Positions 1-64,000 of a stretch of DNA of 64,000 bases are shown here, in pieces. The stretch comes from Rhodococcus qingshengii JCM 15477. Its GTDB lineage: Bacteria; Actinomycetota; Actinomycetes; Mycobacteriales; Mycobacteriaceae. The DNA lies in the NCBI RefSeq assembly GCF_023221595.1, contig NZ_CP096563.1, forward strand, positions 2,276,501 to 2,340,500, written 5' to 3'. Under the pieces are notes generated by a model. It was given only the letters and a program-made list of their open reading frames with translations. It searched no databases and was not told the DNA's origin. The position numbers and the translations under genes are program-made. The stretch's first letter is position 1. Each line of letters starts with the position of its first letter.

Positions 1-707
1 CAGTCGCGGGTACCGGCGACGACGACGTTGCCGTGCTGGTCGGCGATGACCTGAGCCTCGACGTGGCGGGCCTTGTCCAGGTACTGCTCGACGAAGCACT
101 CGCCGCGACCGAAGGCTGCGATGGCCTCACGGGTGGCCGACTCGAACAGCTCGGGGATTTCCTCGATGGTCTGGGCGACCTTCATGCCGCGTCCACCGCC
201 ACCGAAGGCAGCCTTGATCGCAACCGGGACGCCGTATTCCTTGGCGAATGCGACGACCTCGTCGGCGCCCTTGACGGGATCCTTGGTGCCGGCTGCCATC
301 GGCGCCTTCGCGCGTTCTGCGATATGGCGTGCTGTGACCTTGTCGCCGAGGTCGCGGATGGACTGCGGTGACGGACCGATCCAGATGAGGTTCGCGTCGA
401 TGACGGCCTGGGCGAAGTCGGCGTTCTCGGAGAGGAAACCGTAGCCGGGGTGGATGGCGTCGGCGCCGGACTTCTTGGCTGCGTCGAGGATCTTGTCGAA
501 CACGAGGTAGGACTCGGCGGACGTCTGTCCACCGAGGGCAAATGCCTCGTCTGCGAGCTTCACGAACTGCGCGTCTGCATCGGGCTCGGCGTAAACGGCA
601 ACGCTGCCGTAGCCGGCATCCTTGGCCGCCCGGATGACCCGTACCGCGATTTCACCGCGGTTCGCGACAAGCACCTTCGTAATGTGCGCGCTGGCATGAC
701 TGGGCAC
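1..707 (-). CDS. accA3: Acyl-CoA carboxylase alpha subunit (biotin carboxylase/BCCP), N-terminal part
   Basis: Partial gene: about 235 N-terminal codons are present and the rest lies beyond position 1. It carries the biotin-carboxylase start ([18 protein letters not shown]) and the conserved segment [14 protein letters not shown], then the glycine-rich ATP-grasp loop ([12 protein letters not shown]). The protein would carboxylate its own biotin and feed the AccD transcarboxylases for malonyl- and methylmalonyl-CoA, hence fatty and mycolic acids. The GTG start at 707 has AGGAGG four bases upstream; the nearby ATG at 697 is out of frame. Sequence and order match M. tuberculosis AccA3 (Rv3285), normally next to sufE and sseA. 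Here a PapA-like gene and a 138-base gap separate it from sufE. Its likely partners accD5 and accE lie at 10.6-12.6 kb. Confidence 0.95.
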
Positions 708-845
708 TGAGCCTCCTGTGGTTCGCATAGTCTGTCTCCGCGGTGTATTCCTCTGGGATTTCACCATCGGGGGATTGGCATCACTTCGGAGTGTATGCAT
801 CGCTTCGGCGCTGGTTGTAACCGGATCGCTAAAGCCCACTCCGGC

Positions 846-2246
846 TTAGGAAACGGTTTCGAAAACTACCGATGAGTAGCTGTCGGAGGCGGCGGCGTCC
901 GGTTCGGTGACGATTTCTTCGATGGTCCGGCGCAGTGCGGCCACGTAGGCGTGAACCGCGGCGTTCGCCGTCTCGTTGCCTGGGTACCTGACCGCGAGGT
1001 TGAGTCCCTGGGGTGTGCGGTTGATCCAGATGTAGACGTCGTGCGTATATGCCTTGCTTCGAAGTGCTCTGGCGTTCCATTCGGGCCACTGTGCGGCTTC
1101 GGGCACGAAGCGAACGTCCATGTAGGACACGACGAATCGCGGTCGGATCGGGGTTTCGAGGTGCTCACCGATCCGATCGAACGGGACAGCTGCGGCAGGC
1201 TTGACCGAAGCGATGGATTCGGCGGCGCGTGTCGCGAGGTCGCCGAACGAACAGTCCGATCCAACGGCGAACTCGACCGGGCACAGTCCGACGAACCAGC
1301 CGAGCGCACCCGCCCACTCCTGAGCGCTGCGGGTGTGAACTGGCGTCACGACCTCGAATCGATCGGATCCCGCGACTTCGCGACCTACAGCGGCAAGTCC
1401 GCCGAGAAGTCCGGCGAAGTACCCCACGCCGGTGGCTGCACACGTCGAACTGAAGGCCTTGGACTGGTCGGCGTCGAGCAGCCAGGTCGACAGGCCGTTC
1501 TGAGAATCGGTTCCACGGTCACCGATCGGTAGCGGGAACTGGGGTAGACCGTCCGTGCCGAGAGCCTTTCGCCAGATCTCGACCGCAGCCTTCTCGGCTT
1601 CCATGTCGGCCATCTGCTCGCGTTCGACGGCACCGAAATCGACGTAGCTGCCCACCGGAAACAGATTTGCAGCACTACCGGTCGAGGCCTCGCGGTACAG
1701 AGCAGCGATCTCGTGAGCGACCAGCACGATCGAGAACCCGTCGATGATCGAGTGGTCCGCCGCGAAGAACACGGTGAACGGACCGTCGCCACCGCGGGGC
1801 GTCAACGTCGCGAAGACGTACGACGGCCAACTGTGCGGGGACGCGTAATCGTCGAACAGGCGGTGAAGGTGGTCGAAGTTGTCCTGGCTGGACGCGTCGT
1901 AGCCGTGGCTGACGACCCCGATGTCGATTCCGCCGAGCGGGACCGTGTGCCGGGTGATCTCGCCGCCCGAGGGTTCGAGGACGGTATGCGAGCGCAGAAC
2001 TTCGTGACGGTCGATCCACCGGCCGAGAGCGACTCGGAACGCATCGACGTCGAGCGGGCCGGAAATCTCGAAAGCTGTTCCCAGCCAAGACTTGTCGCCT
2101 GCGCCTGCAGCGGAACGGTTGAGATGTGCCTCGTGAATGTAGGAGACGGGCCGCGGATCCGGAACCCAGGGCCCGGTTGCGCACGGCAACCATTCGACGA
2201 GTGCGCCGGCCGGAATCGCATAGTCGGCCAGTTCGGTGAACTCCAT
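846..2246 (-). CDS. Condensation-domain (PapA-like) acyltransferase A
   Basis: 466-residue condensation-domain protein. The active-site motif is D-H165-S-I-I-D169-G170, the DHxxxDG form found in PapA1/PapA2-type acyltransferases rather than the HHxxxDG of peptide synthetases. Conserved landmarks include the RHEVLRSH segment near residue 80 and a late FVVSYMDVR segment matched in its two paralogues here. By family, such enzymes move an acyl group from CoA or a carrier protein to a hydroxyl of a glycolipid such as trehalose; the substrate cannot be read from sequence. ATG at 2246 lies four bases after the sufE stop, so it is probably translated from the sseA-sufE message. This gene is absent from the equivalent mycobacterial locus. 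Confident about the fold, not the substrate. Confidence 0.82.
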   Translation of the reverse strand: MEFTELADYAIPAGALVEWLPCATGPWVPDPRPVSYIHEAHLNRSAAGAGDKSWLGTAFEISGPLDVDAFRVALGRWIDRHEVLRSHTVLEPSGGEITRHTVPLGGIDIGVVSHGYDASSQDNFDHLHRLFDDYASPHSWPSYVFATLTPRGGDGPFTVFFAADHSIIDGFSIVLVAHEIAALYREASTGSAANLFPVGSYVDFGAVEREQMADMEAEKAAVEIWRKALGTDGLPQFPLPIGDRGTDSQNGLSTWLLDADQSKAFSSTCAATGVGYFAGLLGGLAAVGREVAGSDRFEVVTPVHTRSAQEWAGALGWFVGLCPVEFAVGSDCSFGDLATRAAESIASVKPAAAVPFDRIGEHLETPIRPRFVVSYMDVRFVPEAAQWPEWNARALRSKAYTHDVYIWINRTPQGLNLAVRYPGNETANAAVHAYVAALRRTIEEIVTEPDAAASDSYSSVVFETVS

Positions 2247-2250
2247 GTTT

Positions 2251-2667
2251 TCAGCCCCGCAAGTGCCGCTTGATGCGCGCGAGCATGGCCGACATTCCGC
2301 GCAGACGGAGCGGGCTCACGGCTTCTGCGAGACCGAGCGCCGAATAGAAGTCGTCGGGTACACCGAGGATCTCGTCGGCGCTGTGGCCGTCGAGCCCCTG
2401 CGCGAGGATCGATGCGAAACCACGCGTCGTGGGAGCCTCGGGGGGAGCGCTGAAGTACAGACGGACGTTGTCGCGATCCGAATCGTCGACCGAGAGGAAG
2501 AGCGGCGACTGACATTCGGGGACCGGCTCCATCGCGCTCTGCTCGAGCTCCGCCGGCAACGGCGGCAGCTCTCGGCTGAACTCGAGAAGAAGGGTGAGCT
2601 TGTCCGAGGCGCCGACGGCCGCGAAGTCGTCGACGATCTCGGCCAGAGCCGAAGGAAGAGCGCTCAT
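2251..2667 (-). CDS. SufE-like cysteine desulfuration/sulfur acceptor protein
   Basis: 138 residues, beginning [15 protein letters not shown]. SufE family, with the sulfur-accepting cysteine in [10 protein letters not shown]. Such proteins accept persulfide sulfur from a cysteine desulfurase for Fe-S cluster or other thio-compound assembly. The ATG at 2667 overlaps the stop of the upstream sseA gene (ATGA), which decides this start over a longer possible one. The sseA-sufE-accA3 order corresponds to Rv3283-Rv3284-Rv3285, supporting identity. The condensation-domain gene starts four bases downstream. Confidence 0.9.
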
Positions 2668-3569
2668 GACGCCGATACAGAGGACGGAACGGCGCCGGGC
2701 TCTTCGCCCTGGACGATCGGGACGCGCACGGCATTGCCCCACTCGGTCCATGAACCGTCGTAGTTACGAACGTTCGGGTAGCCGAGAAGATGAGTCAACA
2801 CGAACCAGGTGTGACTGGAACGCTCACCGATGCGGCAGTACGCGACGATGTTGTCGTCGGCCGACAGGTCGCCGTAGATCTCGCCGAGTTCGGTACGGGT
2901 GCGGAAGCGGCTGTCCGGTGCCGCTGCCTTCGCCCACGGGATGCTGAGCGCGCTGGGAATGTGTCCACCACGCAACGCACCCTCTTCGGGGTAGTCGGGC
3001 ATGTGGGTGCGCTCGCCGGTGTACTCCTGCGGAGATCGCACGTCGATGAGCGGCCCGTCGCCCAAGTGCGCGAGAACGTCGTCCTTGAATGCGCGAATGG
3101 GAGCGTCGTTGCGCTCGACGACCGGGTAATCCGTTGACGTGATGTCGGGAACGTCGAAAGCGGTGTCGCGGTTCTCGGCGATCCACGCATCGCGGCCACC
3201 GTCGAGAAGACGGACGTCCTCGTGGCCGAAAAGAGTGAAGACCCACAGTGCGTAGGCCGCCCACCAGTTGCTCTTGTCGCCGTAGATGACCACGGTGTCG
3301 TCGCGGCCGATGCCCTTGCGGTTCATCAACTCTGCGAACTTCGCACCGTCGATGTAGTCGCGGGTGACCGGATCGTTGAGGTCGAGATGCCAGTCGATCT
3401 TCACGGCTCCGGGGATGTGGCCGACGTCGTACAACAACACGTCTTCGTCGGATTCGACAACCTTGAGGCCCGGCGCACCGAGATTCGCCGAGAGCCATTC
3501 CGTCGAGACCAACCGGTCGGGATGCGCGAACTCGGCAAACGCGGTTGAGGGATCGGGGGCAACGGGCAC
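2664..3569 (-). CDS. sseA: Thiosulfate sulfurtransferase (rhodanese), SseA type
   Basis: 301 residues with two rhodanese domains: an inactive N-terminal one ([13 protein letters not shown] near residue 50) and a catalytic C-terminal one with the active loop CRIGERSSH. It transfers sulfane sulfur from thiosulfate or mercaptopyruvate to a thiophilic acceptor in the cytoplasm. The chosen start is GTG 3569, giving [11 protein letters not shown], with GGAG seven bases upstream; a longer reading to 3638 lacks such a site. The sequence closely follows mycobacterial SseA. Its stop overlaps the sufE start, implying translational coupling in sulfur transfer. Confidence 0.93.
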
Positions 3570-3687
3570 GGGCGTACTCCTGAAGACGAATCGTTCGGTT
3601 CGAACACGGACTTGATCGATTCTATGCGCTGTGCGCAAGGTGAGACGCCCGGAAGCAGGTTCTGCCTGCTCGTGCCCGTTGCCGACC

Positions 3688-5151
3688 CTAAATCCTCGGT
3701 GTTCCTGCTCCGACGCTCGAATCTCTCAATTGTTCGGTGACACTTCCGATCGGCGTCACGCCCCGGGCGCAGACTTCTCTCAGAATCCGGTCGAGTTCGG
3801 TGAGGAAATTCACCATGGTTTCGTTTGCCGTCTCGGTATCGGGAAAGCGTGAACGCAGCGAGAGACCACGGTTCGTTCGCGAAATCCAGAACTGGGCATC
3901 GTCGGCGACCGTCACATTGCTGATGTGATGGGCGTTGAGGAGATCATGATCGTCTGTGCCGGGTAGTTTGCGGTAATCGATGTACGACACCATGAAGACG
4001 TCGGTGCGCGTGCGTCGAATCTTGTCGCCCAAAGCATCTCGAACCTGGGCCATGGTGACGCCCTCGAGCGTCAACGCAACTCGGAACGACGCGTGCGTAT
4101 GTGCAAGGGATGCACCGAAATCCGCGTCGGGAGTGATCTGGACCGTGATCGGCGCGCTGGTGGTGAGCCAGCCGATCGCGTCGGCCCACCGCGGATCTTT
4201 GCGGATGTGAAGCGGAAATTGCAGCGGAAGCGTCGACCGCCCGGTGTACGAGTGGACGGAAAGTCCCATCGCAGTGAGGATTCCGGTGAACACGCTACCG
4301 CCGGCGGATAGGCAGATCTCGTCGAACGTCGCCGTCAGCTCCTCGTCGAGCAGCACGCGCACATCGGCGCCCTGCGGCGCGGGCTTTCCGCCCTCGACGC
4401 CGAGATCCAAGGGGAAACTCGGTGATGTGCCACCGCAGATCTCGTAGAACCTTGCCCACTCTCGGATTCGAGGGTCGTTGTCGACGGGAAGCAGAGCGTC
4501 TGCCTCCAGTTCGCAGTACCGCACGAAACTTCCCGGGTCACCCAGTCGGCTCATCACTGCGTCGACGGCCTCGTGGTCGGTCAGATCGGGTAGGGCGATC
4601 AGTCCCTCGTAGATCTGTCGCAGTTCCCCGAGAGCGATGACCAACGAGTAGCCGTCGACGAGTGTGTGATCGAACGCGCTCAGGACCGTGTAATGCTCTT
4701 CGCGTTCGACCGTGGCAAACGTGTATGCAGGGAAGGTCAGTGGATCGCATACCGTCGTGAATCGCTTCTTGAGATGCGCTCGGAGGTCTTCGGTCGAATC
4801 GAATTTCAGAGGTTCCGAAGTCTCGATGTGTGTGCCGTCTGGATCGAGTCCCATTCGGGTGGTGGTGAACTCGCCCACCTCGAATCCTGTGTGCAGAGTG
4901 TCATGGCGACTGATGAACAGGCGCAGCGCGAGGTCGAGTGCAGGCCGATTCAGTTCTCCGGGAAGGTCGAATGCGGCTGCCATCCACACACTCCGGCCCA
5001 TGCCGTGTGTTCGCGCAGTCTCGAGGTGAAAATGCTGGTTGTACGACGGTGGTACTTCCGACTCGGTGACGGCGCCGTCCGCGGGCTGAAGCGACCATTC
5101 GGTGACGATTCCGGGGTCGAGTCCGTATCGATCGATCGAGGTGACATGCAT
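3688..5151 (-). CDS. Condensation-domain (PapA-like) acyltransferase B
   Basis: 487 residues, starting [14 protein letters not shown]. Active-site motif D-H162-T-L-V-D166-G167, again the DH form of the condensation motif, with HDTLHTGF near residue 83 and [11 protein letters not shown] late in the protein. A homologue of acyltransferase A and more closely coupled to C. The ATG at 5151 shares one base with the upstream gene's stop, so B and C must be co-translated; a longer in-frame reading to 5316 lies inside gene C and is rejected. Predicted role: O-acylation of a glycolipid or related lipid. No polyketide synthase, peptide synthetase or sugar transferase for this product lies in the window, so the substrate is unknown. 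Confidence 0.8.
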
Positions 5152-6644
5152 CAGGCCACTCCCTCTGGTGCCACGAACGAGTAGTCGCCTTGAGCTGCAA
5201 CAGTTTTGATGATCTTCGAGACATGCTCGGCGAAGCGGGTGGCCGATTCGTGGGCAATGGGGGTGTCGGGGTGAGACACGGCGATCCAGGTTCCGGTGTG
5301 CATCCGGTTGATCCACATCGACGCGATCTGAGTCTCTTTGCCGCCGACGATTCCCGTTGCCTTCGTCTCGGCGTAACTGTATGGATCCGGCATGCGTCGG
5401 CCGTCGATGTACGAGACGATCGGCGGCGGGGTGAGCGTCTTCGACAGTCCGCCGGGTGCGGAATCCGACTCGGCCAAGCTCGACAGAACCAGATCGATGA
5501 CCTGCTGCACAGAGACATCGAGGAGTGCCTTGCCGTCGTGGTACCCCTGCTGCCCGAGCTTTGCCAACTCGGTGAAGCGTCGCTTGTCGTCGACGTCGAT
5601 GCCGACCGGGATCAGGTTGATGTACCAGCCCTGCGCAAACGAGTCGGCCTCGGTTCGTGTGCTGACCGGCGAGAGGGCGATGTACTTGTCGCGTCCGGCG
5701 AGTTCGAATTCCGCAATCGCGAGCGCGGTGAACATTCCGCCGATGAAGTTGGCGCCGTTGGCTTTACAAACCGCACCGAACTTCTCGCACTCGATGTCGT
5801 CGGCCAGGTCGAAGCGTGAACCGATAGCCGGTTTGGGCGCGTCTTCGGCCCCGAGTGGGAGCGGAAATCCGGGGAACGAGCCGCCGCTGCGCATGAGGTA
5901 ACCGAGCCACTGGTGCACTTCGGGTGACTGCATCGTCAGTTCGGTTGTTCGCTCGCGTTCGACGCGACCGAACTGTGCGTAACTTCCGGCCGGCCCGAGC
6001 TCGGGATGCGATCCGGTCGTTTCCGCGGCGTAGAGCTGACGCAATTCTGCGTACATCAGCACCATCGAGTTCATGTCCGAATGGGCGTGGTCGACTGCAT
6101 GGAACAGGGTGAAGCTCGGATCGGCTTCGAGGTCGGCATGGTGGTGCTCGACGGCACCGAACACGAATGCCGGCCACTGCAGCGCGCTGGTTTCGGTGGC
6201 GAACTTGGTCGCGACGAGCGCGCGGATCGCCTCGGATTCGGAGACGTCGTCGCCGACGCGGTACTCGAGTTCGATGCTTTCGACCGGCACCACGTGTCGA
6301 CGGACCTCGAACGAGGTGTCCGCAGCGTCGGTGGTTGCTTCGTCGAACGAGAACCAGCTGTGCAGCGTGTCGTGGCGACGGATGTAGCGCTGAAGTGCTC
6401 GCGTCATGGCGTCGCGGTCCAGTGTTCCTGCGAAATCGAAGGCGATACCGATCCACGGAGACTGCGGATCGCCCTTCTCTGCGGTGACGCGGGCGCGTCG
6501 CAGGTGGCGATCCTGCATCGTGGTCGGGGGTAGTTCTCGGTCGATCTCGGCTTCGGCGGCTCGTTGAGCGGAAGCATGCGTGACGCCCCATTCGATTACC
6601 CGCCCAGGAAGCGGGTGCCAATGGGTGATCAAGTTCAGATCCAT
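5151..6644 (-). CDS. Condensation-domain (PapA2-like) acyltransferase C
   Basis: 497 residues, starting MDLNLITHWHPLPG. The motif is D-H186-A-H-S-D190-M191: the histidine and aspartate of HxxxD are kept but the usual glycine is methionine, as I recall for some PapA2-type enzymes. RRHDTLHSWF near residue 90 and PIVSYIDGRR late are shared with its neighbours. First gene of the leftward unit C-B; sseA-sufE-A follow after a 118-base gap. It diverges from an MFS exporter across about 150 bases holding an inverted repeat. Inference: the set acylates and exports a surface lipid. Confidence 0.8.
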   Translation of the reverse strand: MDLNLITHWHPLPGRVIEWGVTHASAQRAAEAEIDRELPPTTMQDRHLRRARVTAEKGDPQSPWIGIAFDFAGTLDRDAMTRALQRYIRRHDTLHSWFSFDEATTDAADTSFEVRRHVVPVESIELEYRVGDDVSESEAIRALVATKFATETSALQWPAFVFGAVEHHHADLEADPSFTLFHAVDHAHSDMNSMVLMYAELRQLYAAETTGSHPELGPAGSYAQFGRVERERTTELTMQSPEVHQWLGYLMRSGGSFPGFPLPLGAEDAPKPAIGSRFDLADDIECEKFGAVCKANGANFIGGMFTALAIAEFELAGRDKYIALSPVSTRTEADSFAQGWYINLIPVGIDVDDKRRFTELAKLGQQGYHDGKALLDVSVQQVIDLVLSSLAESDSAPGGLSKTLTPPPIVSYIDGRRMPDPYSYAETKATGIVGGKETQIASMWINRMHTGTWIAVSHPDTPIAHESATRFAEHVSKIIKTVAAQGDYSFVAPEGVA

Positions 6645-6752
6645 CGAGTAGAACTCCTGCGTGTGTCGTCGAGAAGCCTGCTCTGAAAATGGGCAGACGA
6701 CGAACTATCCCATCTGGGGGACTGAATTGTCCGAAATACTACAATCTAAACA

Positions 6753-6764
6753 AGAACAGGTTCT
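6753..6764. promoter_or_regulatory. Inverted repeat (AGAAC-AG-GTTCT), possible operator
   Basis: A 12-base near-palindrome, AGAAC two bases GTTCT, overlapping a second palindrome TTCTAGAA at 6761-6768. It lies about 30 bases before the MFS start and 108 bases before the divergent acyltransferase C start. The position fits a TetR- or MarR-type operator shared by both transcripts, but no regulator gene is adjacent. The -10-like TACAAT at 6740-6745 has no convincing -35. Confidence 0.35.
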
Positions 6765-6794
6765 AGAAGCGTTGTGTTCGATTAGGATCATTCG

Positions 6795-8492
6795 GTGCTT
6801 CCGGACCCTTTAGGTGACGCTGTCGGCGCCGACCACAAGGGCGGGCGGCGAGCTGGTTCTCTGACGCCCTGGCTCGGGTTGGCGACGAGTCTGGCGGCGG
6901 CATTCATGCAATTGCTCGACGCGACCATCGTCAACGTCGCGCTTCCGAGTATCGCCGTCGATCTTCAAGCAGGCGTATCGGCGCAGTTGCTCATGGTCAG
7001 CGTGTACATCCTGGCTTTCGCGTGTTCGTTGATCACTGCAGCGCGGCTGGGGGACCTGTTCGGCCGTAGAGTTGTTTTTCTGACCGCCCTGTCCGTATTC
7101 GTGGTTGCCTCGTTGCTGTGCGGGCTCGCGCAGAGCGCGACGATGTTGATCGTCTTCCGGGGTCTGCAAGGATTGGCGGCCGGTTCGATGTCCGCCCAGA
7201 CGTTCGCCATCATCTCGGGTCTGTTTCCGAAGGCCAGGCATCCGCGAGTCTTCGGGATCTACGGTGCGACCATCGGGCTCGCAACGGTCAGTGGGCCTCT
7301 GATCGGCGGGCTGCTGATCGAGTGGAATCTGTTCGACTGGGGCTGGCGCCTGATCTTCTTCGTCAACATCCCGATCGGCATCGCCGCCTTGATTCTCGGA
7401 TATTTCCATCTCGTCGATGCTCGCGCTGAGCATGTGCGCTCACTGGACCTCATCGGCGCCGCACTGTCATCACTGGCGCTGTTCCTGCTGATCCTTCCCC
7501 TGGCCGAGGGAAGGGCGCGCGGATGGCCCACAGGTCTTGTCGTAATGCTCGCGATGTCGGCGCCGGTGGCAGTGGCGTTTGTGCTCTACGAATCGCGTTT
7601 GGCGAAACGAGGCGGCGATCCGGTCCTTCGTCTCGAGCTTTTCCGCGACCGAGCCTTCACAATCGGCGCGGTTCTTGCGTTCGTTTTCTTCGGAACCCTG
7701 ACTTCCTTGATCTTCACCATCAGTCTCACCCTTCAGTTCGGCTTCGGGTTCTCCGCATTGCGAGCGGGCGTCATGACGCTGCCGTGGGCCGTCGGAATGG
7801 GCGTGGCGGCGGTTCTCTCATCGGCGGTGTACCGGATGCTCGGAAACCGTGTTCTGATCCTGGGGATGGTCGTCTTTGCCGGCTCGCTGATCGCGCTGTC
7901 GATCATCCTCGAACGCGAAGGAACCGATCCACGCTGGCTCGCGCTCGCCGGTCCGCTGCTTCTCGGTGGCGCAGGTCTCGGACTGTTCGTGGCACCACTG
8001 CAAACCGCGATCCTTGCGACGGTCGAACCCGCGCACGCGGGTTCGGTGTCGGGACTGCTTCCTACCGTTCAGCAGGTTGGCAGCTCCATCGGACTGGCCT
8101 TGATCGGAGTGGTGTTCTTCTCGCTCGTCGCGGGGCAAGCTCCGCAAGCAGTGCAGGGGGAGCGGCCCGAGTACGTTGCGAACCTTGAAGCTGCCGGCGT
8201 TGGTCCCGGCCTGATCGACATCGCCGAAAAGGCCTTTGTCGATTGCGCAACAAGCCAATTGGCATCCGGAACACCGATGGAGGTGGCGCCGGAATGTCGC
8301 CGGGACGGCTCCGCCGGTGCCGGGGGTCAATCCGTTCAGGTGGCAGTTGATGCCGCGTACGCATCGACTCGCGCGGCGGCCGGCGAAGCATTTCTCCAAG
8401 CGCAGCGCCGTGTGCTCGCGATCATCGCAGCAATTGCGCTCGGTATCGGATTGGCGTCGACTGCTCTGCCGCGGGTCAATTCGCCGGTCTGA
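6795..8492 (+). CDS. MFS drug/lipid exporter, 14-TM DHA2 (EmrB/QacA) type
   Basis: 565 residues with about 14 hydrophobic segments. The first contains the DHA2 signature LLDATIVNVALPSIAVDL near residues 40-57, followed by the loop ARLGDLFGRR near residue 85 and GPLIGGLLIE in helix 5. A soluble loop rich in Asp, Glu and Cys lies between the last helices (about 450-530). GTG start at 6795 with AGGA seven bases upstream. Proton-driven export is predicted; the family includes multidrug pumps and lipid exporters such as mycobacterial relatives. Divergent pairing with three acyltransferase genes suggests, without proving, export of their product. Confidence 0.85.
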   Translation: MLPDPLGDAVGADHKGGRRAGSLTPWLGLATSLAAAFMQLLDATIVNVALPSIAVDLQAGVSAQLLMVSVYILAFACSLITAARLGDLFGRRVVFLTALSVFVVASLLCGLAQSATMLIVFRGLQGLAAGSMSAQTFAIISGLFPKARHPRVFGIYGATIGLATVSGPLIGGLLIEWNLFDWGWRLIFFVNIPIGIAALILGYFHLVDARAEHVRSLDLIGAALSSLALFLLILPLAEGRARGWPTGLVVMLAMSAPVAVAFVLYESRLAKRGGDPVLRLELFRDRAFTIGAVLAFVFFGTLTSLIFTISLTLQFGFGFSALRAGVMTLPWAVGMGVAAVLSSAVYRMLGNRVLILGMVVFAGSLIALSIILEREGTDPRWLALAGPLLLGGAGLGLFVAPLQTAILATVEPAHAGSVSGLLPTVQQVGSSIGLALIGVVFFSLVAGQAPQAVQGERPEYVANLEAAGVGPGLIDIAEKAFVDCATSQLASGTPMEVAPECRRDGSAGAGGQSVQVAVDAAYASTRAAAGEAFLQAQRRVLAIIAAIALGIGLASTALPRVNSPV

Positions 8493-8501
8493 AAATTGCC
8501 C

Positions 8502-8529
8502 TTGACTCGAACGGGTGTTCGAGTACCCT
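8502..8529 (+). promoter_or_regulatory. SigA-type promoter with perfect LexA/SOS box in the spacer
   Basis: TTGACT at 8502-8507 and TACCCT at 8524-8529, with 16 bases between. The spacer contains TCGAAC-GGGT-GTTCGA (8507-8522), a perfect match to the actinobacterial LexA operator TCGAACnnnnGTTCGA. LexA bound here would block RNA polymerase until DNA damage. The nuclease ATG follows 25 bases after the -10. Confidence 0.85.
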
Positions 8530-8553
8530 GTATGCAGGGGATCGGGGGATTCA

Positions 8554-9864
8554 ATGAGTGTCTTGTTGTCGGATGTGGTGTCTGGTTCTGCGGTGGGGTT
8601 ACGCGGACGGTTGTGGCAGTTGTCTGCTGCTGAGTTGCGTGCTGCTGCTGTCGAGGCGAGTGCTGAGATTCTGCGCCTCGAGGCGGTTCGTGTGGCCGTG
8701 GTGGACGAGTTGTCGTTGCGCCCGGATGATCAGGTGATTGCCAGTCGCGGGGTGGGTGCGTGGTTGGCGGCCAACACGATGTTGCAGGTTCGGGACGGGA
8801 AGAAGATCGCCGCGTTGGGTGCGGCTTTGCGGCCGTTTCCGGCGGTGGCGGCTCGGTTCGATTGCGGGGATTGCTCGTTCGATCATGCCGTGTTGATCGT
8901 GGCGTTCTGTGAATCACCACCGAAAGGCATGCCGGAGGAAGCACTACCGAAGTGCATCGATCTGTTGTTGGCTGCTGCGTCGGGGGTGGAAGCGACGACC
9001 ACGAAGGTGCGGAACGTGATCGCGACCTTGGAGCGGTTGTTCGAATCGGATGAGATTCCGCCCGCCGAAGATGTCGACCGGAACGAGTTGCGGATCGCGT
9101 CGACATTGAACGGTCGGGTGGTGGTGCGCGGTGATTTCGACGCCCTCACCGGCGAAATGCTGCTGTCGGCGTTGTCGAATCTGACGATGCCCACCCCGGC
9201 ACCCGATGGAACCCCGGATGCTCGGTCGGCGGCGAAACGCACGGCCGACGGGTTCACCGAACTGATCCGCCGCTATCTCGATTGCGCCAAGACCGGTACC
9301 GATGGTGGTCAGCGTCCGCACGTGAATGTGCACATCAATGCTCGTGATTTGGCGGAGCATCGGGATTGTGCCGCACAGTCTTCGGATTCGGGTGATGACG
9401 GCTCACTGGAGCTGTCCGATCTTGATGTCGGGCACATGCCCTGGCTGGGACCGCTGTCGGTGTCGCAGACCAGGCTTCTCGGGTGTGATTGTTTCCTGTC
9501 CACCGTGCTGCTCGACGATCACGGCGCGCCGTTGGATGCGAAACCCGGGAAACGGGTGGTCACCGCGGAGCAGCGAGTGGCGTTGATTGCCCGAGACAAA
9601 GGCTGCGCGTTCCCCGGCTGCACGTGTGTGCCCGCGTGGACTGATGCGCACCATATCCGGCACTGGGCGAACGGCGGCCCGACGGTGATGAGCAACCTGG
9701 TCCTGCTGTGCCGTTCGCATCACCGGTTGATGCACCGGAAATCCGGGTTCGTCGGGAAATGGGATATCCGGATCGGTGTCGACAACAAACCGTGGTTCAT
9801 TCCGCCGCCCTCGATCGACCCGCAGCAGCACCCGCGGCCGGCGAACACCACCTTCAAAACCTGA
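8554..9864 (+). CDS. DUF222/HNH endonuclease domain protein (13E12 family)
   Basis: 436 residues. The N-terminal two thirds is a DUF222-type helical region (AAELRAAAVEASAEILRL at the start); the C-terminal HNH module has CAFPGCTCVPAWTDAHHI, then WANGGPT, NLVLLCRSHH and a final His, a zinc-bound HNH fold. The family is the REP13E12 group, multicopy in mycobacteria, with presumed but poorly characterised nuclease activity. ATG at 8554 is chosen because the promoter -10 ends at 8529; a start at 8515 would lie inside the SOS box. A LexA box controls it, as reported for several 13E12 genes of M. tuberculosis. It has no counterpart at this mycobacterial locus, so it is probably an insertion. Confidence 0.85.
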   Translation: MSVLLSDVVSGSAVGLRGRLWQLSAAELRAAAVEASAEILRLEAVRVAVVDELSLRPDDQVIASRGVGAWLAANTMLQVRDGKKIAALGAALRPFPAVAARFDCGDCSFDHAVLIVAFCESPPKGMPEEALPKCIDLLLAAASGVEATTTKVRNVIATLERLFESDEIPPAEDVDRNELRIASTLNGRVVVRGDFDALTGEMLLSALSNLTMPTPAPDGTPDARSAAKRTADGFTELIRRYLDCAKTGTDGGQRPHVNVHINARDLAEHRDCAAQSSDSGDDGSLELSDLDVGHMPWLGPLSVSQTRLLGCDCFLSTVLLDDHGAPLDAKPGKRVVTAEQRVALIARDKGCAFPGCTCVPAWTDAHHIRHWANGGPTVMSNLVLLCRSHHRLMHRKSGFVGKWDIRIGVDNKPWFIPPPSIDPQQHPRPANTTFKT

Positions 9865-9889
9865 AGGGTCAAACCTTTTCGGTGACAAC

Positions 9890-9936
9890 AAAAACGACCA
9901 GCTTCGCATCGGCATGGACCCGATGCGGGGCTGGTC
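9890..9936 (-). terminator. Intrinsic terminator of maf
   Basis: A 16-base stem (arms 9896-9911 and 9921-9936, two wobble positions) with a nine-base loop. On the minus strand it is followed by a T run (complement of AAAAA at 9890-9894), so it stops maf transcription. It may also slow + strand transcripts from the HNH gene, whose stop is at 9864. Confidence 0.8.
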
Positions 9937-9940
9937 AGTG

Positions 9941-9985
9941 GTGCTTGGAGAAAACGTGCTTGGAGAAAACGTGCTTGGAGAAAAC
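9941..9985. repeat. Three perfect 15-base tandem repeats
   Basis: GTGCTTGGAGAAAAC occurs three times head to tail at 9941, 9956 and 9971. The array sits exactly between the maf stop codon (9989-9991) and the maf terminator, so it is transcribed in the maf 3' untranslated region. Confidence 0.95.
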
Positions 9986-9988
9986 GCG

Positions 9989-10630
9989 TCAGAAGATGCT
10001 CTGCGTGCGCCAGAGATCCGAGACGGAAACCCCGACACGCTCGAGAAGTGTTCGTACCAAAGGTAATCCGATACCGATGACACTCGAGGGATCACCCTCG
10101 ATTCTCTCCACGAACCAGCCGCCGAGACTGTCGAGCGTGAATGCTCCGGCGACTTGGAGCGGCTCGCCCGTTGCCAGGTATGCCTCGAGATCCTCGGTGG
10201 ACGGTTGCGCGAAATGAACCACTGTTGCGCTGTGATCCGAGGCCATGCGGACGATGCGGCCGTCGGCGACGCGTAGGACACAGTGCCCGGTCAAGAGAGT
10301 GGCGCTGCGTCCGGCCATTGCGGCCCATCGCTTACGGGCGATATCGACGCTGCCTGGCTTGCCTTGAAGTTGCCCGTCGATCAGGAGCATCGAATCGCAC
10401 CCGACAACGACTACGTCGGTGAGATTGTCGGCGGCAAGACCGGGAACGATCTCGGCGGCCTTGGCCTCCGCCAGTACCGTCACGACTTTTTCGGGGGCGG
10501 CGTCGGGTCCGAGGTTGTCGGCGATCTTGTCCTCGTCGACGCCGGAGACACGCACAAGCGGCGAAACCCCGGCCGCCCGCAGAACTGCGAGGCGAGCCGG
10601 GGACGCTGAAGCTAGAACCAGTTGAGTCAC
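9989..10630 (-). CDS. maf: Maf family nucleoside triphosphate pyrophosphatase
   Basis: 213 residues. Begins MTQLVLASASPARLAVLRAAG, with the Maf signature S-AS-PAR. CDSMLLIDGQLQGKPG near residue 80 supplies the catalytic Asp and Lys. Maf proteins hydrolyse dTTP, UTP or modified nucleotides to the monophosphate, a house-cleaning role once linked to septum formation. The last gene of the accD5-accE-maf run, 16 bases after accE, as at Rv3280-Rv3282. ATG at 10630. Confidence 0.93.
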   Translation of the reverse strand: MTQLVLASASPARLAVLRAAGVSPLVRVSGVDEDKIADNLGPDAAPEKVVTVLAEAKAAEIVPGLAADNLTDVVVVGCDSMLLIDGQLQGKPGSVDIARKRWAAMAGRSATLLTGHCVLRVADGRIVRMASDHSATVVHFAQPSTEDLEAYLATGEPLQVAGAFTLDSLGGWFVERIEGDPSSVIGIGLPLVRTLLERVGVSVSDLWRTQSIF

Positions 10631-10646
10631 GTCAGCAGAGTGATCG

Positions 10647-10988
10647 TCAGCTGCGACGGATCGCGGGGTTCAGGTACGCGTACGGCGAGAACGGCGCACG
10701 CGTGCGGTGGAACTGAGTCGGATCGCCCCAGGTCTCCGCGGGAACGTTCGACTCGGGAGCTTGACCGCTGCCGGCAGCCGCAGCAAGCACGCTGACCAGT
10801 GCCGCGATCTCGACGTCGGTGGGCGAACCCTTGACGATCTTGATGACCGACGCGTCGGAGGTCGACGTCTCGGTCAGCTCCGTGAGCGAAGCATCCGTCG
10901 CGGTTCCCTCGACGACCGCACCGTTGGTCGGTGCAGTCTCCGCCAGTGCGACATCTTCGCTGAGAATGTCCTCGGTGGTTGCGGTCAT
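10647..10988 (-). CDS. accE: Acyl-CoA carboxylase epsilon subunit
   Basis: 113 residues. The C-terminal half carries the AccE/PccE pattern: [20 protein letters not shown] near residues 50-68, then a WGDPTQFHR segment typical of the subunit. The N-terminal half is acidic and low in complexity. This small subunit bridges and stabilises AccA3-AccD5 in long-chain and propionyl-CoA carboxylases of Actinobacteria. Its ATG at 10988 overlaps the accD5 stop (ATGA), so the two are coupled at a set ratio. Counterpart of Rv3281. Confidence 0.88.
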
Positions 10989-12625
10989 AGGGGAATGTTC
11001 CCATGCTTCTTGGGCGGAAGGGAAACGGCCTTGCGCTCTAGCAGTCGCAATGCGGAAACGATTTGTCCGCGGGTGTGCGACGGAGGAATGACAGCGTCGA
11101 CGTATCCGCGCTCAGCGGCGACGTACGGGTTGACGAGTGTGTCCTCGTACTCGTTCTGCAGCTTGAGGCGCAGTGCATCGACGTCTTCGCCGTTCTTCGC
11201 GGCTTCGAGAAGCTGCTTGCGGTAGACGAATCCGACTGCTCCGGATGCACCCATGACGGCGATCTGAGCGGTCGGCCATGCCAGGTTCACGTCGGCGCCC
11301 ATGTGCTTGGAGCCCATGACGTCGTACGCTCCGCCGTAAGCCTTGCGGGTGATGACCGTGATCTTGCCGACCGTTGCTTCTCCGTATGCGTAGAGGAGCT
11401 TCGCGCCGCGGCGGATGATGCCGTTGTATTCCTGCTCGGTTCCGGGGAGGAAGCCGGGAACGTCGACGAGGGTGATGATCGGGACGTTGAACGCGTCGCA
11501 GGTACGCACGAAGCGAGCGGCCTTCTCCGAGGCGTCGATGTCGAGGCAGCCCGCGAACTGGGTGGGCTGGTTGGCGACGATGCCGACCGAGCGTCCGTCG
11601 ACGCGACCGAAACCGACGATGATATTCATCGCGCGCTCGGCCTGGACCTCGAGGAACTCGTCGTCGTCGAGGATGCGACGGATGACCTCGTGCATGTCGT
11701 ACGGCTGGTTGGCCGAGTCCGGGATGAGGGTGTCGAGTTCGATGTCCTCGGCGGTCAGGCTGTCTTCGATCGAACCGACGATGGGGTCGGTGATCTCGCC
11801 GCGGGGAGCCGCTGCCTGGTTGTTGGACGGCAGGTAGCTGAGCAGGTCCTTGACGTAGTCGAGTGCGTCCTGCTCGCCGGAAGCGACGTAGTGGGCGACG
11901 CCGGACTTGACCATGTGGGTGCGAGCACCGCCGAGGTCTTCCATCGTGACGTCTTCACCGGTGACCGTCTTGATGACGTCGGGGCCGGTGACGAACATCT
12001 GGGAGGTCTCGTCGACCATCACGACGAAGTCGGTCAGTGCGGGGGAGTACACGTGGCCGCCGGCGGCGGGTCCCATGATCAGTGAGATCTGGGGGATGAC
12101 ACCCGAGGCCTGGACGTTGCGGTGGAAGATCTCGCCGTAGAGGCCGAGCGAGACGACGCCTTCCTGAATGCGCGCGCCTGCACCTTCGTTGATGCCGACG
12201 AGGGGCCGTCCGGTGCGGATCGCGAGGTCCATGACCTTGACGATCTTCTCACCGTAGATTTCGCCGAGCGATCCGCCGAAAACGGTGGCGTCCTGTGAGA
12301 AGACACAGACGTCGCGGCCGTCGATGGTGCCGTAACCGGTGACGACGCCGTCGCCGACCGGGCGGTTGTCAGCGAGACCGAAGTTCACACTTCGGTGCCG
12401 TGCCAGTGCGTCGAGTTCGACGAAGGAGCCCTCGTCGAGGAGGGCGGTGATGCGCTCGCGGGCGGTCAGCTTGCCTTTGGCGTGCACCTTGTCGATGGCG
12501 GCTTCGCCGCTCGGTGCCTGCGCCTGGGCTTGGCGATTCCGCAGGTCCGCGAGCTTTCCCGCGGTCGTGTGGATATCGGGTGCGGCCGCCGCCTCCGGCG
12601 CGTTCGGCTCTTGGACAGTGGTCAT
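10985..12625 (-). CDS. accD5: Acyl-CoA carboxylase beta subunit (propionyl-CoA type)
   Basis: 546 residues, a complete carboxyltransferase with N-terminal (about 40-280) and C-terminal (about 290-530) crotonase-like halves. Landmarks include [13 protein letters not shown] and [16 protein letters not shown] in the first half, and [10 protein letters not shown] plus [13 protein letters not shown] in the second. It transfers CO2 from carboxybiotin on AccA3 to propionyl- or acetyl-CoA. The start [11 protein letters not shown] at 12625 is chosen by alignment with M. tuberculosis AccD5 (548 residues); a longer frame to 12811 runs into the birA gene. Divergent from birA, whose product biotinylates AccA3. 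Confidence 0.94.
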
Positions 12626-12685
12626 GGACGTGAGCTTAACGAGAGTGCGTGGGGGGCTTCGAAGGCAGGTCCGATTGTCGCTGTC

Positions 12686-12715
12686 TTGCAGGCTCAAGCT
12701 ACTGACCAGTACATT
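12686..12715 (+). promoter_or_regulatory. Candidate birA promoter with overlapping palindrome
   Basis: TTGCAG (12686-12691) and TACATT (12710-12715), 18 bases apart, 26 bases before the birA ATG. The palindrome TACTG-AC-CAGTA (12700-12711) ends on the -10. It sits in the only 115 bases between birA and accD5, so a bound regulator could coordinate both. The regulator is unknown. Confidence 0.45.
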
Positions 12716-12740
12716 CTCGCCGTCGTCATAGGCTGGGGCT

Positions 12741-13595
12741 ATGTGGACCGACTTGAACCGACCGCCCCTCGACGGCAATGCCCTACGACGCGCACTCGTG
12801 CGCAGTGACAACGACGACGCGCGCGTTTTCTGGAACCGCCTCGACGTTGTCGAGGAGACCGGTTCGACGAACGCGGATCTCCTTGCGCGAGCGGCAGATC
12901 CGGATGCCGACCGTCACGTTCTGATCGCCGAATATCAGGCGAGTGCCCGTGGCCGTCATTCGCGCACGTGGGTGAGTCCGCCGCAAGCGCAGATCTCGAT
13001 GTCGGTTCTGCTGTCGATGCCCGGAATGAATCTCGCGGACATGGGTTGGCTCCCGCTACTGTCGGGAATCGCGGTCGTCGACGCGCTGCGCAACGTGGCC
13101 GAAGTGCCCGCAGAACTCAAGTGGCCGAACGACGTTCTCATCGGTGACAAGAAGGTCGCCGGCATTCTGGCCGAGGTGGCGAGGACGGCGCCCGATCCCG
13201 CGGTGGTGGTGGGGATCGGGCTGAACGTGAGCCTCGGCGTCGAGGAGCTGCCCGTCCCGACCGCTACGTCACTGCTGATCGAAGAAGCATCGACTGTCGA
13301 CCGCGACACTCTCGTTCGCGCAATCGCCCGTGAATTGGCGACGCAATTCCGTGCTTGGGAATCGTCGAAATGGGATACATCTGTGTTGGCTGCCGAATAC
13401 CGGCAGCGCTGCGGGACGCTGGGCAAACGAGTCCGCGCGGTTTTGCCGGGCGACAAGGAGGTGTTCGGTATCGCGACCGACGTCGACACTTCCGGACGCG
13501 TCGTCATCGAAATCGAGGGAACAGATGGGGAGACCTTTGCGGTCGCAGCAGGTGATATCACGCACCTTCGCGCCGCCCCGGTCACCGAATCGTGA
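12741..13595 (+). CDS. birA: Biotin--[acetyl-CoA-carboxylase] ligase
   Basis: 284 residues. The ligase core has [13 protein letters not shown] (about 35), the biotin loop [11 protein letters not shown] (about 70), [17 protein letters not shown] (about 130) and GIGLNVSLG (about 155), followed by a C-terminal SH3-like domain. It activates biotin as biotinyl-AMP and attaches it to the carboxylase BCCP. The N-terminal DNA-binding domain of E. coli BirA is absent, so it is not itself expected to bind DNA. Divergent from accD5, as Rv3279c is in M. tuberculosis. ATG at 12741. Confidence 0.94.
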
Positions 13596-13713
13596 ACGTT
13601 GCCGGATTTTCTGGCACCAAAGTGCTAATTTTTGGCCCGGACCGGTTTTCGAACCAACCGTCCGTCCTTCATTTCACTCAACTGCGGGATTTACCGAGCT
13701 GCCTAGGGGCGTC

Positions 13714-14289
13714 ATGACCACACCGATCGTTGTTCCGACCGAAGCCGAGACGGCCGAGAGCGCTCGCCGCGTACTCACCGGCGTGACGGTGCTGCTCGGT
13801 GTCCTCACATTGGGCCTGGGTATCGCGGTACTCGCGTGGCCGGATGCCACCCTGTTCGTGGTCGCGGTTGTCATTGCGATCCAGCTGTTCGGATTCGGAA
13901 TCGTTCAGATCATCCGTTCGTTCGCGGACGTGACGGCTTCGGGTGGAACTCGCACGCTCGTCGCGATCTCCGGCGCGTTGGCAGTGCTCCTCGGATTCTT
14001 GGTTCTCCGTAGCCCTTTGCAGACGGTGGTTCTGATCGCGTTGGTGATCGGTGCCTGGTGGGTATTCCGTGGCGTTCTCGATCTGGTCGACGCGGCGTCC
14101 GGGCACACCGTCGATCGCGGTCTGTCGATCGTGCTCGGAGTCATCAGCATCGTCGCGGGTGCAATCGTCCTTCTGCAGCCCGAACTCTCGCTCGACGTCT
14201 TCCGCATCGTGGTCGGCGTGTGGATGGTGCTGTACGGCATCATCATCGTCGTGACCCCGTTGGTGCTGCGAAAGATCGCGCAGCCCTGA
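13714..14289 (+). CDS. HdeD/DUF308-family membrane protein
   Basis: 191 residues with six predicted transmembrane helices in three similar pairs: TVLLGVLTLGLGIAVLAWP, then VISIVAGAIVLLQPELSLD later, the short repeat typical of DUF308 (HdeD-like) proteins. In enterobacteria HdeD aids acid resistance; function here is unknown. The ATG at 13714 is chosen over longer in-frame readings from 13330 that lie inside birA. It stands alone between birA and a PH-domain gene, in the same orientation. Confidence 0.75.
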   Translation: MTTPIVVPTEAETAESARRVLTGVTVLLGVLTLGLGIAVLAWPDATLFVVAVVIAIQLFGFGIVQIIRSFADVTASGGTRTLVAISGALAVLLGFLVLRSPLQTVVLIALVIGAWWVFRGVLDLVDAASGHTVDRGLSIVLGVISIVAGAIVLLQPELSLDVFRIVVGVWMVLYGIIIVVTPLVLRKIAQP

Positions 14290-14298
14290 GCGTTGCCC

Positions 14299-14362
14299 TG
14301 AAGGCGGGTGTGCCTGAAAGTCGGTGTGCCTGAAAGTCGGTATGTCTGAAAGTCGGTGCGGG
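14299..14362. repeat. Four 16-base degenerate tandem repeats
   Basis: Unit TGAAAGTCGGTGTGCC at 14299, 14315, 14331 and 14347; the first and last copies differ at a few places. It fills the gap between the DUF308 stop (14289) and the PH-domain ATG (14380). No hairpin or T run accompanies it. Confidence 0.9.
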
Positions 14363-14379
14363 GTGGCAGACTTCCCGTC

Positions 14380-14946
14380 ATGGGATATCCCGAAGACGCC
14401 CTCGCTCAGGACGAGGAACTGATACTGCATCGCCATCCTCATTGGAAGATGTTGGTGCTTCCGGCGCTGACGTTCGTACTTGCGACGGCCGTCGCCGGTT
14501 TCTTGTTGGGCCTCGCACAGACGAGATTGGACGGCACGGCTCGCACCGTGTCGTCCATTGCCGTCGGAATCATCTGGCTCGGTGTCGTGGCCTGGCGATC
14601 GGTTGCGCCGTTCACGGTCTGGAAGTTCACGCATTTCATCGTCACCGATCGGCGAGTGCTCATCCGCCACGGAGTGCTCACGCACACGGGTATCGACATT
14701 CCCATGGGACGGATCAGCAATGTTCAGTTCCGTCACGGCCTGATCGATCGAATGCTCAAGACCGGAACTCTGGTCATCGCATCTGCCAGTGACGATCCGC
14801 TCGAGTTCGACGACATTCCTGACGTCGAGCACGTTCACGCCCTGCTGTATCACCAGGTTTTCGATTCCATGCAGCAGCCACCATCGCAGGCACCGCAGTG
14901 GCCGTCAGGTGAAAACGACGACCCGAACGATCGAAATGGCTGGTAA
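14380..14946 (+). CDS. Bacterial PH-domain (bPH2/DUF304) membrane protein
   Basis: 188 residues, starting MGYPEDALAQDEELIL. Two transmembrane helices (about 26-45 and 55-75) precede a bPH2 domain with the conserved FTHFIVTDRRVLIRHGVL and IPMGRISNVQF. The C-terminus is acidic and Pro/Gln-rich. Counterpart of Rv3278c; role unknown, probably a membrane-bound scaffold. The ATG at 14380 is preferred to a GTG-type start at 14356, which falls in the tandem repeat. Confidence 0.85.
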   Translation: MGYPEDALAQDEELILHRHPHWKMLVLPALTFVLATAVAGFLLGLAQTRLDGTARTVSSIAVGIIWLGVVAWRSVAPFTVWKFTHFIVTDRRVLIRHGVLTHTGIDIPMGRISNVQFRHGLIDRMLKTGTLVIASASDDPLEFDDIPDVEHVHALLYHQVFDSMQQPPSQAPQWPSGENDDPNDRNGW

Positions 14947-14983
14947 TCAACGTGCAAAGGCGTGTTGTCCGTAGTCTGTTCGT

Positions 14984-15664
14984 GTGACTGCCGTATTGCT
15001 AGCCGAAGACGACGAGGCCATTGCTGCACCCCTTTCCCGCGCCTTGGGGCGTGAAGGGTATTCGGTGACGGTCGAACCGACCGGACCCGCTGCGTTGCAG
15101 CAGGCGCTCGAAGGTGATTTCGACCTGTTGATTCTCGATCTCGGCCTTCCGGGCATGGACGGCCTCGAGGTCTGCCGACAGATTCGTGCGCATCGCACCT
15201 CGCTCGCCGTGCTGATGTTGACCGCCAGGACCGACGAAGTCGACTTCGTGGTCGGGTTGGACGCGGGCGCCGACGACTACGTCAGCAAGCCGTTTCGTCT
15301 CGCCGAGTTGATGGCACGTGTGCGAGCACTCCTGCGTCGCCACGGTGGCCGCGAGGACACGATCGTCGAGGTCGGTGGCATCAGGCTCGAGCCCGCGGCA
15401 CGACGCGTACTCGTCAACGGCTCCGAAATCGCCTTGGCCAACAAGGAATACGAGCTTCTGCGGGTCCTCCTCGAGCACGCCGGGGAAGTGGTCTCGCGCG
15501 ATACGATCCTTCGTGAGGTGTGGGGCGACGTCGAGCTTCGTGGATCGAAGACGCTCGACATGCACATGTCGTGGCTGCGCCGCAAGATCGGCGACGAGGG
15601 CCCCGCCGTGGAACGCAGGATTGCCACCGTCCGCGGTGTCGGTTTCCGAATCAACACCGACTAA
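14984..15664 (+). CDS. OmpR-family response regulator
   Basis: 226 residues. Receiver domain with acidic pair EDD at 8-10, phospho-acceptor D52 (LLILDLGLPGMDG) and Lys in DDYVSKPF near 102. A winged-helix DNA-binding domain follows, with NKEYELLRVLLEHAGEVVSR and RRKIGDEGP. GTG start at 14984. The sensor kinase gene begins 26 bases downstream, so the two form a pair. Stimulus and targets cannot be inferred. Confidence 0.92.
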   Translation: MTAVLLAEDDEAIAAPLSRALGREGYSVTVEPTGPAALQQALEGDFDLLILDLGLPGMDGLEVCRQIRAHRTSLAVLMLTARTDEVDFVVGLDAGADDYVSKPFRLAELMARVRALLRRHGGREDTIVEVGGIRLEPAARRVLVNGSEIALANKEYELLRVLLEHAGEVVSRDTILREVWGDVELRGSKTLDMHMSWLRRKIGDEGPAVERRIATVRGVGFRINTD

Positions 15665-15690
15665 CTTCTCGAGAATCAGGAACTGCCGGC

Positions 15691-17013
15691 ATGCGGCGTC
15701 GCATATTGCAGTCGATTCTCGCTGTCGTGATCATGACGGCGTTGCTGCTGGGGGTTCCGCTGATCTACACGGCGTGGCTCTGGGTGGAGGACGTGACGCG
15801 AAGTGATCTCCGGGTGCGCCTCGACCGGATGGCCGCTGAGGTCATCGCGCAAGAGGGGACGAACGGACTCGTCGAAGGTGCGTTGAACACAGATTCGCTC
15901 AAGGTTCTCACCCCGAACGACGGGCGCCTCGTCGTCGTGTATCCGACCGTCGTCGACGGCGCTGCACGCGTCGACGTCGGTGAGGCGACGGTCAAGAACG
16001 CACTCGTCGAATCGCTCGCGATGGGAACGTCCGGCTCGTTGCGCCTCGAGGTGCCGTCGGAGAACCTGCGCACCCAGCAGAAACAGGCGGTGATGGCTGT
16101 CGGCGTGCTCGTGCTTCTGTCCATCACGGCAGGCACCGTGGTTGCTGTGGTCACTGCGCGTCGGCTTGCCGATCCGCTGCAGGATGTGGCCGACCGGGCG
16201 GCGCGCCTCGCCGAAGGCGACTTCCGGCCGGATCCTCGTCGGCACGACATCCCCGAACTCGACCGCGTGTCCGACGTCCTCGATGCGGCAACCGTGGAGA
16301 TTTCGGTGCGGCTGCAACGAGAGCGCGCGCTGGTTGCGGACGTCTCGCATCAACTGCGCAGTCGACTGACTGCAGTGCGGCTGCGCCTGGACGAGTTGTC
16401 CGTTCACGAAGATCCTGACGTCGTGAACGAGGCCGAGGAAGCCATGGCGCAAGTGGACAGGCTCACCGACGGAATCGACGACCTGATTCGCTCGTCGCGC
16501 ACCAGTGGGTCATCGGCGAGTCTGGTGTCGGTAGTCGGCGAGCTGGAACAGGTGACTCGCGACTGGCAGGCTCAGTTCGACGGAGAGGGACGCAGGCTGC
16601 GCCTACGCGGCGATCGCACGGTGATGGCTGCGACCACAGGTTCGCGTCTGCGTGAAGCTGTTTCCGTTCTGGTCGACAATTCGTTCGAACACGGTGAAGG
16701 CACGTGCACGGTGTCGGTGCGATTGATCGACGGTACGGGTCGCAGTTCGTCTCGCCGTGACTCGATGGTGTGCGTCGAGGTCACCGACGAAGGCTCCGGT
16801 GTGGAGAACGATCTGGCGCCGCACATCTTCGACAGAGGATTTTCGGGGGCGGGGTCCACCGGCGTCGGGTTGGCGCTCGCACGTGCACTGATCGAAGCCG
16901 ACGGGGGCCGCCTGGAACTGCAGAGGCGTAAGCCTGCCTTGTTCGCCGTCTTCCTGCCGGTGGCCAACACGGCGCCGACCGCGGACGTCGTTCCGCACCG
17001 CGAACCGCGCTGA
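15691..17013 (+). CDS. Sensor histidine kinase
   Basis: 440 residues. An N-terminal helix (about 8-30), an extracytoplasmic domain of about 100 residues, a second helix (about 133-155), then HAMP. The H-box is DVSHQLRSRLTAVR with H220, the N-box VDNSFEHGEG, and the G-boxes EGSGVEN and STGVGLALA. Partner of the upstream OmpR-type regulator. ATG at 15691; an in-frame extension to 15520 lies within the regulator gene. The C-terminus is directed towards the convergent gtrA gene. Confidence 0.92.
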   Translation: MRRRILQSILAVVIMTALLLGVPLIYTAWLWVEDVTRSDLRVRLDRMAAEVIAQEGTNGLVEGALNTDSLKVLTPNDGRLVVVYPTVVDGAARVDVGEATVKNALVESLAMGTSGSLRLEVPSENLRTQQKQAVMAVGVLVLLSITAGTVVAVVTARRLADPLQDVADRAARLAEGDFRPDPRRHDIPELDRVSDVLDAATVEISVRLQRERALVADVSHQLRSRLTAVRLRLDELSVHEDPDVVNEAEEAMAQVDRLTDGIDDLIRSSRTSGSSASLVSVVGELEQVTRDWQAQFDGEGRRLRLRGDRTVMAATTGSRLREAVSVLVDNSFEHGEGTCTVSVRLIDGTGRSSSRRDSMVCVEVTDEGSGVENDLAPHIFDRGFSGAGSTGVGLALARALIEADGGRLELQRRKPALFAVFLPVANTAPTADVVPHREPR

Positions 17014-17039
17014 CCGAAAGGTCGGCGCAGACGGAAAAC

Positions 17040-17678
17040 TCAGGAGTGCCCGAGCTCCTCTTCGGCATCAGGAATTACCGGGTCAGGCGCCGTGGTTTCG
17101 GATAACGCTGTGGTTTCGGACAATCCTGTGGTGTCGGACAGCTCGAGCGGTTCCGGATTCTCGTCGGGAAACACGAACTTGCGGAAGGCCCAGAATCGGA
17201 ACGCCATCTGCAGCAGGTTGCCGATGACATATGCACTGATGAAGTCGGCGATGTTCTCCGTCGCCAGGCTGACTTCGGGTACGCGCAGGTTGAAGACGTA
17301 ACTGGAGATGTACAGCGGGATGAAGCTGATGACGACACCGATAGCGCTGATGATGAAGAACAGCGCAGCTTCGTGCGCTGGTTCACGGCCACCACGGTTC
17401 TTGAACGACCACTCGCGGTTGAGAATGTACGACGCGATCACCGCGACGACGCCGGCGATGATCTTGGCCGTGATCGGCTTGGATTCGAGGATCGACAGCT
17501 TGAGTGTGTAGAAGATGCCCGAGTCGATGAGGAAGGTCGTTCCGCCGACGATCGCGAATTTGATCAGCTCGCTGTGACGCAGAGCGATGTCACGAAACGG
17601 TTGGGGTATGCGGGCAATGACCCCGTCGACAAATGGCACAACAGATGAGTTTACGAAACGAAACCGCGTTACCACCAA
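17040..17678 (-). CDS. GtrA-family membrane protein
   Basis: Up to 212 residues with four transmembrane helices. The GtrA pattern is clear: ELIKFAIVGGTTFLIDSGIFY (first helix), IIAGVVAVIASYILNREWSF (second) and YVIGNLLQMAFRFWAFRKFVFPDE (fourth). The family is thought to move polyprenyl-linked sugars across membranes for wall or glycolipid assembly. The acidic tail contains three near-copies of LSETT. The start is uncertain: TTG 17678 with GTG next to it, or GTG 17639, which fits the length of the mycobacterial homologue (Rv3277). None has a good ribosome site. Confidence 0.85.
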   Translation of the reverse strand: MVVTRFRFVNSSVVPFVDGVIARIPQPFRDIALRHSELIKFAIVGGTTFLIDSGIFYTLKLSILESKPITAKIIAGVVAVIASYILNREWSFKNRGGREPAHEAALFFIISAIGVVISFIPLYISSYVFNLRVPEVSLATENIADFISAYVIGNLLQMAFRFWAFRKFVFPDENPEPLELSDTTGLSETTALSETTAPDPVIPDAEEELGHS

Positions 17679-17761
17679 TTTGCCGCGGATTCATCAGCAG
17701 AATCACAGATTGGGAACGCTGAATGAACGGGCGAACGCGGCACATGACAACATAGAGAGCC

Positions 17762-19030
17762 GTGACCGGCAACAACGATCCCGCGCAGATCCCCGCCCGC
17801 CCGACCACCCCTCGACCGGCAAAAGCATCCATGCCCGTCGTCACCATGATCGGTGGCGGACAGTTGGCCAGGATGACTCACCAGGCGGCGGTGGCCCTGG
17901 GCCAGACGCTCCGAGTGCTCTCCGGGACTTCGGACGAGCCGGCAGCTCAGGTCAGCCCCGACGTCGTGCTCGGCAGCCACACCGACCTCGATGCTCTCCG
18001 CCGTGCAGCGGTCGGTTCCAATGCACTGACCTTCGACCACGAGCACGTGCCGACCGAGCACCTCGAGGTTCTTGTTGCCGAAGGCGTGAACGTTCAGCCG
18101 CCGCCGCAGGCTCTGATCTTCGCTCAGGACAAACTGCTCATGCGTCGCAAACTTGCCGAACTGGGCGCACCCGTACCCGCGTACGCCGAAGTGACGTGGG
18201 CGGAAGACGTCGTGCGTTTCGGCTCCGAACACGGTTGGCCGCTCGTCATCAAGGCAACACGCGGAGGCTACGACGGCCGCGGCGTCTGGATCACCGACGA
18301 TCAGGACGAAGCAGAAGCCATCGTCACCGAGCAGCTGAACAAGGGTGTTCCGCTGATCGTCGAGGAAATGGTCTCGATGCGTCGGGAGCTGTCCGCCATG
18401 GTGGCGCGGTCGCCGTTCGGACAGGGCGCTACGTGGCCGGTCGTGGAAACGGTTCAGCGCAACGGCCAGTGTGCCGTCGTGATCGCACCTGCCCCCGAGC
18501 TTTCGAGTGCCGTTGCCGAGGAAGCTGAACAGTTGGCGCTGCGCATCGCGTCGGAGCTCGGTGTGGTCGGCTCCATGGCCGTCGAACTGTTCGAGACGAC
18601 CGACGGCACTCTCGTGGTCAACGAGTTGGCGATGCGCCCGCACAACTCCGGTCACTGGACGATGGACGGCGCCCGCACCTCTCAGTTCGAGCAGCACCTG
18701 CGCGCGGTTCTCGACTACCCGCTCGGAGATACGTCGCCGATCGCGCCGGTCACCGTGATGGCCAACGTTCTCGGTGCGCCGGAAGCTCCCGAGATGACGA
18801 TGGACGAGCGCGTCCATCACCTGTTCGCGCGGATGCCTGACGCGAAGATCCACCTGTACGGCAAGGGTGAGCGCAAGGATCGCAAGATCGGACACGTCAA
18901 CATCGTGGGCGTCGCCGGATCCATCGACGATCCGAATTACGTTGCCGCAGTTCGGGAACGCGCCGAGCGCGCAGCACATTGGCTTTCGTACGCAGTTTGG
19001 ACCGACGGATGGGATGTACACGGTGAGTGA
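17762..19030 (+). CDS. purK: 5-(Carboxyamino)imidazole ribonucleotide synthase
   Basis: 422 residues, an ATP-grasp enzyme. N-terminal [15 protein letters not shown] (about residue 30) and the ATP-grasp core [14 protein letters not shown] (about 160), with [18 protein letters not shown] (about 285) as the PurK signature. It makes N5-CAIR from AIR, ATP and bicarbonate in purine synthesis. GTG start at 17762; the first 20 or so residues are a variable extension. Its end overlaps the start of purE, the next enzyme. Confidence 0.94.
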
Positions 19031-19526
19031 GAGCGCGCAGGTCGGCCTGATCATGGGCAGCGATTCGGATTGGCCGACCATGGAAGCTGCAGCCGAAGCT
19101 TTGGCCGAGTTCGGTATCCGCTTCGAGGTCGGTGTCGTCTCGGCGCACCGCACGCCTCAGCGGATGCTCGACTACGCCAAGGAAGCTTCCGGCCGCGGAA
19201 TCAAGGTCATCATCGCCGGTGCCGGTGGCGCCGCGCATCTTCCGGGCATGGTTGCCTCGGCCACGCCGTTGCCCGTCATCGGTGTTCCGGTGCCGCTCAA
19301 GTACCTCGACGGTATGGATTCGCTGCTTTCGATCGTCCAGATGCCGGCCGGCGTCCCGGTGGCGACAGTGTCGATCGGCGGCGCTCGCAACGCCGGTCTG
19401 CTGGCTGCTCGGATTCTCGGTGCTTCGGATCCCGCACTGCAGCAGCGGATGGTGGCGTTCCAGGAGAGCCTCGAGTCGATGGTGCTCGACAAGGACAAGG
19501 CGCTCCGCGAAAAACTGCTGGGCTGA
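19014..19526 (+). CDS. purE: 5-(Carboxyamino)imidazole ribonucleotide mutase
   Basis: 170 residues. Signature [13 protein letters not shown] at the N-terminus, [10 protein letters not shown] (about 45) and [14 protein letters not shown] (about 70). It converts N5-CAIR, the purK product, to CAIR. It starts inside purK at ATG 19014, or at GTG 19023, which has GGGATG upstream; the two differ by three residues. Translational coupling with purK is likely. Counterpart of Rv3275c. Confidence 0.94.
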
Positions 19527-19533
19527 TCTTCTC

Positions 19534-19911
19534 GTGTGTGCACGACGCGGGCTGCCGCTGATCCGAGCGAGTCGGGGCAGCGCGCAGTCCGCGTTCGTCA
19601 CCCGCGTCGCCCTGCTGTACGCCAGGATTCTCGGCGCGGACATCCGCTTCGACGACGAGTTCGGAATCTTTGTCGCCTCCGGACTGCGCTGCGGGTTCGC
19701 CAGAGGCGGAACAACTCTCGGTGGTGTATATCTCACGCGGCGGAACACGACTCGATCCGTCCTTCGTCACGAGGCCGTTCATGCAGACCAATGGGCCAGG
19801 TACGGAATCATATTCGGGTTGTTGTACCTGCGTGAGGAACTGCGTCATCGCGGGCCGCGCAACCGCTTCGAAATCGAGGCCGGTCTCGAAGACGGCGGTT
19901 ACCGCACCTGA
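19534..19911 (+). CDS. Small HExxH-motif protein, function unknown
   Basis: 125 residues beginning at GTG 19534, eight bases after purE. The central part has GLRCGFARGGTTLGGVYLTR, followed by LRHEAVHADQWARYG, in which HEAVH matches the HExxH zinc-protease signature, and an EIEAGLEDGGYRT end. Similar short actinobacterial proteins are often labelled 'Fe-S oxidoreductase', but no cysteine cluster is visible (only two Cys). The coding frame is supported by position after purE and by the compact motif; the start is uncertain. It could be a zinc-binding protein rather than a protease. Confidence 0.6.
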   Translation: MCARRGLPLIRASRGSAQSAFVTRVALLYARILGADIRFDDEFGIFVASGLRCGFARGGTTLGGVYLTRRNTTRSVLRHEAVHADQWARYGIIFGLLYLREELRHRGPRNRFEIEAGLEDGGYRT

Positions 19912-19946
19912 GTGAAAGCTCGTCAGTAAAAGCTACTCTTGGCGGC

Positions 19947-21134
19947 ATGGCTCGTTTTCCGACTAGTGAACGCTTCGTCCGCTGGAGCGCGGAACATGCT
20001 CGCGGTGTGGACATCTGCATTGCGACGGTTGCCGCACTGTTCAGCGTTGTCGTTGCGGTCGAGGCGAGTCCGCTGGCGGTGTTCATCTCGCTGGGTATGA
20101 CCGTTCCGTTGGCGTGGCGACGCTCGCGCCCCGAACTCTCCGGCATGGTGATCGCAGGGTTCGCAGTTCTACACGTGATTTTCATCGGCAACACACTGCT
20201 CGCATCGGCCGTTGTCGTCCCCATCTCCCTGTACGCGCTGGCCGCCTATGGTGCTCGGTGGAGTTCACTCACCGGGCTGGTGCTCGCGTTGCTCGGCTCG
20301 ATTGCCGGGACTGTTCGATACTTCGGCTACGACGGAATCCCGGTGTCCTCGCAGGTCATGCAGTCCGTGGCCGTCATGATCTTCATGCTCGCGGTCTGGG
20401 CGTTCGGTGATTTGCGTCGAGTTCGTACCAAACAATTGGAAGGTCTGACCGAGCGCGCACGGTTGCTCGAACTCGAGCGTGCGCAGGAAGCGGAAATCGC
20501 GACGATCAGCGAACGCTCGAGGATTGCGCGCGAGATGCACGACATCGTCGCGCATTCGTTGACCGTTGTCATCGCTCAGGCCGACGGTGGACGCTACAGC
20601 GCGGCCAAGGATCCTCAGGCTGCAATTCAGGCACTCGAAACAATTGCCTCCACCGGCCGCCAAGCGTTGACCGACATGCGATCGCTGCTGTCCGTCCTGC
20701 GTGAGGACACGCCCCGTGATTTCTCGGTGATCCCGGGCGCCGGCGACATCGACAGTCTCTTCCACGAGTTACGCAGCAGCGGACTCGACATCGCCGTCAG
20801 CGTGACCGGGGAACCACGCGAACTCTCTGCGGGTGCGGGGTTGACGGCGTATCGCATCGTGCAGGAATCGCTGACGAACGTTCTCAAACATGCGGGGCCT
20901 GGAGCACAGGCGAGCGTCGAGATGACTTGGGCTGAAACCGAACTCGTTCTCGGTATCACCGACGACGGACGAGGCGGCAGCGCCGCGCTGGTCGAATCGT
21001 CACCAGGCGGACAGGGACTGATCGGAATGGCCGAGCGAGCCAAGCTGCACGGAGGCAAAGTGACCGCCGGACCGAAATCAGGCGGCGGATACAGCGTCCG
21101 GGCCGTCTTGCCGTACGAACGAACGTCTGGGTAG
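19947..21134 (+). CDS. NarL-type sensor histidine kinase
   Basis: 395 residues. Four or five membrane helices in the first 155 residues, no obvious extracytoplasmic domain, then a dimerisation helix and HisKA_3 motif SRIAREMHDIVAHSLTVVI with H198. The ATPase domain has DDGRGG and PGGQGLIGMAERA. Pairs with the LuxR-type regulator 35 bases downstream and precedes an ABC-FtsX exporter, the arrangement of intramembrane-sensing envelope or antibiotic-response systems. ATG at 19947. Confidence 0.9.
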   Translation: MARFPTSERFVRWSAEHARGVDICIATVAALFSVVVAVEASPLAVFISLGMTVPLAWRRSRPELSGMVIAGFAVLHVIFIGNTLLASAVVVPISLYALAAYGARWSSLTGLVLALLGSIAGTVRYFGYDGIPVSSQVMQSVAVMIFMLAVWAFGDLRRVRTKQLEGLTERARLLELERAQEAEIATISERSRIAREMHDIVAHSLTVVIAQADGGRYSAAKDPQAAIQALETIASTGRQALTDMRSLLSVLREDTPRDFSVIPGAGDIDSLFHELRSSGLDIAVSVTGEPRELSAGAGLTAYRIVQESLTNVLKHAGPGAQASVEMTWAETELVLGITDDGRGGSAALVESSPGGQGLIGMAERAKLHGGKVTAGPKSGGGYSVRAVLPYERTSG

Positions 21135-21169
21135 GTCTTGAAACGTCCGAAGGTCTTAAGGTGAGTGGC

Positions 21170-21862
21170 ATGGACGAACACGTGGCTCCGATCGCAGTGG
21201 CACTGATCGACGATCAGCAGCTGGTCCGCGCAGGTTTTCGAATGGTCATCGACTCACAGCCGGATCTGTCGGTGGTTGTCGAGGCTTCGGACGGTCAGCA
21301 GGCGTTGACCGAGTTGGCCGCCCGTCATGTCGACGTCGTTCTGATGGATGTCCAGATGCCGAAGATGGACGGCATCGAGGCGACTCGTCGGCTCCTGGCC
21401 GACCCCGATGCGCCGAAGGTCGTGGTGCTCACCACCTTCGACAACGACGAGTACGTGATGTCGGCTATCCGGGCGGGCGCCAGTGGTTTCCTGCTCAAGG
21501 ACGTGCCACCGGAGCAGTTGCTCGACGCCATCCGCACCGTGCACCGCGGGGACGCGGTGATCGAAGCCCGGGCCACTCGGCGACTGCTTCAGCACGTCGG
21601 ACCGCTCCTGGAAGGCTCGGCGCCCGAAGCGCAGTTGCCCGAAGAGTTGACGCCGCGCGAGGTCGAGGTGCTCGAAGCCATGGCGTACGGGCTGTCGAAT
21701 TCGGAGATCGCTGCGAAATTCCACGTCTCCGAGACGACAGTGAAAACCCATGTCGGACGGGTTCTTTCGAAGACTCATTCTCGTGATCGTGTACAGGCAG
21801 TCGTCTTCGCCTTCCAGATCGGACTTGTCCGGCGCGCAGATCTCCTCGGCACCGAGGGCTGA
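21170..21862 (+). CDS. NarL/LuxR-family response regulator
   Basis: 230 residues from ATG 21170. Receiver with DD near 14, phospho-acceptor D60 (VVLMDVQMPKMDG) and Lys in FLLKDVPP. LuxR helix-turn-helix at the C-terminus: ELTPREVEVLEAMAYGLSNSEIA and VKTHVGRVLSK. AAGGTG lies six bases before this ATG, so it is preferred to GTG 21161. Likely controls the ABC-FtsX pair starting 135 bases downstream. Confidence 0.92.
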   Translation: MDEHVAPIAVALIDDQQLVRAGFRMVIDSQPDLSVVVEASDGQQALTELAARHVDVVLMDVQMPKMDGIEATRRLLADPDAPKVVVLTTFDNDEYVMSAIRAGASGFLLKDVPPEQLLDAIRTVHRGDAVIEARATRRLLQHVGPLLEGSAPEAQLPEELTPREVEVLEAMAYGLSNSEIAAKFHVSETTVKTHVGRVLSKTHSRDRVQAVVFAFQIGLVRRADLLGTEG

Positions 21863-21996
21863 CACGCCGCCCTGTCCAGTCCTACCCCGGGATGACACCG
21901 GGCTCTCCAAGATCGCCCCGCACTCCGACGCGGAGACCACTTGCGCTGCAATAACGTCGATTCCGTCATAGCGAGAAGCTTTACGGAGGGCAAAAA

Positions 21997-22794
21997 ATGC
22001 ATGCGCACACCACGACGGAACCAGCCGCAGTGCCGGCGATCACTGCCCGCGGTGTCACCAAGGTGTACGGCACCGGTGAGACCACGGTTCACGCGCTCGG
22101 TGGAGTCGACGTGGACTTCGGTCGCGAGCGGTTCACCGCGATCATGGGCCCGTCCGGCTCCGGAAAGTCGACGCTCATGCACTGCCTGGCCGGACTCGAC
22201 ACGGTCTCGGGTGGGCAGGTTTTCCTGGGCGACACCGAAGTCACGAAACTCGGCGACACGGAGCTCACCGAACTGCGACGCGAGCGAATCGGATTCGTCT
22301 TCCAAGCGTTCAACCTGCTACCGGTGCTCACTGCTCGGGAGAACATGCTGCTGCCGATGAAGCTGGCAGGTAGTGAACCCTCGCCCGAGTGGATGGACGA
22401 GGTGATCGGCAAGCTGGGCCTGTCGCAGCGTCTCGATCACCTGCCGCACGAATTGTCGGGCGGTCAGCAGCAACGCGTAGCCGTCGCCCGCGCACTACTG
22501 CCGCAGCCCGACGTGATCTTTGCCGACGAGCCCACCGGCAACCTGGATTCCCGTTCCGGGACAGAGGTTCTGGGACTCTTGCGGACCAGTGTCCGGGAGA
22601 CCGGTCAGACCGTCGTCATGGTGACGCACGATCCGGTGGCGGCGTCGTACGCGGATCGAGTCGTGTTGATCGCGGACGGGCGTATAGCCGGAGAGATCGA
22701 CCATCCCACCGTCGACTCGGTGATCGGTGCCATGCGAGCTCTCGGTGCCGACGACCTGGCCGATGTTCCTGCAGTTTCGGGTGCACTGCGATGA
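21997..22794 (+). CDS. ABC transporter ATP-binding protein (MacB/LolD type)
   Basis: 265 residues. Walker A GPSGSGKST (about 52), Q-loop FVFQAFNLLP, ABC signature LSGGQQQRVAVARAL (about 155) and Walker B VIFADEPTGNLDS, with the switch His in VTHD. It powers the FtsX-type permease that starts on its stop codon (ATGA). Such pairs extrude peptides or lipids or mechanically drive envelope proteins. ATG at 21997 with GGAGG nearby. Confidence 0.93.
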   Translation: MHAHTTTEPAAVPAITARGVTKVYGTGETTVHALGGVDVDFGRERFTAIMGPSGSGKSTLMHCLAGLDTVSGGQVFLGDTEVTKLGDTELTELRRERIGFVFQAFNLLPVLTARENMLLPMKLAGSEPSPEWMDEVIGKLGLSQRLDHLPHELSGGQQQRVAVARALLPQPDVIFADEPTGNLDSRSGTEVLGLLRTSVRETGQTVVMVTHDPVAASYADRVVLIADGRIAGEIDHPTVDSVIGAMRALGADDLADVPAVSGALR

Positions 22795-25241
22795 GAGGTC
22801 TGGCTTTTGCGCAGGCGCGGGCACATGCCGGGCGCTATGTGGCGTCGATACTCGCGGTGGTGATCGCCGTCGGATACATCGTCGCGACTTTGACCTTGAG
22901 CTCGACGGTCGACGCGAGTGTGAGCAAATCACTTGCGACGCAATACGAAACCACAGATGTCGTCGCGTCCGGTCCAGGCGTGACGGAAGCTCTGCTGAGC
23001 GCGGTGCCGGGCGTCTCGGCGGTGGCCGACGACGTGTCGACGTATGTTCGTGTCGACTCCGAGGCAAAGGGCGCGTCCTACGGGGATGCGCTCTCGATTG
23101 CCGACAATCCCGAATTGCGTTGGGAGAGGGTGTCGGAGGGATCGATTCCGGCCGGTCTGGGGCAGGTGTTGGTGAGCGCGGACTCCGGGATACCGATCGG
23201 TGCCCGAATCACAGTCACGGCACGGGATTCGACGGTCGGTGCCGCCGCACCCACCGCGGAGATAGTCGGACTGGTCGACCTCTCCGGTTCGGCGCAACGA
23301 CTGGGCGGGATCAAGATATTCACCACCGCCGAGCAGGTGAGCGCGTGGGCCGGTGACAGTGCCGAACGTGAGTTCCGTGTCGCCGGTGACGGTTCACGCT
23401 CTCAGCAAGAACTCGTGGATTCGATCTCGAGCGCGTTGCCCGCGGACTCCACCGTGCTGACCGGCGACGAAGCCACAGACAACGCCGCAGCCGAATACAT
23501 GGGCGGCACCAAGATCCTCAGCACGGTGTTGCTCGCCTTCGGCGCCATCGCCGTTGTTGTTGCCGCGCTGGTGATCGCCAATACATTTGCCGTGCTGCTC
23601 GCGGCGCGCACTCAGGAACTCGCGTTGCTGCGATGCGTCGGCGCCACGGCCAAACAGGTTCGCCGGAGCATTCGCAGTGAAGCCGCGGCGGTCGGCGTGA
23701 TCGCCTCGGTGATCGGCGTCGGACTCGGTGTCGGACTTGCCTGGGCGATCGGTCGCGTAGCAACGGCCGCAGATGTGCCGGTTCCTCTTTCGTCACTGAG
23801 CGTCACCCCGGTGACCGTGCTCGTCGGTCTTGCCGTCGGCATCGTGATGACGATGCTCGCTGCATCTGCGCCCGGGCGGGCGGCAACGAGGCTCTCCCCG
23901 CTGGCAGCACTGCAGCCGATGGAGTCCAAGCCCGAGAGCGTTCAGGTATCGGTGGTGCGCCGGGTTCTCGGCGTCGTGACCCTGCTCGCGGGCATCGCGA
24001 TGACCGTCCTGGGAGTGACGAATCAGCAGGTGCCGGCGGCAACCGCCGGTGGACTGTTCTCGTTCCTGGGGATCGCGGCACTGTCCGGTCGAATCGTGCC
24101 TGCACTGATCAATGCGGCCGGCGGAGTGTTGGCGAGACTGATCGGTCCGGTGGGAAGCCTGGCAGCAGGCAACGCCGGTAGGAACCCACGCCGCACCTCG
24201 GCGACGGCCACCGCATTGTTGATCGGTGTTGCCTTGACGAGCACGCTCGTCGTGGGAATCGCGACGGTCAAGGAAGCCGCACCCGCGGCGATGGACAGTC
24301 AATTCCCCGTCGACGTCATGGTGAGCAGTTCAGGTTCGGCACCGCTTCCCGCAGGGTTGGGCACAGACATCGCCGCGGTCAACGGTGTCGGCGCGGTGAG
24401 CGGTCTGGACAAGGCCGAACTGACGATCGACGGGCGCGGTTCGTTGGCCGGATTCGGCGTCGACGCTGCTCGGGTGAAAGATGTTCTGCGTACCGAGATC
24501 TCGGTACCTGCGGCCGGTCAGTTGGTGCTCTCGCCCGCTGACCTGACCGAATACAAGCTCTCGGCGGGCGATACGGCGACGGTGCGTGGGGATCGCGGCG
24601 TCGTGAACGTCAGCGTGGTCGAGGGCGTGAAAGGTCAACCAGCACTACTGGATCGAGGCGATCTCGGTGCAGCGGCCACCGCGCCGACCACCGATTCGTA
24701 CTGGGTAAGGCTGGGGACGGATACTGACGAACAGGCTTTGGCCGCCACCGACCGCATCACCGAACTGGCACGCCAGGAAGCGCCGGGCAGCGATGTTCAG
24801 GGCATGACCGAGATGCGTTCAGCTCTCGATTCGATCCTCGACACCGTGCTCATGGTGGTTGCCGGATTGCTGTCGGTAGCGGTGTTGATCGCTTTGATCG
24901 GCGTCGGAAACACCATGGCACTGTCCGTTCTCGAACGGCGCCGCGAATCCGGACTGCTTCGCGCACTCGGACTGACCAAGAAGGGAATTCGAGCCATGTT
25001 GATCTGGGAAGCGCTGCTCGTGGCAGGAGTCGCATCGGTGATCGGAGTGCTGTTCGGGATGGTGTTCGGTGTAGCCGGTACCGCATCGGTATTCGGGATC
25101 GAGGACGTCGCCCTCAGCGCAGTGCCGTGGGTGCAGTTGGTAGCCATCGTGTTGATCGGCGGAATCTGCGGTGTGATCGCGTCACTGCTCCCCGCTAGGC
25201 GGGCGGGGCTGGTGTCACCGGTGACAGCTCTCGCGAGCTAG
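22791..25241 (+). CDS. FtsX-family ABC permease
   Basis: 816 residues. N-terminal helix (about 15-35), large extracytoplasmic domain, three helices (about 240-370) with the FtsX pattern RTQELALLRCVGATAKQVRRS, a central hydrophobic pair, a second extracytoplasmic domain, and three final helices with RRRESGLLRALGLTKKGIR. The duplicated FtsX module is typical of one-polypeptide permeases in Actinobacteria. Start ATG 22791 overlaps the ATPase stop. Probably a target of the NarL-type system upstream. Its stop is three bases from the stop of the convergent gene. Confidence 0.92.
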   Translation: MRGLAFAQARAHAGRYVASILAVVIAVGYIVATLTLSSTVDASVSKSLATQYETTDVVASGPGVTEALLSAVPGVSAVADDVSTYVRVDSEAKGASYGDALSIADNPELRWERVSEGSIPAGLGQVLVSADSGIPIGARITVTARDSTVGAAAPTAEIVGLVDLSGSAQRLGGIKIFTTAEQVSAWAGDSAEREFRVAGDGSRSQQELVDSISSALPADSTVLTGDEATDNAAAEYMGGTKILSTVLLAFGAIAVVVAALVIANTFAVLLAARTQELALLRCVGATAKQVRRSIRSEAAAVGVIASVIGVGLGVGLAWAIGRVATAADVPVPLSSLSVTPVTVLVGLAVGIVMTMLAASAPGRAATRLSPLAALQPMESKPESVQVSVVRRVLGVVTLLAGIAMTVLGVTNQQVPAATAGGLFSFLGIAALSGRIVPALINAAGGVLARLIGPVGSLAAGNAGRNPRRTSATATALLIGVALTSTLVVGIATVKEAAPAAMDSQFPVDVMVSSSGSAPLPAGLGTDIAAVNGVGAVSGLDKAELTIDGRGSLAGFGVDAARVKDVLRTEISVPAAGQLVLSPADLTEYKLSAGDTATVRGDRGVVNVSVVEGVKGQPALLDRGDLGAAATAPTTDSYWVRLGTDTDEQALAATDRITELARQEAPGSDVQGMTEMRSALDSILDTVLMVVAGLLSVAVLIALIGVGNTMALSVLERRRESGLLRALGLTKKGIRAMLIWEALLVAGVASVIGVLFGMVFGVAGTASVFGIEDVALSAVPWVQLVAIVLIGGICGVIASLLPARRAGLVSPVTALAS

Positions 25242-25244
25242 CGT

Positions 25245-25958
25245 TCAGAACTGTTTCGTGACCTTCTCGGTGCCCACTCGGCGCGCGGTAGCTTCCGCGT
25301 CCGGGTGGGCCACCTGCACGAGTGAGGCGCCCGCGGCGAGAACTGCCAGAAGCCCGTCGATCAATTCGTCTGCCGTGTCCCACGTGCGACTGGAGAGGAC
25401 ACGATCCGTCGACACCAATTCGACGTTCTTCGCCGATGCCCGTGCCGCGTCGATCGTGTCCGCTACGGACCGGCCTTCGAGCGCCGAACCGGCTCCGGCG
25501 CTACGGAACTGGTCGCCGTGCACACGGATGGAGGTTGCGTAGTCGGCGACGCCGAGCGGAAGATCGCTCAAACCTTTGCCGAACGCGTCGAGTGAGAGTG
25601 CGGCTACCTCCGGTACGTCCGCAACATCGTCCAGTCGGTCGGCAGTGACGAAAGCCAGTTCGGCGTCGGCGTCAGGGGAGAGGACCACCTCACCGCCTGC
25701 CCACCACACACCCAGCAAGACGGCGACGCTCTGCCAGTGCGCGGGAAGCAGCACGGCAACTTTGCCGCCCGGCGCGAGAGCGAACTCGTCGCGGACCATA
25801 TTCGCTGTCTTTGCCGCCCAGTTGGCCAGAGTGCTCGCAGACAATTCGATGCGCTCGCCGGTGGCGTCGTCGTAGTAGGTCACGCGAGGGCCGGCCGGGT
25901 CGGCAGCCAGGATCGGTCCGAGGAGGGCGTCGGTCAGGTTGTCTACAGGCGAAGGCAC
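25245..25958 (-). CDS. TIGR03089-family protein (AMP-ligase-like fragment)
   Basis: 237 residues. Resembles the N-terminal half of an acyl-CoA synthetase: an early RVTYYDDATGERIELSAS and a LLGVWWAGGEVV segment, but no AMP-binding P-loop and no C-terminal lid. This is the constant form of an actinobacterial family (TIGR03089, Rv3268), so it is not a recent truncation. Function unknown. It follows the LCP-protein gene in a convergent layout. ATG at 25958. Confidence 0.85.
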   Translation of the reverse strand: MPSPVDNLTDALLGPILAADPAGPRVTYYDDATGERIELSASTLANWAAKTANMVRDEFALAPGGKVAVLLPAHWQSVAVLLGVWWAGGEVVLSPDADAELAFVTADRLDDVADVPEVAALSLDAFGKGLSDLPLGVADYATSIRVHGDQFRSAGAGSALEGRSVADTIDAARASAKNVELVSTDRVLSSRTWDTADELIDGLLAVLAAGASLVQVAHPDAEATARRVGTEKVTKQF

Positions 25959-25996
25959 GTCGTCAGCTTACGCAGCCGTTCAGTTCACACAATTTT

Positions 25997-27529
25997 TCAG
26001 TTGACACAGCGCGGGCCGTTGGAGGCCGCGTCGATCGGCGGGCCGGGAGGGGCGGGAGTGGGGCTGGTCTCGGTGGTGCTCGACGATTCAGTCGTGCTTG
26101 TCGCTCCTTCGGACGGGGATACCGCGTCCGCGGACTGCGGGCCGCTGTAGTCCTCGGCAATGACAACCCGAACCTTGCCCGAGGACAATGACGAATCCGC
26201 CTTGACCGTAAGACCGCCGAGTGCCTCGGCGACCGCGAGTGCTGCGTCGTCGTCCGCGGACTTTGCGAACACCGTCGATTCGGTGACGTCGGAGCCGGTG
26301 TTGTTGCCGACCTGACCCTGCTTGTACCCGAGGGCACTCAACGCTTCGGAAACCCCGCTGGCCAACCCTGGGATGTCACTGGCGTTTGCGACGTCGACCG
26401 TGAGCGAGGACGCATTCACCGTGGTCGGTGCTTCGGAGGTCTCCTCCGAGTCCTCGCTGTCGGCGCCGACCAATCCGGCGATGTACTTCTTGACGGCCTT
26501 GGGATCGACCTTGACGATGGACTCGCCGTAATCGGTCATGCCGTTGATGTCGAGAACGGGAATGGTCTCGAATTGCACCTTGCCGCCGGCCAGATTCTGC
26601 AACTGCTTGGCGAATTCGATGATGTCCCAGTCGTCGTCGATCACGACGGAACGCTGGACAGCCGAGGTCAGCTGGCTGAGCTTGCCGGGGTCACTGAGGG
26701 TTTTTGCGCTGAGTACCTTGCTGACGAGAGAAGCCATGAACACCTGCTGGCGAACGATCCGGTCCAGGTCGCCGCGAGGAAGATCGTGTCGTTGTCGCAC
26801 GAAGCTCAGCGCGTCGGCACCGTCGAGTGTCTGTTTCCCGGCCGCGAAATTGGCTCCGGACATCGGTTCGTCTACCGGCGCGTTGAGGCACACGTCGACT
26901 CCGCCCACTGCGTTGGTCAGCAGGACGAATCCGAGTAGTCCGACTTCGGCGTAGTGATCGACGGTGATGCCGGTCAGATTCGCCACCGCTCCGATGAGCG
27001 CGGTCCGGCCGGCTTCCGTCGACTTCTTGTCTGCGTCGCTGTCGGACGACCCGTTGTTGACCAACTTCAGCCGTTCGGTTTCCTTGGTGGCACCGAACGC
27101 GGCGTTGATCTTCGACATACCGATACCCGGGACGTTGACGTACGCGTCGCGGGGAATCGAGATCGCGGTCGCGGAACTCCCGTCGTTGGGGACGCGGATC
27201 AAGATGATGGTGTCGGTATTGGACGCAACTTCCTCACCTGCGCGCAACGAGTCGAGCTCGCTTTGTGAGAGCGGGTTGCCGTGCGCGTCCGTTCGACTGT
27301 CCGTTCCCACCATCAGAATGTCGATGGCGCCGTCCTTGCCGCCACCGAGGCCGAGTCCGCTGGCAGTGGCAAGGCTGTTTCTCAACGAGTCCACACCCCG
27401 CCACGCGAACCCGGTGACCAGCAGTACGAGCACGGACAGCACCGCGACCGCTATGCGAGCCGGGCTCGTCTTGGTCCGAATCGGCGCAGGTCGTGGACGC
27501 GCGCGGCGCTGCGGTTGCTGGTGGGACAC
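25997..27529 (-). CDS. LytR-CpsA-Psr (LCP) family wall-polymer ligase
   Basis: 510 residues. Basic cytoplasmic start, one membrane helix (about 25-45), LCP catalytic domain (about 70-310) with ILMVGTDSRTDAHGN, AISIPRDAYVNVPG and FVRQRHDLPRGDLDRI, then a LytR_C domain (about 370-460) and a Ser/Thr/Pro-rich tail. Such enzymes transfer lipid-linked arabinogalactan to peptidoglycan; its mycobacterial counterpart Rv3267 is Lcp1. Divergent from rmlD and near wbbL, which build the rhamnose linker of that same polymer. ATG at 27529. Confidence 0.92.
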   Translation of the reverse strand: MSHQQPQRRARPRPAPIRTKTSPARIAVAVLSVLVLLVTGFAWRGVDSLRNSLATASGLGLGGGKDGAIDILMVGTDSRTDAHGNPLSQSELDSLRAGEEVASNTDTIILIRVPNDGSSATAISIPRDAYVNVPGIGMSKINAAFGATKETERLKLVNNGSSDSDADKKSTEAGRTALIGAVANLTGITVDHYAEVGLLGFVLLTNAVGGVDVCLNAPVDEPMSGANFAAGKQTLDGADALSFVRQRHDLPRGDLDRIVRQQVFMASLVSKVLSAKTLSDPGKLSQLTSAVQRSVVIDDDWDIIEFAKQLQNLAGGKVQFETIPVLDINGMTDYGESIVKVDPKAVKKYIAGLVGADSEDSEETSEAPTTVNASSLTVDVANASDIPGLASGVSEALSALGYKQGQVGNNTGSDVTESTVFAKSADDDAALAVAEALGGLTVKADSSLSSGKVRVVIAEDYSGPQSADAVSPSEGATSTTESSSTTETSPTPAPPGPPIDAASNGPRCVN

Positions 27530-27595
27530 CCCTTCAGGTTACTGGTCCGATGCTCGGCCGCGGGTACCTCGACGCGGCGTGCCAGACTCAACCGT

Positions 27596-28435
27596 GTGAC
27601 GAATATCCTGCTCACCGGCGCCCGAGGGCAGCTCGGAACACGTATCGATGCTCTCGCAACGTCGGCGGGTCACACTGTGACGGCCGTCGGTTCCCGCGAG
27701 CTCGACATCACCGACAGCCGCGCGGTCGACGACTTCGTCTCGCCTGATTCGGTGCTGATCAACTGCGCTGCGTACACGGCCGTCGATGCTGCCGAGACCG
27801 ACCAGGAGGCGGCGAGGGCGGTCAACGAGATCGGACCGCGGAATCTCGCGCAAGCCTGTGCGCGGGCGGGTTCGCGGTTGATCCACGTTTCGACGGACTA
27901 CGTCTTTCCGGGCGATGCAAGCTCGCCATACGACGTCGATGCACCGACCGGTCCCGCGACGGTCTACGGCCGAACCAAACTGGACGGCGAGATCGCTGTT
28001 CGAGAGTCGGGGGCTGACGCGGCCGTTGTCCGAACCGCGTGGGTGTATTCCGGTGTCGGCACGGATTTTGTCGCCACGATGAGAAGGCTCGAAGCCGAAC
28101 GCGAATTCGTGAACGTCGTGGACGACCAGATCGGGTCACCCACGTACAGCGTCGATCTGGCCGGCGGCATCGTCGAACTCGCGCTGCTGGACTTCACGGG
28201 TGCGTCGACATTCCACGTGACGAACGGCGGGCAAGCAAGTTGGTACGAGTTGGCGCGAGCTGTTTTCGAGGAGATCGGCGCAGACCCTGCTCGGGTGCGC
28301 CCGTGCAGCAGTGCGGAGTTCGTACGCCCTGCCCCGCGCCCGGCATATTCGGTCTTGTCCGAGCGCGCGTGGGTTACCGCGGGAATGACGCCGCTGCGTC
28401 CGTGGCGAGAGGCTCTGCACGCCGCTCTGGCGTGA
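27596..28435 (+). CDS. rmlD: dTDP-4-dehydrorhamnose reductase
   Basis: 279 residues. Rossmann loop LLTGARGQLGTRI at the start, CAAYTAVDAAE (about 58), the catalytic STDYVFPG and YGRTKLDGE (Y-x3-K). It makes dTDP-rhamnose for the rhamnosyl linker between peptidoglycan and arabinogalactan. GTG start at 27596; an in-frame extension to 27281 overlaps the LCP gene and is rejected. Forms a run with wbbL and manB, as Rv3266c-Rv3265c-Rv3264c. Confidence 0.94.
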   Translation: MTNILLTGARGQLGTRIDALATSAGHTVTAVGSRELDITDSRAVDDFVSPDSVLINCAAYTAVDAAETDQEAARAVNEIGPRNLAQACARAGSRLIHVSTDYVFPGDASSPYDVDAPTGPATVYGRTKLDGEIAVRESGADAAVVRTAWVYSGVGTDFVATMRRLEAEREFVNVVDDQIGSPTYSVDLAGGIVELALLDFTGASTFHVTNGGQASWYELARAVFEEIGADPARVRPCSSAEFVRPAPRPAYSVLSERAWVTAGMTPLRPWREALHAALA

Positions 28436-28478
28436 GCATTGTTCGGGACAGTGGCCGCGGACGGCTAGGCTGACCGGC

Positions 28479-29393
28479 GTGAGTCCCAAGCTGGCCGTGG
28501 TAACGGTGACCTACTCGCCAGGCGAGCATCTCGAGAATTTCTTGAGCACGCTCGCTGTGGCGACGACAGAAAAACCCCAGGTCATCATGGCCGACAATGG
28601 GTCGACCGATGGTGCCCCCGAGGCCGCCGATGCCAAGTACGAGCATGTCCGTCTGCTTCGAACCGGCGGAAACATCGGGTACGGGGGAGCGATAAATCGG
28701 GCTGTAGCGGAGATCGATTCGTCGATCGAATTCGTCGTGATTTCCAACCCGGACGTCCAATGGGCACCCGGTTCACTCGACGAATTGGTGGCTGCGGCAA
28801 ATCGGTGGCCAAGGGCCGGTGCACTGGGGCCGAAGGTCCTCGAACCGGACGGCAGTGTCTATCCGTCGGCGCGAACGGTGCCCGACATCACCTCGGGCGT
28901 CGGGCACGCGTTGCTCGGTACCGTATGGCCGAAGAACCCGTGGACTGCTCGTTACCGTCAGGAGAACGAGGCCGTCACCGAGCGTGCAGTGGGGTGGCTT
29001 TCCGGGTCGTGCCTGCTGGTGCGACGCGACGCCTTCGACACCATCTCCGGTTTCGACTCTCGTTACTTCATGTACATGGAGGACGTGGACTTCGGTGACC
29101 GCCTCGGAAAAGCCGGGTGGCTCAACGTATTCGTCCCCTCGGCCGTCGTCACCCATGCCAAAGGCCATGCGGCAGGACGTCATCCGGAACTGATGTTGCC
29201 TGCCCATCATCGCAGTGCGTACCAGTTCCAGGCTGATCGCCATCCGCACTGGTGGCAGGCTCCGCTACGACTTGCCTTGCGCGGTGGCCTCGCGGTGCGA
29301 TCCAAGATCGCCGTAGCTTCTGCAGTTCGCGAGCGCGCTCGCACCGACAACTCGACCGACAACCCATCAGTTTCGAACCACGGGGGAAAATGA
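28479..29393 (+). CDS. wbbL: Rhamnosyltransferase WbbL (GT2)
   Basis: 304 residues, GT2 family. VVTVTYSPGEHLENF at the start, ADNGSTDGAPE (about 41), ISNPDVQWAPG (the DxD-like site, about 90) and GWLSGSCLLVRRDAFDTISGFD (about 170) with the catalytic MEDVDFGDRL. It adds rhamnose to GlcNAc-P-P-decaprenol, committing it to the arabinogalactan linker. GTG start at 28479. Its stop overlaps the manB ATG. Confidence 0.93.
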   Translation: MSPKLAVVTVTYSPGEHLENFLSTLAVATTEKPQVIMADNGSTDGAPEAADAKYEHVRLLRTGGNIGYGGAINRAVAEIDSSIEFVVISNPDVQWAPGSLDELVAAANRWPRAGALGPKVLEPDGSVYPSARTVPDITSGVGHALLGTVWPKNPWTARYRQENEAVTERAVGWLSGSCLLVRRDAFDTISGFDSRYFMYMEDVDFGDRLGKAGWLNVFVPSAVVTHAKGHAAGRHPELMLPAHHRSAYQFQADRHPHWWQAPLRLALRGGLAVRSKIAVASAVRERARTDNSTDNPSVSNHGGK

Positions 29394-30472
29394 TGTCCGA
29401 TCCGAATCCGACCGACGCCGTAATCCTGGTAGGCGGCAAGGGCACTCGGCTGCGTCCGTTGACGCTGTCGGCGCCCAAGCCGATGCTTCCGACAGCCGGC
29501 CTTCCGTTCCTGACGCACCTGCTCGCCCGCATCGAGGCAGCCGGAATCAAGCACGTCGTGCTCGGAACGTCCTTCAAGGCAGAGGTATTCGAGGACTACT
29601 TCGGCGACGGCTCCAAGATGGGCCTCGAGATCGACTACGTCTTCGAGACCGAACCGCTGGGCACCGGTGGCGGAATCCGCAACGTGCTGCCGAAGTTGCG
29701 CGGTGACAACGTCATGGTGTTCAACGGCGACGTGCTCGGTGGCACCGATCTGAACGGCATTCTCGAGACCCACGAGAAGACGGACGCCGACGTGACCCTG
29801 CATCTGGTTCGTGTGGGAGACCCGCGAGCATTCGGTTGCGTTCCGACCGACGAGGACGGACGAGTCTCGGCATTCCTGGAGAAGACTCAGGATCCGCCGA
29901 CGGATCAGATCAACGCCGGTTGCTACGTCTTCAAGCGCGAGATCATCGAACAGATCCCCGAAGGACGACCGGTATCGGTCGAGCGCGAGGTGTTCCCGAA
30001 TCTCCTGGCCGAGGGCAAGCGGGTGTTCGGCCACGTCGACTCGTCGTACTGGCGTGACATGGGAACCCCCGAGGACTTCGTTCGCGGTTCCGCCGACCTG
30101 GTGCGAGGTATCGCACCTTCGCCGGCTCTCGAAGGTCCGCGCGGCGAGTCGCTGGTTCACCCCGGAGCCGGAATCGCGCCGGGCGCTGTTCTGATCGGCG
30201 GCACGGTTGTCGGTCGAGGCGCAGAAGTTGGTGCAGGCGCTCGCCTCGACGGTGCAATTCTCTTCGACGGCGCCGTTGTGGAAGCCGGGGCGGTGGTCGA
30301 ACGATCGATCCTCGGATTCGGCGTCCGTATCGGACCCCGAGCGCTGGTCCGCGACGCTGTCATCGGAGACGGCGCGGACATCGGTGCGCGGTGTGAATTG
30401 TTGCGCGGCGCACGCGTGTGGCCGGGGGTGACGCTGCCGGACGGTGGCGTGCGCTTCAGCACAGATGTGTGA
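29390..30472 (+). CDS. manB: Mannose-1-phosphate guanylyltransferase
   Basis: 360 residues. N-terminal nucleotidyltransferase (LVGGKGTRLRPLTLSAPKP), with FNGDVLGG (about 100) as the metal site, and a C-terminal left-handed beta-helix of hexapeptide repeats (about 255-350). It forms GDP-mannose for mannolipids and glycoproteins. Start ATG 29390, or the adjacent ATG 29393 (one residue shorter), behind GGGGG and overlapping the wbbL stop. Naming differs between databases: manB is also used for phosphomannomutase, and manC or mpg for this enzyme. Confidence 0.9.
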   Translation: MMSDPNPTDAVILVGGKGTRLRPLTLSAPKPMLPTAGLPFLTHLLARIEAAGIKHVVLGTSFKAEVFEDYFGDGSKMGLEIDYVFETEPLGTGGGIRNVLPKLRGDNVMVFNGDVLGGTDLNGILETHEKTDADVTLHLVRVGDPRAFGCVPTDEDGRVSAFLEKTQDPPTDQINAGCYVFKREIIEQIPEGRPVSVEREVFPNLLAEGKRVFGHVDSSYWRDMGTPEDFVRGSADLVRGIAPSPALEGPRGESLVHPGAGIAPGAVLIGGTVVGRGAEVGAGARLDGAILFDGAVVEAGAVVERSILGFGVRIGPRALVRDAVIGDGADIGARCELLRGARVWPGVTLPDGGVRFSTDV

Positions 30473-30504
30473 TCGTTAGCTGACCTACTGGAATACTGGC
30501 GGGT

Positions 30505-31275
30505 ATGACTTCTCTTCCGAGCCGTTACGTTGCCCTCGGTGACTCGTTCACCGAGGGCGTCGGCGACGCCGACGAACGATTCCCCAACGGTCTGCGCGGG
30601 TGGGCAGACCGAGTGGCCGAGCAGCTGGCGGTGAACAATCCCGACTTCCGCTACGCCAACCTGGCGATTCGTGGTCGCCTACTCGGACCGATCATCGACG
30701 AGCAGTTGGAACCCGCTCTGGCGTTGAAGCCCGATCTGGTGACCATCTACGCCGGCGGAAACGACATGATGCGTCCGAAGCTCGACATCGATGCGATGGT
30801 CGCCCGCTACGATTCGGCAATCGGTCAGCTCACTGCATCCGGCGCTCGGGTTCTGATGTTCACCGCGTACGACACCGGATGGTCCGCCTTCTTCGGCAAG
30901 CTCCGCGGACGTCTGGCGATCTACAACGAGCTTGTTCGCGAGGTGGCCGACCGCCACGACGCGACCCTCGTCGACTTCTGGCGATTCTCCGAATATCAGG
31001 ACCTTCGGATGTGGGACTGGGATCGCCTCCACATGTCGCCCTCCGGGCACGAGAACATGGCGACGCGTGTGCTCGACGTGCTCGGCGTCGAACACGGATT
31101 GACCCCGCCCGATCTCGGGCCTGCGCCGGTTCTCACGAAAGCCGAAACTCGTCGCGAGGATCGTCAATGGGCGCGAGAGTTCTTGGTGCCGTGGGTAGCT
31201 CGGCGCGTGAAGGGAACATCTTCGGGCGACGGCGTGAGCGCCAAGCAGCCCCAGCTTTCTCCGATTCAGTCCTGA
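30505..31275 (+). CDS. SGNH/GDSL hydrolase
   Basis: 256 residues. Block I GDSFTEGVG (catalytic Ser near 14), block II Gly in AIRGRLL, block III GGND (about 87) and block V DRLHMSPSGH with the Asp and His. No signal peptide, so probably cytoplasmic, with an esterase or lipase activity of unknown substrate. ATG at 30505. Its last ten bases overlap the end of the convergent NUDIX gene. Confidence 0.9.
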   Translation: MTSLPSRYVALGDSFTEGVGDADERFPNGLRGWADRVAEQLAVNNPDFRYANLAIRGRLLGPIIDEQLEPALALKPDLVTIYAGGNDMMRPKLDIDAMVARYDSAIGQLTASGARVLMFTAYDTGWSAFFGKLRGRLAIYNELVREVADRHDATLVDFWRFSEYQDLRMWDWDRLHMSPSGHENMATRVLDVLGVEHGLTPPDLGPAPVLTKAETRREDRQWAREFLVPWVARRVKGTSSGDGVSAKQPQLSPIQS

Positions 31276-31826
31276 TTCTTGCGCTGACGGGCGAGCGCGA
31301 CCAGGTGGTCGATGGTCTCGCGTTCCGCTGTAGGTGGGAGCGCGTCCACCGGCCACCATCTGAGGTCGGTGGACTCTGCGCTGCGGACGATATGTGAATT
31401 GTCCGGCGCCACAACAAGAAACCGTAGATCGAGATGGCGAGTCGGTACTCCGAGTGAGCACGTGATCGGATGCGTGTGGGCGGAGAGTAGGTCCGCGTCT
31501 ATCCGAACGTCGTGAATTCCGGACTCCTCGCGAGCTTCCCGCAATGCCGCATCTACCACCGTCTCGTCGTCGGGCTCGCAGTGGCCGCCGAGCTGAATCC
31601 ACCTGCCCACCTTGGGATGCAGGGTCAGCAAGACGTGGCAGCCACTCTCGTCGAGAACGAGAGACGACGCGGTGATGTGTCCCGGTGCGTGGCGACGAAG
31701 GCAGCCGTCCGGAGCCGAATCGAGGAACGCGAGCATCGTGTGCCGCAATGATTCGTCCGCTTCGGAGGACGTCTCCCAGCCCTCCAGGACGCCCTTGGCG
31801 GAGGCGTGCAGCGATTCGGCTGACAT
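31266..31826 (-). CDS. NUDIX hydrolase
   Basis: 186 residues from ATG 31826. The Nudix box begins GGHCEPDDETVVDAALREAREESG, following GX5EX7REUXEEXGU with the common GGH variant at its start. Substrate not predictable. It lies six bases after the fbiB stop in the same direction, suggesting co-transcription with fbiAB. A longer reading to 31928 would overlap fbiB. Confidence 0.9.
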   Translation of the reverse strand: MSAESLHASAKGVLEGWETSSEADESLRHTMLAFLDSAPDGCLRRHAPGHITASSLVLDESGCHVLLTLHPKVGRWIQLGGHCEPDDETVVDAALREAREESGIHDVRIDADLLSAHTHPITCSLGVPTRHLDLRFLVVAPDNSHIVRSAESTDLRWWPVDALPPTAERETIDHLVALARQRKNQD

Positions 31827-31831
31827 GGGAC

Positions 31832-33217
31832 CTACAGCTCCACCAACGCGTCCCCGGGGGCGGAGACAGAGCGCGGAGTCAGTGGTTCGAGGGGGTGCCC
31901 GATTGCGATGGCACCGAGTGGCTGCCAATCCGCCGGGAGATCGAGTTGTTCGCGTACGAGATCGGCGGCGAAGATCGTCGATCCGATCCAGCAGCTTCCC
32001 ACGCCGCGGGTAGCCAACGAGACCAGCAGTCCCTGCACTGCCGCGCCGGCGGCGACCGTGAACATCGTCGACTCCGCCGCGGTTCGTCCGGCATCCGGAT
32101 AACTGTGTGCGCCATCGGGCACGCAGAAGGGAATGACGACCTCGGGGGCGTCGAACAGGATGTTTCCGCGGGCAACCCGGGCCTCGACGGATTCGTCACT
32201 GCGACCGTCGGCGCGAAGATCGGCGGCCCACTTCTCGCGCATCTGCTCGAGAAGAGCCGTGCGGACCGACTCCGTGCGTAGCCACACGAATCGAACCGGT
32301 CTCGTGTGGTGCGGTGCGGGAGCGGTGAGTGCCTCGGCGATCGAGCTGCGAATGATCTCCGCGTCGACGGGATCACTTGCGAACTGTCGGACCGATCGAC
32401 GCAACAGCAGCGCCTGGCCACGGCCCATCGCCGTAGCTTCCTCGGTGCCCAGCCAGAACAGATCGTCCGGGCCGCGGCGAATCAGATCCTGGCCACTCGA
32501 ACCGTCGTCCTCGAACCGAAGCCCACGAACGACGGCGACGGGAACGCCGCCCAGCTTGCCCTTGACCAAGTCGCCCGCAGCGGCGATTTCGTCCGCGATC
32601 GCGATCTCGGTGACGATCAGATCGTTGCCCTGACTGTCCTGTGCTCCGAGGTAGCCGTGCAGGACCGGAATGCCGGAGGAACCGATTGCGGCGTCGGTCT
32701 GCCCGTTGCGCCACGCACGACCCATCGTGTCGGTGACGACGACGGCGACGGACTTGCCCGTGCTCTCGAGAATTCGGGCGCGCAGACCCGCAGCGCTCGC
32801 ATCCGGATCCACGGGGAGCAGCGCCAATTCGGCACCGTCGACGTTGGAGCCGTCGATGCCCGATGCGGCCTGCACGATTCCGAGTTTGTTCTCGGTGATC
32901 AGAGTGCGGCCCTTGCGTGCCACGACGCGGACGGCTTCCTGATCCACCAGGAGGCGTCGTGCCGCGTCGCGCTCTTCCGGATCGGTCGGTGAGGAAACGA
33001 TGCGACCCTCGACTTTGGAGAACACCTTGCTCGTGACGACAACGACGTCGCCGCTCTCGAGCCACGGCGTCGCGTCGACGACAGCGGTGGCCAAGTCGTC
33101 TCCGGGCCGGAACTCGGGAAGCCCGAGCACTGGAATGACTTCGATTGCGGCGCCGGGGGAGTGATCACCGGGAGAGTGATTTCTGTCGCGGCTTGCTTCG
33201 GTTCCGGGCTCGGTCAC
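31832..33217 (-). CDS. fbiB: Coenzyme F420:L-glutamate ligase, bifunctional
   Basis: 461 residues with two domains. The N-terminal one (about 25-250) is the F420-gamma-glutamyl ligase fold with [17 protein letters not shown]; the C-terminal (about 265-450) is a nitroreductase-like FMN domain with RRSVRQF and GVGSCWIGS. It adds glutamates to F420-0 and reduces the dehydro precursor. GTG start at 33217 overlaps the fbiA stop (GTGA). Fusion is normal for Actinobacteria. Counterpart of Rv3262. Confidence 0.94.
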
Positions 33218-34206
33218 AGTTCGACTCCGGCGATCTCGAAAGCCGTGCGAACCATTTTCGCGGTCTCTTCGGGGGACGTCATCAAAAGTGGGATGCTTCG
33301 CACGTCCACCCCGTCGATGTCGGCCGTGTCACCTTCGTCGACGAGCCAGCCGTCGAGAATGCCGTTGATCGAACGAGCTCCGTAGTGGCGACCGATCGCC
33401 TCCGAAGTCGTCTCGACCCCGATCACCTCGAGGCACTCGTCAGCCATGCCGCGCAACGGTTTTCCGCCGATGACGGGGGAGAGGCCGACAACCTTGGCCG
33501 CGGTTGTTCGCAGGGCACCGCGAATGCCGGGCACCGCGAGGATTGCGCCGACGCTCACGACGGGATTGGACGGTGCGATCAGCACGATGTCGGCACCGTC
33601 GATCGCCTCGACCACCCCTGGCGCGGGCTTGGCCTGCTCGGCGCCGACGTGAGCGAAGCTGTGCGTTTCCACCTGTGCCCGATGGCGTACCCACCACTCC
33701 TGGAAATGAATCGCCTTCTGCTCACCGTCTTCCGGATCGGTGATCACGACGTGTGTTTCGCTGCGGTCGTCGCTCACGGGAAGCAGTGCGACACCGGGAT
33801 TCCAGCGATTGCACAACGCTTCGGTGATCGCGGACAACGGATATCCCGTGCGGAGCATCTGGCTGCGAATCAAATGCGTTGCGATATCGCGATCTCCGAG
33901 GCCGAACCAGTCCGGCTTCGCGCCGTACGCGGCGAGTTCTTCTTTCGCATTCCAGGTTTCGCCGGCGTGCCCCCACCCGCGTTCGGTGTCGATGCCGCCG
34001 CCGAGTGTGTACATACAAGTGTCCAGATCGGGGCAGATGCGCAGACCGTGCATCCACACGTCGTCCCCGACGTTGACGACGGCCGTGATGCGATGTGGGC
34101 CTTCGTATTTCTCGAGGGATTCACCACCGGCGATTCCGAGCGCGTTTTGAACACCTTGAAGGAAACGGGCCCCGCCGACGCCGCCAACCAATACAGTCAC
34201 GTTCAC
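33214..34206 (-). CDS. fbiA: Phosphoenolpyruvyl/2-phospho-L-lactate transferase FbiA
   Basis: 330 residues from GTG 34206 ([15 protein letters not shown]), the same length as mycobacterial Fbi[20 protein letters not shown] (about 57) binds the deazaflavin Fo, and [13 protein letters not shown] (about 200) is conserved. It joins Fo to an activated phosphoenolpyruvyl or phospholactyl group to give (dehydro)F420-0. An upstream extension to 34266 lacks the conserved start. First gene of fbiA-fbiB-NUDIX, divergent from whiB2 across 266 bases. Confidence 0.94.
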
Positions 34207-34304
34207 GACAACAGAGCCTAGGCGGTCGGCGCGTCGTCGTGTCTGGCGGGCAGAAGGTCCCGTCAATTGAGGGCCGGAATACTAATGGATTCATCTCGTT
34301 TAGC

Positions 34305-34333
34305 TTGACCGCGACACGCTGGACGTGTGTAAT
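34305..34333 (+). promoter_or_regulatory. Promoter of whiB2
   Basis: TTGACC (34305-34310), 17 bases, TGTAAT (34328-34333): a good SigA-type promoter. Transcription would start near 34340, giving a leader of about 130 bases to the ATG at 34473. The leader contains a direct repeat of GTTTCGAAC at 34386-34394 and 34398-34406, each holding the palindrome TTCGAA. Confidence 0.65.
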
Positions 34334-34472
34334 CTCAAATGTGTCATTCCAACCGCTACTTGTGAGTTCACTTGCAGCGGGGCCGGTTTCGAACACAGTT
34401 TCGAACGGTCGACGGGGTGGGGTTGAAGATGGAGTGAAAATTCTGCGCTATTACAGGTGAGGAGGCGGAACG

Positions 34473-34865
34473 ATGCCCAATGAAAATGTCGAGATCAGTT
34501 CTCTCGCAATGACAGTAAGCGACGAACCGCAGACCGATTCCCGAGCAGGCGCAGCGGAAGGTGCCTGCAGCAGTGAGTTCGACGGTATGAGTACTCGGCC
34601 AGTGCTGAGTCTCGTCACCGGCTTCGAAGAATTGTTCGACACCATCGAGGATCAGTGGCAGGAGCGTGCTCTCTGCGCGCAGACCGATCCCGAAGCGTTC
34701 TTTCCTGAAAAGGGAGGATCGACGAGGGAAGCAAAACGGATCTGCCTCGGTTGTGAAGTTCGTGACGAGTGCCTCGAGTACGCGCTCGCGAACGACGAAC
34801 GGTTCGGAATCTGGGGAGGGTTGTCCGAGCGCGAGCGTCGGCGACTCAAGCGGGGGATCATCTGA
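34473..34865 (+). CDS. whiB2: WhiB-family Fe-S transcription regulator WhiB2
   Basis: 130 residues. Four cluster cysteines C68, C91, C94 and C100 (ALCAQ, CLGCEVRDEC), the turn GIWGG at about 112 and a basic C-terminus (RERRRLKRG) for DNA contact. The cluster fold begins near residue 60; the first 55 residues are a variable tail. In mycobacteria WhiB2 (WhmD, Rv3260c) controls septation and is essential. AGGAGG sits eight bases before ATG 34473. Followed by two hairpins. Confidence 0.93.
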   Translation: MPNENVEISSLAMTVSDEPQTDSRAGAAEGACSSEFDGMSTRPVLSLVTGFEELFDTIEDQWQERALCAQTDPEAFFPEKGGSTREAKRICLGCEVRDECLEYALANDERFGIWGGLSERERRRLKRGII

Positions 34866-34885
34866 TCTGCTGCTGAATCGGTTCT

Positions 34886-34948
34886 GTCAGCGTCGGGGCT
34901 GACGGGCGGTCTTCGAAAGTCTGACCTGCAACGGGGAATTGCAGGTCA
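34886..34948 (+). terminator. Two consecutive hairpins downstream of whiB2
   Basis: First GTCAGC/GCTGAC (34886-34903), then a perfect ten-base stem TGACCTGCAA/TTGCAGGTCA (34922-34931 and 34939-34948) with a seven-base loop, followed 11 bases later by TTTTG. Probable terminator of whiB2. Confidence 0.65.
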
Positions 34949-35020
34949 AGCAACGACTGTTTTGTTCTTCGTGTGGATTTACTTCTTCGTGTGACATCAG
35001 TTTTTTCGTCTGACAGTGCG

Positions 35021-35058
35021 TCAGTCCTCGTCGGGCAGTATCAGTCCTCGTCGGGCAG
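35021..35058. repeat. Tandem duplication at the stop of the metallopeptidase-family gene
   Basis: TCAGTCCTCGTCGGGCAG occurs at 35021-35038 and 35041-35058, two bases apart. On the minus strand each copy encodes LPDED and a stop, so a spare gene end lies just past the real one. Confidence 0.95.
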
Positions 35059-35529
35059 CGTGGGGTCGATGACCTGTGGGTCGACGCCCAGATACGTGCC
35101 GACTTGATGGACCAACACGTCGTGCACCAGATCCGTGAGTTCTTCCGGATCCTTCGCTCGCTGCTCCAATGGGCGGCGAAACAGCACAATTCTTGCGCGA
35201 GTCGTATTTCCGTGACGGTCGATTCCGGCCGGAATCAGTCGTGACAGTGGAACCGGGCCGTCTGCGATGACCTCCGGCGGCCATGTGACGGACTCCGGAT
35301 CGTGCGCGTGAATCTTCGGAACTTCGTCCACTGCGATGTCGAGTTTCGTCAGCCGGTCGTGCCATGCGAGGTCGACGGGAGAGAAGGCGTCGAGCACCAG
35401 GAGATCGAACTTCTCCGCGCGGGTACGCCTGGCGGGCACCTCCGGGGGAAGTAGCGGTCCGCGCAGGCCACGGCCGTGTCGCTCGATGGAACGAGTGGTG
35501 ACCGAGCGTCGGCGGCGGGCTTGTGGCAT
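35041..35529 (-). CDS. Metallopeptidase-family (pfam06262-like) protein, motif degenerate
   Basis: 162 residues. Contains RGPLLPP, AVDEVPKIHAHDPESVTWPP and ARIVLFRRPLEQRAKDPEEL, as in Rv3259. The zincin-type helix reads LVHDVLVHQVGTYLGVDP, where an active family member would have HExGHxxG; glutamate and the second histidine are replaced. The mycobacterial relative appears similarly changed, so it is likely a non-catalytic branch. Convergent to whiB2 and divergent from the DUF3499 gene. ATG at 35529. Confidence 0.8.
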   Translation of the reverse strand: MPQARRRRSVTTRSIERHGRGLRGPLLPPEVPARRTRAEKFDLLVLDAFSPVDLAWHDRLTKLDIAVDEVPKIHAHDPESVTWPPEVIADGPVPLSRLIPAGIDRHGNTTRARIVLFRRPLEQRAKDPEELTDLVHDVLVHQVGTYLGVDPQVIDPTLPDED

Positions 35530-35608
35530 GGCGCCAGATTACGACAGGAGAAACTGCTCGGTGTGTCCGAGTAGGTTCCGGACGTGGGGAGGGCTAGGCT
35601 CCGTACCT

Positions 35609-35995
35609 GTGAGATCTCTGCGTCGCTGCTGCCGCCCCGGGTGCAAGAACCCCGCCGTCGCGACGCTTACGTATGTCTACTCGGACTCCACTGCGGTTGT
35701 CGGGCCGCTGGCAACCGTCGCCGAGCCCCATTCATGGGATTTGTGTGACACTCACGGCTCTCGAATCACCGCCCCCAAGGGGTGGGAACTCGTCCGCCAC
35801 GAAGGCGGATTCGCGTCGAGTACTCCCGACGAAGACGATCTGACCGCTTTGGCTGAAGCTGTACGTGAGGCCGGTCTCGGAGATCGCAGCAAGTCCAACG
35901 TCGATGCAGATGAGGACATACGTCCCGCAGCTCCGAGTACTGCCCGTACAGGGCGTCGTGGACACCTACGCGTTCTGCCCGACCCGTCCAACTGA
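35609..35995 (+). CDS. DUF3499-family protein
   Basis: 128 residues from GTG 35609. An N-terminal zinc-ribbon-like pattern, CCRPGCKNPAVATLTYVY, and CDTHGSRITAPKGWELVRH (about 46-65) are conserved; the rest is acidic, then Arg-rich. A conserved actinobacterial protein (Rv3258c) of unknown role always next to the phosphomannomutase gene. The start is decided by homology, as the ribosome site is weak. Confidence 0.85.
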   Translation: MRSLRRCCRPGCKNPAVATLTYVYSDSTAVVGPLATVAEPHSWDLCDTHGSRITAPKGWELVRHEGGFASSTPDEDDLTALAEAVREAGLGDRSKSNVDADEDIRPAAPSTARTGRRGHLRVLPDPSN

Positions 35996-36122
35996 CGCGA
36001 GATTCGTCGCCGTAGACGCTAGGCTCGACCGAGTACTTCCACACCCGAGTACTGCGAATCTCCGGACGCCATGCGCCCGGACGTTCCCGTCTGTGAGGGT
36101 GCATGCACAAGGAGAGTTTTCA

Positions 36123-37496
36123 GTGGGGCGAACAGCCGAGTCGGTTGCTGCAATCATCAAGGCGTACGACGTACGCGGTGTGGTCGGTGAGCAGATCGAC
36201 GAAGATTTTGTCCGCGACGTCGGTGCGTCGTTCGCCCGCCTGGTCCGCGACGAGGCCGGCGCCGCCACGACGGTTGTGATCGGCTACGACATGCGCGCAT
36301 CGTCGCCCACACTGTCTTCGGCTTTCGGTGACGGCGTGCTTGCTCAAGGGCTCGACGTCGTCTACATCGGATTGGCGTCGACCGACGAGCTCTACTTTGC
36401 ATCCGGTTTGCTGAACTGCCCGGGCGCGATGTTCACGGCGAGCCACAATCCCGCCAAGTACAACGGCATCAAGATGTGTCGGGCCGGCGCCAAGCCGGTC
36501 GGTCAGGACACCGGCCTCGCAGTCATCTCCGCCGAGGTCGTCTCGGGTGTTCCCGCGTACGACGGACCGGCAGGCACCGCCAGCACCAAGGACGTCCTCG
36601 AGGAATACGCGAGCTACCTCCGCGGATTGGTCGACCTGGCTGCGTTGCGCCCGCTGAAGGTCGCAGTCGATGCAGGCAACGGTATGGGTGGCCATACCGC
36701 GCCGGCCGTATTCGGGCCGATGCCCCTCGACGTCCTGCCGCTGTACTTCGAGCTCGACGGCACGTTCCCCAACCACGAAGCCAATCCGCTCGATCCGGCC
36801 AACCTCGTCGACCTGCAGGCCTACGTGCGCGAAACCGGAGCGGACATCGGCTTGGCGTTCGACGGTGACGCGGACCGTTGCTTCGTCGTAGACGAGAAGG
36901 GCGACCCGGTCTCGCCGTCCGCGGTGACGGCACTTGTCGCCAAGCGCGAACTCGCGAAGGAACCGGGCGCGTCGATCATCCACAACCTGATCACGTCACG
37001 GGCAGTGCCCGAACTGGTCGAAGAACTCGGCGGCGTCGCTATTCGTACCCGAGTCGGCCACTCGTTCATCAAGCAGGAGATGGCCGAGACCGGTGCGGTG
37101 TTCGGCGGCGAGCACTCCGCTCACTACTACTTCCGCGACTTCTGGGGCGCCGACTCCGGCATGCTCGCGGCGCTGCACGTACTCGCCGCACTGGGCGAGC
37201 AGGATCGTCCGCTCTCCGAGTTGATGGCGGAGTACACCCGCTACGCGGCCTCGGGCGAGATCAACTCCACCGTGGCTGACGCGGCAGATCGTACGGCCGC
37301 TGTACTGGCGGCATTTGCCGACCGCACCGAGTCGGTGGATCGCCTCGACGGTGTCACGGTCAGTCTCGAGGGAAATGCCTGGTTCAACTTGCGCGCGTCC
37401 AACACCGAACCACTGCTGCGACTCAACGTCGAAGCACCCACGTCCGCCGATGTCGACGCATTGGTGAACGAAATTCTGGCGATCGTCCGGGCTTGA
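36123..37496 (+). CDS. manB: Phosphomannomutase/phosphoglucomutase
   Basis: 457 residues. YDVRGVVG (about 16), the phosphoserine loop TASHNPAKYNGIK (about 105), the metal loop AFDGDADRCF (about 245), the sugar loop GEHSAHYYFRD (about 322) and phosphate loop RASNTEPLLRLN (about 425). Converts mannose-6-phosphate to mannose-1-phosphate, between ManA and the guanylyltransferase at 29.4 kb. GTG 36123 follows AAGGAG by nine bases. Matches Rv3257c. Confidence 0.92.
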   Translation: MGRTAESVAAIIKAYDVRGVVGEQIDEDFVRDVGASFARLVRDEAGAATTVVIGYDMRASSPTLSSAFGDGVLAQGLDVVYIGLASTDELYFASGLLNCPGAMFTASHNPAKYNGIKMCRAGAKPVGQDTGLAVISAEVVSGVPAYDGPAGTASTKDVLEEYASYLRGLVDLAALRPLKVAVDAGNGMGGHTAPAVFGPMPLDVLPLYFELDGTFPNHEANPLDPANLVDLQAYVRETGADIGLAFDGDADRCFVVDEKGDPVSPSAVTALVAKRELAKEPGASIIHNLITSRAVPELVEELGGVAIRTRVGHSFIKQEMAETGAVFGGEHSAHYYFRDFWGADSGMLAALHVLAALGEQDRPLSELMAEYTRYAASGEINSTVADAADRTAAVLAAFADRTESVDRLDGVTVSLEGNAWFNLRASNTEPLLRLNVEAPTSADVDALVNEILAIVRA

Positions 37497-37531
37497 ATCC
37501 GAGTCTGATCGGTTTGTCGGTGAGCCGAAGC

Positions 37532-37559
37532 CCTGGGATAGTTGGGGGACTATCTCAGG
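37532..37559. promoter_or_regulatory. Ten-base hairpin in the manB-tobH gap
   Basis: CCTGGGATAG (37532-37541) and CTATCTCAGG (37550-37559) pair fully with one wobble around an eight-base loop. No T run follows, so attenuator, processing site or operator are all possible. The 163-base gap holds nothing else convincing. Confidence 0.4.
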
Positions 37560-37659
37560 AACGACGGCCTCGGGAACGAGGGCTTTGCCACCACGGACCG
37601 CGTGGAGCTGGAATGCTGGATGGTGCGGGAACTGCTAACGGAGAAGGGGGTGCGGTGAG

Positions 37660-38754
37660 ATGACAGCGCCGATGCCGCTTCTCGACCTCGACGACAGCGA
37701 GGGTTTGTCAGCTGCCGATTCGGAAGGGCTACTGCGGTCTGTAGCCATGGGCGGCGCACAGATTCGGGCCACCGCGTCGGCCGTCGGTGAGGGTGTGATC
37801 TCCCGATTGGCCGGTCTGCGTCCGCGCAGCGTCGTACTGATCGCCGGCGCGGGTGGCGCCCGGCACGGAGCCAGGATCGCGCTTGCTCTCGTCGGCGATT
37901 CGGTCGGTTGCCCGCTCCTCGTTCTCGACCGGACGCCGTCGTGGGCCGGGCCGTTGGACGTGGTCGTCGTCGCCGGTGACGATGCCGGTGATCCACGCCT
38001 CGTCGAATCCGTTGACAGTGCCGTACGCCGCGGCGCCGAGGTTGTTGTCGCCGTTCCCGACGAGGGGCCCATGCGAGCCGTGGCGGCCGGGCGCACCATG
38101 CCCTTGCCGCCGCGGCTCTACGCCTCGCCCCGGCACACGATGACGCGGTTCCTCGCCGTCTTCCTCGCGGTTGCCGCCGAAATCGAGGGCAAGGGATCGA
38201 TCGAGGACCGTTCGGCGGTGCTCGGTCGAATCGCCGACGCAGTTGATGCGGAGGCGCTGCGGGACGGACCGGCCAACGAGGTATTCCACAACCCGGCCAA
38301 GTCGTTGGCCACCAGGATGAGCGGCCGGCGAGTCGTTCTGTGTGGAAGTGGTTCCGTGACAACAGCACTCGCAGAGTTCTCGAGCGTTGCGCTGATGAGC
38401 TCCGGCCTGAACGCCGCTGCCGCCGAGATGTCCGAGGTGATTCGTTCGGCGCGTGCACTGTTCGCGCCGGACGCAGCTTCACGTGATTCGGTGTTCCACG
38501 ACCCCTTCTTTCACGATCCGCAACTCGACGGCGCGCTGCCGACCCCGCCGGTGCGGGCGTTCGTCTTCGCGACCGAATCCACGCGCGGGGAGGCGAGGCG
38601 CCGGATGGACGCACTGGCTGACGCCGACCTGGTGGTTGCGGCAGACGAAGACCAGACCAACGTGGTCATATCGGAGATGGAGCAGGTATTCGTGTTGGCG
38701 TCTCGAGTATACATGGCCGCGGCGTACGTGCAGTTGACGGGCGGTGCGAAGTAA
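37660..38754 (+). CDS. TobH-like/SIS-related protein (Rv3256c type)
   Basis: 364 residues. Two SIS-like halves, the first with SVVLIAGAGGARHGARIALAL (about 57) and VVVVAGDDAGDP (about 100), the second with RRVVLCGSGSVTTALAEFS (about 225). Related to the C-terminal part of bifunctional phosphoglucose/phosphomannose isomerases, but catalytic identity is unproved. It lies directly before manA and after phosphomannomutase, hinting at a role in mannose-phosphate metabolism. ATG at 37660 behind GGAGAAGG. Confidence 0.8.
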   Translation: MTAPMPLLDLDDSEGLSAADSEGLLRSVAMGGAQIRATASAVGEGVISRLAGLRPRSVVLIAGAGGARHGARIALALVGDSVGCPLLVLDRTPSWAGPLDVVVVAGDDAGDPRLVESVDSAVRRGAEVVVAVPDEGPMRAVAAGRTMPLPPRLYASPRHTMTRFLAVFLAVAAEIEGKGSIEDRSAVLGRIADAVDAEALRDGPANEVFHNPAKSLATRMSGRRVVLCGSGSVTTALAEFSSVALMSSGLNAAAAEMSEVIRSARALFAPDAASRDSVFHDPFFHDPQLDGALPTPPVRAFVFATESTRGEARRRMDALADADLVVAADEDQTNVVISEMEQVFVLASRVYMAAAYVQLTGGAK

Positions 38755-39987
38755 GTGCGTGAACTCGAAGGTGCACTTCGTTCTTACGCGTGGGGCTCGC
38801 GAACGGCAATTGCCGAACTACGCGGTCTTTCGACTCCGTCGAATCATCCCGAAGCGGAATTGTGGTTGGGCGCGCACCCGGGTGACCCCGCGCGCGTGAT
38901 CACCGAATCCGGAAGCGAGTCGTTGCTCGAGGTCCTGCACCGCGAGCCCGAACGCGAACTCGGCCGTGAGAACCTCGAGGCATTCGGTGAGCGACTCCCA
39001 TTCCTGCTCAAGCTGCTTGCGGCGGAAGAACCGCTGTCACTTCAAGCGCACCCCAGCGCCGTTCAAGCCGACGAGGGTTTTCGTCGTGAGAACGCACTCG
39101 GCGTTCCCATGGAATCGCCGATTCGCAACTACAAGGACGGCAGCCACAAGCCCGAACTCGTTGTCGCGCTCAGCAGATTCGAAGCGCTTGCCGGATTCCG
39201 CGAGCCGACGCGGACTGTCAAACTGCTGCGCGCTCTGGCCGTCGACGAGTTGGAGCCGTACATCGGTCTGCTCGAAGGCCAACCCGATTCCGACGGACTG
39301 CGGGCGTTGTTCACGACATGGATCACGCTGCCGTCCACGGTGCTCGGGACCTTGCTCCCTGCCGTACTTGCCGGGTGCATCACCTACGTCGCGCACCACG
39401 ACGCCGAATTCGTGACCGAGATCCGCACCGCGCTGGAATTGAGCGAGGCGTACCCCGGCGACGCCGGTGTTCTGGCGGCACTGCTGCTCAACCGCGTCAC
39501 CCTCGAGCCCGGCCAAGGACTGTTTCTCGCTGCCGGCAATCTCCACGCGTATCTCCATGGACTCGCGGTCGAGATCATGGCCAACTCCGACAACGTTCTG
39601 CGTGGTGGGCTGACACCGAAGCACGTCGACGTGCCCGAATTGCTGAGGGTTCTGGACTTCGTCGGGGCCGATATCGAAGTGCTCGATCCGGCCCCGTCAT
39701 CAGGATCAGGTCAGTCAGGATCAGGTAGATACGAGTACGTCACGCCGGCGCCCGAATTTCGTTTGACGCGTCTGGAGTTCGACGCTAATTCCACGGACAT
39801 CGCCGTCGACGCTTCAGGCCCGCGGATTCTGATCTGCACCGACGGCGCGGTCACTGCGACGTGCGGCACTGACACTCTCGACCTCGATCGAGGCCGAGCG
39901 GCGTGGATCGCTGCCGACGAGCCCGCGATACACCTGAGCACACGGACCCCGACTGCGCAGGTTTTCAGTGCCGTAGTCGGAAACTAG
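38755..39987 (+). CDS. manA: Mannose-6-phosphate isomerase, type I
   Basis: 410 residues. Zinc site pieces AELWLGAHPGDPA (about 34), LSLQAHPSAVQA (about 95) and LEPGQGLFLAAGNLHAYLHGLAVEIMANSDN (about 242). Interconverts fructose-6- and mannose-6-phosphate, feeding GDP-mannose. GTG 38755 follows the tobH-like stop directly. A short Ser/Gly/Gln stretch (SSGSGQSGSGR, about 318) comes from a small DNA duplication. Confidence 0.93.
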   Translation: MRELEGALRSYAWGSRTAIAELRGLSTPSNHPEAELWLGAHPGDPARVITESGSESLLEVLHREPERELGRENLEAFGERLPFLLKLLAAEEPLSLQAHPSAVQADEGFRRENALGVPMESPIRNYKDGSHKPELVVALSRFEALAGFREPTRTVKLLRALAVDELEPYIGLLEGQPDSDGLRALFTTWITLPSTVLGTLLPAVLAGCITYVAHHDAEFVTEIRTALELSEAYPGDAGVLAALLLNRVTLEPGQGLFLAAGNLHAYLHGLAVEIMANSDNVLRGGLTPKHVDVPELLRVLDFVGADIEVLDPAPSSGSGQSGSGRYEYVTPAPEFRLTRLEFDANSTDIAVDASGPRILICTDGAVTATCGTDTLDLDRGRAAWIAADEPAIHLSTRTPTAQVFSAVVGN

Positions 39988-39995
39988 GAGACATT

Positions 39996-40955
39996 GTGTC
40001 GGCTCATGGTGGCAAGAAGGCAATTCTGGCGGCCCTCGGAGCCAATGCCGGAATTGCCGTAGCCAAGTTCGCCGGATTCTTGATCACCGGATCGTCGTCG
40101 ATGCTCGCCGAATCGGTGCACTCGGTGGCCGACACGTCCAATCAGGGTTTGCTGCTCCTCGGGCAGAAGAAGGCAGAACGTGACGCGGATCAACTGCACC
40201 CGTTCGGCTACGGGCGCAACCGATACTTCTATTCGTTCGTCGTTGCACTGGTGCTCTTCACCCTCGGTTCGCTGTTCGCGATTTACGAGGGTATTCACAA
40301 GATTCAACATCCGGAAGAACTCAATTCGGCTTTCGTGGCAATCGCGATTCTTGTCATAGCGATTTGTCTGGAGGGCTACAGCTTCCGGACCGCAGCGAAG
40401 GAATCACGACCGCTCAAGGGAAATGCGTCGTGGTGGAACTTCATCCGAACCTCTCGTAGCCCGGAACTCCCGGTTGTGCTGCTCGAGGACACCGGCGCAT
40501 TGATCGGTCTCGTCCTTGCACTCGGCGGCGTCGGCCTCACGATGGTGACCGGAAATCCGGTCTTCGACGGCATCGGAACTCTGTGCATCGGTGTCCTGCT
40601 CGGCATCATCGCGATCATTCTGATCATCGAAATGCAGTCGCTGCTGATCGGTGAGGGCGCAACGGCGGTGGAGACCGAACTGATCCTCAACGCCCTGGTC
40701 GACGGAACTCGTATCGAACGCGTCATTCATTGCAAGACGCAGTACCTCGGTCCCGAGGAGATCCTTGTTGCTGCCAAGGTTGCGGTGCCGATCGGATCGA
40801 CGATCTCGGACGTGGCGACGGCGATCGACGAGGCCGAGTCTCGCGTGCGCGCTGCAGTGCCTGCGGCGCGGGTGATCTACCTCGAGCCGGACCTGGATCG
40901 TCTCAGCGCAGGAGATCGCCCTGAAACAGATCTACAGGCTCCCGACAAACCCTGA
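39996..40955 (+). CDS. Cation diffusion facilitator (CDF) exporter
   Basis: 319 residues with six membrane helices. GSSSMLAESVHSVADTSNQ holds the helix-2 site residues, followed by HPFGYGRNRYFYSFVVAL. A helix-5 site lies in LLEDTGALIGLVLALGG, and a C-terminal cytoplasmic domain follows residue 215. Exports Zn2+ or another divalent metal in exchange for protons; the metal is unknown. GTG 39996 has TAGGAG seven bases upstream. Absent from the equivalent mycobacterial order. Confidence 0.9.
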   Translation: MSAHGGKKAILAALGANAGIAVAKFAGFLITGSSSMLAESVHSVADTSNQGLLLLGQKKAERDADQLHPFGYGRNRYFYSFVVALVLFTLGSLFAIYEGIHKIQHPEELNSAFVAIAILVIAICLEGYSFRTAAKESRPLKGNASWWNFIRTSRSPELPVVLLEDTGALIGLVLALGGVGLTMVTGNPVFDGIGTLCIGVLLGIIAIILIIEMQSLLIGEGATAVETELILNALVDGTRIERVIHCKTQYLGPEEILVAAKVAVPIGSTISDVATAIDEAESRVRAAVPAARVIYLEPDLDRLSAGDRPETDLQAPDKP

Positions 40956-41015
40956 ACAAAGCTGCGCCTGCGGGCTTAGGCTGATGCCATCTCTCTACTT
41001 GCCCATGGTGGGACC

Positions 41016-41030
41016 TGCTGGTCCCCAGCA
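41016..41030 (+). promoter_or_regulatory. Hairpin adjoining the permease ribosome site
   Basis: TGCTGG-TCC-CCAGCA, a perfect six-base stem with a three-base loop, ends immediately before AGGAGG (41031-41036); ATG is at 41042. It may influence ribosome access. Confidence 0.4.
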
Positions 41031-41041
41031 AGGAGGCGGCA

Positions 41042-42538
41042 ATGGCTGTCAAGGACGAGCAGGCCGGATCTGGACGGTCGAAGCTGTTTCGAACCAAATC
41101 GATCGAGCAGTCCATCAAGGACACCGACGAGCCGGAAACCAAACTCCGGAAAGAACTGAACTCGTGGGATCTCACGGTGTTCGGTGTCGCAGTCGTCATC
41201 GGTGCGGGCATCTTCACACTCACGGCTCGGACGGCGGGAAATGTCGCCGGGCCGTCGGTCTCGCTCGCGTTCGTCATTGCCGCCATCGCCTGCGGACTGG
41301 CAGCGCTGTGTTACGCCGAATTCGCGTCGACGGTCCCGGTTGCCGGTAGCGCGTACACGTTCTCGTACGCGACGTTCGGCGAATTCGTCGCCTGGATCAT
41401 CGGCTGGGATCTCATCCTCGAATTCGCCTTGGCGTCTTCGGTGGTCGCCAAAGGCTGGTCGCTGTACCTCGGCGAAGTGATGGGCTCACGCAGCCCGATC
41501 GTCGAATTGGGGCCGATCTCATTCGACTGGGGTGCGGTGCTGGTGATCGCTGTCATCACGATCCTGCTCGCGACCGGCACAAAACTCTCGTCGAGGGTGT
41601 CGCTGGTGATCACGGCGATCAAGGTCGCGGTGGTGTTGCTGGTGATCGTCGTCGGCCTCTTCTACATCGACACCGACAACTACTCGCCGTACATTCCGCC
41701 GTCGGAGCCGGGCTCGACGGGAGAGGGCATCCACCAGTCGTTGTTCTCGTACGTGACCGGGGCCGGTGGCAGCACGTTCGGGTGGTACGGATTGCTCGCG
41801 GCAGCCAGTCTGGTGTTCTTCGCGTTCATCGGCTTCGACGTCGTCGCCACGACGGCGGAGGAGGCGAAGGAGCCGCAGAAGGCGCTGCCACGCGGCATCC
41901 TGGGTTCTCTCCTGATCGTCACGGTTCTGTACGTGGCGGTGACACTGGTGCTGACGGGGATGGTGAAATACACCGAGCTCGAGGGCGATACCTCCAACCT
42001 GGCAACGGCATTCGCTTTCCACGACATCACGTGGGCGAAAAACGTCATCTCGTTCGGCGCTTTGGCCGGTCTCACGACAGTGGTGATGGTGCTGATGCTC
42101 GGGCAGACCAGGGTGCTCTTCGCGATGGCACGCGACGGTCTGATGCCACGACGCCTGGCACCGACCGGCAAGCACGGAACCCCTGTGCGGATCACGATCT
42201 TGGTCGGCGTCGTGGTCGCGGTGCTCGCCGGCGTTTTTCCGATCGGCACCCTCGAGGAAATGGTCAACATCGGCACACTGTTCGCTTTTGTTCTCGTCTC
42301 GATCGGGGTTCTCGTGCTCCGTCGGACGCGTCCCGACCTACCTCGCGGATTCAGGGTGCCGCTGGTCCCGCTGGTCCCGATTCTGGCCGTCCTCGCGTGT
42401 CTGTGGCTGATGTTCAACCTGTCGGTGGAGACCTGGATGAGGTTCGTGGTCTGGATGGCCCTCGGCGTTGTCATCTATTTTGCCTACAGCAGACAGCATT
42501 CGATGATCGGGAAGCGTGAACGCGGCGAAATCGAGTAG
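41042..42538 (+). CDS. APC-family amino acid permease
   Basis: 498 residues with 12 predicted helices. The first helix has FGVAVVIGAGIFTLTARTAG, the unwound substrate site of the APC fold, preceded by KLRKELNSWDL. Helix 6 has VFFAFIGFDVVATTAEEAKEP. Resembles cationic amino acid transporters; the Rv3253c counterpart has this annotation. The charged C-terminus is RQHSMIGKRERGEIE. ATG at 41042 follows AGGAGG. Confidence 0.9.
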   Translation: MAVKDEQAGSGRSKLFRTKSIEQSIKDTDEPETKLRKELNSWDLTVFGVAVVIGAGIFTLTARTAGNVAGPSVSLAFVIAAIACGLAALCYAEFASTVPVAGSAYTFSYATFGEFVAWIIGWDLILEFALASSVVAKGWSLYLGEVMGSRSPIVELGPISFDWGAVLVIAVITILLATGTKLSSRVSLVITAIKVAVVLLVIVVGLFYIDTDNYSPYIPPSEPGSTGEGIHQSLFSYVTGAGGSTFGWYGLLAAASLVFFAFIGFDVVATTAEEAKEPQKALPRGILGSLLIVTVLYVAVTLVLTGMVKYTELEGDTSNLATAFAFHDITWAKNVISFGALAGLTTVVMVLMLGQTRVLFAMARDGLMPRRLAPTGKHGTPVRITILVGVVVAVLAGVFPIGTLEEMVNIGTLFAFVLVSIGVLVLRRTRPDLPRGFRVPLVPLVPILAVLACLWLMFNLSVETWMRFVVWMALGVVIYFAYSRQHSMIGKRERGEIE

Positions 42539-42539
42539 A

Positions 42540-42576
42540 TGTACAAAGTTTATGATTTGTCTATCACTTGTACAAA
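42540..42576. promoter_or_regulatory. Inverted/direct repeat in the AT-rich alkB1 promoter region
   Basis: TGTACAAA occurs at 42540-42547 and 42569-42576, and TGTACAA/TTGTACA form an inverted repeat 21 bases apart. TTGTCTATC (42557) and TTGTCTACC (42587) add a second repeat. A likely site for the TetR-type AlkU and for a promoter, within a 65-base AT-rich tract. Confidence 0.5.
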
Positions 42577-42649
42577 ATCAGTAGTATTGTCTACCTCATA
42601 GTGAACTGACTCACAGTTTTCGGGTCGGTCCGAATCGAGGAGGTAGACC

Positions 42650-43876
42650 GTGTCGACGCACGTGGACTCGCAATCCGGCCAGACGCTCCCGCCCGAGCAG
42701 TGGCGTGACAAGAAGAGATACCTCTGGCTGCTCGGCCTCGTGCCGCCGACGGCGGTCTTCATCGCCGTCGGATTGGTCGCGTTGTTCAACAGTCTCGGAT
42801 GGAATGCGGTCTCGCCGGTGTGGTGGTGGATCGGGCCGCTTCTCGTCTACATCCTGCTCCCGATCCTCGACGTCTTCTTCGGCCCGGACGGCGAGAATCC
42901 GCCGGACGAAGTGATGGAGCGCCTCGAGAACGACAAGTACTACCGGTATTGCACCTACATCTACATACCGTTCCAGTTGGTCAGCCTGGTCCTGGCCTGC
43001 TACCTCTGGTCGGCGACCGATCTGTCCTGGCTCGGAATCGACGGGGGACTTGGGCTGATCTCCAAGATCGGTCTGGCGATCAGTATCGGTTGTGTCGCAG
43101 GAATCGGGATCAACACCGCACACGAGCTCGGTCACAAGAAGGACGATCTCGAACGCTGGTTGTCGAAGATCACTCTGGCGCAGTCGTTTTACGGCCACTT
43201 CTACATCGAGCACAATCGTGGACACCACGTGCGCGTCGCCACGCCCGAGGATCCGGCGTCGTCTCGCTTCGGTGAGAGCTTCTGGACCTTCCTGCCGCGC
43301 AGTGTGTGGGGATCTCTGCGCTCGTCGTGGTCCCTGGAAAAGGCCAGACTCGATCGACTGGGTAAGAAGCCGTGGACAATTCGCAACGACGTCCTGCATT
43401 CGTGGTTGATGTCCGTCGTACTGTTCGGTGTCCTCGTCGCCGTCTTCGGCCTCTCGGTACTGCCGTTCCTGGTGCTGCAGGCCGTGTTCGGATTCTGTCT
43501 GCTCGAAACCGTCAACTACCTCGAACATTACGGACTGAAGCGTCGTCGTCTGGACAGCGGGCGGTACGAGCGTGCAGCACCGGAGCACAGTTGGAACAGT
43601 GATCACATCTGCACCAACATCTTCCTGTATCACCTCCAGCGTCACAGCGATCATCACGCGAACCCGACGCGTCGTTATCAGACGCTTCGAAGCATGGACG
43701 GTGCGCCCAACCTGCCCAGTGGGTACGCGAGCATGATCATCCTCGCCTACGTTCCACCGCTGTGGCGAAAAGTGATGGATCCCAAAGTCCTTGCGCACTA
43801 CGGCGGCGACATCACCCGCGTCAACGTTCAGCCGTCCAAGCGTGATCGCATCCTTGCTCGGTACGGAGCAGCGTGA
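42650..43876 (+). CDS. alkB1: Alkane 1-monooxygenase
   Basis: 408 residues, integral membrane non-haem diiron hydroxylase with about six helices. His boxes: HELGHKK (158-164), EHNRGHH (187-193) and LQRHSDHH (329-336), plus NYLEHYG (289-295) typical of AlkB alkane hydroxylases. Oxidises medium-chain n-alkanes to 1-alkanols with electrons from rubredoxin. GTG 42650 follows GAGGAGG. First gene of the alkB1-rubA1-rubA2-alkU set known in R. erythropolis. Its stop overlaps rubA1. Confidence 0.95.
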   Translation: MSTHVDSQSGQTLPPEQWRDKKRYLWLLGLVPPTAVFIAVGLVALFNSLGWNAVSPVWWWIGPLLVYILLPILDVFFGPDGENPPDEVMERLENDKYYRYCTYIYIPFQLVSLVLACYLWSATDLSWLGIDGGLGLISKIGLAISIGCVAGIGINTAHELGHKKDDLERWLSKITLAQSFYGHFYIEHNRGHHVRVATPEDPASSRFGESFWTFLPRSVWGSLRSSWSLEKARLDRLGKKPWTIRNDVLHSWLMSVVLFGVLVAVFGLSVLPFLVLQAVFGFCLLETVNYLEHYGLKRRRLDSGRYERAAPEHSWNSDHICTNIFLYHLQRHSDHHANPTRRYQTLRSMDGAPNLPSGYASMIILAYVPPLWRKVMDPKVLAHYGGDITRVNVQPSKRDRILARYGAA

Positions 43877-44060
43877 TGAGCAGCTATCGATGCCCGGTCT
43901 GTGAATACGTCTACGACGAATCGAAGGGTGCACCACGAGAAGGGTTTCCGGCGGCACGCCGTGGGATGCCGTGCCGGACGACTGGTGCTGTCCGGACTGC
44001 GGCGTGAGGGAAAAGCTGGACTTCGAGCCGATGCCGGCAAATGCGGGGAGTGAATCATGA
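43876..44060 (+). pseudogene. rubA1: Rubredoxin RubA1, frameshifted
   Basis: Reads MSSYRCPVCEYVYDE and on to EGFP normally, including the first CxxC. A base is then missing around 43951-43954 (GCGGC where the family needs GCGGGC for Ala-Gly). As written the frame ends at TGA 44005-44007 after 43 residues, without the second metal-binding CPDC. In the +1-restored frame GTPWDAVPDDWCCPDCG and the rest follow to TGA 44058-44060, overlapping the rubA2 ATG, just as an intact operon would. Either a true loss or a sequencing error. An intact protein would be about 61 residues. Confidence 0.9.
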
Positions 44061-44239
44061 ACGACTACAAGCTGTATCAGTGCGCGCAATGCGGCTTCGA
44101 GTACGACGAGGCAGTCGGCTGGCCGGAGGACGGTATCGAACCGGGCACTCGCTGGGACGACATTCCCGAAGACTGGAGTTGCCCGGACTGCGGGGCGGCG
44201 AAGAGCGACTTCTTCATGGTTGAGGTCGAACGACGGTGA
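44057..44239 (+). CDS. rubA2: Rubredoxin RubA2
   Basis: 60 residues. Two CxxCG pairs bind one iron: C9/C12 (QCAQCG) and C42/C45 (SCPDCG). The conserved WDDIPEDW lies between. It is the intact rubredoxin of the cluster and presumably carries electrons from a rubredoxin reductase (not in the window) to AlkB1. The ATG overlaps the stop of the restored rubA1 frame. Confidence 0.95.
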
Positions 44240-44287
44240 GATGCGTCGGCGACGAACGGACCTAGGTGCGGCGGTAGTGTCGTCACC

Positions 44288-44944
44288 ATGACTTCGACGC
44301 CCACTCGTCTGCCGCAGAAAGAAGCGTCGCGCCTGCTGCTGCGTACGTCGGTGCTCGATTCGATGCGTGAGTTGTTGACCGAGCGCGACTGGTCCGAGGT
44401 GACGCTGACGGTTCTGGCCAAGCATGCCGGTGTGAGTCGTCAGACGCTCTACAACGAGTTCGGCTCGAGGCAAGGGCTTGCCGAGGCGTACGCGCTTCGC
44501 CTTGCTGACGGCTTCGTCGACGCGGTGGACGAGGCCATGGTGGCGAACGACGGACGTGCAGTCGAGGCGTTGACGGCGGGTTTCGGATCGTTTTTCGCCT
44601 CCAGTGCAACCGACCCGTTGGTGATCTCTCTGCTCACCGGTGAGGCCAAGCCGGACCTGCTTCGCCTGATCACCACCGACAGTGCGGTCATCATCGAGCG
44701 CGCGTCGTCGCGGCTTGCGGAGAGTTTCCAGCGAGGGTGGATTCAGGCGTCACCCGCCGACGCCGGAATTCTGGCCAGGGCGATTGCGCGTCTCGGGCTG
44801 AGCTACATTTCGATGCCGCCGGAGTCCGAGGCTTCGGTGGCGGAGGATCTGGGCATACTGCTCGGGCCGTTCATCGACGTGGCGCGCGAGGGCCGCGCAG
44901 TAGAGGGCCGCGCAGTAGAGGGGCGGGCGGGAGAGGGCGTCTAA
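44288..44944 (+). CDS. alkU: TetR-family regulator AlkU
   Basis: 218 residues. N-terminal helix-turn-helix: SEVTLTVLAKHAGVSRQTLYNEFGSR (about 36-60). The ligand-binding domain follows; the last 20 residues are EGRAVEGRAVEGRAGEGV, encoded by a 15-base tandem repeat. Fourth gene of the alk cluster, the TetR-type gene of R. erythropolis and counterpart of Rv3249c, which represses alkB in mycobacteria. Probably acts on the repeats before alkB1. ATG at 44288. Confidence 0.88.
   Translation: MTSTPTRLPQKEASRLLLRTSVLDSMRELLTERDWSEVTLTVLAKHAGVSRQTLYNEFGSRQGLAEAYALRLADGFVDAVDEAMVANDGRAVEALTAGFGSFFASSATDPLVISLLTGEAKPDLLRLITTDSAVIIERASSRLAESFQRGWIQASPADAGILARAIARLGLSYISMPPESEASVAEDLGILLGPFIDVAREGRAVEGRAVEGRAGEGV
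44888..44941. repeat. In-frame 15-base tandem repeat at the end of alkU
   Basis: GAGGGCCGCGCAGTA at 44888 and 44903, a diverged copy at 44918 and a partial one at 44933. Adds EGRAV-type units to the AlkU C-terminus without changing frame. Confidence 0.9.
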
Positions 44945-45004
44945 CCGATAGCCTGGTACACCGATAGGCTTGTGCAGAGTATGCACGTCAACCAGGAGAG
45001 GCAG

Positions 45005-46483
<1,479 letters not shown>

Positions 46484-46520
46484 CCCGGTGATTCGTCACT
46501 GAGGATGTAGTGTCCGCCGT

Positions 46521-46548
46521 CCCCCGGTCTGCGCGAGCAGGCCGGGGG
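46521..46548 (+). promoter_or_regulatory. Strong GNRA-capped hairpin between ahcY and tmk
   Basis: Twelve paired bases (46521-46532 with 46537-46548, one wobble) capped by the tetraloop GCGA. No T run follows. It could stop, stabilise or process the ahcY message; tmk starts 16 bases downstream. Confidence 0.6.
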
Positions 46549-46563
46549 ATAGGCTTGTCCGCC

Positions 46564-47205
46564 GTGGGAACACTGGTGGCATTGGAAGGCCTCGACGGCG
46601 CTGGAAAGCGAACGTTGATCGGCAAAGTGGAGAGCGAACTCCGCCGCGGCGGCACGTCGATCGCGACTCTGGATTTTCCGCGGTACGGGAAGTCGATCCA
46701 CGCGGATCTTGCTGCCGAGGCACTCAAAGGATCGCACGGAGACCTGGCTGAATCCGTGAACGCGATGGCAGTCCTGTTCGCCCTGGACCGCGCGGGTGCG
46801 GCGGATCGGATCTCGGACCTGTTGTCCGCCAACGACATTGTTCTCCTCGACCGCTACGTGGCGTCCAACGCCGCCTACAACGCGGCGCGCGCGCATCAGG
46901 GCGTGGACGGCGAGATGGTCGCCTGGGTCCGTGAATTGGAGTTGGGTCGACTCGCTCTTCCCGCTCCCGATCTGCAGTTGTACCTCGACGTACCGGTAGC
47001 TCTGGCCGAGCAGCGTGCCCGCTCGCGTGAGGCCGAGGACGCGTCGCGTCAGCTCGACGCCTACGAGCGCGACGGCGGCCTGCAGGCCAGAACCGGTGAG
47101 CTCTACAAGCAGTTGGCAGCGACGGACTGGGTCTCGCCCTGGTGGATCGTGGGGCCGGAGACGGACCCGGGCGAACTGGCGCGCAGGCTCGCGGATTTCG
47201 CGTGA
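46564..47205 (+). CDS. tmk: dTMP kinase (thymidylate kinase)
   Basis: 213 residues. P-loop ALEGLDGAGKRTL (Arg after the Lys, as in mycobacterial Tmk), DFPRYGKSIHADL (about 37) and the DRYVASNAAYNAAR motif (about 93). Phosphorylates dTMP to dTDP. GTG 46564. Precedes mtrA as in Rv3247c-Rv3246c. Confidence 0.92.
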   Translation: MGTLVALEGLDGAGKRTLIGKVESELRRGGTSIATLDFPRYGKSIHADLAAEALKGSHGDLAESVNAMAVLFALDRAGAADRISDLLSANDIVLLDRYVASNAAYNAARAHQGVDGEMVAWVRELELGRLALPAPDLQLYLDVPVALAEQRARSREAEDASRQLDAYERDGGLQARTGELYKQLAATDWVSPWWIVGPETDPGELARRLADFA

Positions 47206-47321
47206 TCGGTCACCCTTGCGGCCGGGATTCGAACTTTCCGGCACAGTAGAGGGAAAGACGCGGCACGCCGCACGGCCTCGTAACGGTCTGATTCATCGCT
47301 CCGAGATGCAACGATAGGGAT

Positions 47322-47999
47322 ATGAAACCAAGGATTCTGGTTGTCGACGACGACACGGCACTCGCCGAGATGCTCACGATCGTGCTGCGTGGTGAGGGTT
47401 TCGATCCCTACGTGGTAGGCGACGGAACCCTGGCGCTCGCGGCAGTGCGTGAGACCCGGCCCGACCTCGTCCTGCTCGATCTCATGCTTCCCGGAATGAA
47501 CGGGATCGACGTATGCCGAGTTCTGCGTGCGGATTCCGGCGTGCCCATCGTGATGTTGACGGCCAAGACCGACACCGTCGACGTCGTACTCGGCCTCGAA
47601 TCCGGTGCGGACGACTACATCATGAAGCCGTTCAAGCCGAAGGAGCTGGTGGCGCGGGTGCGTGCTCGCCTGCGCCGCACGGAAGAGGAGCCGGCCGAGC
47701 TGCTGAGCATCGCCGACATCGTGATCGACGTTCCGGCACACAAGGTCAGCCGCGGCAGCGAGCAGATCTCGCTCACACCACTCGAATTCGACCTGCTGGT
47801 CGCATTGGCGCGCAAGCCGCGCCAGGTGTTCACCCGTGAAGTCCTCCTCGAGCAGGTGTGGGGATACCGCCACGCCGCCGACACCCGCCTGGTGAACGTG
47901 CACGTTCAGCGTTTGCGCGCCAAGGTCGAAACTGATCCCGAGAATCCCGAAGTGGTTCTGACGGTCAGGGGGGTCGGCTACAAGGCCGGACCGCCGTGA
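47322..47999 (+). CDS. mtrA: Response regulator MtrA
   Basis: 225 residues, OmpR family. Acidic pocket VVDDD near 7-11, phospho-acceptor D53 ([11 protein letters not shown]), Lys in [10 protein letters not shown], and the winged-helix motif [21 protein letters not shown] with [10 protein letters not shown]. Essential regulator of cell division, DnaA and wall enzymes in mycobacteria. Its stop overlaps the mtrB start. ATG at 47322. Confidence 0.96.
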
Positions 48000-49735
48000 G
48001 CGGAGTTTCCAGGTGGCGTCGTCGTCTCAACCGACGGCTGACGCCATTTCTGCGGTGGTGTCACTCGATGAGCAACACCCTCGCGCACACGTGGCGACGC
48101 TCGCTCCAATTGCGAGTGGTCGTCTCGACTTTGACGTTGTCCTTGATCGTCATCGTCATTCTCGGTGTCGTGCTGACCAGCCAGATCACCGATCGGCTGT
48201 TGGAAACGAAGATCACCGCGGCGACAGAGGAAATGGACCGAGCCCGCGGCATCGTCGAAGACCAACTCGCGGGCGTCGACGATTCGACGGCGCTCAACGT
48301 TCAATTGGAAAGCGCTGCATCCGGACTGACGAGCCGTCGAAACCAGACCTCGGGCCAGGCCTCCGGGTCGGCCGGCACCTTCGACCCGGTGCTCATCGTG
48401 CCAGGGGACGGGCCGCGCCAGCCGACGAGTTCGGGACCGGTCGATCAGATCCCCGACAACCTTCGCGAGTTCGTCAAACGCGGCCAGATCAGTTACCAAT
48501 TCGCGACAGTGTCCAACCCGAACGGTTACTCCGGACCCGCGCTGATCATCGGTAGCCCCACCGCGTCGTCGATATCGGGACTCGAGCTGTATCTGATCTT
48601 CCCGCTCGCCAGCGAAGACCGAAGTCTGTCTCTTGTTCGAAGCACCCTGCTGATCGGTGGAGCCGTGTTGCTGGTGCTCTTGGCGGCGATTTCGCTGTTG
48701 GTTGCCAGACAGGTCGTGCTTCCCATCCGATCGGCCTCGCGAATCGCAGTGCGTTTCGCAGACGGCCGACTCAAGGAACGAATGCCGGTCCGCGGCGAGG
48801 ACGACATGGCGCGCCTGGCCATGTCCTTCAACGAGATGGCCGAGAGTCTGTCCAAACAGATCACCCAGCTGGAGGAGTTCGGCAGTCTCCAGAAACGCTT
48901 CACCTCCGATGTCAGCCATGAACTCCGCACACCTCTGACCACGGTCCGGATGGCCGCCGACCTGATCTACGACGGCAGCGAGAACCTCGACCCGATGCTG
49001 CGTCGGTCGTCGGAACTGCTTGTCGCCGAGCTGGACAGGTTCGAGGGGCTTCTGGCGGACCTCCTCGAGATCTCCCGCCACGACGCCGGTGTCGCGGAAC
49101 TCGCATCCGAACAACTCGACGTGCGTATGTGTGCGCGAGCGGCCGTTTCCACGGTTCGCCATCTCGCCCGCGAATCCGGCACCGAACTGATCGTGGACAT
49201 GCCCGACGAGCCCGTCATGGCAGATGTCGATCCGCGCCGCGTCGAACGCATCCTGCGAAATCTCCTGGCCAACGCCATCGACCACGGTGAGGGGAAGCCG
49301 ATTCTGCTTCGCCTTCGCGCCGACGACAATGCCCTCGCCTTCATCGTCCGCGACAGTGGCGTCGGGTTGCGTCCGGGCGAGGAGAAGTTGGTCTTCAACC
49401 GGTTCTGGCGATCGGACCCGTCCCGCGTGCGCCGCAGTGGCGGCACCGGACTCGGCCTCGCGATCAGTGTCGAAGACGCGAATCTGCACGACGGCAAGCT
49501 CGAGGCCTGGGGCGAACCGGGAGTCGGCGCCTGCTTCCGGCTGACGCTCTCGCGCACCCGTGGCAAGAAAGTCGTGTCGAGCCCACTGCCTCTCAAGCCG
49601 ACGACCACAAAGTTCGTCCGCACGCCGAGCGAAGCCGACATCGTCGCCGATACCGTCGGCGAGGTCACGTCGTCCCTGCCGACTCCGCGCGAAACTGACT
49701 CACGGAACGAGTCCAACGGTGGGGATCGATCATGA
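47996..49735 (+). CDS. mtrB: Sensor histidine kinase MtrB
   Basis: 579 residues. Helices about 40-62 and 215-238 flank an extracytoplasmic domain; then HAMP, H-box [15 protein letters not shown] with H308, N-box [11 protein letters not shown] and G-box [14 protein letters not shown] Thr/Ser-rich tail of about 60 residues follows. Partner of MtrA; start GTG 47996 overlaps mtrA. Its stop overlaps lpqB. Confidence 0.95.
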
Positions 49736-51510
49736 TCGGAACCCGCCGTCGTCTGGCACTTCTCGCAACAACGCTCAGCGTGCTGTTGCTGACCGGCGCG
49801 TGCGCGAGTTTGCCGGAATCCTCCTCGCCGCAGGCAATCGGAACTCTGGCAACCGCTGTGCCCGGAACCTCCGTCGAATCACCGGCCTCGGGGCGAGAGC
49901 CGGACCTGCTGGTACGTGACTTCGTCAAGGCGAGTACCGATCCGTCCAACCGGCACGCCGCAGCCCGTCAGTACCTGACCAAGGACGCTTCGGCGCGTTG
50001 GGACGACGCGGCAAGTGCTGTCATCGTCGACAAGGTCGATGTGCTCTCGGTTTCTCGAACCAGCACCGAAGCCGTCTACACGATTCGTGTGAACAAGGTC
50101 GGTCGCCTCGACCCGGGAGGACTGTACGTTCCCGAAGAGGGCAGCTTCGAAGCGAGGATGACCCTGGCGTTGACCGACGGCGAATGGCGGATCAGTGATC
50201 TGCCTCCCGGCGTGATCATGGAGCGTCCGCAGTTCCTCGGCGCTTACCAGCGGAAGTCGTTGTTCTTCCTCGACCCCACCAGCCAGACGGTCGTCCCCGA
50301 TCTTCGCTGGATCTCCGGCGGGCAGGACCAGGTGGCGGCTCAGCTGATCGGTCTGATGATCGACGGACCGAAGGCAGCGCTGGCGCCGGCTGTGCGAAAC
50401 GAACTGGGCAATGGCGTGTCGGTGATCGGTCCGATCACCAAGGCCGACGGTAAGCCGGGACAGGTCGGAGTCGGTCTCGGTGGTGTGCGCATCAACTTCC
50501 GCCTTGACAACCCGATGGATGCTGCTACTCGCGGTTTGTTTGCAGCACAGGTCATTTGGACGCTCGCCAACGCCGATGTGGCAGGGCCGTACGTTCTGGA
50601 GATCGACGGCGAACCGCTGGACGCGGCTCATGCCGACGGCTGGACCACCGCCGACGTCGCATCCACCAACCCACTGGCCACCACGAGTGCAACAGTCGGA
50701 CTGCATGCACTGCGCAACGGGTCACTGGTGAGTGTCACCGAACAAGAGGCGACTCCGGTGCCCGGTTTCGCGGGCAATGCGGGCAACCTCACGGCGGCTG
50801 CTCTCTCACGGGACGGCAAGTTGGTGGCAGCCGTCGCGGACACCGCTCGGCCGGATCCCGGCACAAGATTCGACTTGTCGCTCGGGACATACGGCGAAGG
50901 GTCCGTTCCGGTACTCGAAGGCAGCGCCATCACCAGGCCTTCGTGGGAGTTGGACAACAACGCGGTCTGGACGGCTGTGAACGGCAATACCGTCGTTCGG
51001 GTCGTCCGTGAACCAGGCACCGGCCGGGTGTCGGTCACCAACGTCGACGTCGGGGCCCTGACGTCGGTCGGTTCCACGATCTCGGAACTGCGTCTGTCGC
51101 GGGACGGCGTGCGAGCGGCGATGATCATCGACGGCAAGGTCTACCTGGCTGTGGTCGTGCGCACCGCCAGCGGGGTCTACGCCCTGACGAGTCCACGCGC
51201 AGTGGCCTCCGGCTTGGGCAGTACCGCGCTCTCACTCGACTGGAGCAACAGCGACACCATCGTGATCGCGCGCAGTGGAGCCGACATACCGGTTGTCCAG
51301 GTCGCGATCGACGGCTCACGGATGGACGCGCTGCCGAGTGGAAACCTGACCGCTCCCGTCACCTCCGTGGATGCATCGCCGACCACCGAGTACGTCGCCG
51401 ACGCGCGTGCGGTGTTCCAACTGAACAACAACGACCCCGCCGGGGATCGCCGCTGGCGTGAGGTGACCGTGCTGACCGGACAGAAGGCGATTCCGGTTCT
51501 GCCTGGCTGA
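49732..51510 (+). CDS. lpqB: Lipoprotein LpqB
   Basis: 592 residues. Signal peptide with lipobox LLLTGAC (lipidated C24), then a GerMN-type domain (about 50-290) and a beta-propeller-like C-terminal part (about 330-590). LpqB binds the MtrB sensor domain in mycobacteria and modulates MtrA signalling. The ATG at 49732 overlaps the mtrB stop (ATGA), so all three are one operon. Counterpart of Rv3244c. Confidence 0.94.
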
Positions 51511-51514
51511 CGCC

Positions 51515-51568
51515 TCTGCGCTCTGGTGAATGTCTGCGCTCTGATGCATGTCGGTGCTCAGGTTCATG
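51515..51568. repeat. Three degenerate 18-base tandem repeats
   Basis: TCTGCGCTCTGGTGAATG at 51515, a variant at 51533 and a more diverged copy at 51551. They fill the gap between lpqB and comF and end nine bases before the comF ATG. Confidence 0.85.
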
Positions 51569-51576
51569 ATTCGGCC

Positions 51577-52275
51577 ATGGGGGACAAGAAATTCGGTGCC
51601 GGTCTGCTCGACCTGCTGTTGCCACGCGAGTGTGGTGGGTGTGGCCGCTCGGGGACTCTGTGGTGCGGTGAGTGCGCGGAACTGCTGCGCGATCATCCGC
51701 TTCAACTGAGTCCGCGCGTGGATCCGGGCGTGCCCGTCTGGGCACTCGGCCGCTACGACGGCCCCAGGCGGCGCAGTGTGATCGAGATGAAGGAACGGGG
51801 TCGTCGGGACCTCGCGATGCCTCTGGGGATCGCTGTGGCCGACGCGTTGGCCACTCTGGAACGGTGGGGCGAGCTCGGCAGCGGGGGTCGTCCGCCGATC
51901 GTGCTGGTGCCGGCTCCCACGCGCGCCCGAGCGGCGCGATCTCGCGGAGGTGATCCGATTCGCCGGATAGCCGAAAGTATGCGTGGAAAGCGGGAAATTG
52001 GTTCTGTCGCGGGTCGTCCGGTACGTGTCTGTCCGATTCTCCGGATGACGCGAGGTGTACGTGACTCGGTGGGACTGTCCGCGGCCGACCGGGTGACCAA
52101 CGTGAACGGTCATGTGTCTCTCGACACCACTGCGATCTCTTCGATTGCCGGGGACAGTGACATCGTCCTGCTCGACGACGTCCTCACCACGGGAGCGACT
52201 GCGGCAGAGTCGGTTCGGGCCCTCTCGCTCAGTGGGATTCGGACAACTCTCGTGCTTGTCCTTGCAGGGGCTTAG
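51577..52275 (+). CDS. ComF-family phosphoribosyltransferase-like protein
   Basis: 232 residues from ATG 51577. N-terminal zinc ribbon CGGCGRSGTLWCGEC, then RYDGPRRRSVIEMKERGRRDL and the PRPP loop DIVLLDDVLTTGATAAES. ComF-like proteins act in competence elsewhere; here the role is unknown. Longer readings from 51526 are encoded by the tandem repeat. Counterpart of Rv3242c. Confidence 0.88.
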   Translation: MGDKKFGAGLLDLLLPRECGGCGRSGTLWCGECAELLRDHPLQLSPRVDPGVPVWALGRYDGPRRRSVIEMKERGRRDLAMPLGIAVADALATLERWGELGSGGRPPIVLVPAPTRARAARSRGGDPIRRIAESMRGKREIGSVAGRPVRVCPILRMTRGVRDSVGLSAADRVTNVNGHVSLDTTAISSIAGDSDIVLLDDVLTTGATAAESVRALSLSGIRTTLVLVLAGA

Positions 52276-52450
52276 ATGAATTTCGTTGGAACAGTGGCAC
52301 TCGCGCGCGTTACGTACTAGCGTCGGCGGCACACCCGAAAATACTGGTAGGAGGTGGTACTTCGATACTGGTGCCGGGCGGATCCCCTCTCGGTACTTGC
52401 AGAATTTGCCGCCGCCCACCGTGGGGCGGGGCCGTAATTGGGAGGTACGA

Positions 52451-53131
52451 GTGACGACCCCTTCGCAAGCCTCGTTTTTCATCGAGGACGCCACCATCGA
52501 GCGTTCCGAGAATGCCGCAGCTCCGAGATCCGACGTCGTAGTCAAGGGACGAAATGTCGAGATCCCCGATCACTTCCGAATCTACGTTTCGGAAAAGCTG
52601 GCGCGACTCGAACACTTCGACCCCTCCATATTCCACTTCGACGTGGAACTCCAACATGAACGCAACCGACGACAGGCCAAGAGTTGCCAGCGCGTCGAGA
52701 TCACCGCTCGAGGTAAAGGCCCGGTGGCCCGAGCCGAAGCGGCCGCAGACAGCTTCTACGCCGCCTTCGAATCGGTGATCGACAAGCTCGAGAGTCGCCT
52801 CCGTCGAACCAAGGACCGCAAGAAGGTCCATTACGGCGACAAGCGACCGGTGTCCGTCGCGGAGGCAACCGCCTCCCTCGTCGACGCAGACTCACTCGGA
52901 GTCACACCGGACATTTCGCTGAACGGTCAAGAGCCGGACGAGTACGACGGCCCGGGACGCGTGGTCCGCACGAAGGATCACCCGGCCGAGCCGATGACCA
53001 TCGACGACGCTCTCTACGAGATGGAACTGGTCGGACACGACTTCTTTCTCTTCCATGACAAGGAGTCGGACAAGCCGTCCGTCGTCTACCGTCGTCACGC
53101 TTTCGACTACGGATTGATCCGCCTGACATGA
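52451..53131 (+). CDS. hpf: Ribosome hibernation promoting factor, long form
   Basis: 226 residues. The N-terminal HPF/YfiA domain (about 25-130) has VVVKGRNVEIPDHFRIYVSE; a linker follows, then the dimerisation domain (about 165-225) with MTIDDALYEMELVGHDFFLF. It dimerises ribosomes in dormancy. GTG 52451 is preceded by GGAGG; a reading from 52286 lacks homology. The 175-base leader contains an ATACTGGT direct repeat and a small GC hairpin. Counterpart of Rv3241c. Confidence 0.93.
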   Translation: MTTPSQASFFIEDATIERSENAAAPRSDVVVKGRNVEIPDHFRIYVSEKLARLEHFDPSIFHFDVELQHERNRRQAKSCQRVEITARGKGPVARAEAAADSFYAAFESVIDKLESRLRRTKDRKKVHYGDKRPVSVAEATASLVDADSLGVTPDISLNGQEPDEYDGPGRVVRTKDHPAEPMTIDDALYEMELVGHDFFLFHDKESDKPSVVYRRHAFDYGLIRLT

Positions 53132-53179
53132 CCCAATCGGTGGTGGGTTTGCTCGCTCGCCGCCGGTAGCGCCTACCAT

Positions 53180-53216
53180 GGAATCCGGCCGGAGTTTTCG
53201 GACCCCGGCCGGATTT
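53180..53216 (+). terminator. Intrinsic terminator of hpf
   Basis: Perfect 11-base stem AATCCGGCCGG/CCGGCCGGATT (53180-53190 and 53203-53213) with a 12-base loop, followed by TTTTC. Lies between hpf and secA1. Confidence 0.85.
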
Positions 53217-53262
53217 TCAGTGTGTGACCCCCTGTCGCCGAAGATTGAGGACGAAGAAGACT

Positions 53263-56106
<2,844 letters not shown>

Positions 56107-56130
56107 GGTATTAGCGCAGTCAGTACTCGG

Positions 56131-56180
56131 CAGGCTGGACGGTCACACCACGTGTAGTGCGGTGACCGTCCAGCCTGTTT
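56131..56180. terminator. Strong terminator of secA1, overlapping the convergent gene
   Basis: Perfect 16-base stem (56131-56146 with 56162-56177), 15-base loop, then TTT. It extends past the stop codon of the convergent gene (56143-56145), so its right arm lies within that gene's last codons. Confidence 0.85.
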
Positions 56181-56772
56181 CGTCTGTGTGGTCGATCCGG
56201 CCTGCGACGGCAAAAGTCTGCGTGCCTCGTGTGTACGTCGCACAGACTTCGGCGGTACTCTCCGACACTGCTTGAAGGTGGGTGCGGTGAACGGCCGCGC
56301 CGCCCAGCTTCCGGGCCGAGAAATCCGAAGTGTAAAGTCTCGCAACAACTTCCAGGGCGGACGGCGTCAATACGCCTTTGAGCTGCCGTGGATTTCGTCG
56401 TCGGTCGACGGTTTCGAGAACCAGACGTAGTGATCGGTTCCAGAAGATGTCGGCACCTACCAGTCGCGGTTCCGGAGCGTGAGTGAACCCGGTACTGGGC
56501 GACGTTCCGTTGTGTGGCGTCTTTCGCGGGCGACGCAGCATCCGGTCTGTTCGGCACTGCGTTCGGTCTGGCCGGCACTTTGGCCGCGACAGCACGACGG
56601 TATGCGGGTGAGGCTCGAATTGCGGCGCCGGCTCGAGAACGATCTTGCAGTCCTGCTCCATGACATCCCCCCGGATGATCCTGCGTCCGAGACAGCTGTC
56701 TCGGACTTCGCTCCCCCGAGCGATGGTGAGAAGCATGACACGAATCGCTCGAGATGTCGCCGTGATCACCAT
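56143..56772 (-). CDS. Rv3235/DUF6459-type protein
   Basis: 209 residues or fewer. The C-terminal half is conserved-looking: VLTPSALEVVARLYTSDF, then RTHLQAVSESTAEVCATY and FAVAGRIDHTDETGWTVTAL, which match my memory of the Rv3235 family; the N-terminal 100 residues are Arg/Pro-rich and variable. Orientation opposite to secA1 agrees with Rv3235. Function unknown. ATG 56772 has no clear ribosome site; ATG 56736 is an alternative and would leave more room for promoters before the divergent gene at 56792. Confidence 0.7.
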   Translation of the reverse strand: MVITATSRAIRVMLLTIARGSEVRDSCLGRRIIRGDVMEQDCKIVLEPAPQFEPHPHTVVLSRPKCRPDRTQCRTDRMLRRPRKTPHNGTSPSTGFTHAPEPRLVGADIFWNRSLRLVLETVDRRRNPRQLKGVLTPSALEVVARLYTSDFSARKLGGAAVHRTHLQAVSESTAEVCATYTRGTQTFAVAGRIDHTDETGWTVTALHVV

Positions 56773-56791
56773 CGCGACTTAGGGTGATGGC

Positions 56792-57217
56792 GTGCGGGGA
56801 CTTCTGTTGGATGTCGGTGGCGTGCTGTTCGGTCCGGGATCGGATCTCGACGGCTTGAGTGCGGTCGTGCGCGCGGTGAAGGCCCGCGGAATCGTGACGG
56901 GAATCGTCAGCAACGATCCCGGCGGCGCCAGTGCTCAGTGGTTGCGGGATCTCGGCGACGGGGTCTTGGTCGACGACGTGATCTTGTCCGGTGATGTCGA
57001 GATGGCAAAGCCCGACGCCGAGATCTATCTGTTGGCAGCGAGTCGTTTGGGCGTCGAGCCGGAGGATTTCGTTTTCGTGGATGATCTCGAAATCAACGTC
57101 CGGGCGGCTGTGGCCGTCGGGATGGTCGGGGTCCATCACGTCGGCTCGGAATCGACCATCGAGGAGTTGTCGATTCTGTTCGATCTCGGCGAAGGAGGGG
57201 ACACGAAGCCATGGTGA
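56792..57217 (+). CDS. HAD-family hydrolase
   Basis: 141 residues. Motif I is LLLDVGGVLFGP: the nucleophile Asp is kept but the second Asp of DxD is Gly. Motif II is GIVSND, motif III KPDAEIY, motif IV VFVDDLEINV. It lacks a full cap domain, so it is a short C0 phosphatase-like protein. GTG 56792. Overlaps the start of the next gene; possibly Rv3235-Rv3232 region material specific to rhodococci. Substrate unknown. Confidence 0.8.
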   Translation: MRGLLLDVGGVLFGPGSDLDGLSAVVRAVKARGIVTGIVSNDPGGASAQWLRDLGDGVLVDDVILSGDVEMAKPDAEIYLLAASRLGVEPEDFVFVDDLEINVRAAVAVGMVGVHHVGSESTIEELSILFDLGEGGDTKPW

Positions 57218-58620
57218 ACAGACTGACGACTCAGGATGCCGCTTTCTACTTCCTCGAAGCCGGGACGACGCCGATGCATGTCGGCTCGTTGGGGATCTTC
57301 AGGCAACTGCGAAACGGGATCGATCACGAGGAGTTGCTTCGACTTGTCGAAGAGCGGCTCGGATCGGTTCCGCGGTACCGACAGAGAGTTCGCGAGGTGG
57401 CGTTCGGTCTGGCCCGCCCCGTCTGGGTGGACGACTCGGATTTCGACATCACCTATCACGTTCGCCGATCTGCTCTGCCCAAACCGGGCTCCGACGAACA
57501 GCTGATGGATCTGATCGCGCGGCTGACGTCGAGACCACTCGACAGCACGAGGCCGTTGTGGGAGATGTACCTGGTCGAGGGGCTGACCAGAAACAGATTT
57601 GCCATCTTCACGAAGTCTCATTCGTCGTTGGTGGACGGCGAGGCGGCTCCCGAGATCAGTCAGGTGATCTTCGATCCGGAGAAGAATCGAGCGCCAGGCC
57701 CCGAAGAATTGTGGATGCCCGCCAGGCCGCCGAGCGATACCAGCTTGTTGGTCAGTGCACTGGCAGATCTCGTGACGAGCCCGGGGGAGGGGATCGCGCG
57801 GGCGCGTGCAGCGTTCAACGACGTGACCACGTCCGTCACCGAGGCAGTGAGTGCACTCGGGAAGCTTGCAGAAGTGGTTCGAACGGCGACCCAGGTGGCC
57901 CCGGCGAGCCCGCTCAATGCCACCATCTCGCGCAATCGGCGCCTTGCGGTGGCCAAGACGTCTCTGGAGGACTATCGACGCATTCGTGCGCGGTACGGGT
58001 GCGAGATCAACGATGTGATCCTGACCGTCATCGCGGGTGCGATGCGGAACTGGTTGCTCTCGCGCGGTGAACCGGTGACCGAGGCGACCATCGTGCGAGC
58101 GATGGTGCCCATGTCGGTCTACACCGACGGCCCGGAGAGTCCTGACGTCGACGATCCGCAAGCGCCCGGACATGTTTCCTCGTTCCTCATCGACCTGCCT
58201 GTCGGTGAACCCAACGCGGTGGTTCGGCTCTCGCACGTGGCCCATGCGACGGAGGCATTCGCGCGTCAGGGTCGGCGGGTCACCGCGCAGACGATGGTGC
58301 GAATGTCCGGGTTTGCGCCGGCGACGCTGCATGCGATGAGCTCGCGTGCGGCCAGCAGTCTGTCGCAGCGAATGTTCAACTTGATGATCACCAATGCGCC
58401 AGGGCCGCAATTTCCGCTCTACCTCGGTGGGGCTCGGATGCTCGAGATGTATCCCGTGTCGCCACTACTCAAGAATCAGACACTCAGCATCGCCCTGACG
58501 TCGTACGACGGAAATGTCTACTACGGTTTGAATGCCGACCGTGACGCGATGTCGGACGTCGACGTCGTTCGTTCGCTGATCTTCGAGTCACTCGAGGAAT
58601 TGACGGATGCGAGTCGGTGA
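57211..58620 (+). CDS. Wax ester synthase/diacylglycerol acyltransferase-like (Tgs3-type)
   Basis: 469 residues, WS/DGAT fold. Begins NRLTTQDAAFYFLEAGTTPMHVG and has the late motifs NDVILTVIAGAMRNWL (about 267) and NAPGPQFPLYLGGA (about 392). The active-site motif reads H137-S-S-L-V-D142-G143 instead of HHxxxDG, so the second histidine, thought catalytic, is Ser. The family makes triacylglycerols and wax esters; this enzyme may be weak or altered. ATG 57211 overlaps the HAD gene by seven bases. Confidence 0.85.
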   Translation: MVNRLTTQDAAFYFLEAGTTPMHVGSLGIFRQLRNGIDHEELLRLVEERLGSVPRYRQRVREVAFGLARPVWVDDSDFDITYHVRRSALPKPGSDEQLMDLIARLTSRPLDSTRPLWEMYLVEGLTRNRFAIFTKSHSSLVDGEAAPEISQVIFDPEKNRAPGPEELWMPARPPSDTSLLVSALADLVTSPGEGIARARAAFNDVTTSVTEAVSALGKLAEVVRTATQVAPASPLNATISRNRRLAVAKTSLEDYRRIRARYGCEINDVILTVIAGAMRNWLLSRGEPVTEATIVRAMVPMSVYTDGPESPDVDDPQAPGHVSSFLIDLPVGEPNAVVRLSHVAHATEAFARQGRRVTAQTMVRMSGFAPATLHAMSSRAASSLSQRMFNLMITNAPGPQFPLYLGGARMLEMYPVSPLLKNQTLSIALTSYDGNVYYGLNADRDAMSDVDVVRSLIFESLEELTDASR

Positions 58621-58643
58621 CGAACGAGCATGAAGGTGGTCTC

Positions 58644-59144
58644 ATGAGGGTGTACGTACCGGCGACGGTCGAGATTTTGCAGCAGTTGGTCGCAGATCAG
58701 GAGTTCGACCCGATGAGCCGGACGGCTTTTGCGGTCACCCCGACTCTGCGTGAGTCGTACGCGGCGGGGGACGACGACGAGTTGGCCGAGGTCGCCATGG
58801 GTGAGGCTGCGCGTGCGTCGCTGCGGCTGATCGCCGGAACCGAGGGTGACGTCACCTTCCGGCGTGCTGTCGTTGCCGCCGACGTCGACGATGCCGATGT
58901 GAAGTTACGGCCCGATCTCGACGATTCGGTAGTCCGATTGGCGGGTCCTGTCACGATGGCTCAGGTTGCATCTGTGCATGTCGACCTCGAACAGGCAGAA
59001 TCGGACATCGAGCGCGCTGCTGGCATAGTCGACGCGGCGGATCTCGGTGACGCCGATGCCGAGTTCACGCTCGGTGACGCGGAGGACCACGAGTTGGCGT
59101 GGTACGCCGCGCAGGAGTTGCCGTTCTTGCTCGACCTGCTGTGA
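58644..59144 (+). CDS. DUF6912-type conserved protein (Rv3231c-like)
   Basis: 166 residues from ATG 58644 (MRVYVPATVEILQQL), with AAGGTGG upstream; a GTG at 58617 overlapping the previous stop is the alternative. TAFAVTPTLRESYAAGDDDELAEVA and the ELAWYAAQELPFLL end are family marks. Very acidic, no membrane segment, function unknown. Follows the WS/DGAT gene closely. Confidence 0.8.
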   Translation: MRVYVPATVEILQQLVADQEFDPMSRTAFAVTPTLRESYAAGDDDELAEVAMGEAARASLRLIAGTEGDVTFRRAVVAADVDDADVKLRPDLDDSVVRLAGPVTMAQVASVHVDLEQAESDIERAAGIVDAADLGDADAEFTLGDAEDHELAWYAAQELPFLLDLL

Positions 59145-59166
59145 ATGTGCTTACCGTGAAGTAACC

Positions 59167-59203
59167 TACGGTACCGTAACCTGATAACCTACGGTACCGT
59201 AGG
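59167..59203. promoter_or_regulatory. Twin palindromes upstream of the reductase-desaturase operon
   Basis: TACGGTACCGTA, a perfect 12-base palindrome, occurs at 59167-59178 and 59190-59201; the second extends to CCTACGGTACCGTAGG (59188-59203). The sites are 23 bases apart, about two helical turns, so two dimers could bind the same face. Similar sites precede the second desaturase. Typical of a TetR-family operator. Confidence 0.75.
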
Positions 59204-59236
59204 CAGTGGGTTCGGAAGGTGAGAGGTGGAGGTCTG

Positions 59237-60355
59237 ATGGGTCTGAAGGACTGGATCGAGGCACCGGCAGCGTCGGTAGTTCCGGCAGCGCGGTCGAAGC
59301 TCAATCTGCTTCGCGGTGCGGCGGCTCGGCTGACCACACCATTGCTTCCCGACGACTATCTTCACCTCGCGAATCCGTTGTGGTCCGCGCGCGAGCTGCG
59401 TGGTCAGATCGTCGAAGTCCGGCCCGAGACCACGGACTCGGCGACCATCGTCATCAAGCCGGGTTGGGGATTCGACTTCAACTACCAGCCGGGGCAGTAC
59501 ATCGGCATCGGTCTGCATATCGACGGCCGTTGGCATTGGCGGTCGTACTCACTTACCTCGCCTCCCAACTGGGAGAACAAGCGCATTTCCATCGCGGTCA
59601 AGGCCATGCCCGAGGGCTTTCTCTCCAGCCACCTCGTCAGCGGGGCCGTGCCGTCGGGAACCATCGTTCGACTGGCCACGCCTTCGGGCAACTTCGCGTT
59701 GCCGGATCCGCCACCGGAGAAGATCCTGTTCATCACCGCCGGCAGTGGCATCACTCCGGTCATGGGCATGTTGCGGACGATGAACCGGCGCGGTCAATTG
59801 CCCGACGTCATGCACATCCACTCGGCTCCGACGGAATCCGACGTCATGTTCGCCGACGAACTCACAGCACTGCACGCCGAGCACGAGGACTTCGTGAGCC
59901 ACGTTCAACTCACGCGCCGTGACGGAAAGTTCAAACTCAGTTCTCTCGACACGGTCTGCCCCGACTGGCGTGAGCGCCACACCTGGGCGTGCGGGCCCCT
60001 CCCGTTGCTCGACGAGCTCGAAGACGTCTGGAAGGCGGAAGGCATCGAGGATCGACTCCACATGGAGCGGTTCGCCGTATCGCGCATCGACGCTTCGGCC
60101 GACGGTGGCACGGTCACGTTCGAGAAGTCGGGTAAGACGATCACCGTCGACGGTGCGACAACGCTTCTGGAGGCAGGCGAGCAGTCCGGTGCCTTGATGC
60201 CGTTCGGTTGCCGCATGGGCATCTGCCAGACGTGTGTCGTACCTCTCGTTGCCGGCCACGCGATCGATCTACGCTCGGGGAAACAGCACGCGGAGGGCGA
60301 GCGCATCCAGACGTGCATCTCCGCCGCCGCCGGCGACTGTACGCTGGACGCATAG
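59237..60355 (+). CDS. Ferredoxin-type oxidoreductase, electron donor of the desaturase
   Basis: 372 residues. FAD-binding domain with [10 protein letters not shown] (about 102), NAD(P)H-binding domain with [16 protein letters not shown] (about 170), and C-terminal 2Fe-2S plant-type ferredoxin domain with CRMGICQTC plus a distal Cys (TCIS). Counterpart of Rv3230c, which supplies electrons to the DesA3 delta-9 desaturase. ATG 59237 has GGAGG five bases upstream. The desaturase gene starts 24 bases downstream. Confidence 0.93.
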
Positions 60356-60379
60356 CTTCTAGGCACACGGAGGACCACG

Positions 60380-61642
60380 GTGGCCATCACCGATATCAAA
60401 GAGTTTTCGCACCTCACCGAGGCCGATGTCGAAGCTCTCGGACGTGAACTCGATCAGATTCGACTCGACATCGAAGACTCTCGTGGGATCCGGGACGCCC
60501 GCTACATTCGTCGCGTCATTCGCGTCCAGCGGGCGTTGGAGCTCGGCGGGCGTATCGCATTGTTCGGCAGTCGGTACCGACCGGCATGGTTGGTCGGCAC
60601 GACCCTGCTGAGCCTGTCGAAGATCATCGAGAACATGGAGCTCGGGCATAACGTCATGCACGGGCAATGGGACTGGATGAACGATCCCGAGATTCACTCC
60701 GTCTCGTGGGAGTGGGATCAGACCGGTCCTTCCGAGCATTGGAAGCGCGCCCACAACTACCAGCACCACACGTACACCAACGTCGTCGGCATGGACGAGG
60801 ATCTCGGTTTCGGGATTCTGCGTATGACTCGTGACGAGCCGTGGAAGCCGATCAACCTCTTCCAGCCGATCGCCAACGTGATCTTGGCGGCCACGTTCGA
60901 GTGGGGCATCGCACTGCACGACCTCACGGCGGCAGCCGAGTTGGAGGGCGCGGAAAAGGGGCAGCTGAACTCGCAGGCGAACAAAGACTTCGCGCGCAAG
61001 ATCTTTCGTCAGGTGGGCAAGGACTTCATCTTGTTCCCGGCGCTGACGGGGCCGGCGTGGAAGTCGACCATGTCGGCCAATGCGACCGCGAACCTCGTGC
61101 GCAACCTGTGGGCGTACGTCGTCATCTTCTGTGGCCACTTCCCGGACGGTGCCGAGAAGTTCACGGTTGCCGAATTCGAGCAGGAGACTCGTCACGAGTG
61201 GTACCTGCGCCAGATGCTCGGTAGCGCGAACTTCAATTCCGGCAAGCTCATGGGACTCATGAGCGGCAATCTGAGCTACCAGATCGAGCATCACGTGTTT
61301 CCCGATCTGCCGAGCAACCGCTATCCCGAAATCGCTGTGAAGATGCGTGCATTGTGCGAGAAGTTCGATCTCCCGTACACCACCGGTTCGCTCTTCAAGC
61401 AGTATCTTCTGGCTCTGCGCACCATCCACAAGTTGGCTTTGCCGGACAAGTGGCTGACCGCAACCTCGGACAATGCTCCGGAAACGTCTTCGGAACTGCG
61501 GTTCCGCGACTCGGGATTCCGGGACGCAGCCATGGCGATGGTCGAGGACCTTCGTACCGATCCGATCACCGGTAAGCGTCTCGGTTTGTTGACCGCACTC
61601 AAGTCGCAGGCCCGTTCCCGCATGCCGAAGCGCCGGAAGTGA
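60380..61642 (+). CDS. Membrane acyl-CoA delta-9 desaturase (DesA3-type), copy 1
   Basis: 420 residues. His boxes GHNVMHG (89-95), HNYQHH (125-130) and QIEHH (301-305) bind the diiron centre. Membrane segments flank them. Expected to desaturate stearoyl/palmitoyl-CoA using the preceding reductase. GTG 60380, 24 bases after that gene. A second, strongly similar gene follows in tandem. Confidence 0.93.
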   Translation: MAITDIKEFSHLTEADVEALGRELDQIRLDIEDSRGIRDARYIRRVIRVQRALELGGRIALFGSRYRPAWLVGTTLLSLSKIIENMELGHNVMHGQWDWMNDPEIHSVSWEWDQTGPSEHWKRAHNYQHHTYTNVVGMDEDLGFGILRMTRDEPWKPINLFQPIANVILAATFEWGIALHDLTAAAELEGAEKGQLNSQANKDFARKIFRQVGKDFILFPALTGPAWKSTMSANATANLVRNLWAYVVIFCGHFPDGAEKFTVAEFEQETRHEWYLRQMLGSANFNSGKLMGLMSGNLSYQIEHHVFPDLPSNRYPEIAVKMRALCEKFDLPYTTGSLFKQYLLALRTIHKLALPDKWLTATSDNAPETSSELRFRDSGFRDAAMAMVEDLRTDPITGKRLGLLTALKSQARSRMPKRRK

Positions 61643-61670
61643 TATAGGTTACATCGGGAAAAACCTAACC

Positions 61671-61697
61671 TACGGTGCCGTAAGTTACGCTACAGTA
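61671..61697. promoter_or_regulatory. Operator-like palindromes before desaturase copy 2
   Basis: TACGGTGCCGTA (61671-61682) and the weaker TACGCTACAGTA (61686-61697). The first differs from the palindromes at 59167 by a single base; AACCTAACC precedes it. They sit 84-110 bases before ATG 61781. Confidence 0.6.
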
Positions 61698-61780
61698 GGT
61701 GCAGTTGATCTGAACGATTCGAATCGATGATCGTTCTGCACTTACTACTTTGCGCCTAACTCACTGCTAGGAGGCTTTCC

Positions 61781-63022
61781 ATGGCGATTGCAGATGTCAA
61801 GGAATACGCACATCTCACGGACGCCGACATCGAAGCGCTCGGCCGCGAACTCGACGCGATTCGTCGCGACATCGAGGAGTCGCGCGGCGAGAAGGATGCG
61901 CGATACGTGCGCAACGTCATTCGTCTGCAGCGTTCGCTCGAAATCGGCGGCCGCGCAGTGCTTTTCGCCAGCCGTCGTCGTCCGGCGTGGCTCGCCGGAG
62001 TTGGCCTGCTGACGCTCTCGAAGATCATCGAGAACATGGAACTCGGGCACAACGTGATGCACGGGCAGTGGGACTGGATGAACGACCCGGAGATCCACTC
62101 CACCTCGTGGGAGTGGGACGTCACCGGCCCGTCTGCGCACTGGAAGCAGACCCACAACTACCTGCATCACAAGTACACCAACGTCCTCGGAATGGACGAC
62201 GACGTCGGATACGGACTCCTCCGCGTCACCCGCGATCAGCGCTGGAAGCCCTTCAACGCCGGCAACCTGGTCTACAACACGCTGCTCGCGCTGTTCTTCG
62301 AGTACGGCATCGCCGCACAGCACCTCGAGCTCGGCAAGGTGGCCAAGGGCCGCGCCGACAAGGAAGAGACGCAGCGCAAGCTCCGTGAGGTCGGCGAGAA
62401 GATCGGCAAGCAGGTCCTGCGCGACTACGTCATCTACCCGGCCATCACCGGCCCGGCGTGGAAGAGCACGTTGTCGGCCAACTTCACCGCCAACACTCTG
62501 CGGAACGTGTGGACCAACGCGGTCATCTTCTGCGGCCACTTCCCGGACGGTGCCGAGAAGTTCACCAAGGAAGACATCGACAAGGAAACGCAGGCTCAGT
62601 GGTACCTGCGTCAGATGCTCGGCAGCGCCAACATCGAGGGCAGCGCGCTCATGGACTTCATGACGGGCAACCTGAGCTACCAGATCGAGCACCACCTGTT
62701 CCCCGATCTGCCCAGCAACCGCTACAAGGACATCGCGGTCACGGTGCGTCAGCTCGCGGACAAGTACGACTTGCCGTATACGACGGGCCCGCTTGCCGTG
62801 CAGTACGCCAAGTCCTGGCGAACCATCGCCAAGCTGTCGCTGCCCAACAAGTACCTCAAGGACACCGTCGACAATGCGCCCGAGACGGCGTCGGAGCGGA
62901 TGTTCGACGGCGAACTTACCTCGACTGTCGATCCCGTGACCGGGCGTCGCAGTGGCCTCAAGAGCGCCATCGCACGTAAGCGCAAGAGCGGAAAGCTGCG
63001 CAGCCTCCTCGGCCTGCGCTGA
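61781..63022 (+). CDS. Membrane acyl-CoA delta-9 desaturase (DesA3-type), copy 2
   Basis: 413 residues, a paralogue of the upstream gene with the same His boxes: GHNVMHG, HNYLHH and QIEHH. MAIADVKEYAHLTDADIEALG parallels the first copy nearly residue by residue. The ATG at 61781 follows AGGAGG and has its own promoter region, so it can be expressed apart from copy 1. The two probably differ in regulation or chain length. Confidence 0.93.
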   Translation: MAIADVKEYAHLTDADIEALGRELDAIRRDIEESRGEKDARYVRNVIRLQRSLEIGGRAVLFASRRRPAWLAGVGLLTLSKIIENMELGHNVMHGQWDWMNDPEIHSTSWEWDVTGPSAHWKQTHNYLHHKYTNVLGMDDDVGYGLLRVTRDQRWKPFNAGNLVYNTLLALFFEYGIAAQHLELGKVAKGRADKEETQRKLREVGEKIGKQVLRDYVIYPAITGPAWKSTLSANFTANTLRNVWTNAVIFCGHFPDGAEKFTKEDIDKETQAQWYLRQMLGSANIEGSALMDFMTGNLSYQIEHHLFPDLPSNRYKDIAVTVRQLADKYDLPYTTGPLAVQYAKSWRTIAKLSLPNKYLKDTVDNAPETASERMFDGELTSTVDPVTGRRSGLKSAIARKRKSGKLRSLLGLR

Positions 63023-63050
63023 TCGTCGACTGCGCTGACCGTAGACAGCA

Positions 63051-63090
63051 AGCGGCCCGACACCATTCGATGGTGTCGGGCCGCTTTGCT
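63051..63090. terminator. Terminator between desaturase 2 and rsgA
   Basis: Perfect 16-base stem (63051-63066 with 63070-63085) and three-base loop, then TTTGCTGTT. Strong stop for the desaturase and, in the other direction, near the end of rsgA. Confidence 0.85.
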
Positions 63091-63120
63091 GTTCTCGCCC
63101 GGAACGTCGCTCGGGGGCGC

Positions 63121-64000
63121 TCAGTACTGATCGTTGGACTTGATCGCTTCCAGCAGTTGTCGCACAGCGACGACCCGTCGAGCTGATTTGCCCTCCAGCA
63201 GGTCGAGCTTGCATTCGGGATCTGCCGGCGGTCCGAGGTGCGTGCATCCGCGCGGGCAATCCTCGATCGCCGCAGCGAGATCCGAGAACGCCGCCACCAC
63301 GTTCTCGGGCGAGATGTGCGCCAGACCGAACGAACGGATGCCCGGGGTGTCGATCACCCAGCCGCCACCGGCGAGCGGGAGTGCCACCGATTGCGTCGAC
63401 GTGTGCCGGCCCTTGCCGACGCCGGATACGATGCCGACCGCTCGATTGGCATCGGGGACAAGGCGATTGACCAGTGTCGACTTTCCGACGCCGGAATGTC
63501 CGATCAGGGCGGTCAACTTGTGCTCGAGGATCTGCGTCAGTTCGTCCAGGGGATCGTCGCGACCGGCGACGACCACTTGGATGTCGAGGTCGGCGAACGT
63601 GCTCGCGAATTCCTCCGGCGGTTCGAGGTCGCTCTTGGTCAGGCAGACGATCGGCGTCAGGCCACCCACGTAGGCGGCGACCAGTGCGCGCTCGACGAAG
63701 CCGGTGCGCGGTGGGGGATCGGCGAGTGCCACGACGATGAGTAACTGCTCCGCGTTCGCGACGACGATACGTTCGAAGGGATCGGTGTCGTCGGCGGTCC
63801 GTCGTAGAACCGTCGAACGCTCGGAGACCCGGACGATGCGCGCCAGGGTGTCGGTTTTGCCCGACAGATCGCCGACTATGTCCACCTGATCGCCGACGAC
63901 GATGGGGGTCCGGCCAAGTTCGCGGGCGCGCATCGTGACGATCAGCCGGTCGGGATCGCCGCCGAGGACGCAACCCCAACGGCCACGATCCTTCGACACC
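63121..64000 (-). CDS. rsgA: Ribosome small subunit-dependent GTPase A, N-terminus cut
   Basis: About 293 codons present; the N-terminal part (expected near 35 residues) lies past 64000. Circularly permuted GTPase: the G4 motif LTKSDL precedes G1 GHSGVGKST and G3 DTPG, then the zinc knuckle CPRGCTHLGPPADPEC. Matures 30S subunits. Order and sequence match Rv3228. The GTG near 63999 is internal, not the start. Confidence 0.92.
   Translation of the reverse strand, partial: VSKDRGRWGCVLGGDPDRLIVTMRARELGRTPIVVGDQVDIVGDLSGKTDTLARIVRVSERSTVLRRTADDTDPFERIVVANAEQLLIVVALADPPPRTGFVERALVAAYVGGLTPIVCLTKSDLEPPEEFASTFADLDIQVVVAGRDDPLDELTQILEHKLTALIGHSGVGKSTLVNRLVPDANRAVGIVSGVGKGRHTSTQSVALPLAGGGWVIDTPGIRSFGLAHISPENVVAAFSDLAAAIEDCPRGCTHLGPPADPECKLDLLEGKSARRVVAVRQLLEAIKSNDQY

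What the first reader, a model, noticed from the sequence alone, without database searches (positions are those of the whole stretch)
43876..44060. rubA1 of the alkane cluster carries a single-base frameshift
The first half of a rubredoxin (MSSYRCPVCEYVYDE) is intact, but a base is missing at 43951-43954 and the frame closes at 44005 without the second CxxC. Restoring one base gives a normal protein whose stop overlaps rubA2. In reported work, AlkG1-type rubredoxins such as RubA1 do not replace AlkG in alkane oxidation while AlkG2-types do, so loss could be tolerated. A sequencing error is the rival explanation.
Basis: partly seen in the sequence, partly recalled or inferred. Interest (0 to 1): 0.75.

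Follow-up and report, generated by a model that had tools for sequence, protein, structure and literature searches.

The report
Frameshifted rubredoxin beside alkane hydroxylase
A soil Rhodococcus appears to have lost one base in a small iron protein gene beside an alkane-degrading enzyme; the loss is probably real rather than a sequencing slip, and it is of modest interest because the role of this conserved protein is unexplained.

Summary
The rubredoxin gene at 43876 reads in frame to about 43950, has one base fewer than the six relatives aligned, and stops at 44005-44007 before the second CxxC. The rest of the protein lies in another frame and ends in an ATGA overlap with the next gene.

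Two points change the reading. First, this is the partial alkB2-type cluster (no rubB, ahcY downstream). Its AlkG1-type gene is rubA3 in the classic R. erythropolis naming (recalled). A complete alkB1 cluster with an intact AlkG1-type gene lies elsewhere in the genome.

Second, sequencing error is now the weaker reading. Protein P0047 (60 residues, from a contig of another length) needs the same one-base shift, its frame restored by a second change upstream. In 400 kb around the window, 0 of 260 conserved ORFs show a split between frames. Of 101 distinct loci with this gene, only this one is broken.

Most likely this is a recent, real loss of a redundant AlkG1-type rubredoxin. The window may hold the broken intermediate of a compensating pair of frameshifts whose repaired form lacks the otherwise constant EGF loop. 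Reads were not available, so error, or an annotation artefact in P0047, remain open.

The parts
42650..43876 (+). alkB, alkane hydroxylase of the partial alkB2-type cluster, 408 aa, intact
   Evidence: (FA_desaturase); context as in PMC11854999 section 2.2, part 1
43952..43956 (+). site with one base fewer than in relatives (exact base ambiguous)
43956..44060 (+). remainder of the rubredoxin in another frame ([34 protein letters not shown]), still conserved like controls
43936..43942 (+). CGAGAAG: where P0047 must lack two bases to give its in-frame 60 aa (inferred from the protein only)
44057..44239 (+).
44288..44944 (+). TetR-type regulator alkU, 218 aa
44972..46483 (+). ahcY, adenosylhomocysteinase, downstream marker of the manA-ahcY context (start as in the mechanical ORF list)
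   Evidence: AdoHcyase, E 3.4e-147

Best explanation
A one-base deletion in a short G/C run inactivated the AlkG1-type rubredoxin of the alkB2 cluster in this lineage of the R. erythropolis/qingshengii group (group inferred from similarity). The product stops after the first CxxC and cannot hold an Fe(Cys)4 site. AlkB2 is most likely still fed by the AlkG2-type rubredoxin next door, which has its own ribosome-binding-like sequence, and by the alkB1 cluster's rubredoxins and reductase. The loss is recent and tolerated. Shown: the break, the intact neighbours and paralogues, and its uniqueness among the loci compared. Inferred: that the DNA change is real, recent and near-neutral.
For: P0047 (60 aa, 3 members, longest contig 6,431,460 bases; this contig has 6,405,102) reads ...GAPR RVSGG TPWDAV...PANAGSES: both its parts are readings of this window's letters, and it needs the same one-base loss at the same place. 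0 of 260 conserved ORFs (82,603 aa) in the surrounding 400 kb of G000 show a second match in another frame, against 1 of 266 in G001. Of 101 distinct loci with an AlkG1-type gene, 100 are whole and only this one is broken. Differences from relatives in the two halves are no more nonsynonymous than between intact controls, so the loss looks recent. The genome keeps three whole rubredoxin genes and a complete alkB1-rubA-rubA-reductase-TetR cluster.
Against: No reads and no second genome's DNA of this species could be examined. P0047's sources are hidden, so it might be another assembly of the same strain with a shared systematic error, or a frameshift-aware annotation. A two-way ORF comparison flagged 10 split ORFs in G000 (of 323 with a match) and 12 in G001 (of 322), with non-3n indels at the G000 ones. 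The outgroup supported none of the 10 as a break in G000, but had no match for 3. Near-invariance of the gene in 100 other loci argues that it matters.
Confidence: 0.78

Rival explanations
1. Assembly or base-calling error at a short G/C run; the strain's gene is whole.
For: One base in a G/C run is a common error type (general knowledge); the gene is otherwise near-invariant (100 of 101 loci whole).
Against: P0047 needs the same shift in a contig of another length; no frame splits among 260 conserved ORFs nearby.
Confidence: 0.15
2. The window is the broken first step of a compensating pair: a second, two-base loss upstream in a sister strain restored the frame, giving a full-length rubredoxin with EGFPA replaced by RVSG (P0047). 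This adds to the best explanation rather than excluding it.
For: P0047's sequence requires this if its record reads one straight frame; it keeps all four Cys and scores 63.5 bits to Pfam Rubredoxin; the best predicted model stays rubredoxin-like by its strands, mean pLDDT 82.4 against 87.4 for the R. erythropolis protein. The class is known in animals (PMC8935012, abstract).
Against: Only a protein was seen, not DNA; an annotation join would give the same letters. P0047 is the only one of 142 fetched proteins without EG[FY], so function is doubtful. Its five models spread from 59.7 to 82.4 (81.5 to 87.4 for the other), and AlphaFold tolerates damage.
Confidence: 0.5
3. Ribosomal frameshifting rescues the full protein from the broken gene.
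For: A minus-one shift near the site would give the ordinary sequence (read).
Against: No slippery heptamer by eye; no unusual RNA structure (z -0.17); relatives read straight through.
Confidence: 0.03

Closest known systems
AlkB2-type partial cluster alkB-rubA-rubA-alkU (PMC11854999; also Rhodococcus CH91, PMC10304049)
   Same: Gene order, no rubB, TetR then ahcY downstream, overlapping stop/start codons
   Different: First rubredoxin frame is broken
AlkG1-type rubredoxin
   Same: Arg after second CxxCG (CPDCGVREK) in the second half
   Different: The two halves are not in one frame here
Pairs of compensatory frameshifts (Biba et al. 2022, PMC8935012, abstract and section list only)
   Same: Two non-3n indels, close together, restoring frame (if P0047 is real)
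   Different: Bacterial; the broken single-indel state is also seen

Membership tests
AlkG1-type rubredoxin | Arg after the second CxxCG motif (PMC3604635) | tested here: met
   CPDCGVREK in the off-frame half; the neighbour has CPDCGAAK, AlkG2-type
AlkG1-type rubredoxin | Two CxxC pairs in one open frame | tested here: not met
   Stop at 44005-44007; Pfam match 2-24 of 47
AlkB2-type partial cluster | alkB, two rubA, alkU, no rubB, followed by ahcY and thymidylate kinase | tested here: met
   ORF order; Pfam (alkB, rubredoxins, TetR, ahcY); thymidylate kinase named by eye only
AlkB2-type partial cluster | manA, tobH, manB upstream | not tested
   Only a cation-diffusion-type ORF and a permease-type ORF were seen, by eye
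Compensatory frameshift pair | Both indels seen in DNA | not testable with these tools
   P0047 is a protein record; its DNA could not be fetched
Sequencing error | Excess of frame splits in the assembly | tested here: not met
   0 of 260 conserved ORFs with a second frame; two-way count 10 against 12, no excess

The most novel reading that the evidence does not exclude
Two strains of one Rhodococcus species preserve both steps of a compensating frameshift pair in an AlkG1-type rubredoxin: a null allele (this window) and a frame-restored allele without the otherwise constant EGF loop (P0047). Together with intact relatives they form a natural allelic series for testing what this conserved protein of unexplained role does.
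Probability: 0.4. Interest if true: 0.55.

Novelty: new member of a known kind. Interest (0 to 1): 0.33.

Why it matters
A 2022 review says the role of AlkG1-like rubredoxins is a puzzle: highly conserved, yet not needed in assays (PMC8918992, passages). A natural null allele, and perhaps a repaired but altered one, in otherwise complete alkane clusters makes that question testable in wild strains. Beyond this, it is one ordinary pseudogene.

Tried and rejected
Programmed frameshifting was set aside (no slippery site by eye; z -0.17). No plasmid record matches the stretch (megablast). A pattern scan of viral contigs for a stray conspecific contig found none; both tools say that records very near the window's genome may be left out. 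A promoter/terminator scan of 42500-45050 found none. The two-way ORF comparison was noisy because the longest ORF often starts upstream of the real gene, so the three-genome test was used. In one search, 13 of 260 ORFs were flagged in G000: 11 with in-frame stops and 2 with missing N-terminal residues, none with a second match in another frame. For 4 of the 5 flagged ORFs then checked in Pfam the known domain starts beyond the stop, so an over-long start is likely; the fifth had no family. The other 8 were not checked in Pfam. One search's test of ORF 1937 by composition was uninformative; one search shows an SRAP domain at 388-615, beyond its stop at 182. Of the 10 two-way G000 splits, the outgroup had no match for 3, failed to cross the boundary in one open frame for 5, and for 2 covered about the same range as G000's own main frame. 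In G001, ORF 216 is a likely break, being crossed in one frame by the outgroup.

Paper searches for a described break or for strains with P0047's contig length gave none in their listings; not every listed paper was opened.

Full report
WHAT IS THERE. The cluster is alkB (42650-43876), an AlkG1-type rubredoxin frame starting at 43876, an AlkG2-type rubredoxin (44057-44239), a TetR-type regulator (44288-44944) and ahcY. The AlkG1-type frame breaks: 43 residues, one CxxC, stop at 44005-44007. The missing half is present in a second frame and ends in ATGA with the next gene. Pairwise alignments to six relatives (R. erythropolis NBRC 15567 94.1%, Rhodococcus sp. P-2 94.6%, G022 93.2%, IEGM 1359 91.8%, R. 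globerulus 82.3%, ARC_M6 78.1%) all place a one-base gap at 43952 or 43953. Relatives differ at the neighbouring third codon positions, so which base went cannot be told. An earlier multiple alignment mixed strands, because some loci were stored reversed, and was not used.

WHICH CLUSTER. PMC11854999 (section 2.2 part 1 and passages) defines the partial alkB2 cluster as alkB, two rubA, alkU, no rubB, followed by ahcY, thymidylate kinase, mtrA and mtrB. The window fits by ORF order and by Pfam for alkB, the rubredoxins, TetR and ahcY. The genome has a second, complete cluster at C1:864.5-868.3 kb with AlkB, two rubredoxins, a pyridine-nucleotide reductase and TetR. A Pfam Rubredoxin search of the whole genome finds only these two pairs, so three rubredoxin genes are whole. 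Six AlkB-like places exist in the genome. The CH91 authors use rubA1/rubA2 for the alkB2 pair and report the same GTGA and ATGA overlaps (PMC10304049, passages). The name rubA3 is recalled from the R. erythropolis literature.

ERROR OR MUTATION. (a) Searching the protein collection with the broken frame returned 53 proteins. None of the 142 proteins fetched (the latter listing its best 120 of 567) carries the broken tail, but P0047 does share the shift. Its 60 residues are the window's first 21 residues plus the window's second frame from RVSGG onward. RVSGG is the off-frame reading just upstream of the site and TPWDAV the normal one after it. So the P0047 gene, or its annotator, left the normal frame after codon 21 and came back through the same one-base loss. 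Its contig length, 6,431,460, differs from this contig's 6,405,102, so it is another assembly, possibly another strain.

(b) Three-genome test: ORFs of G017 conserved in one frame in G001 were sought in G000 over 400 kb. Of 260 ORFs (82,603 aa), 13 were flagged and none had a second match in another frame. The reverse test flagged 15 of 266 in G001, one of them with a second frame. ORFs under 60 aa, the rubredoxin among them, were outside this test. The two-way count gave 10 splits in G000 (of 323) and 12 in G001 (of 322), no excess. Non-3n indels lie at the G000 ones, and the outgroup supports none of the 10 as a break in G000, with 3 unresolved for lack of a match.

(c) Survey of 110 loci (30 from the genome search, 80 named): 109 have an AlkG1-type match and one (L112) has none. 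Loci, not genomes, are counted: some genomes give two. L052 and L044 were flagged only because of alignment ends.

HOW RECENT. Compared half by half, as synonymous base differences and nonsynonymous codons, the window differs from R. erythropolis by 3 and 0 in codons 1-25 and 6 and 2 in codons 28-61; from P-2 by 4 and 0, then 3 and 2; from IEGM 1359 by 4 and 1, then 4 and 4. The three intact controls against each other show 2 and 0-1, then 2-5 and 3-5 (codons 26-27 left out). There is no sign of long decay, though 61 codons give little power.

CONSEQUENCE. A 43-residue product with two of four cysteines cannot form the iron site (established rubredoxin chemistry). Translation now ends 49 bases before the next start instead of on it, so translational coupling to the AlkG2-type gene is probably lost. 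A GGGGAG stands 6 bases before its ATG, so some independent initiation is expected (sequence). Reviews state that AlkG1-like rubredoxin is not required for activity and that its role is unexplained (PMC8918992, passages). CH91 work found that adding both rubA genes raises alkane degradation in a Pseudomonas host, without separating them (passages).

THE SECOND ALLELE. P0047 keeps four cysteines, matches Pfam Rubredoxin at 63.5 bits against 71.4 for the R. erythropolis protein and PDB chain 2m4y_A at E 4.1e-23. It lacks EG[FY], present in 141 of the 142 proteins fetched. AlphaFold's best model has the same three strands as the R. erythropolis protein, with lower confidence in residues 21-30 (82 against 93) and a wider spread among the five models (59.7-82.4 against 81.5-87.4). 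No fold search was run. If its DNA bears two indels, window and P0047 are the first and second steps of a compensating pair. Such pairs are described in animals (PMC8935012, abstract). I could not see its DNA.

VERDICT. Real observation, reading partly right, most likely a true recent loss of a redundant gene.

Noticed in passing
L091:6150-6360 and L103:6150-6360 (Nocardia neocaledoniensis 760185021; N. rosealba): The two tandem rubredoxin genes are one hybrid: AlkG1-type body with an AlkG2-type C-terminal tail (DFDMHEVSRG or DFDMREVSRG). Another N. neocaledoniensis (DSM 44717, L087) has both genes, so an in-frame deletion between them is likely. It keeps AlkG1 and loses AlkG2, opposite to the window.
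   Followed up: partly
L070, L094, L108 near alkB: Only an AlkG1-type rubredoxin was found beside alkB, no AlkG2-type within the locus. Whether one lies elsewhere in those genomes was not tested.
   Followed up: partly
G000:C2:2705-3835 (L181): A sixth AlkB gene on a second contig, beside an ORF that looks like an IS21-type IstB helper (by eye).
   Followed up: no
44885-44944: The alkU regulator ends in a short repeated tail (EGRAVEGRAVEGRAGEG).
   Followed up: no
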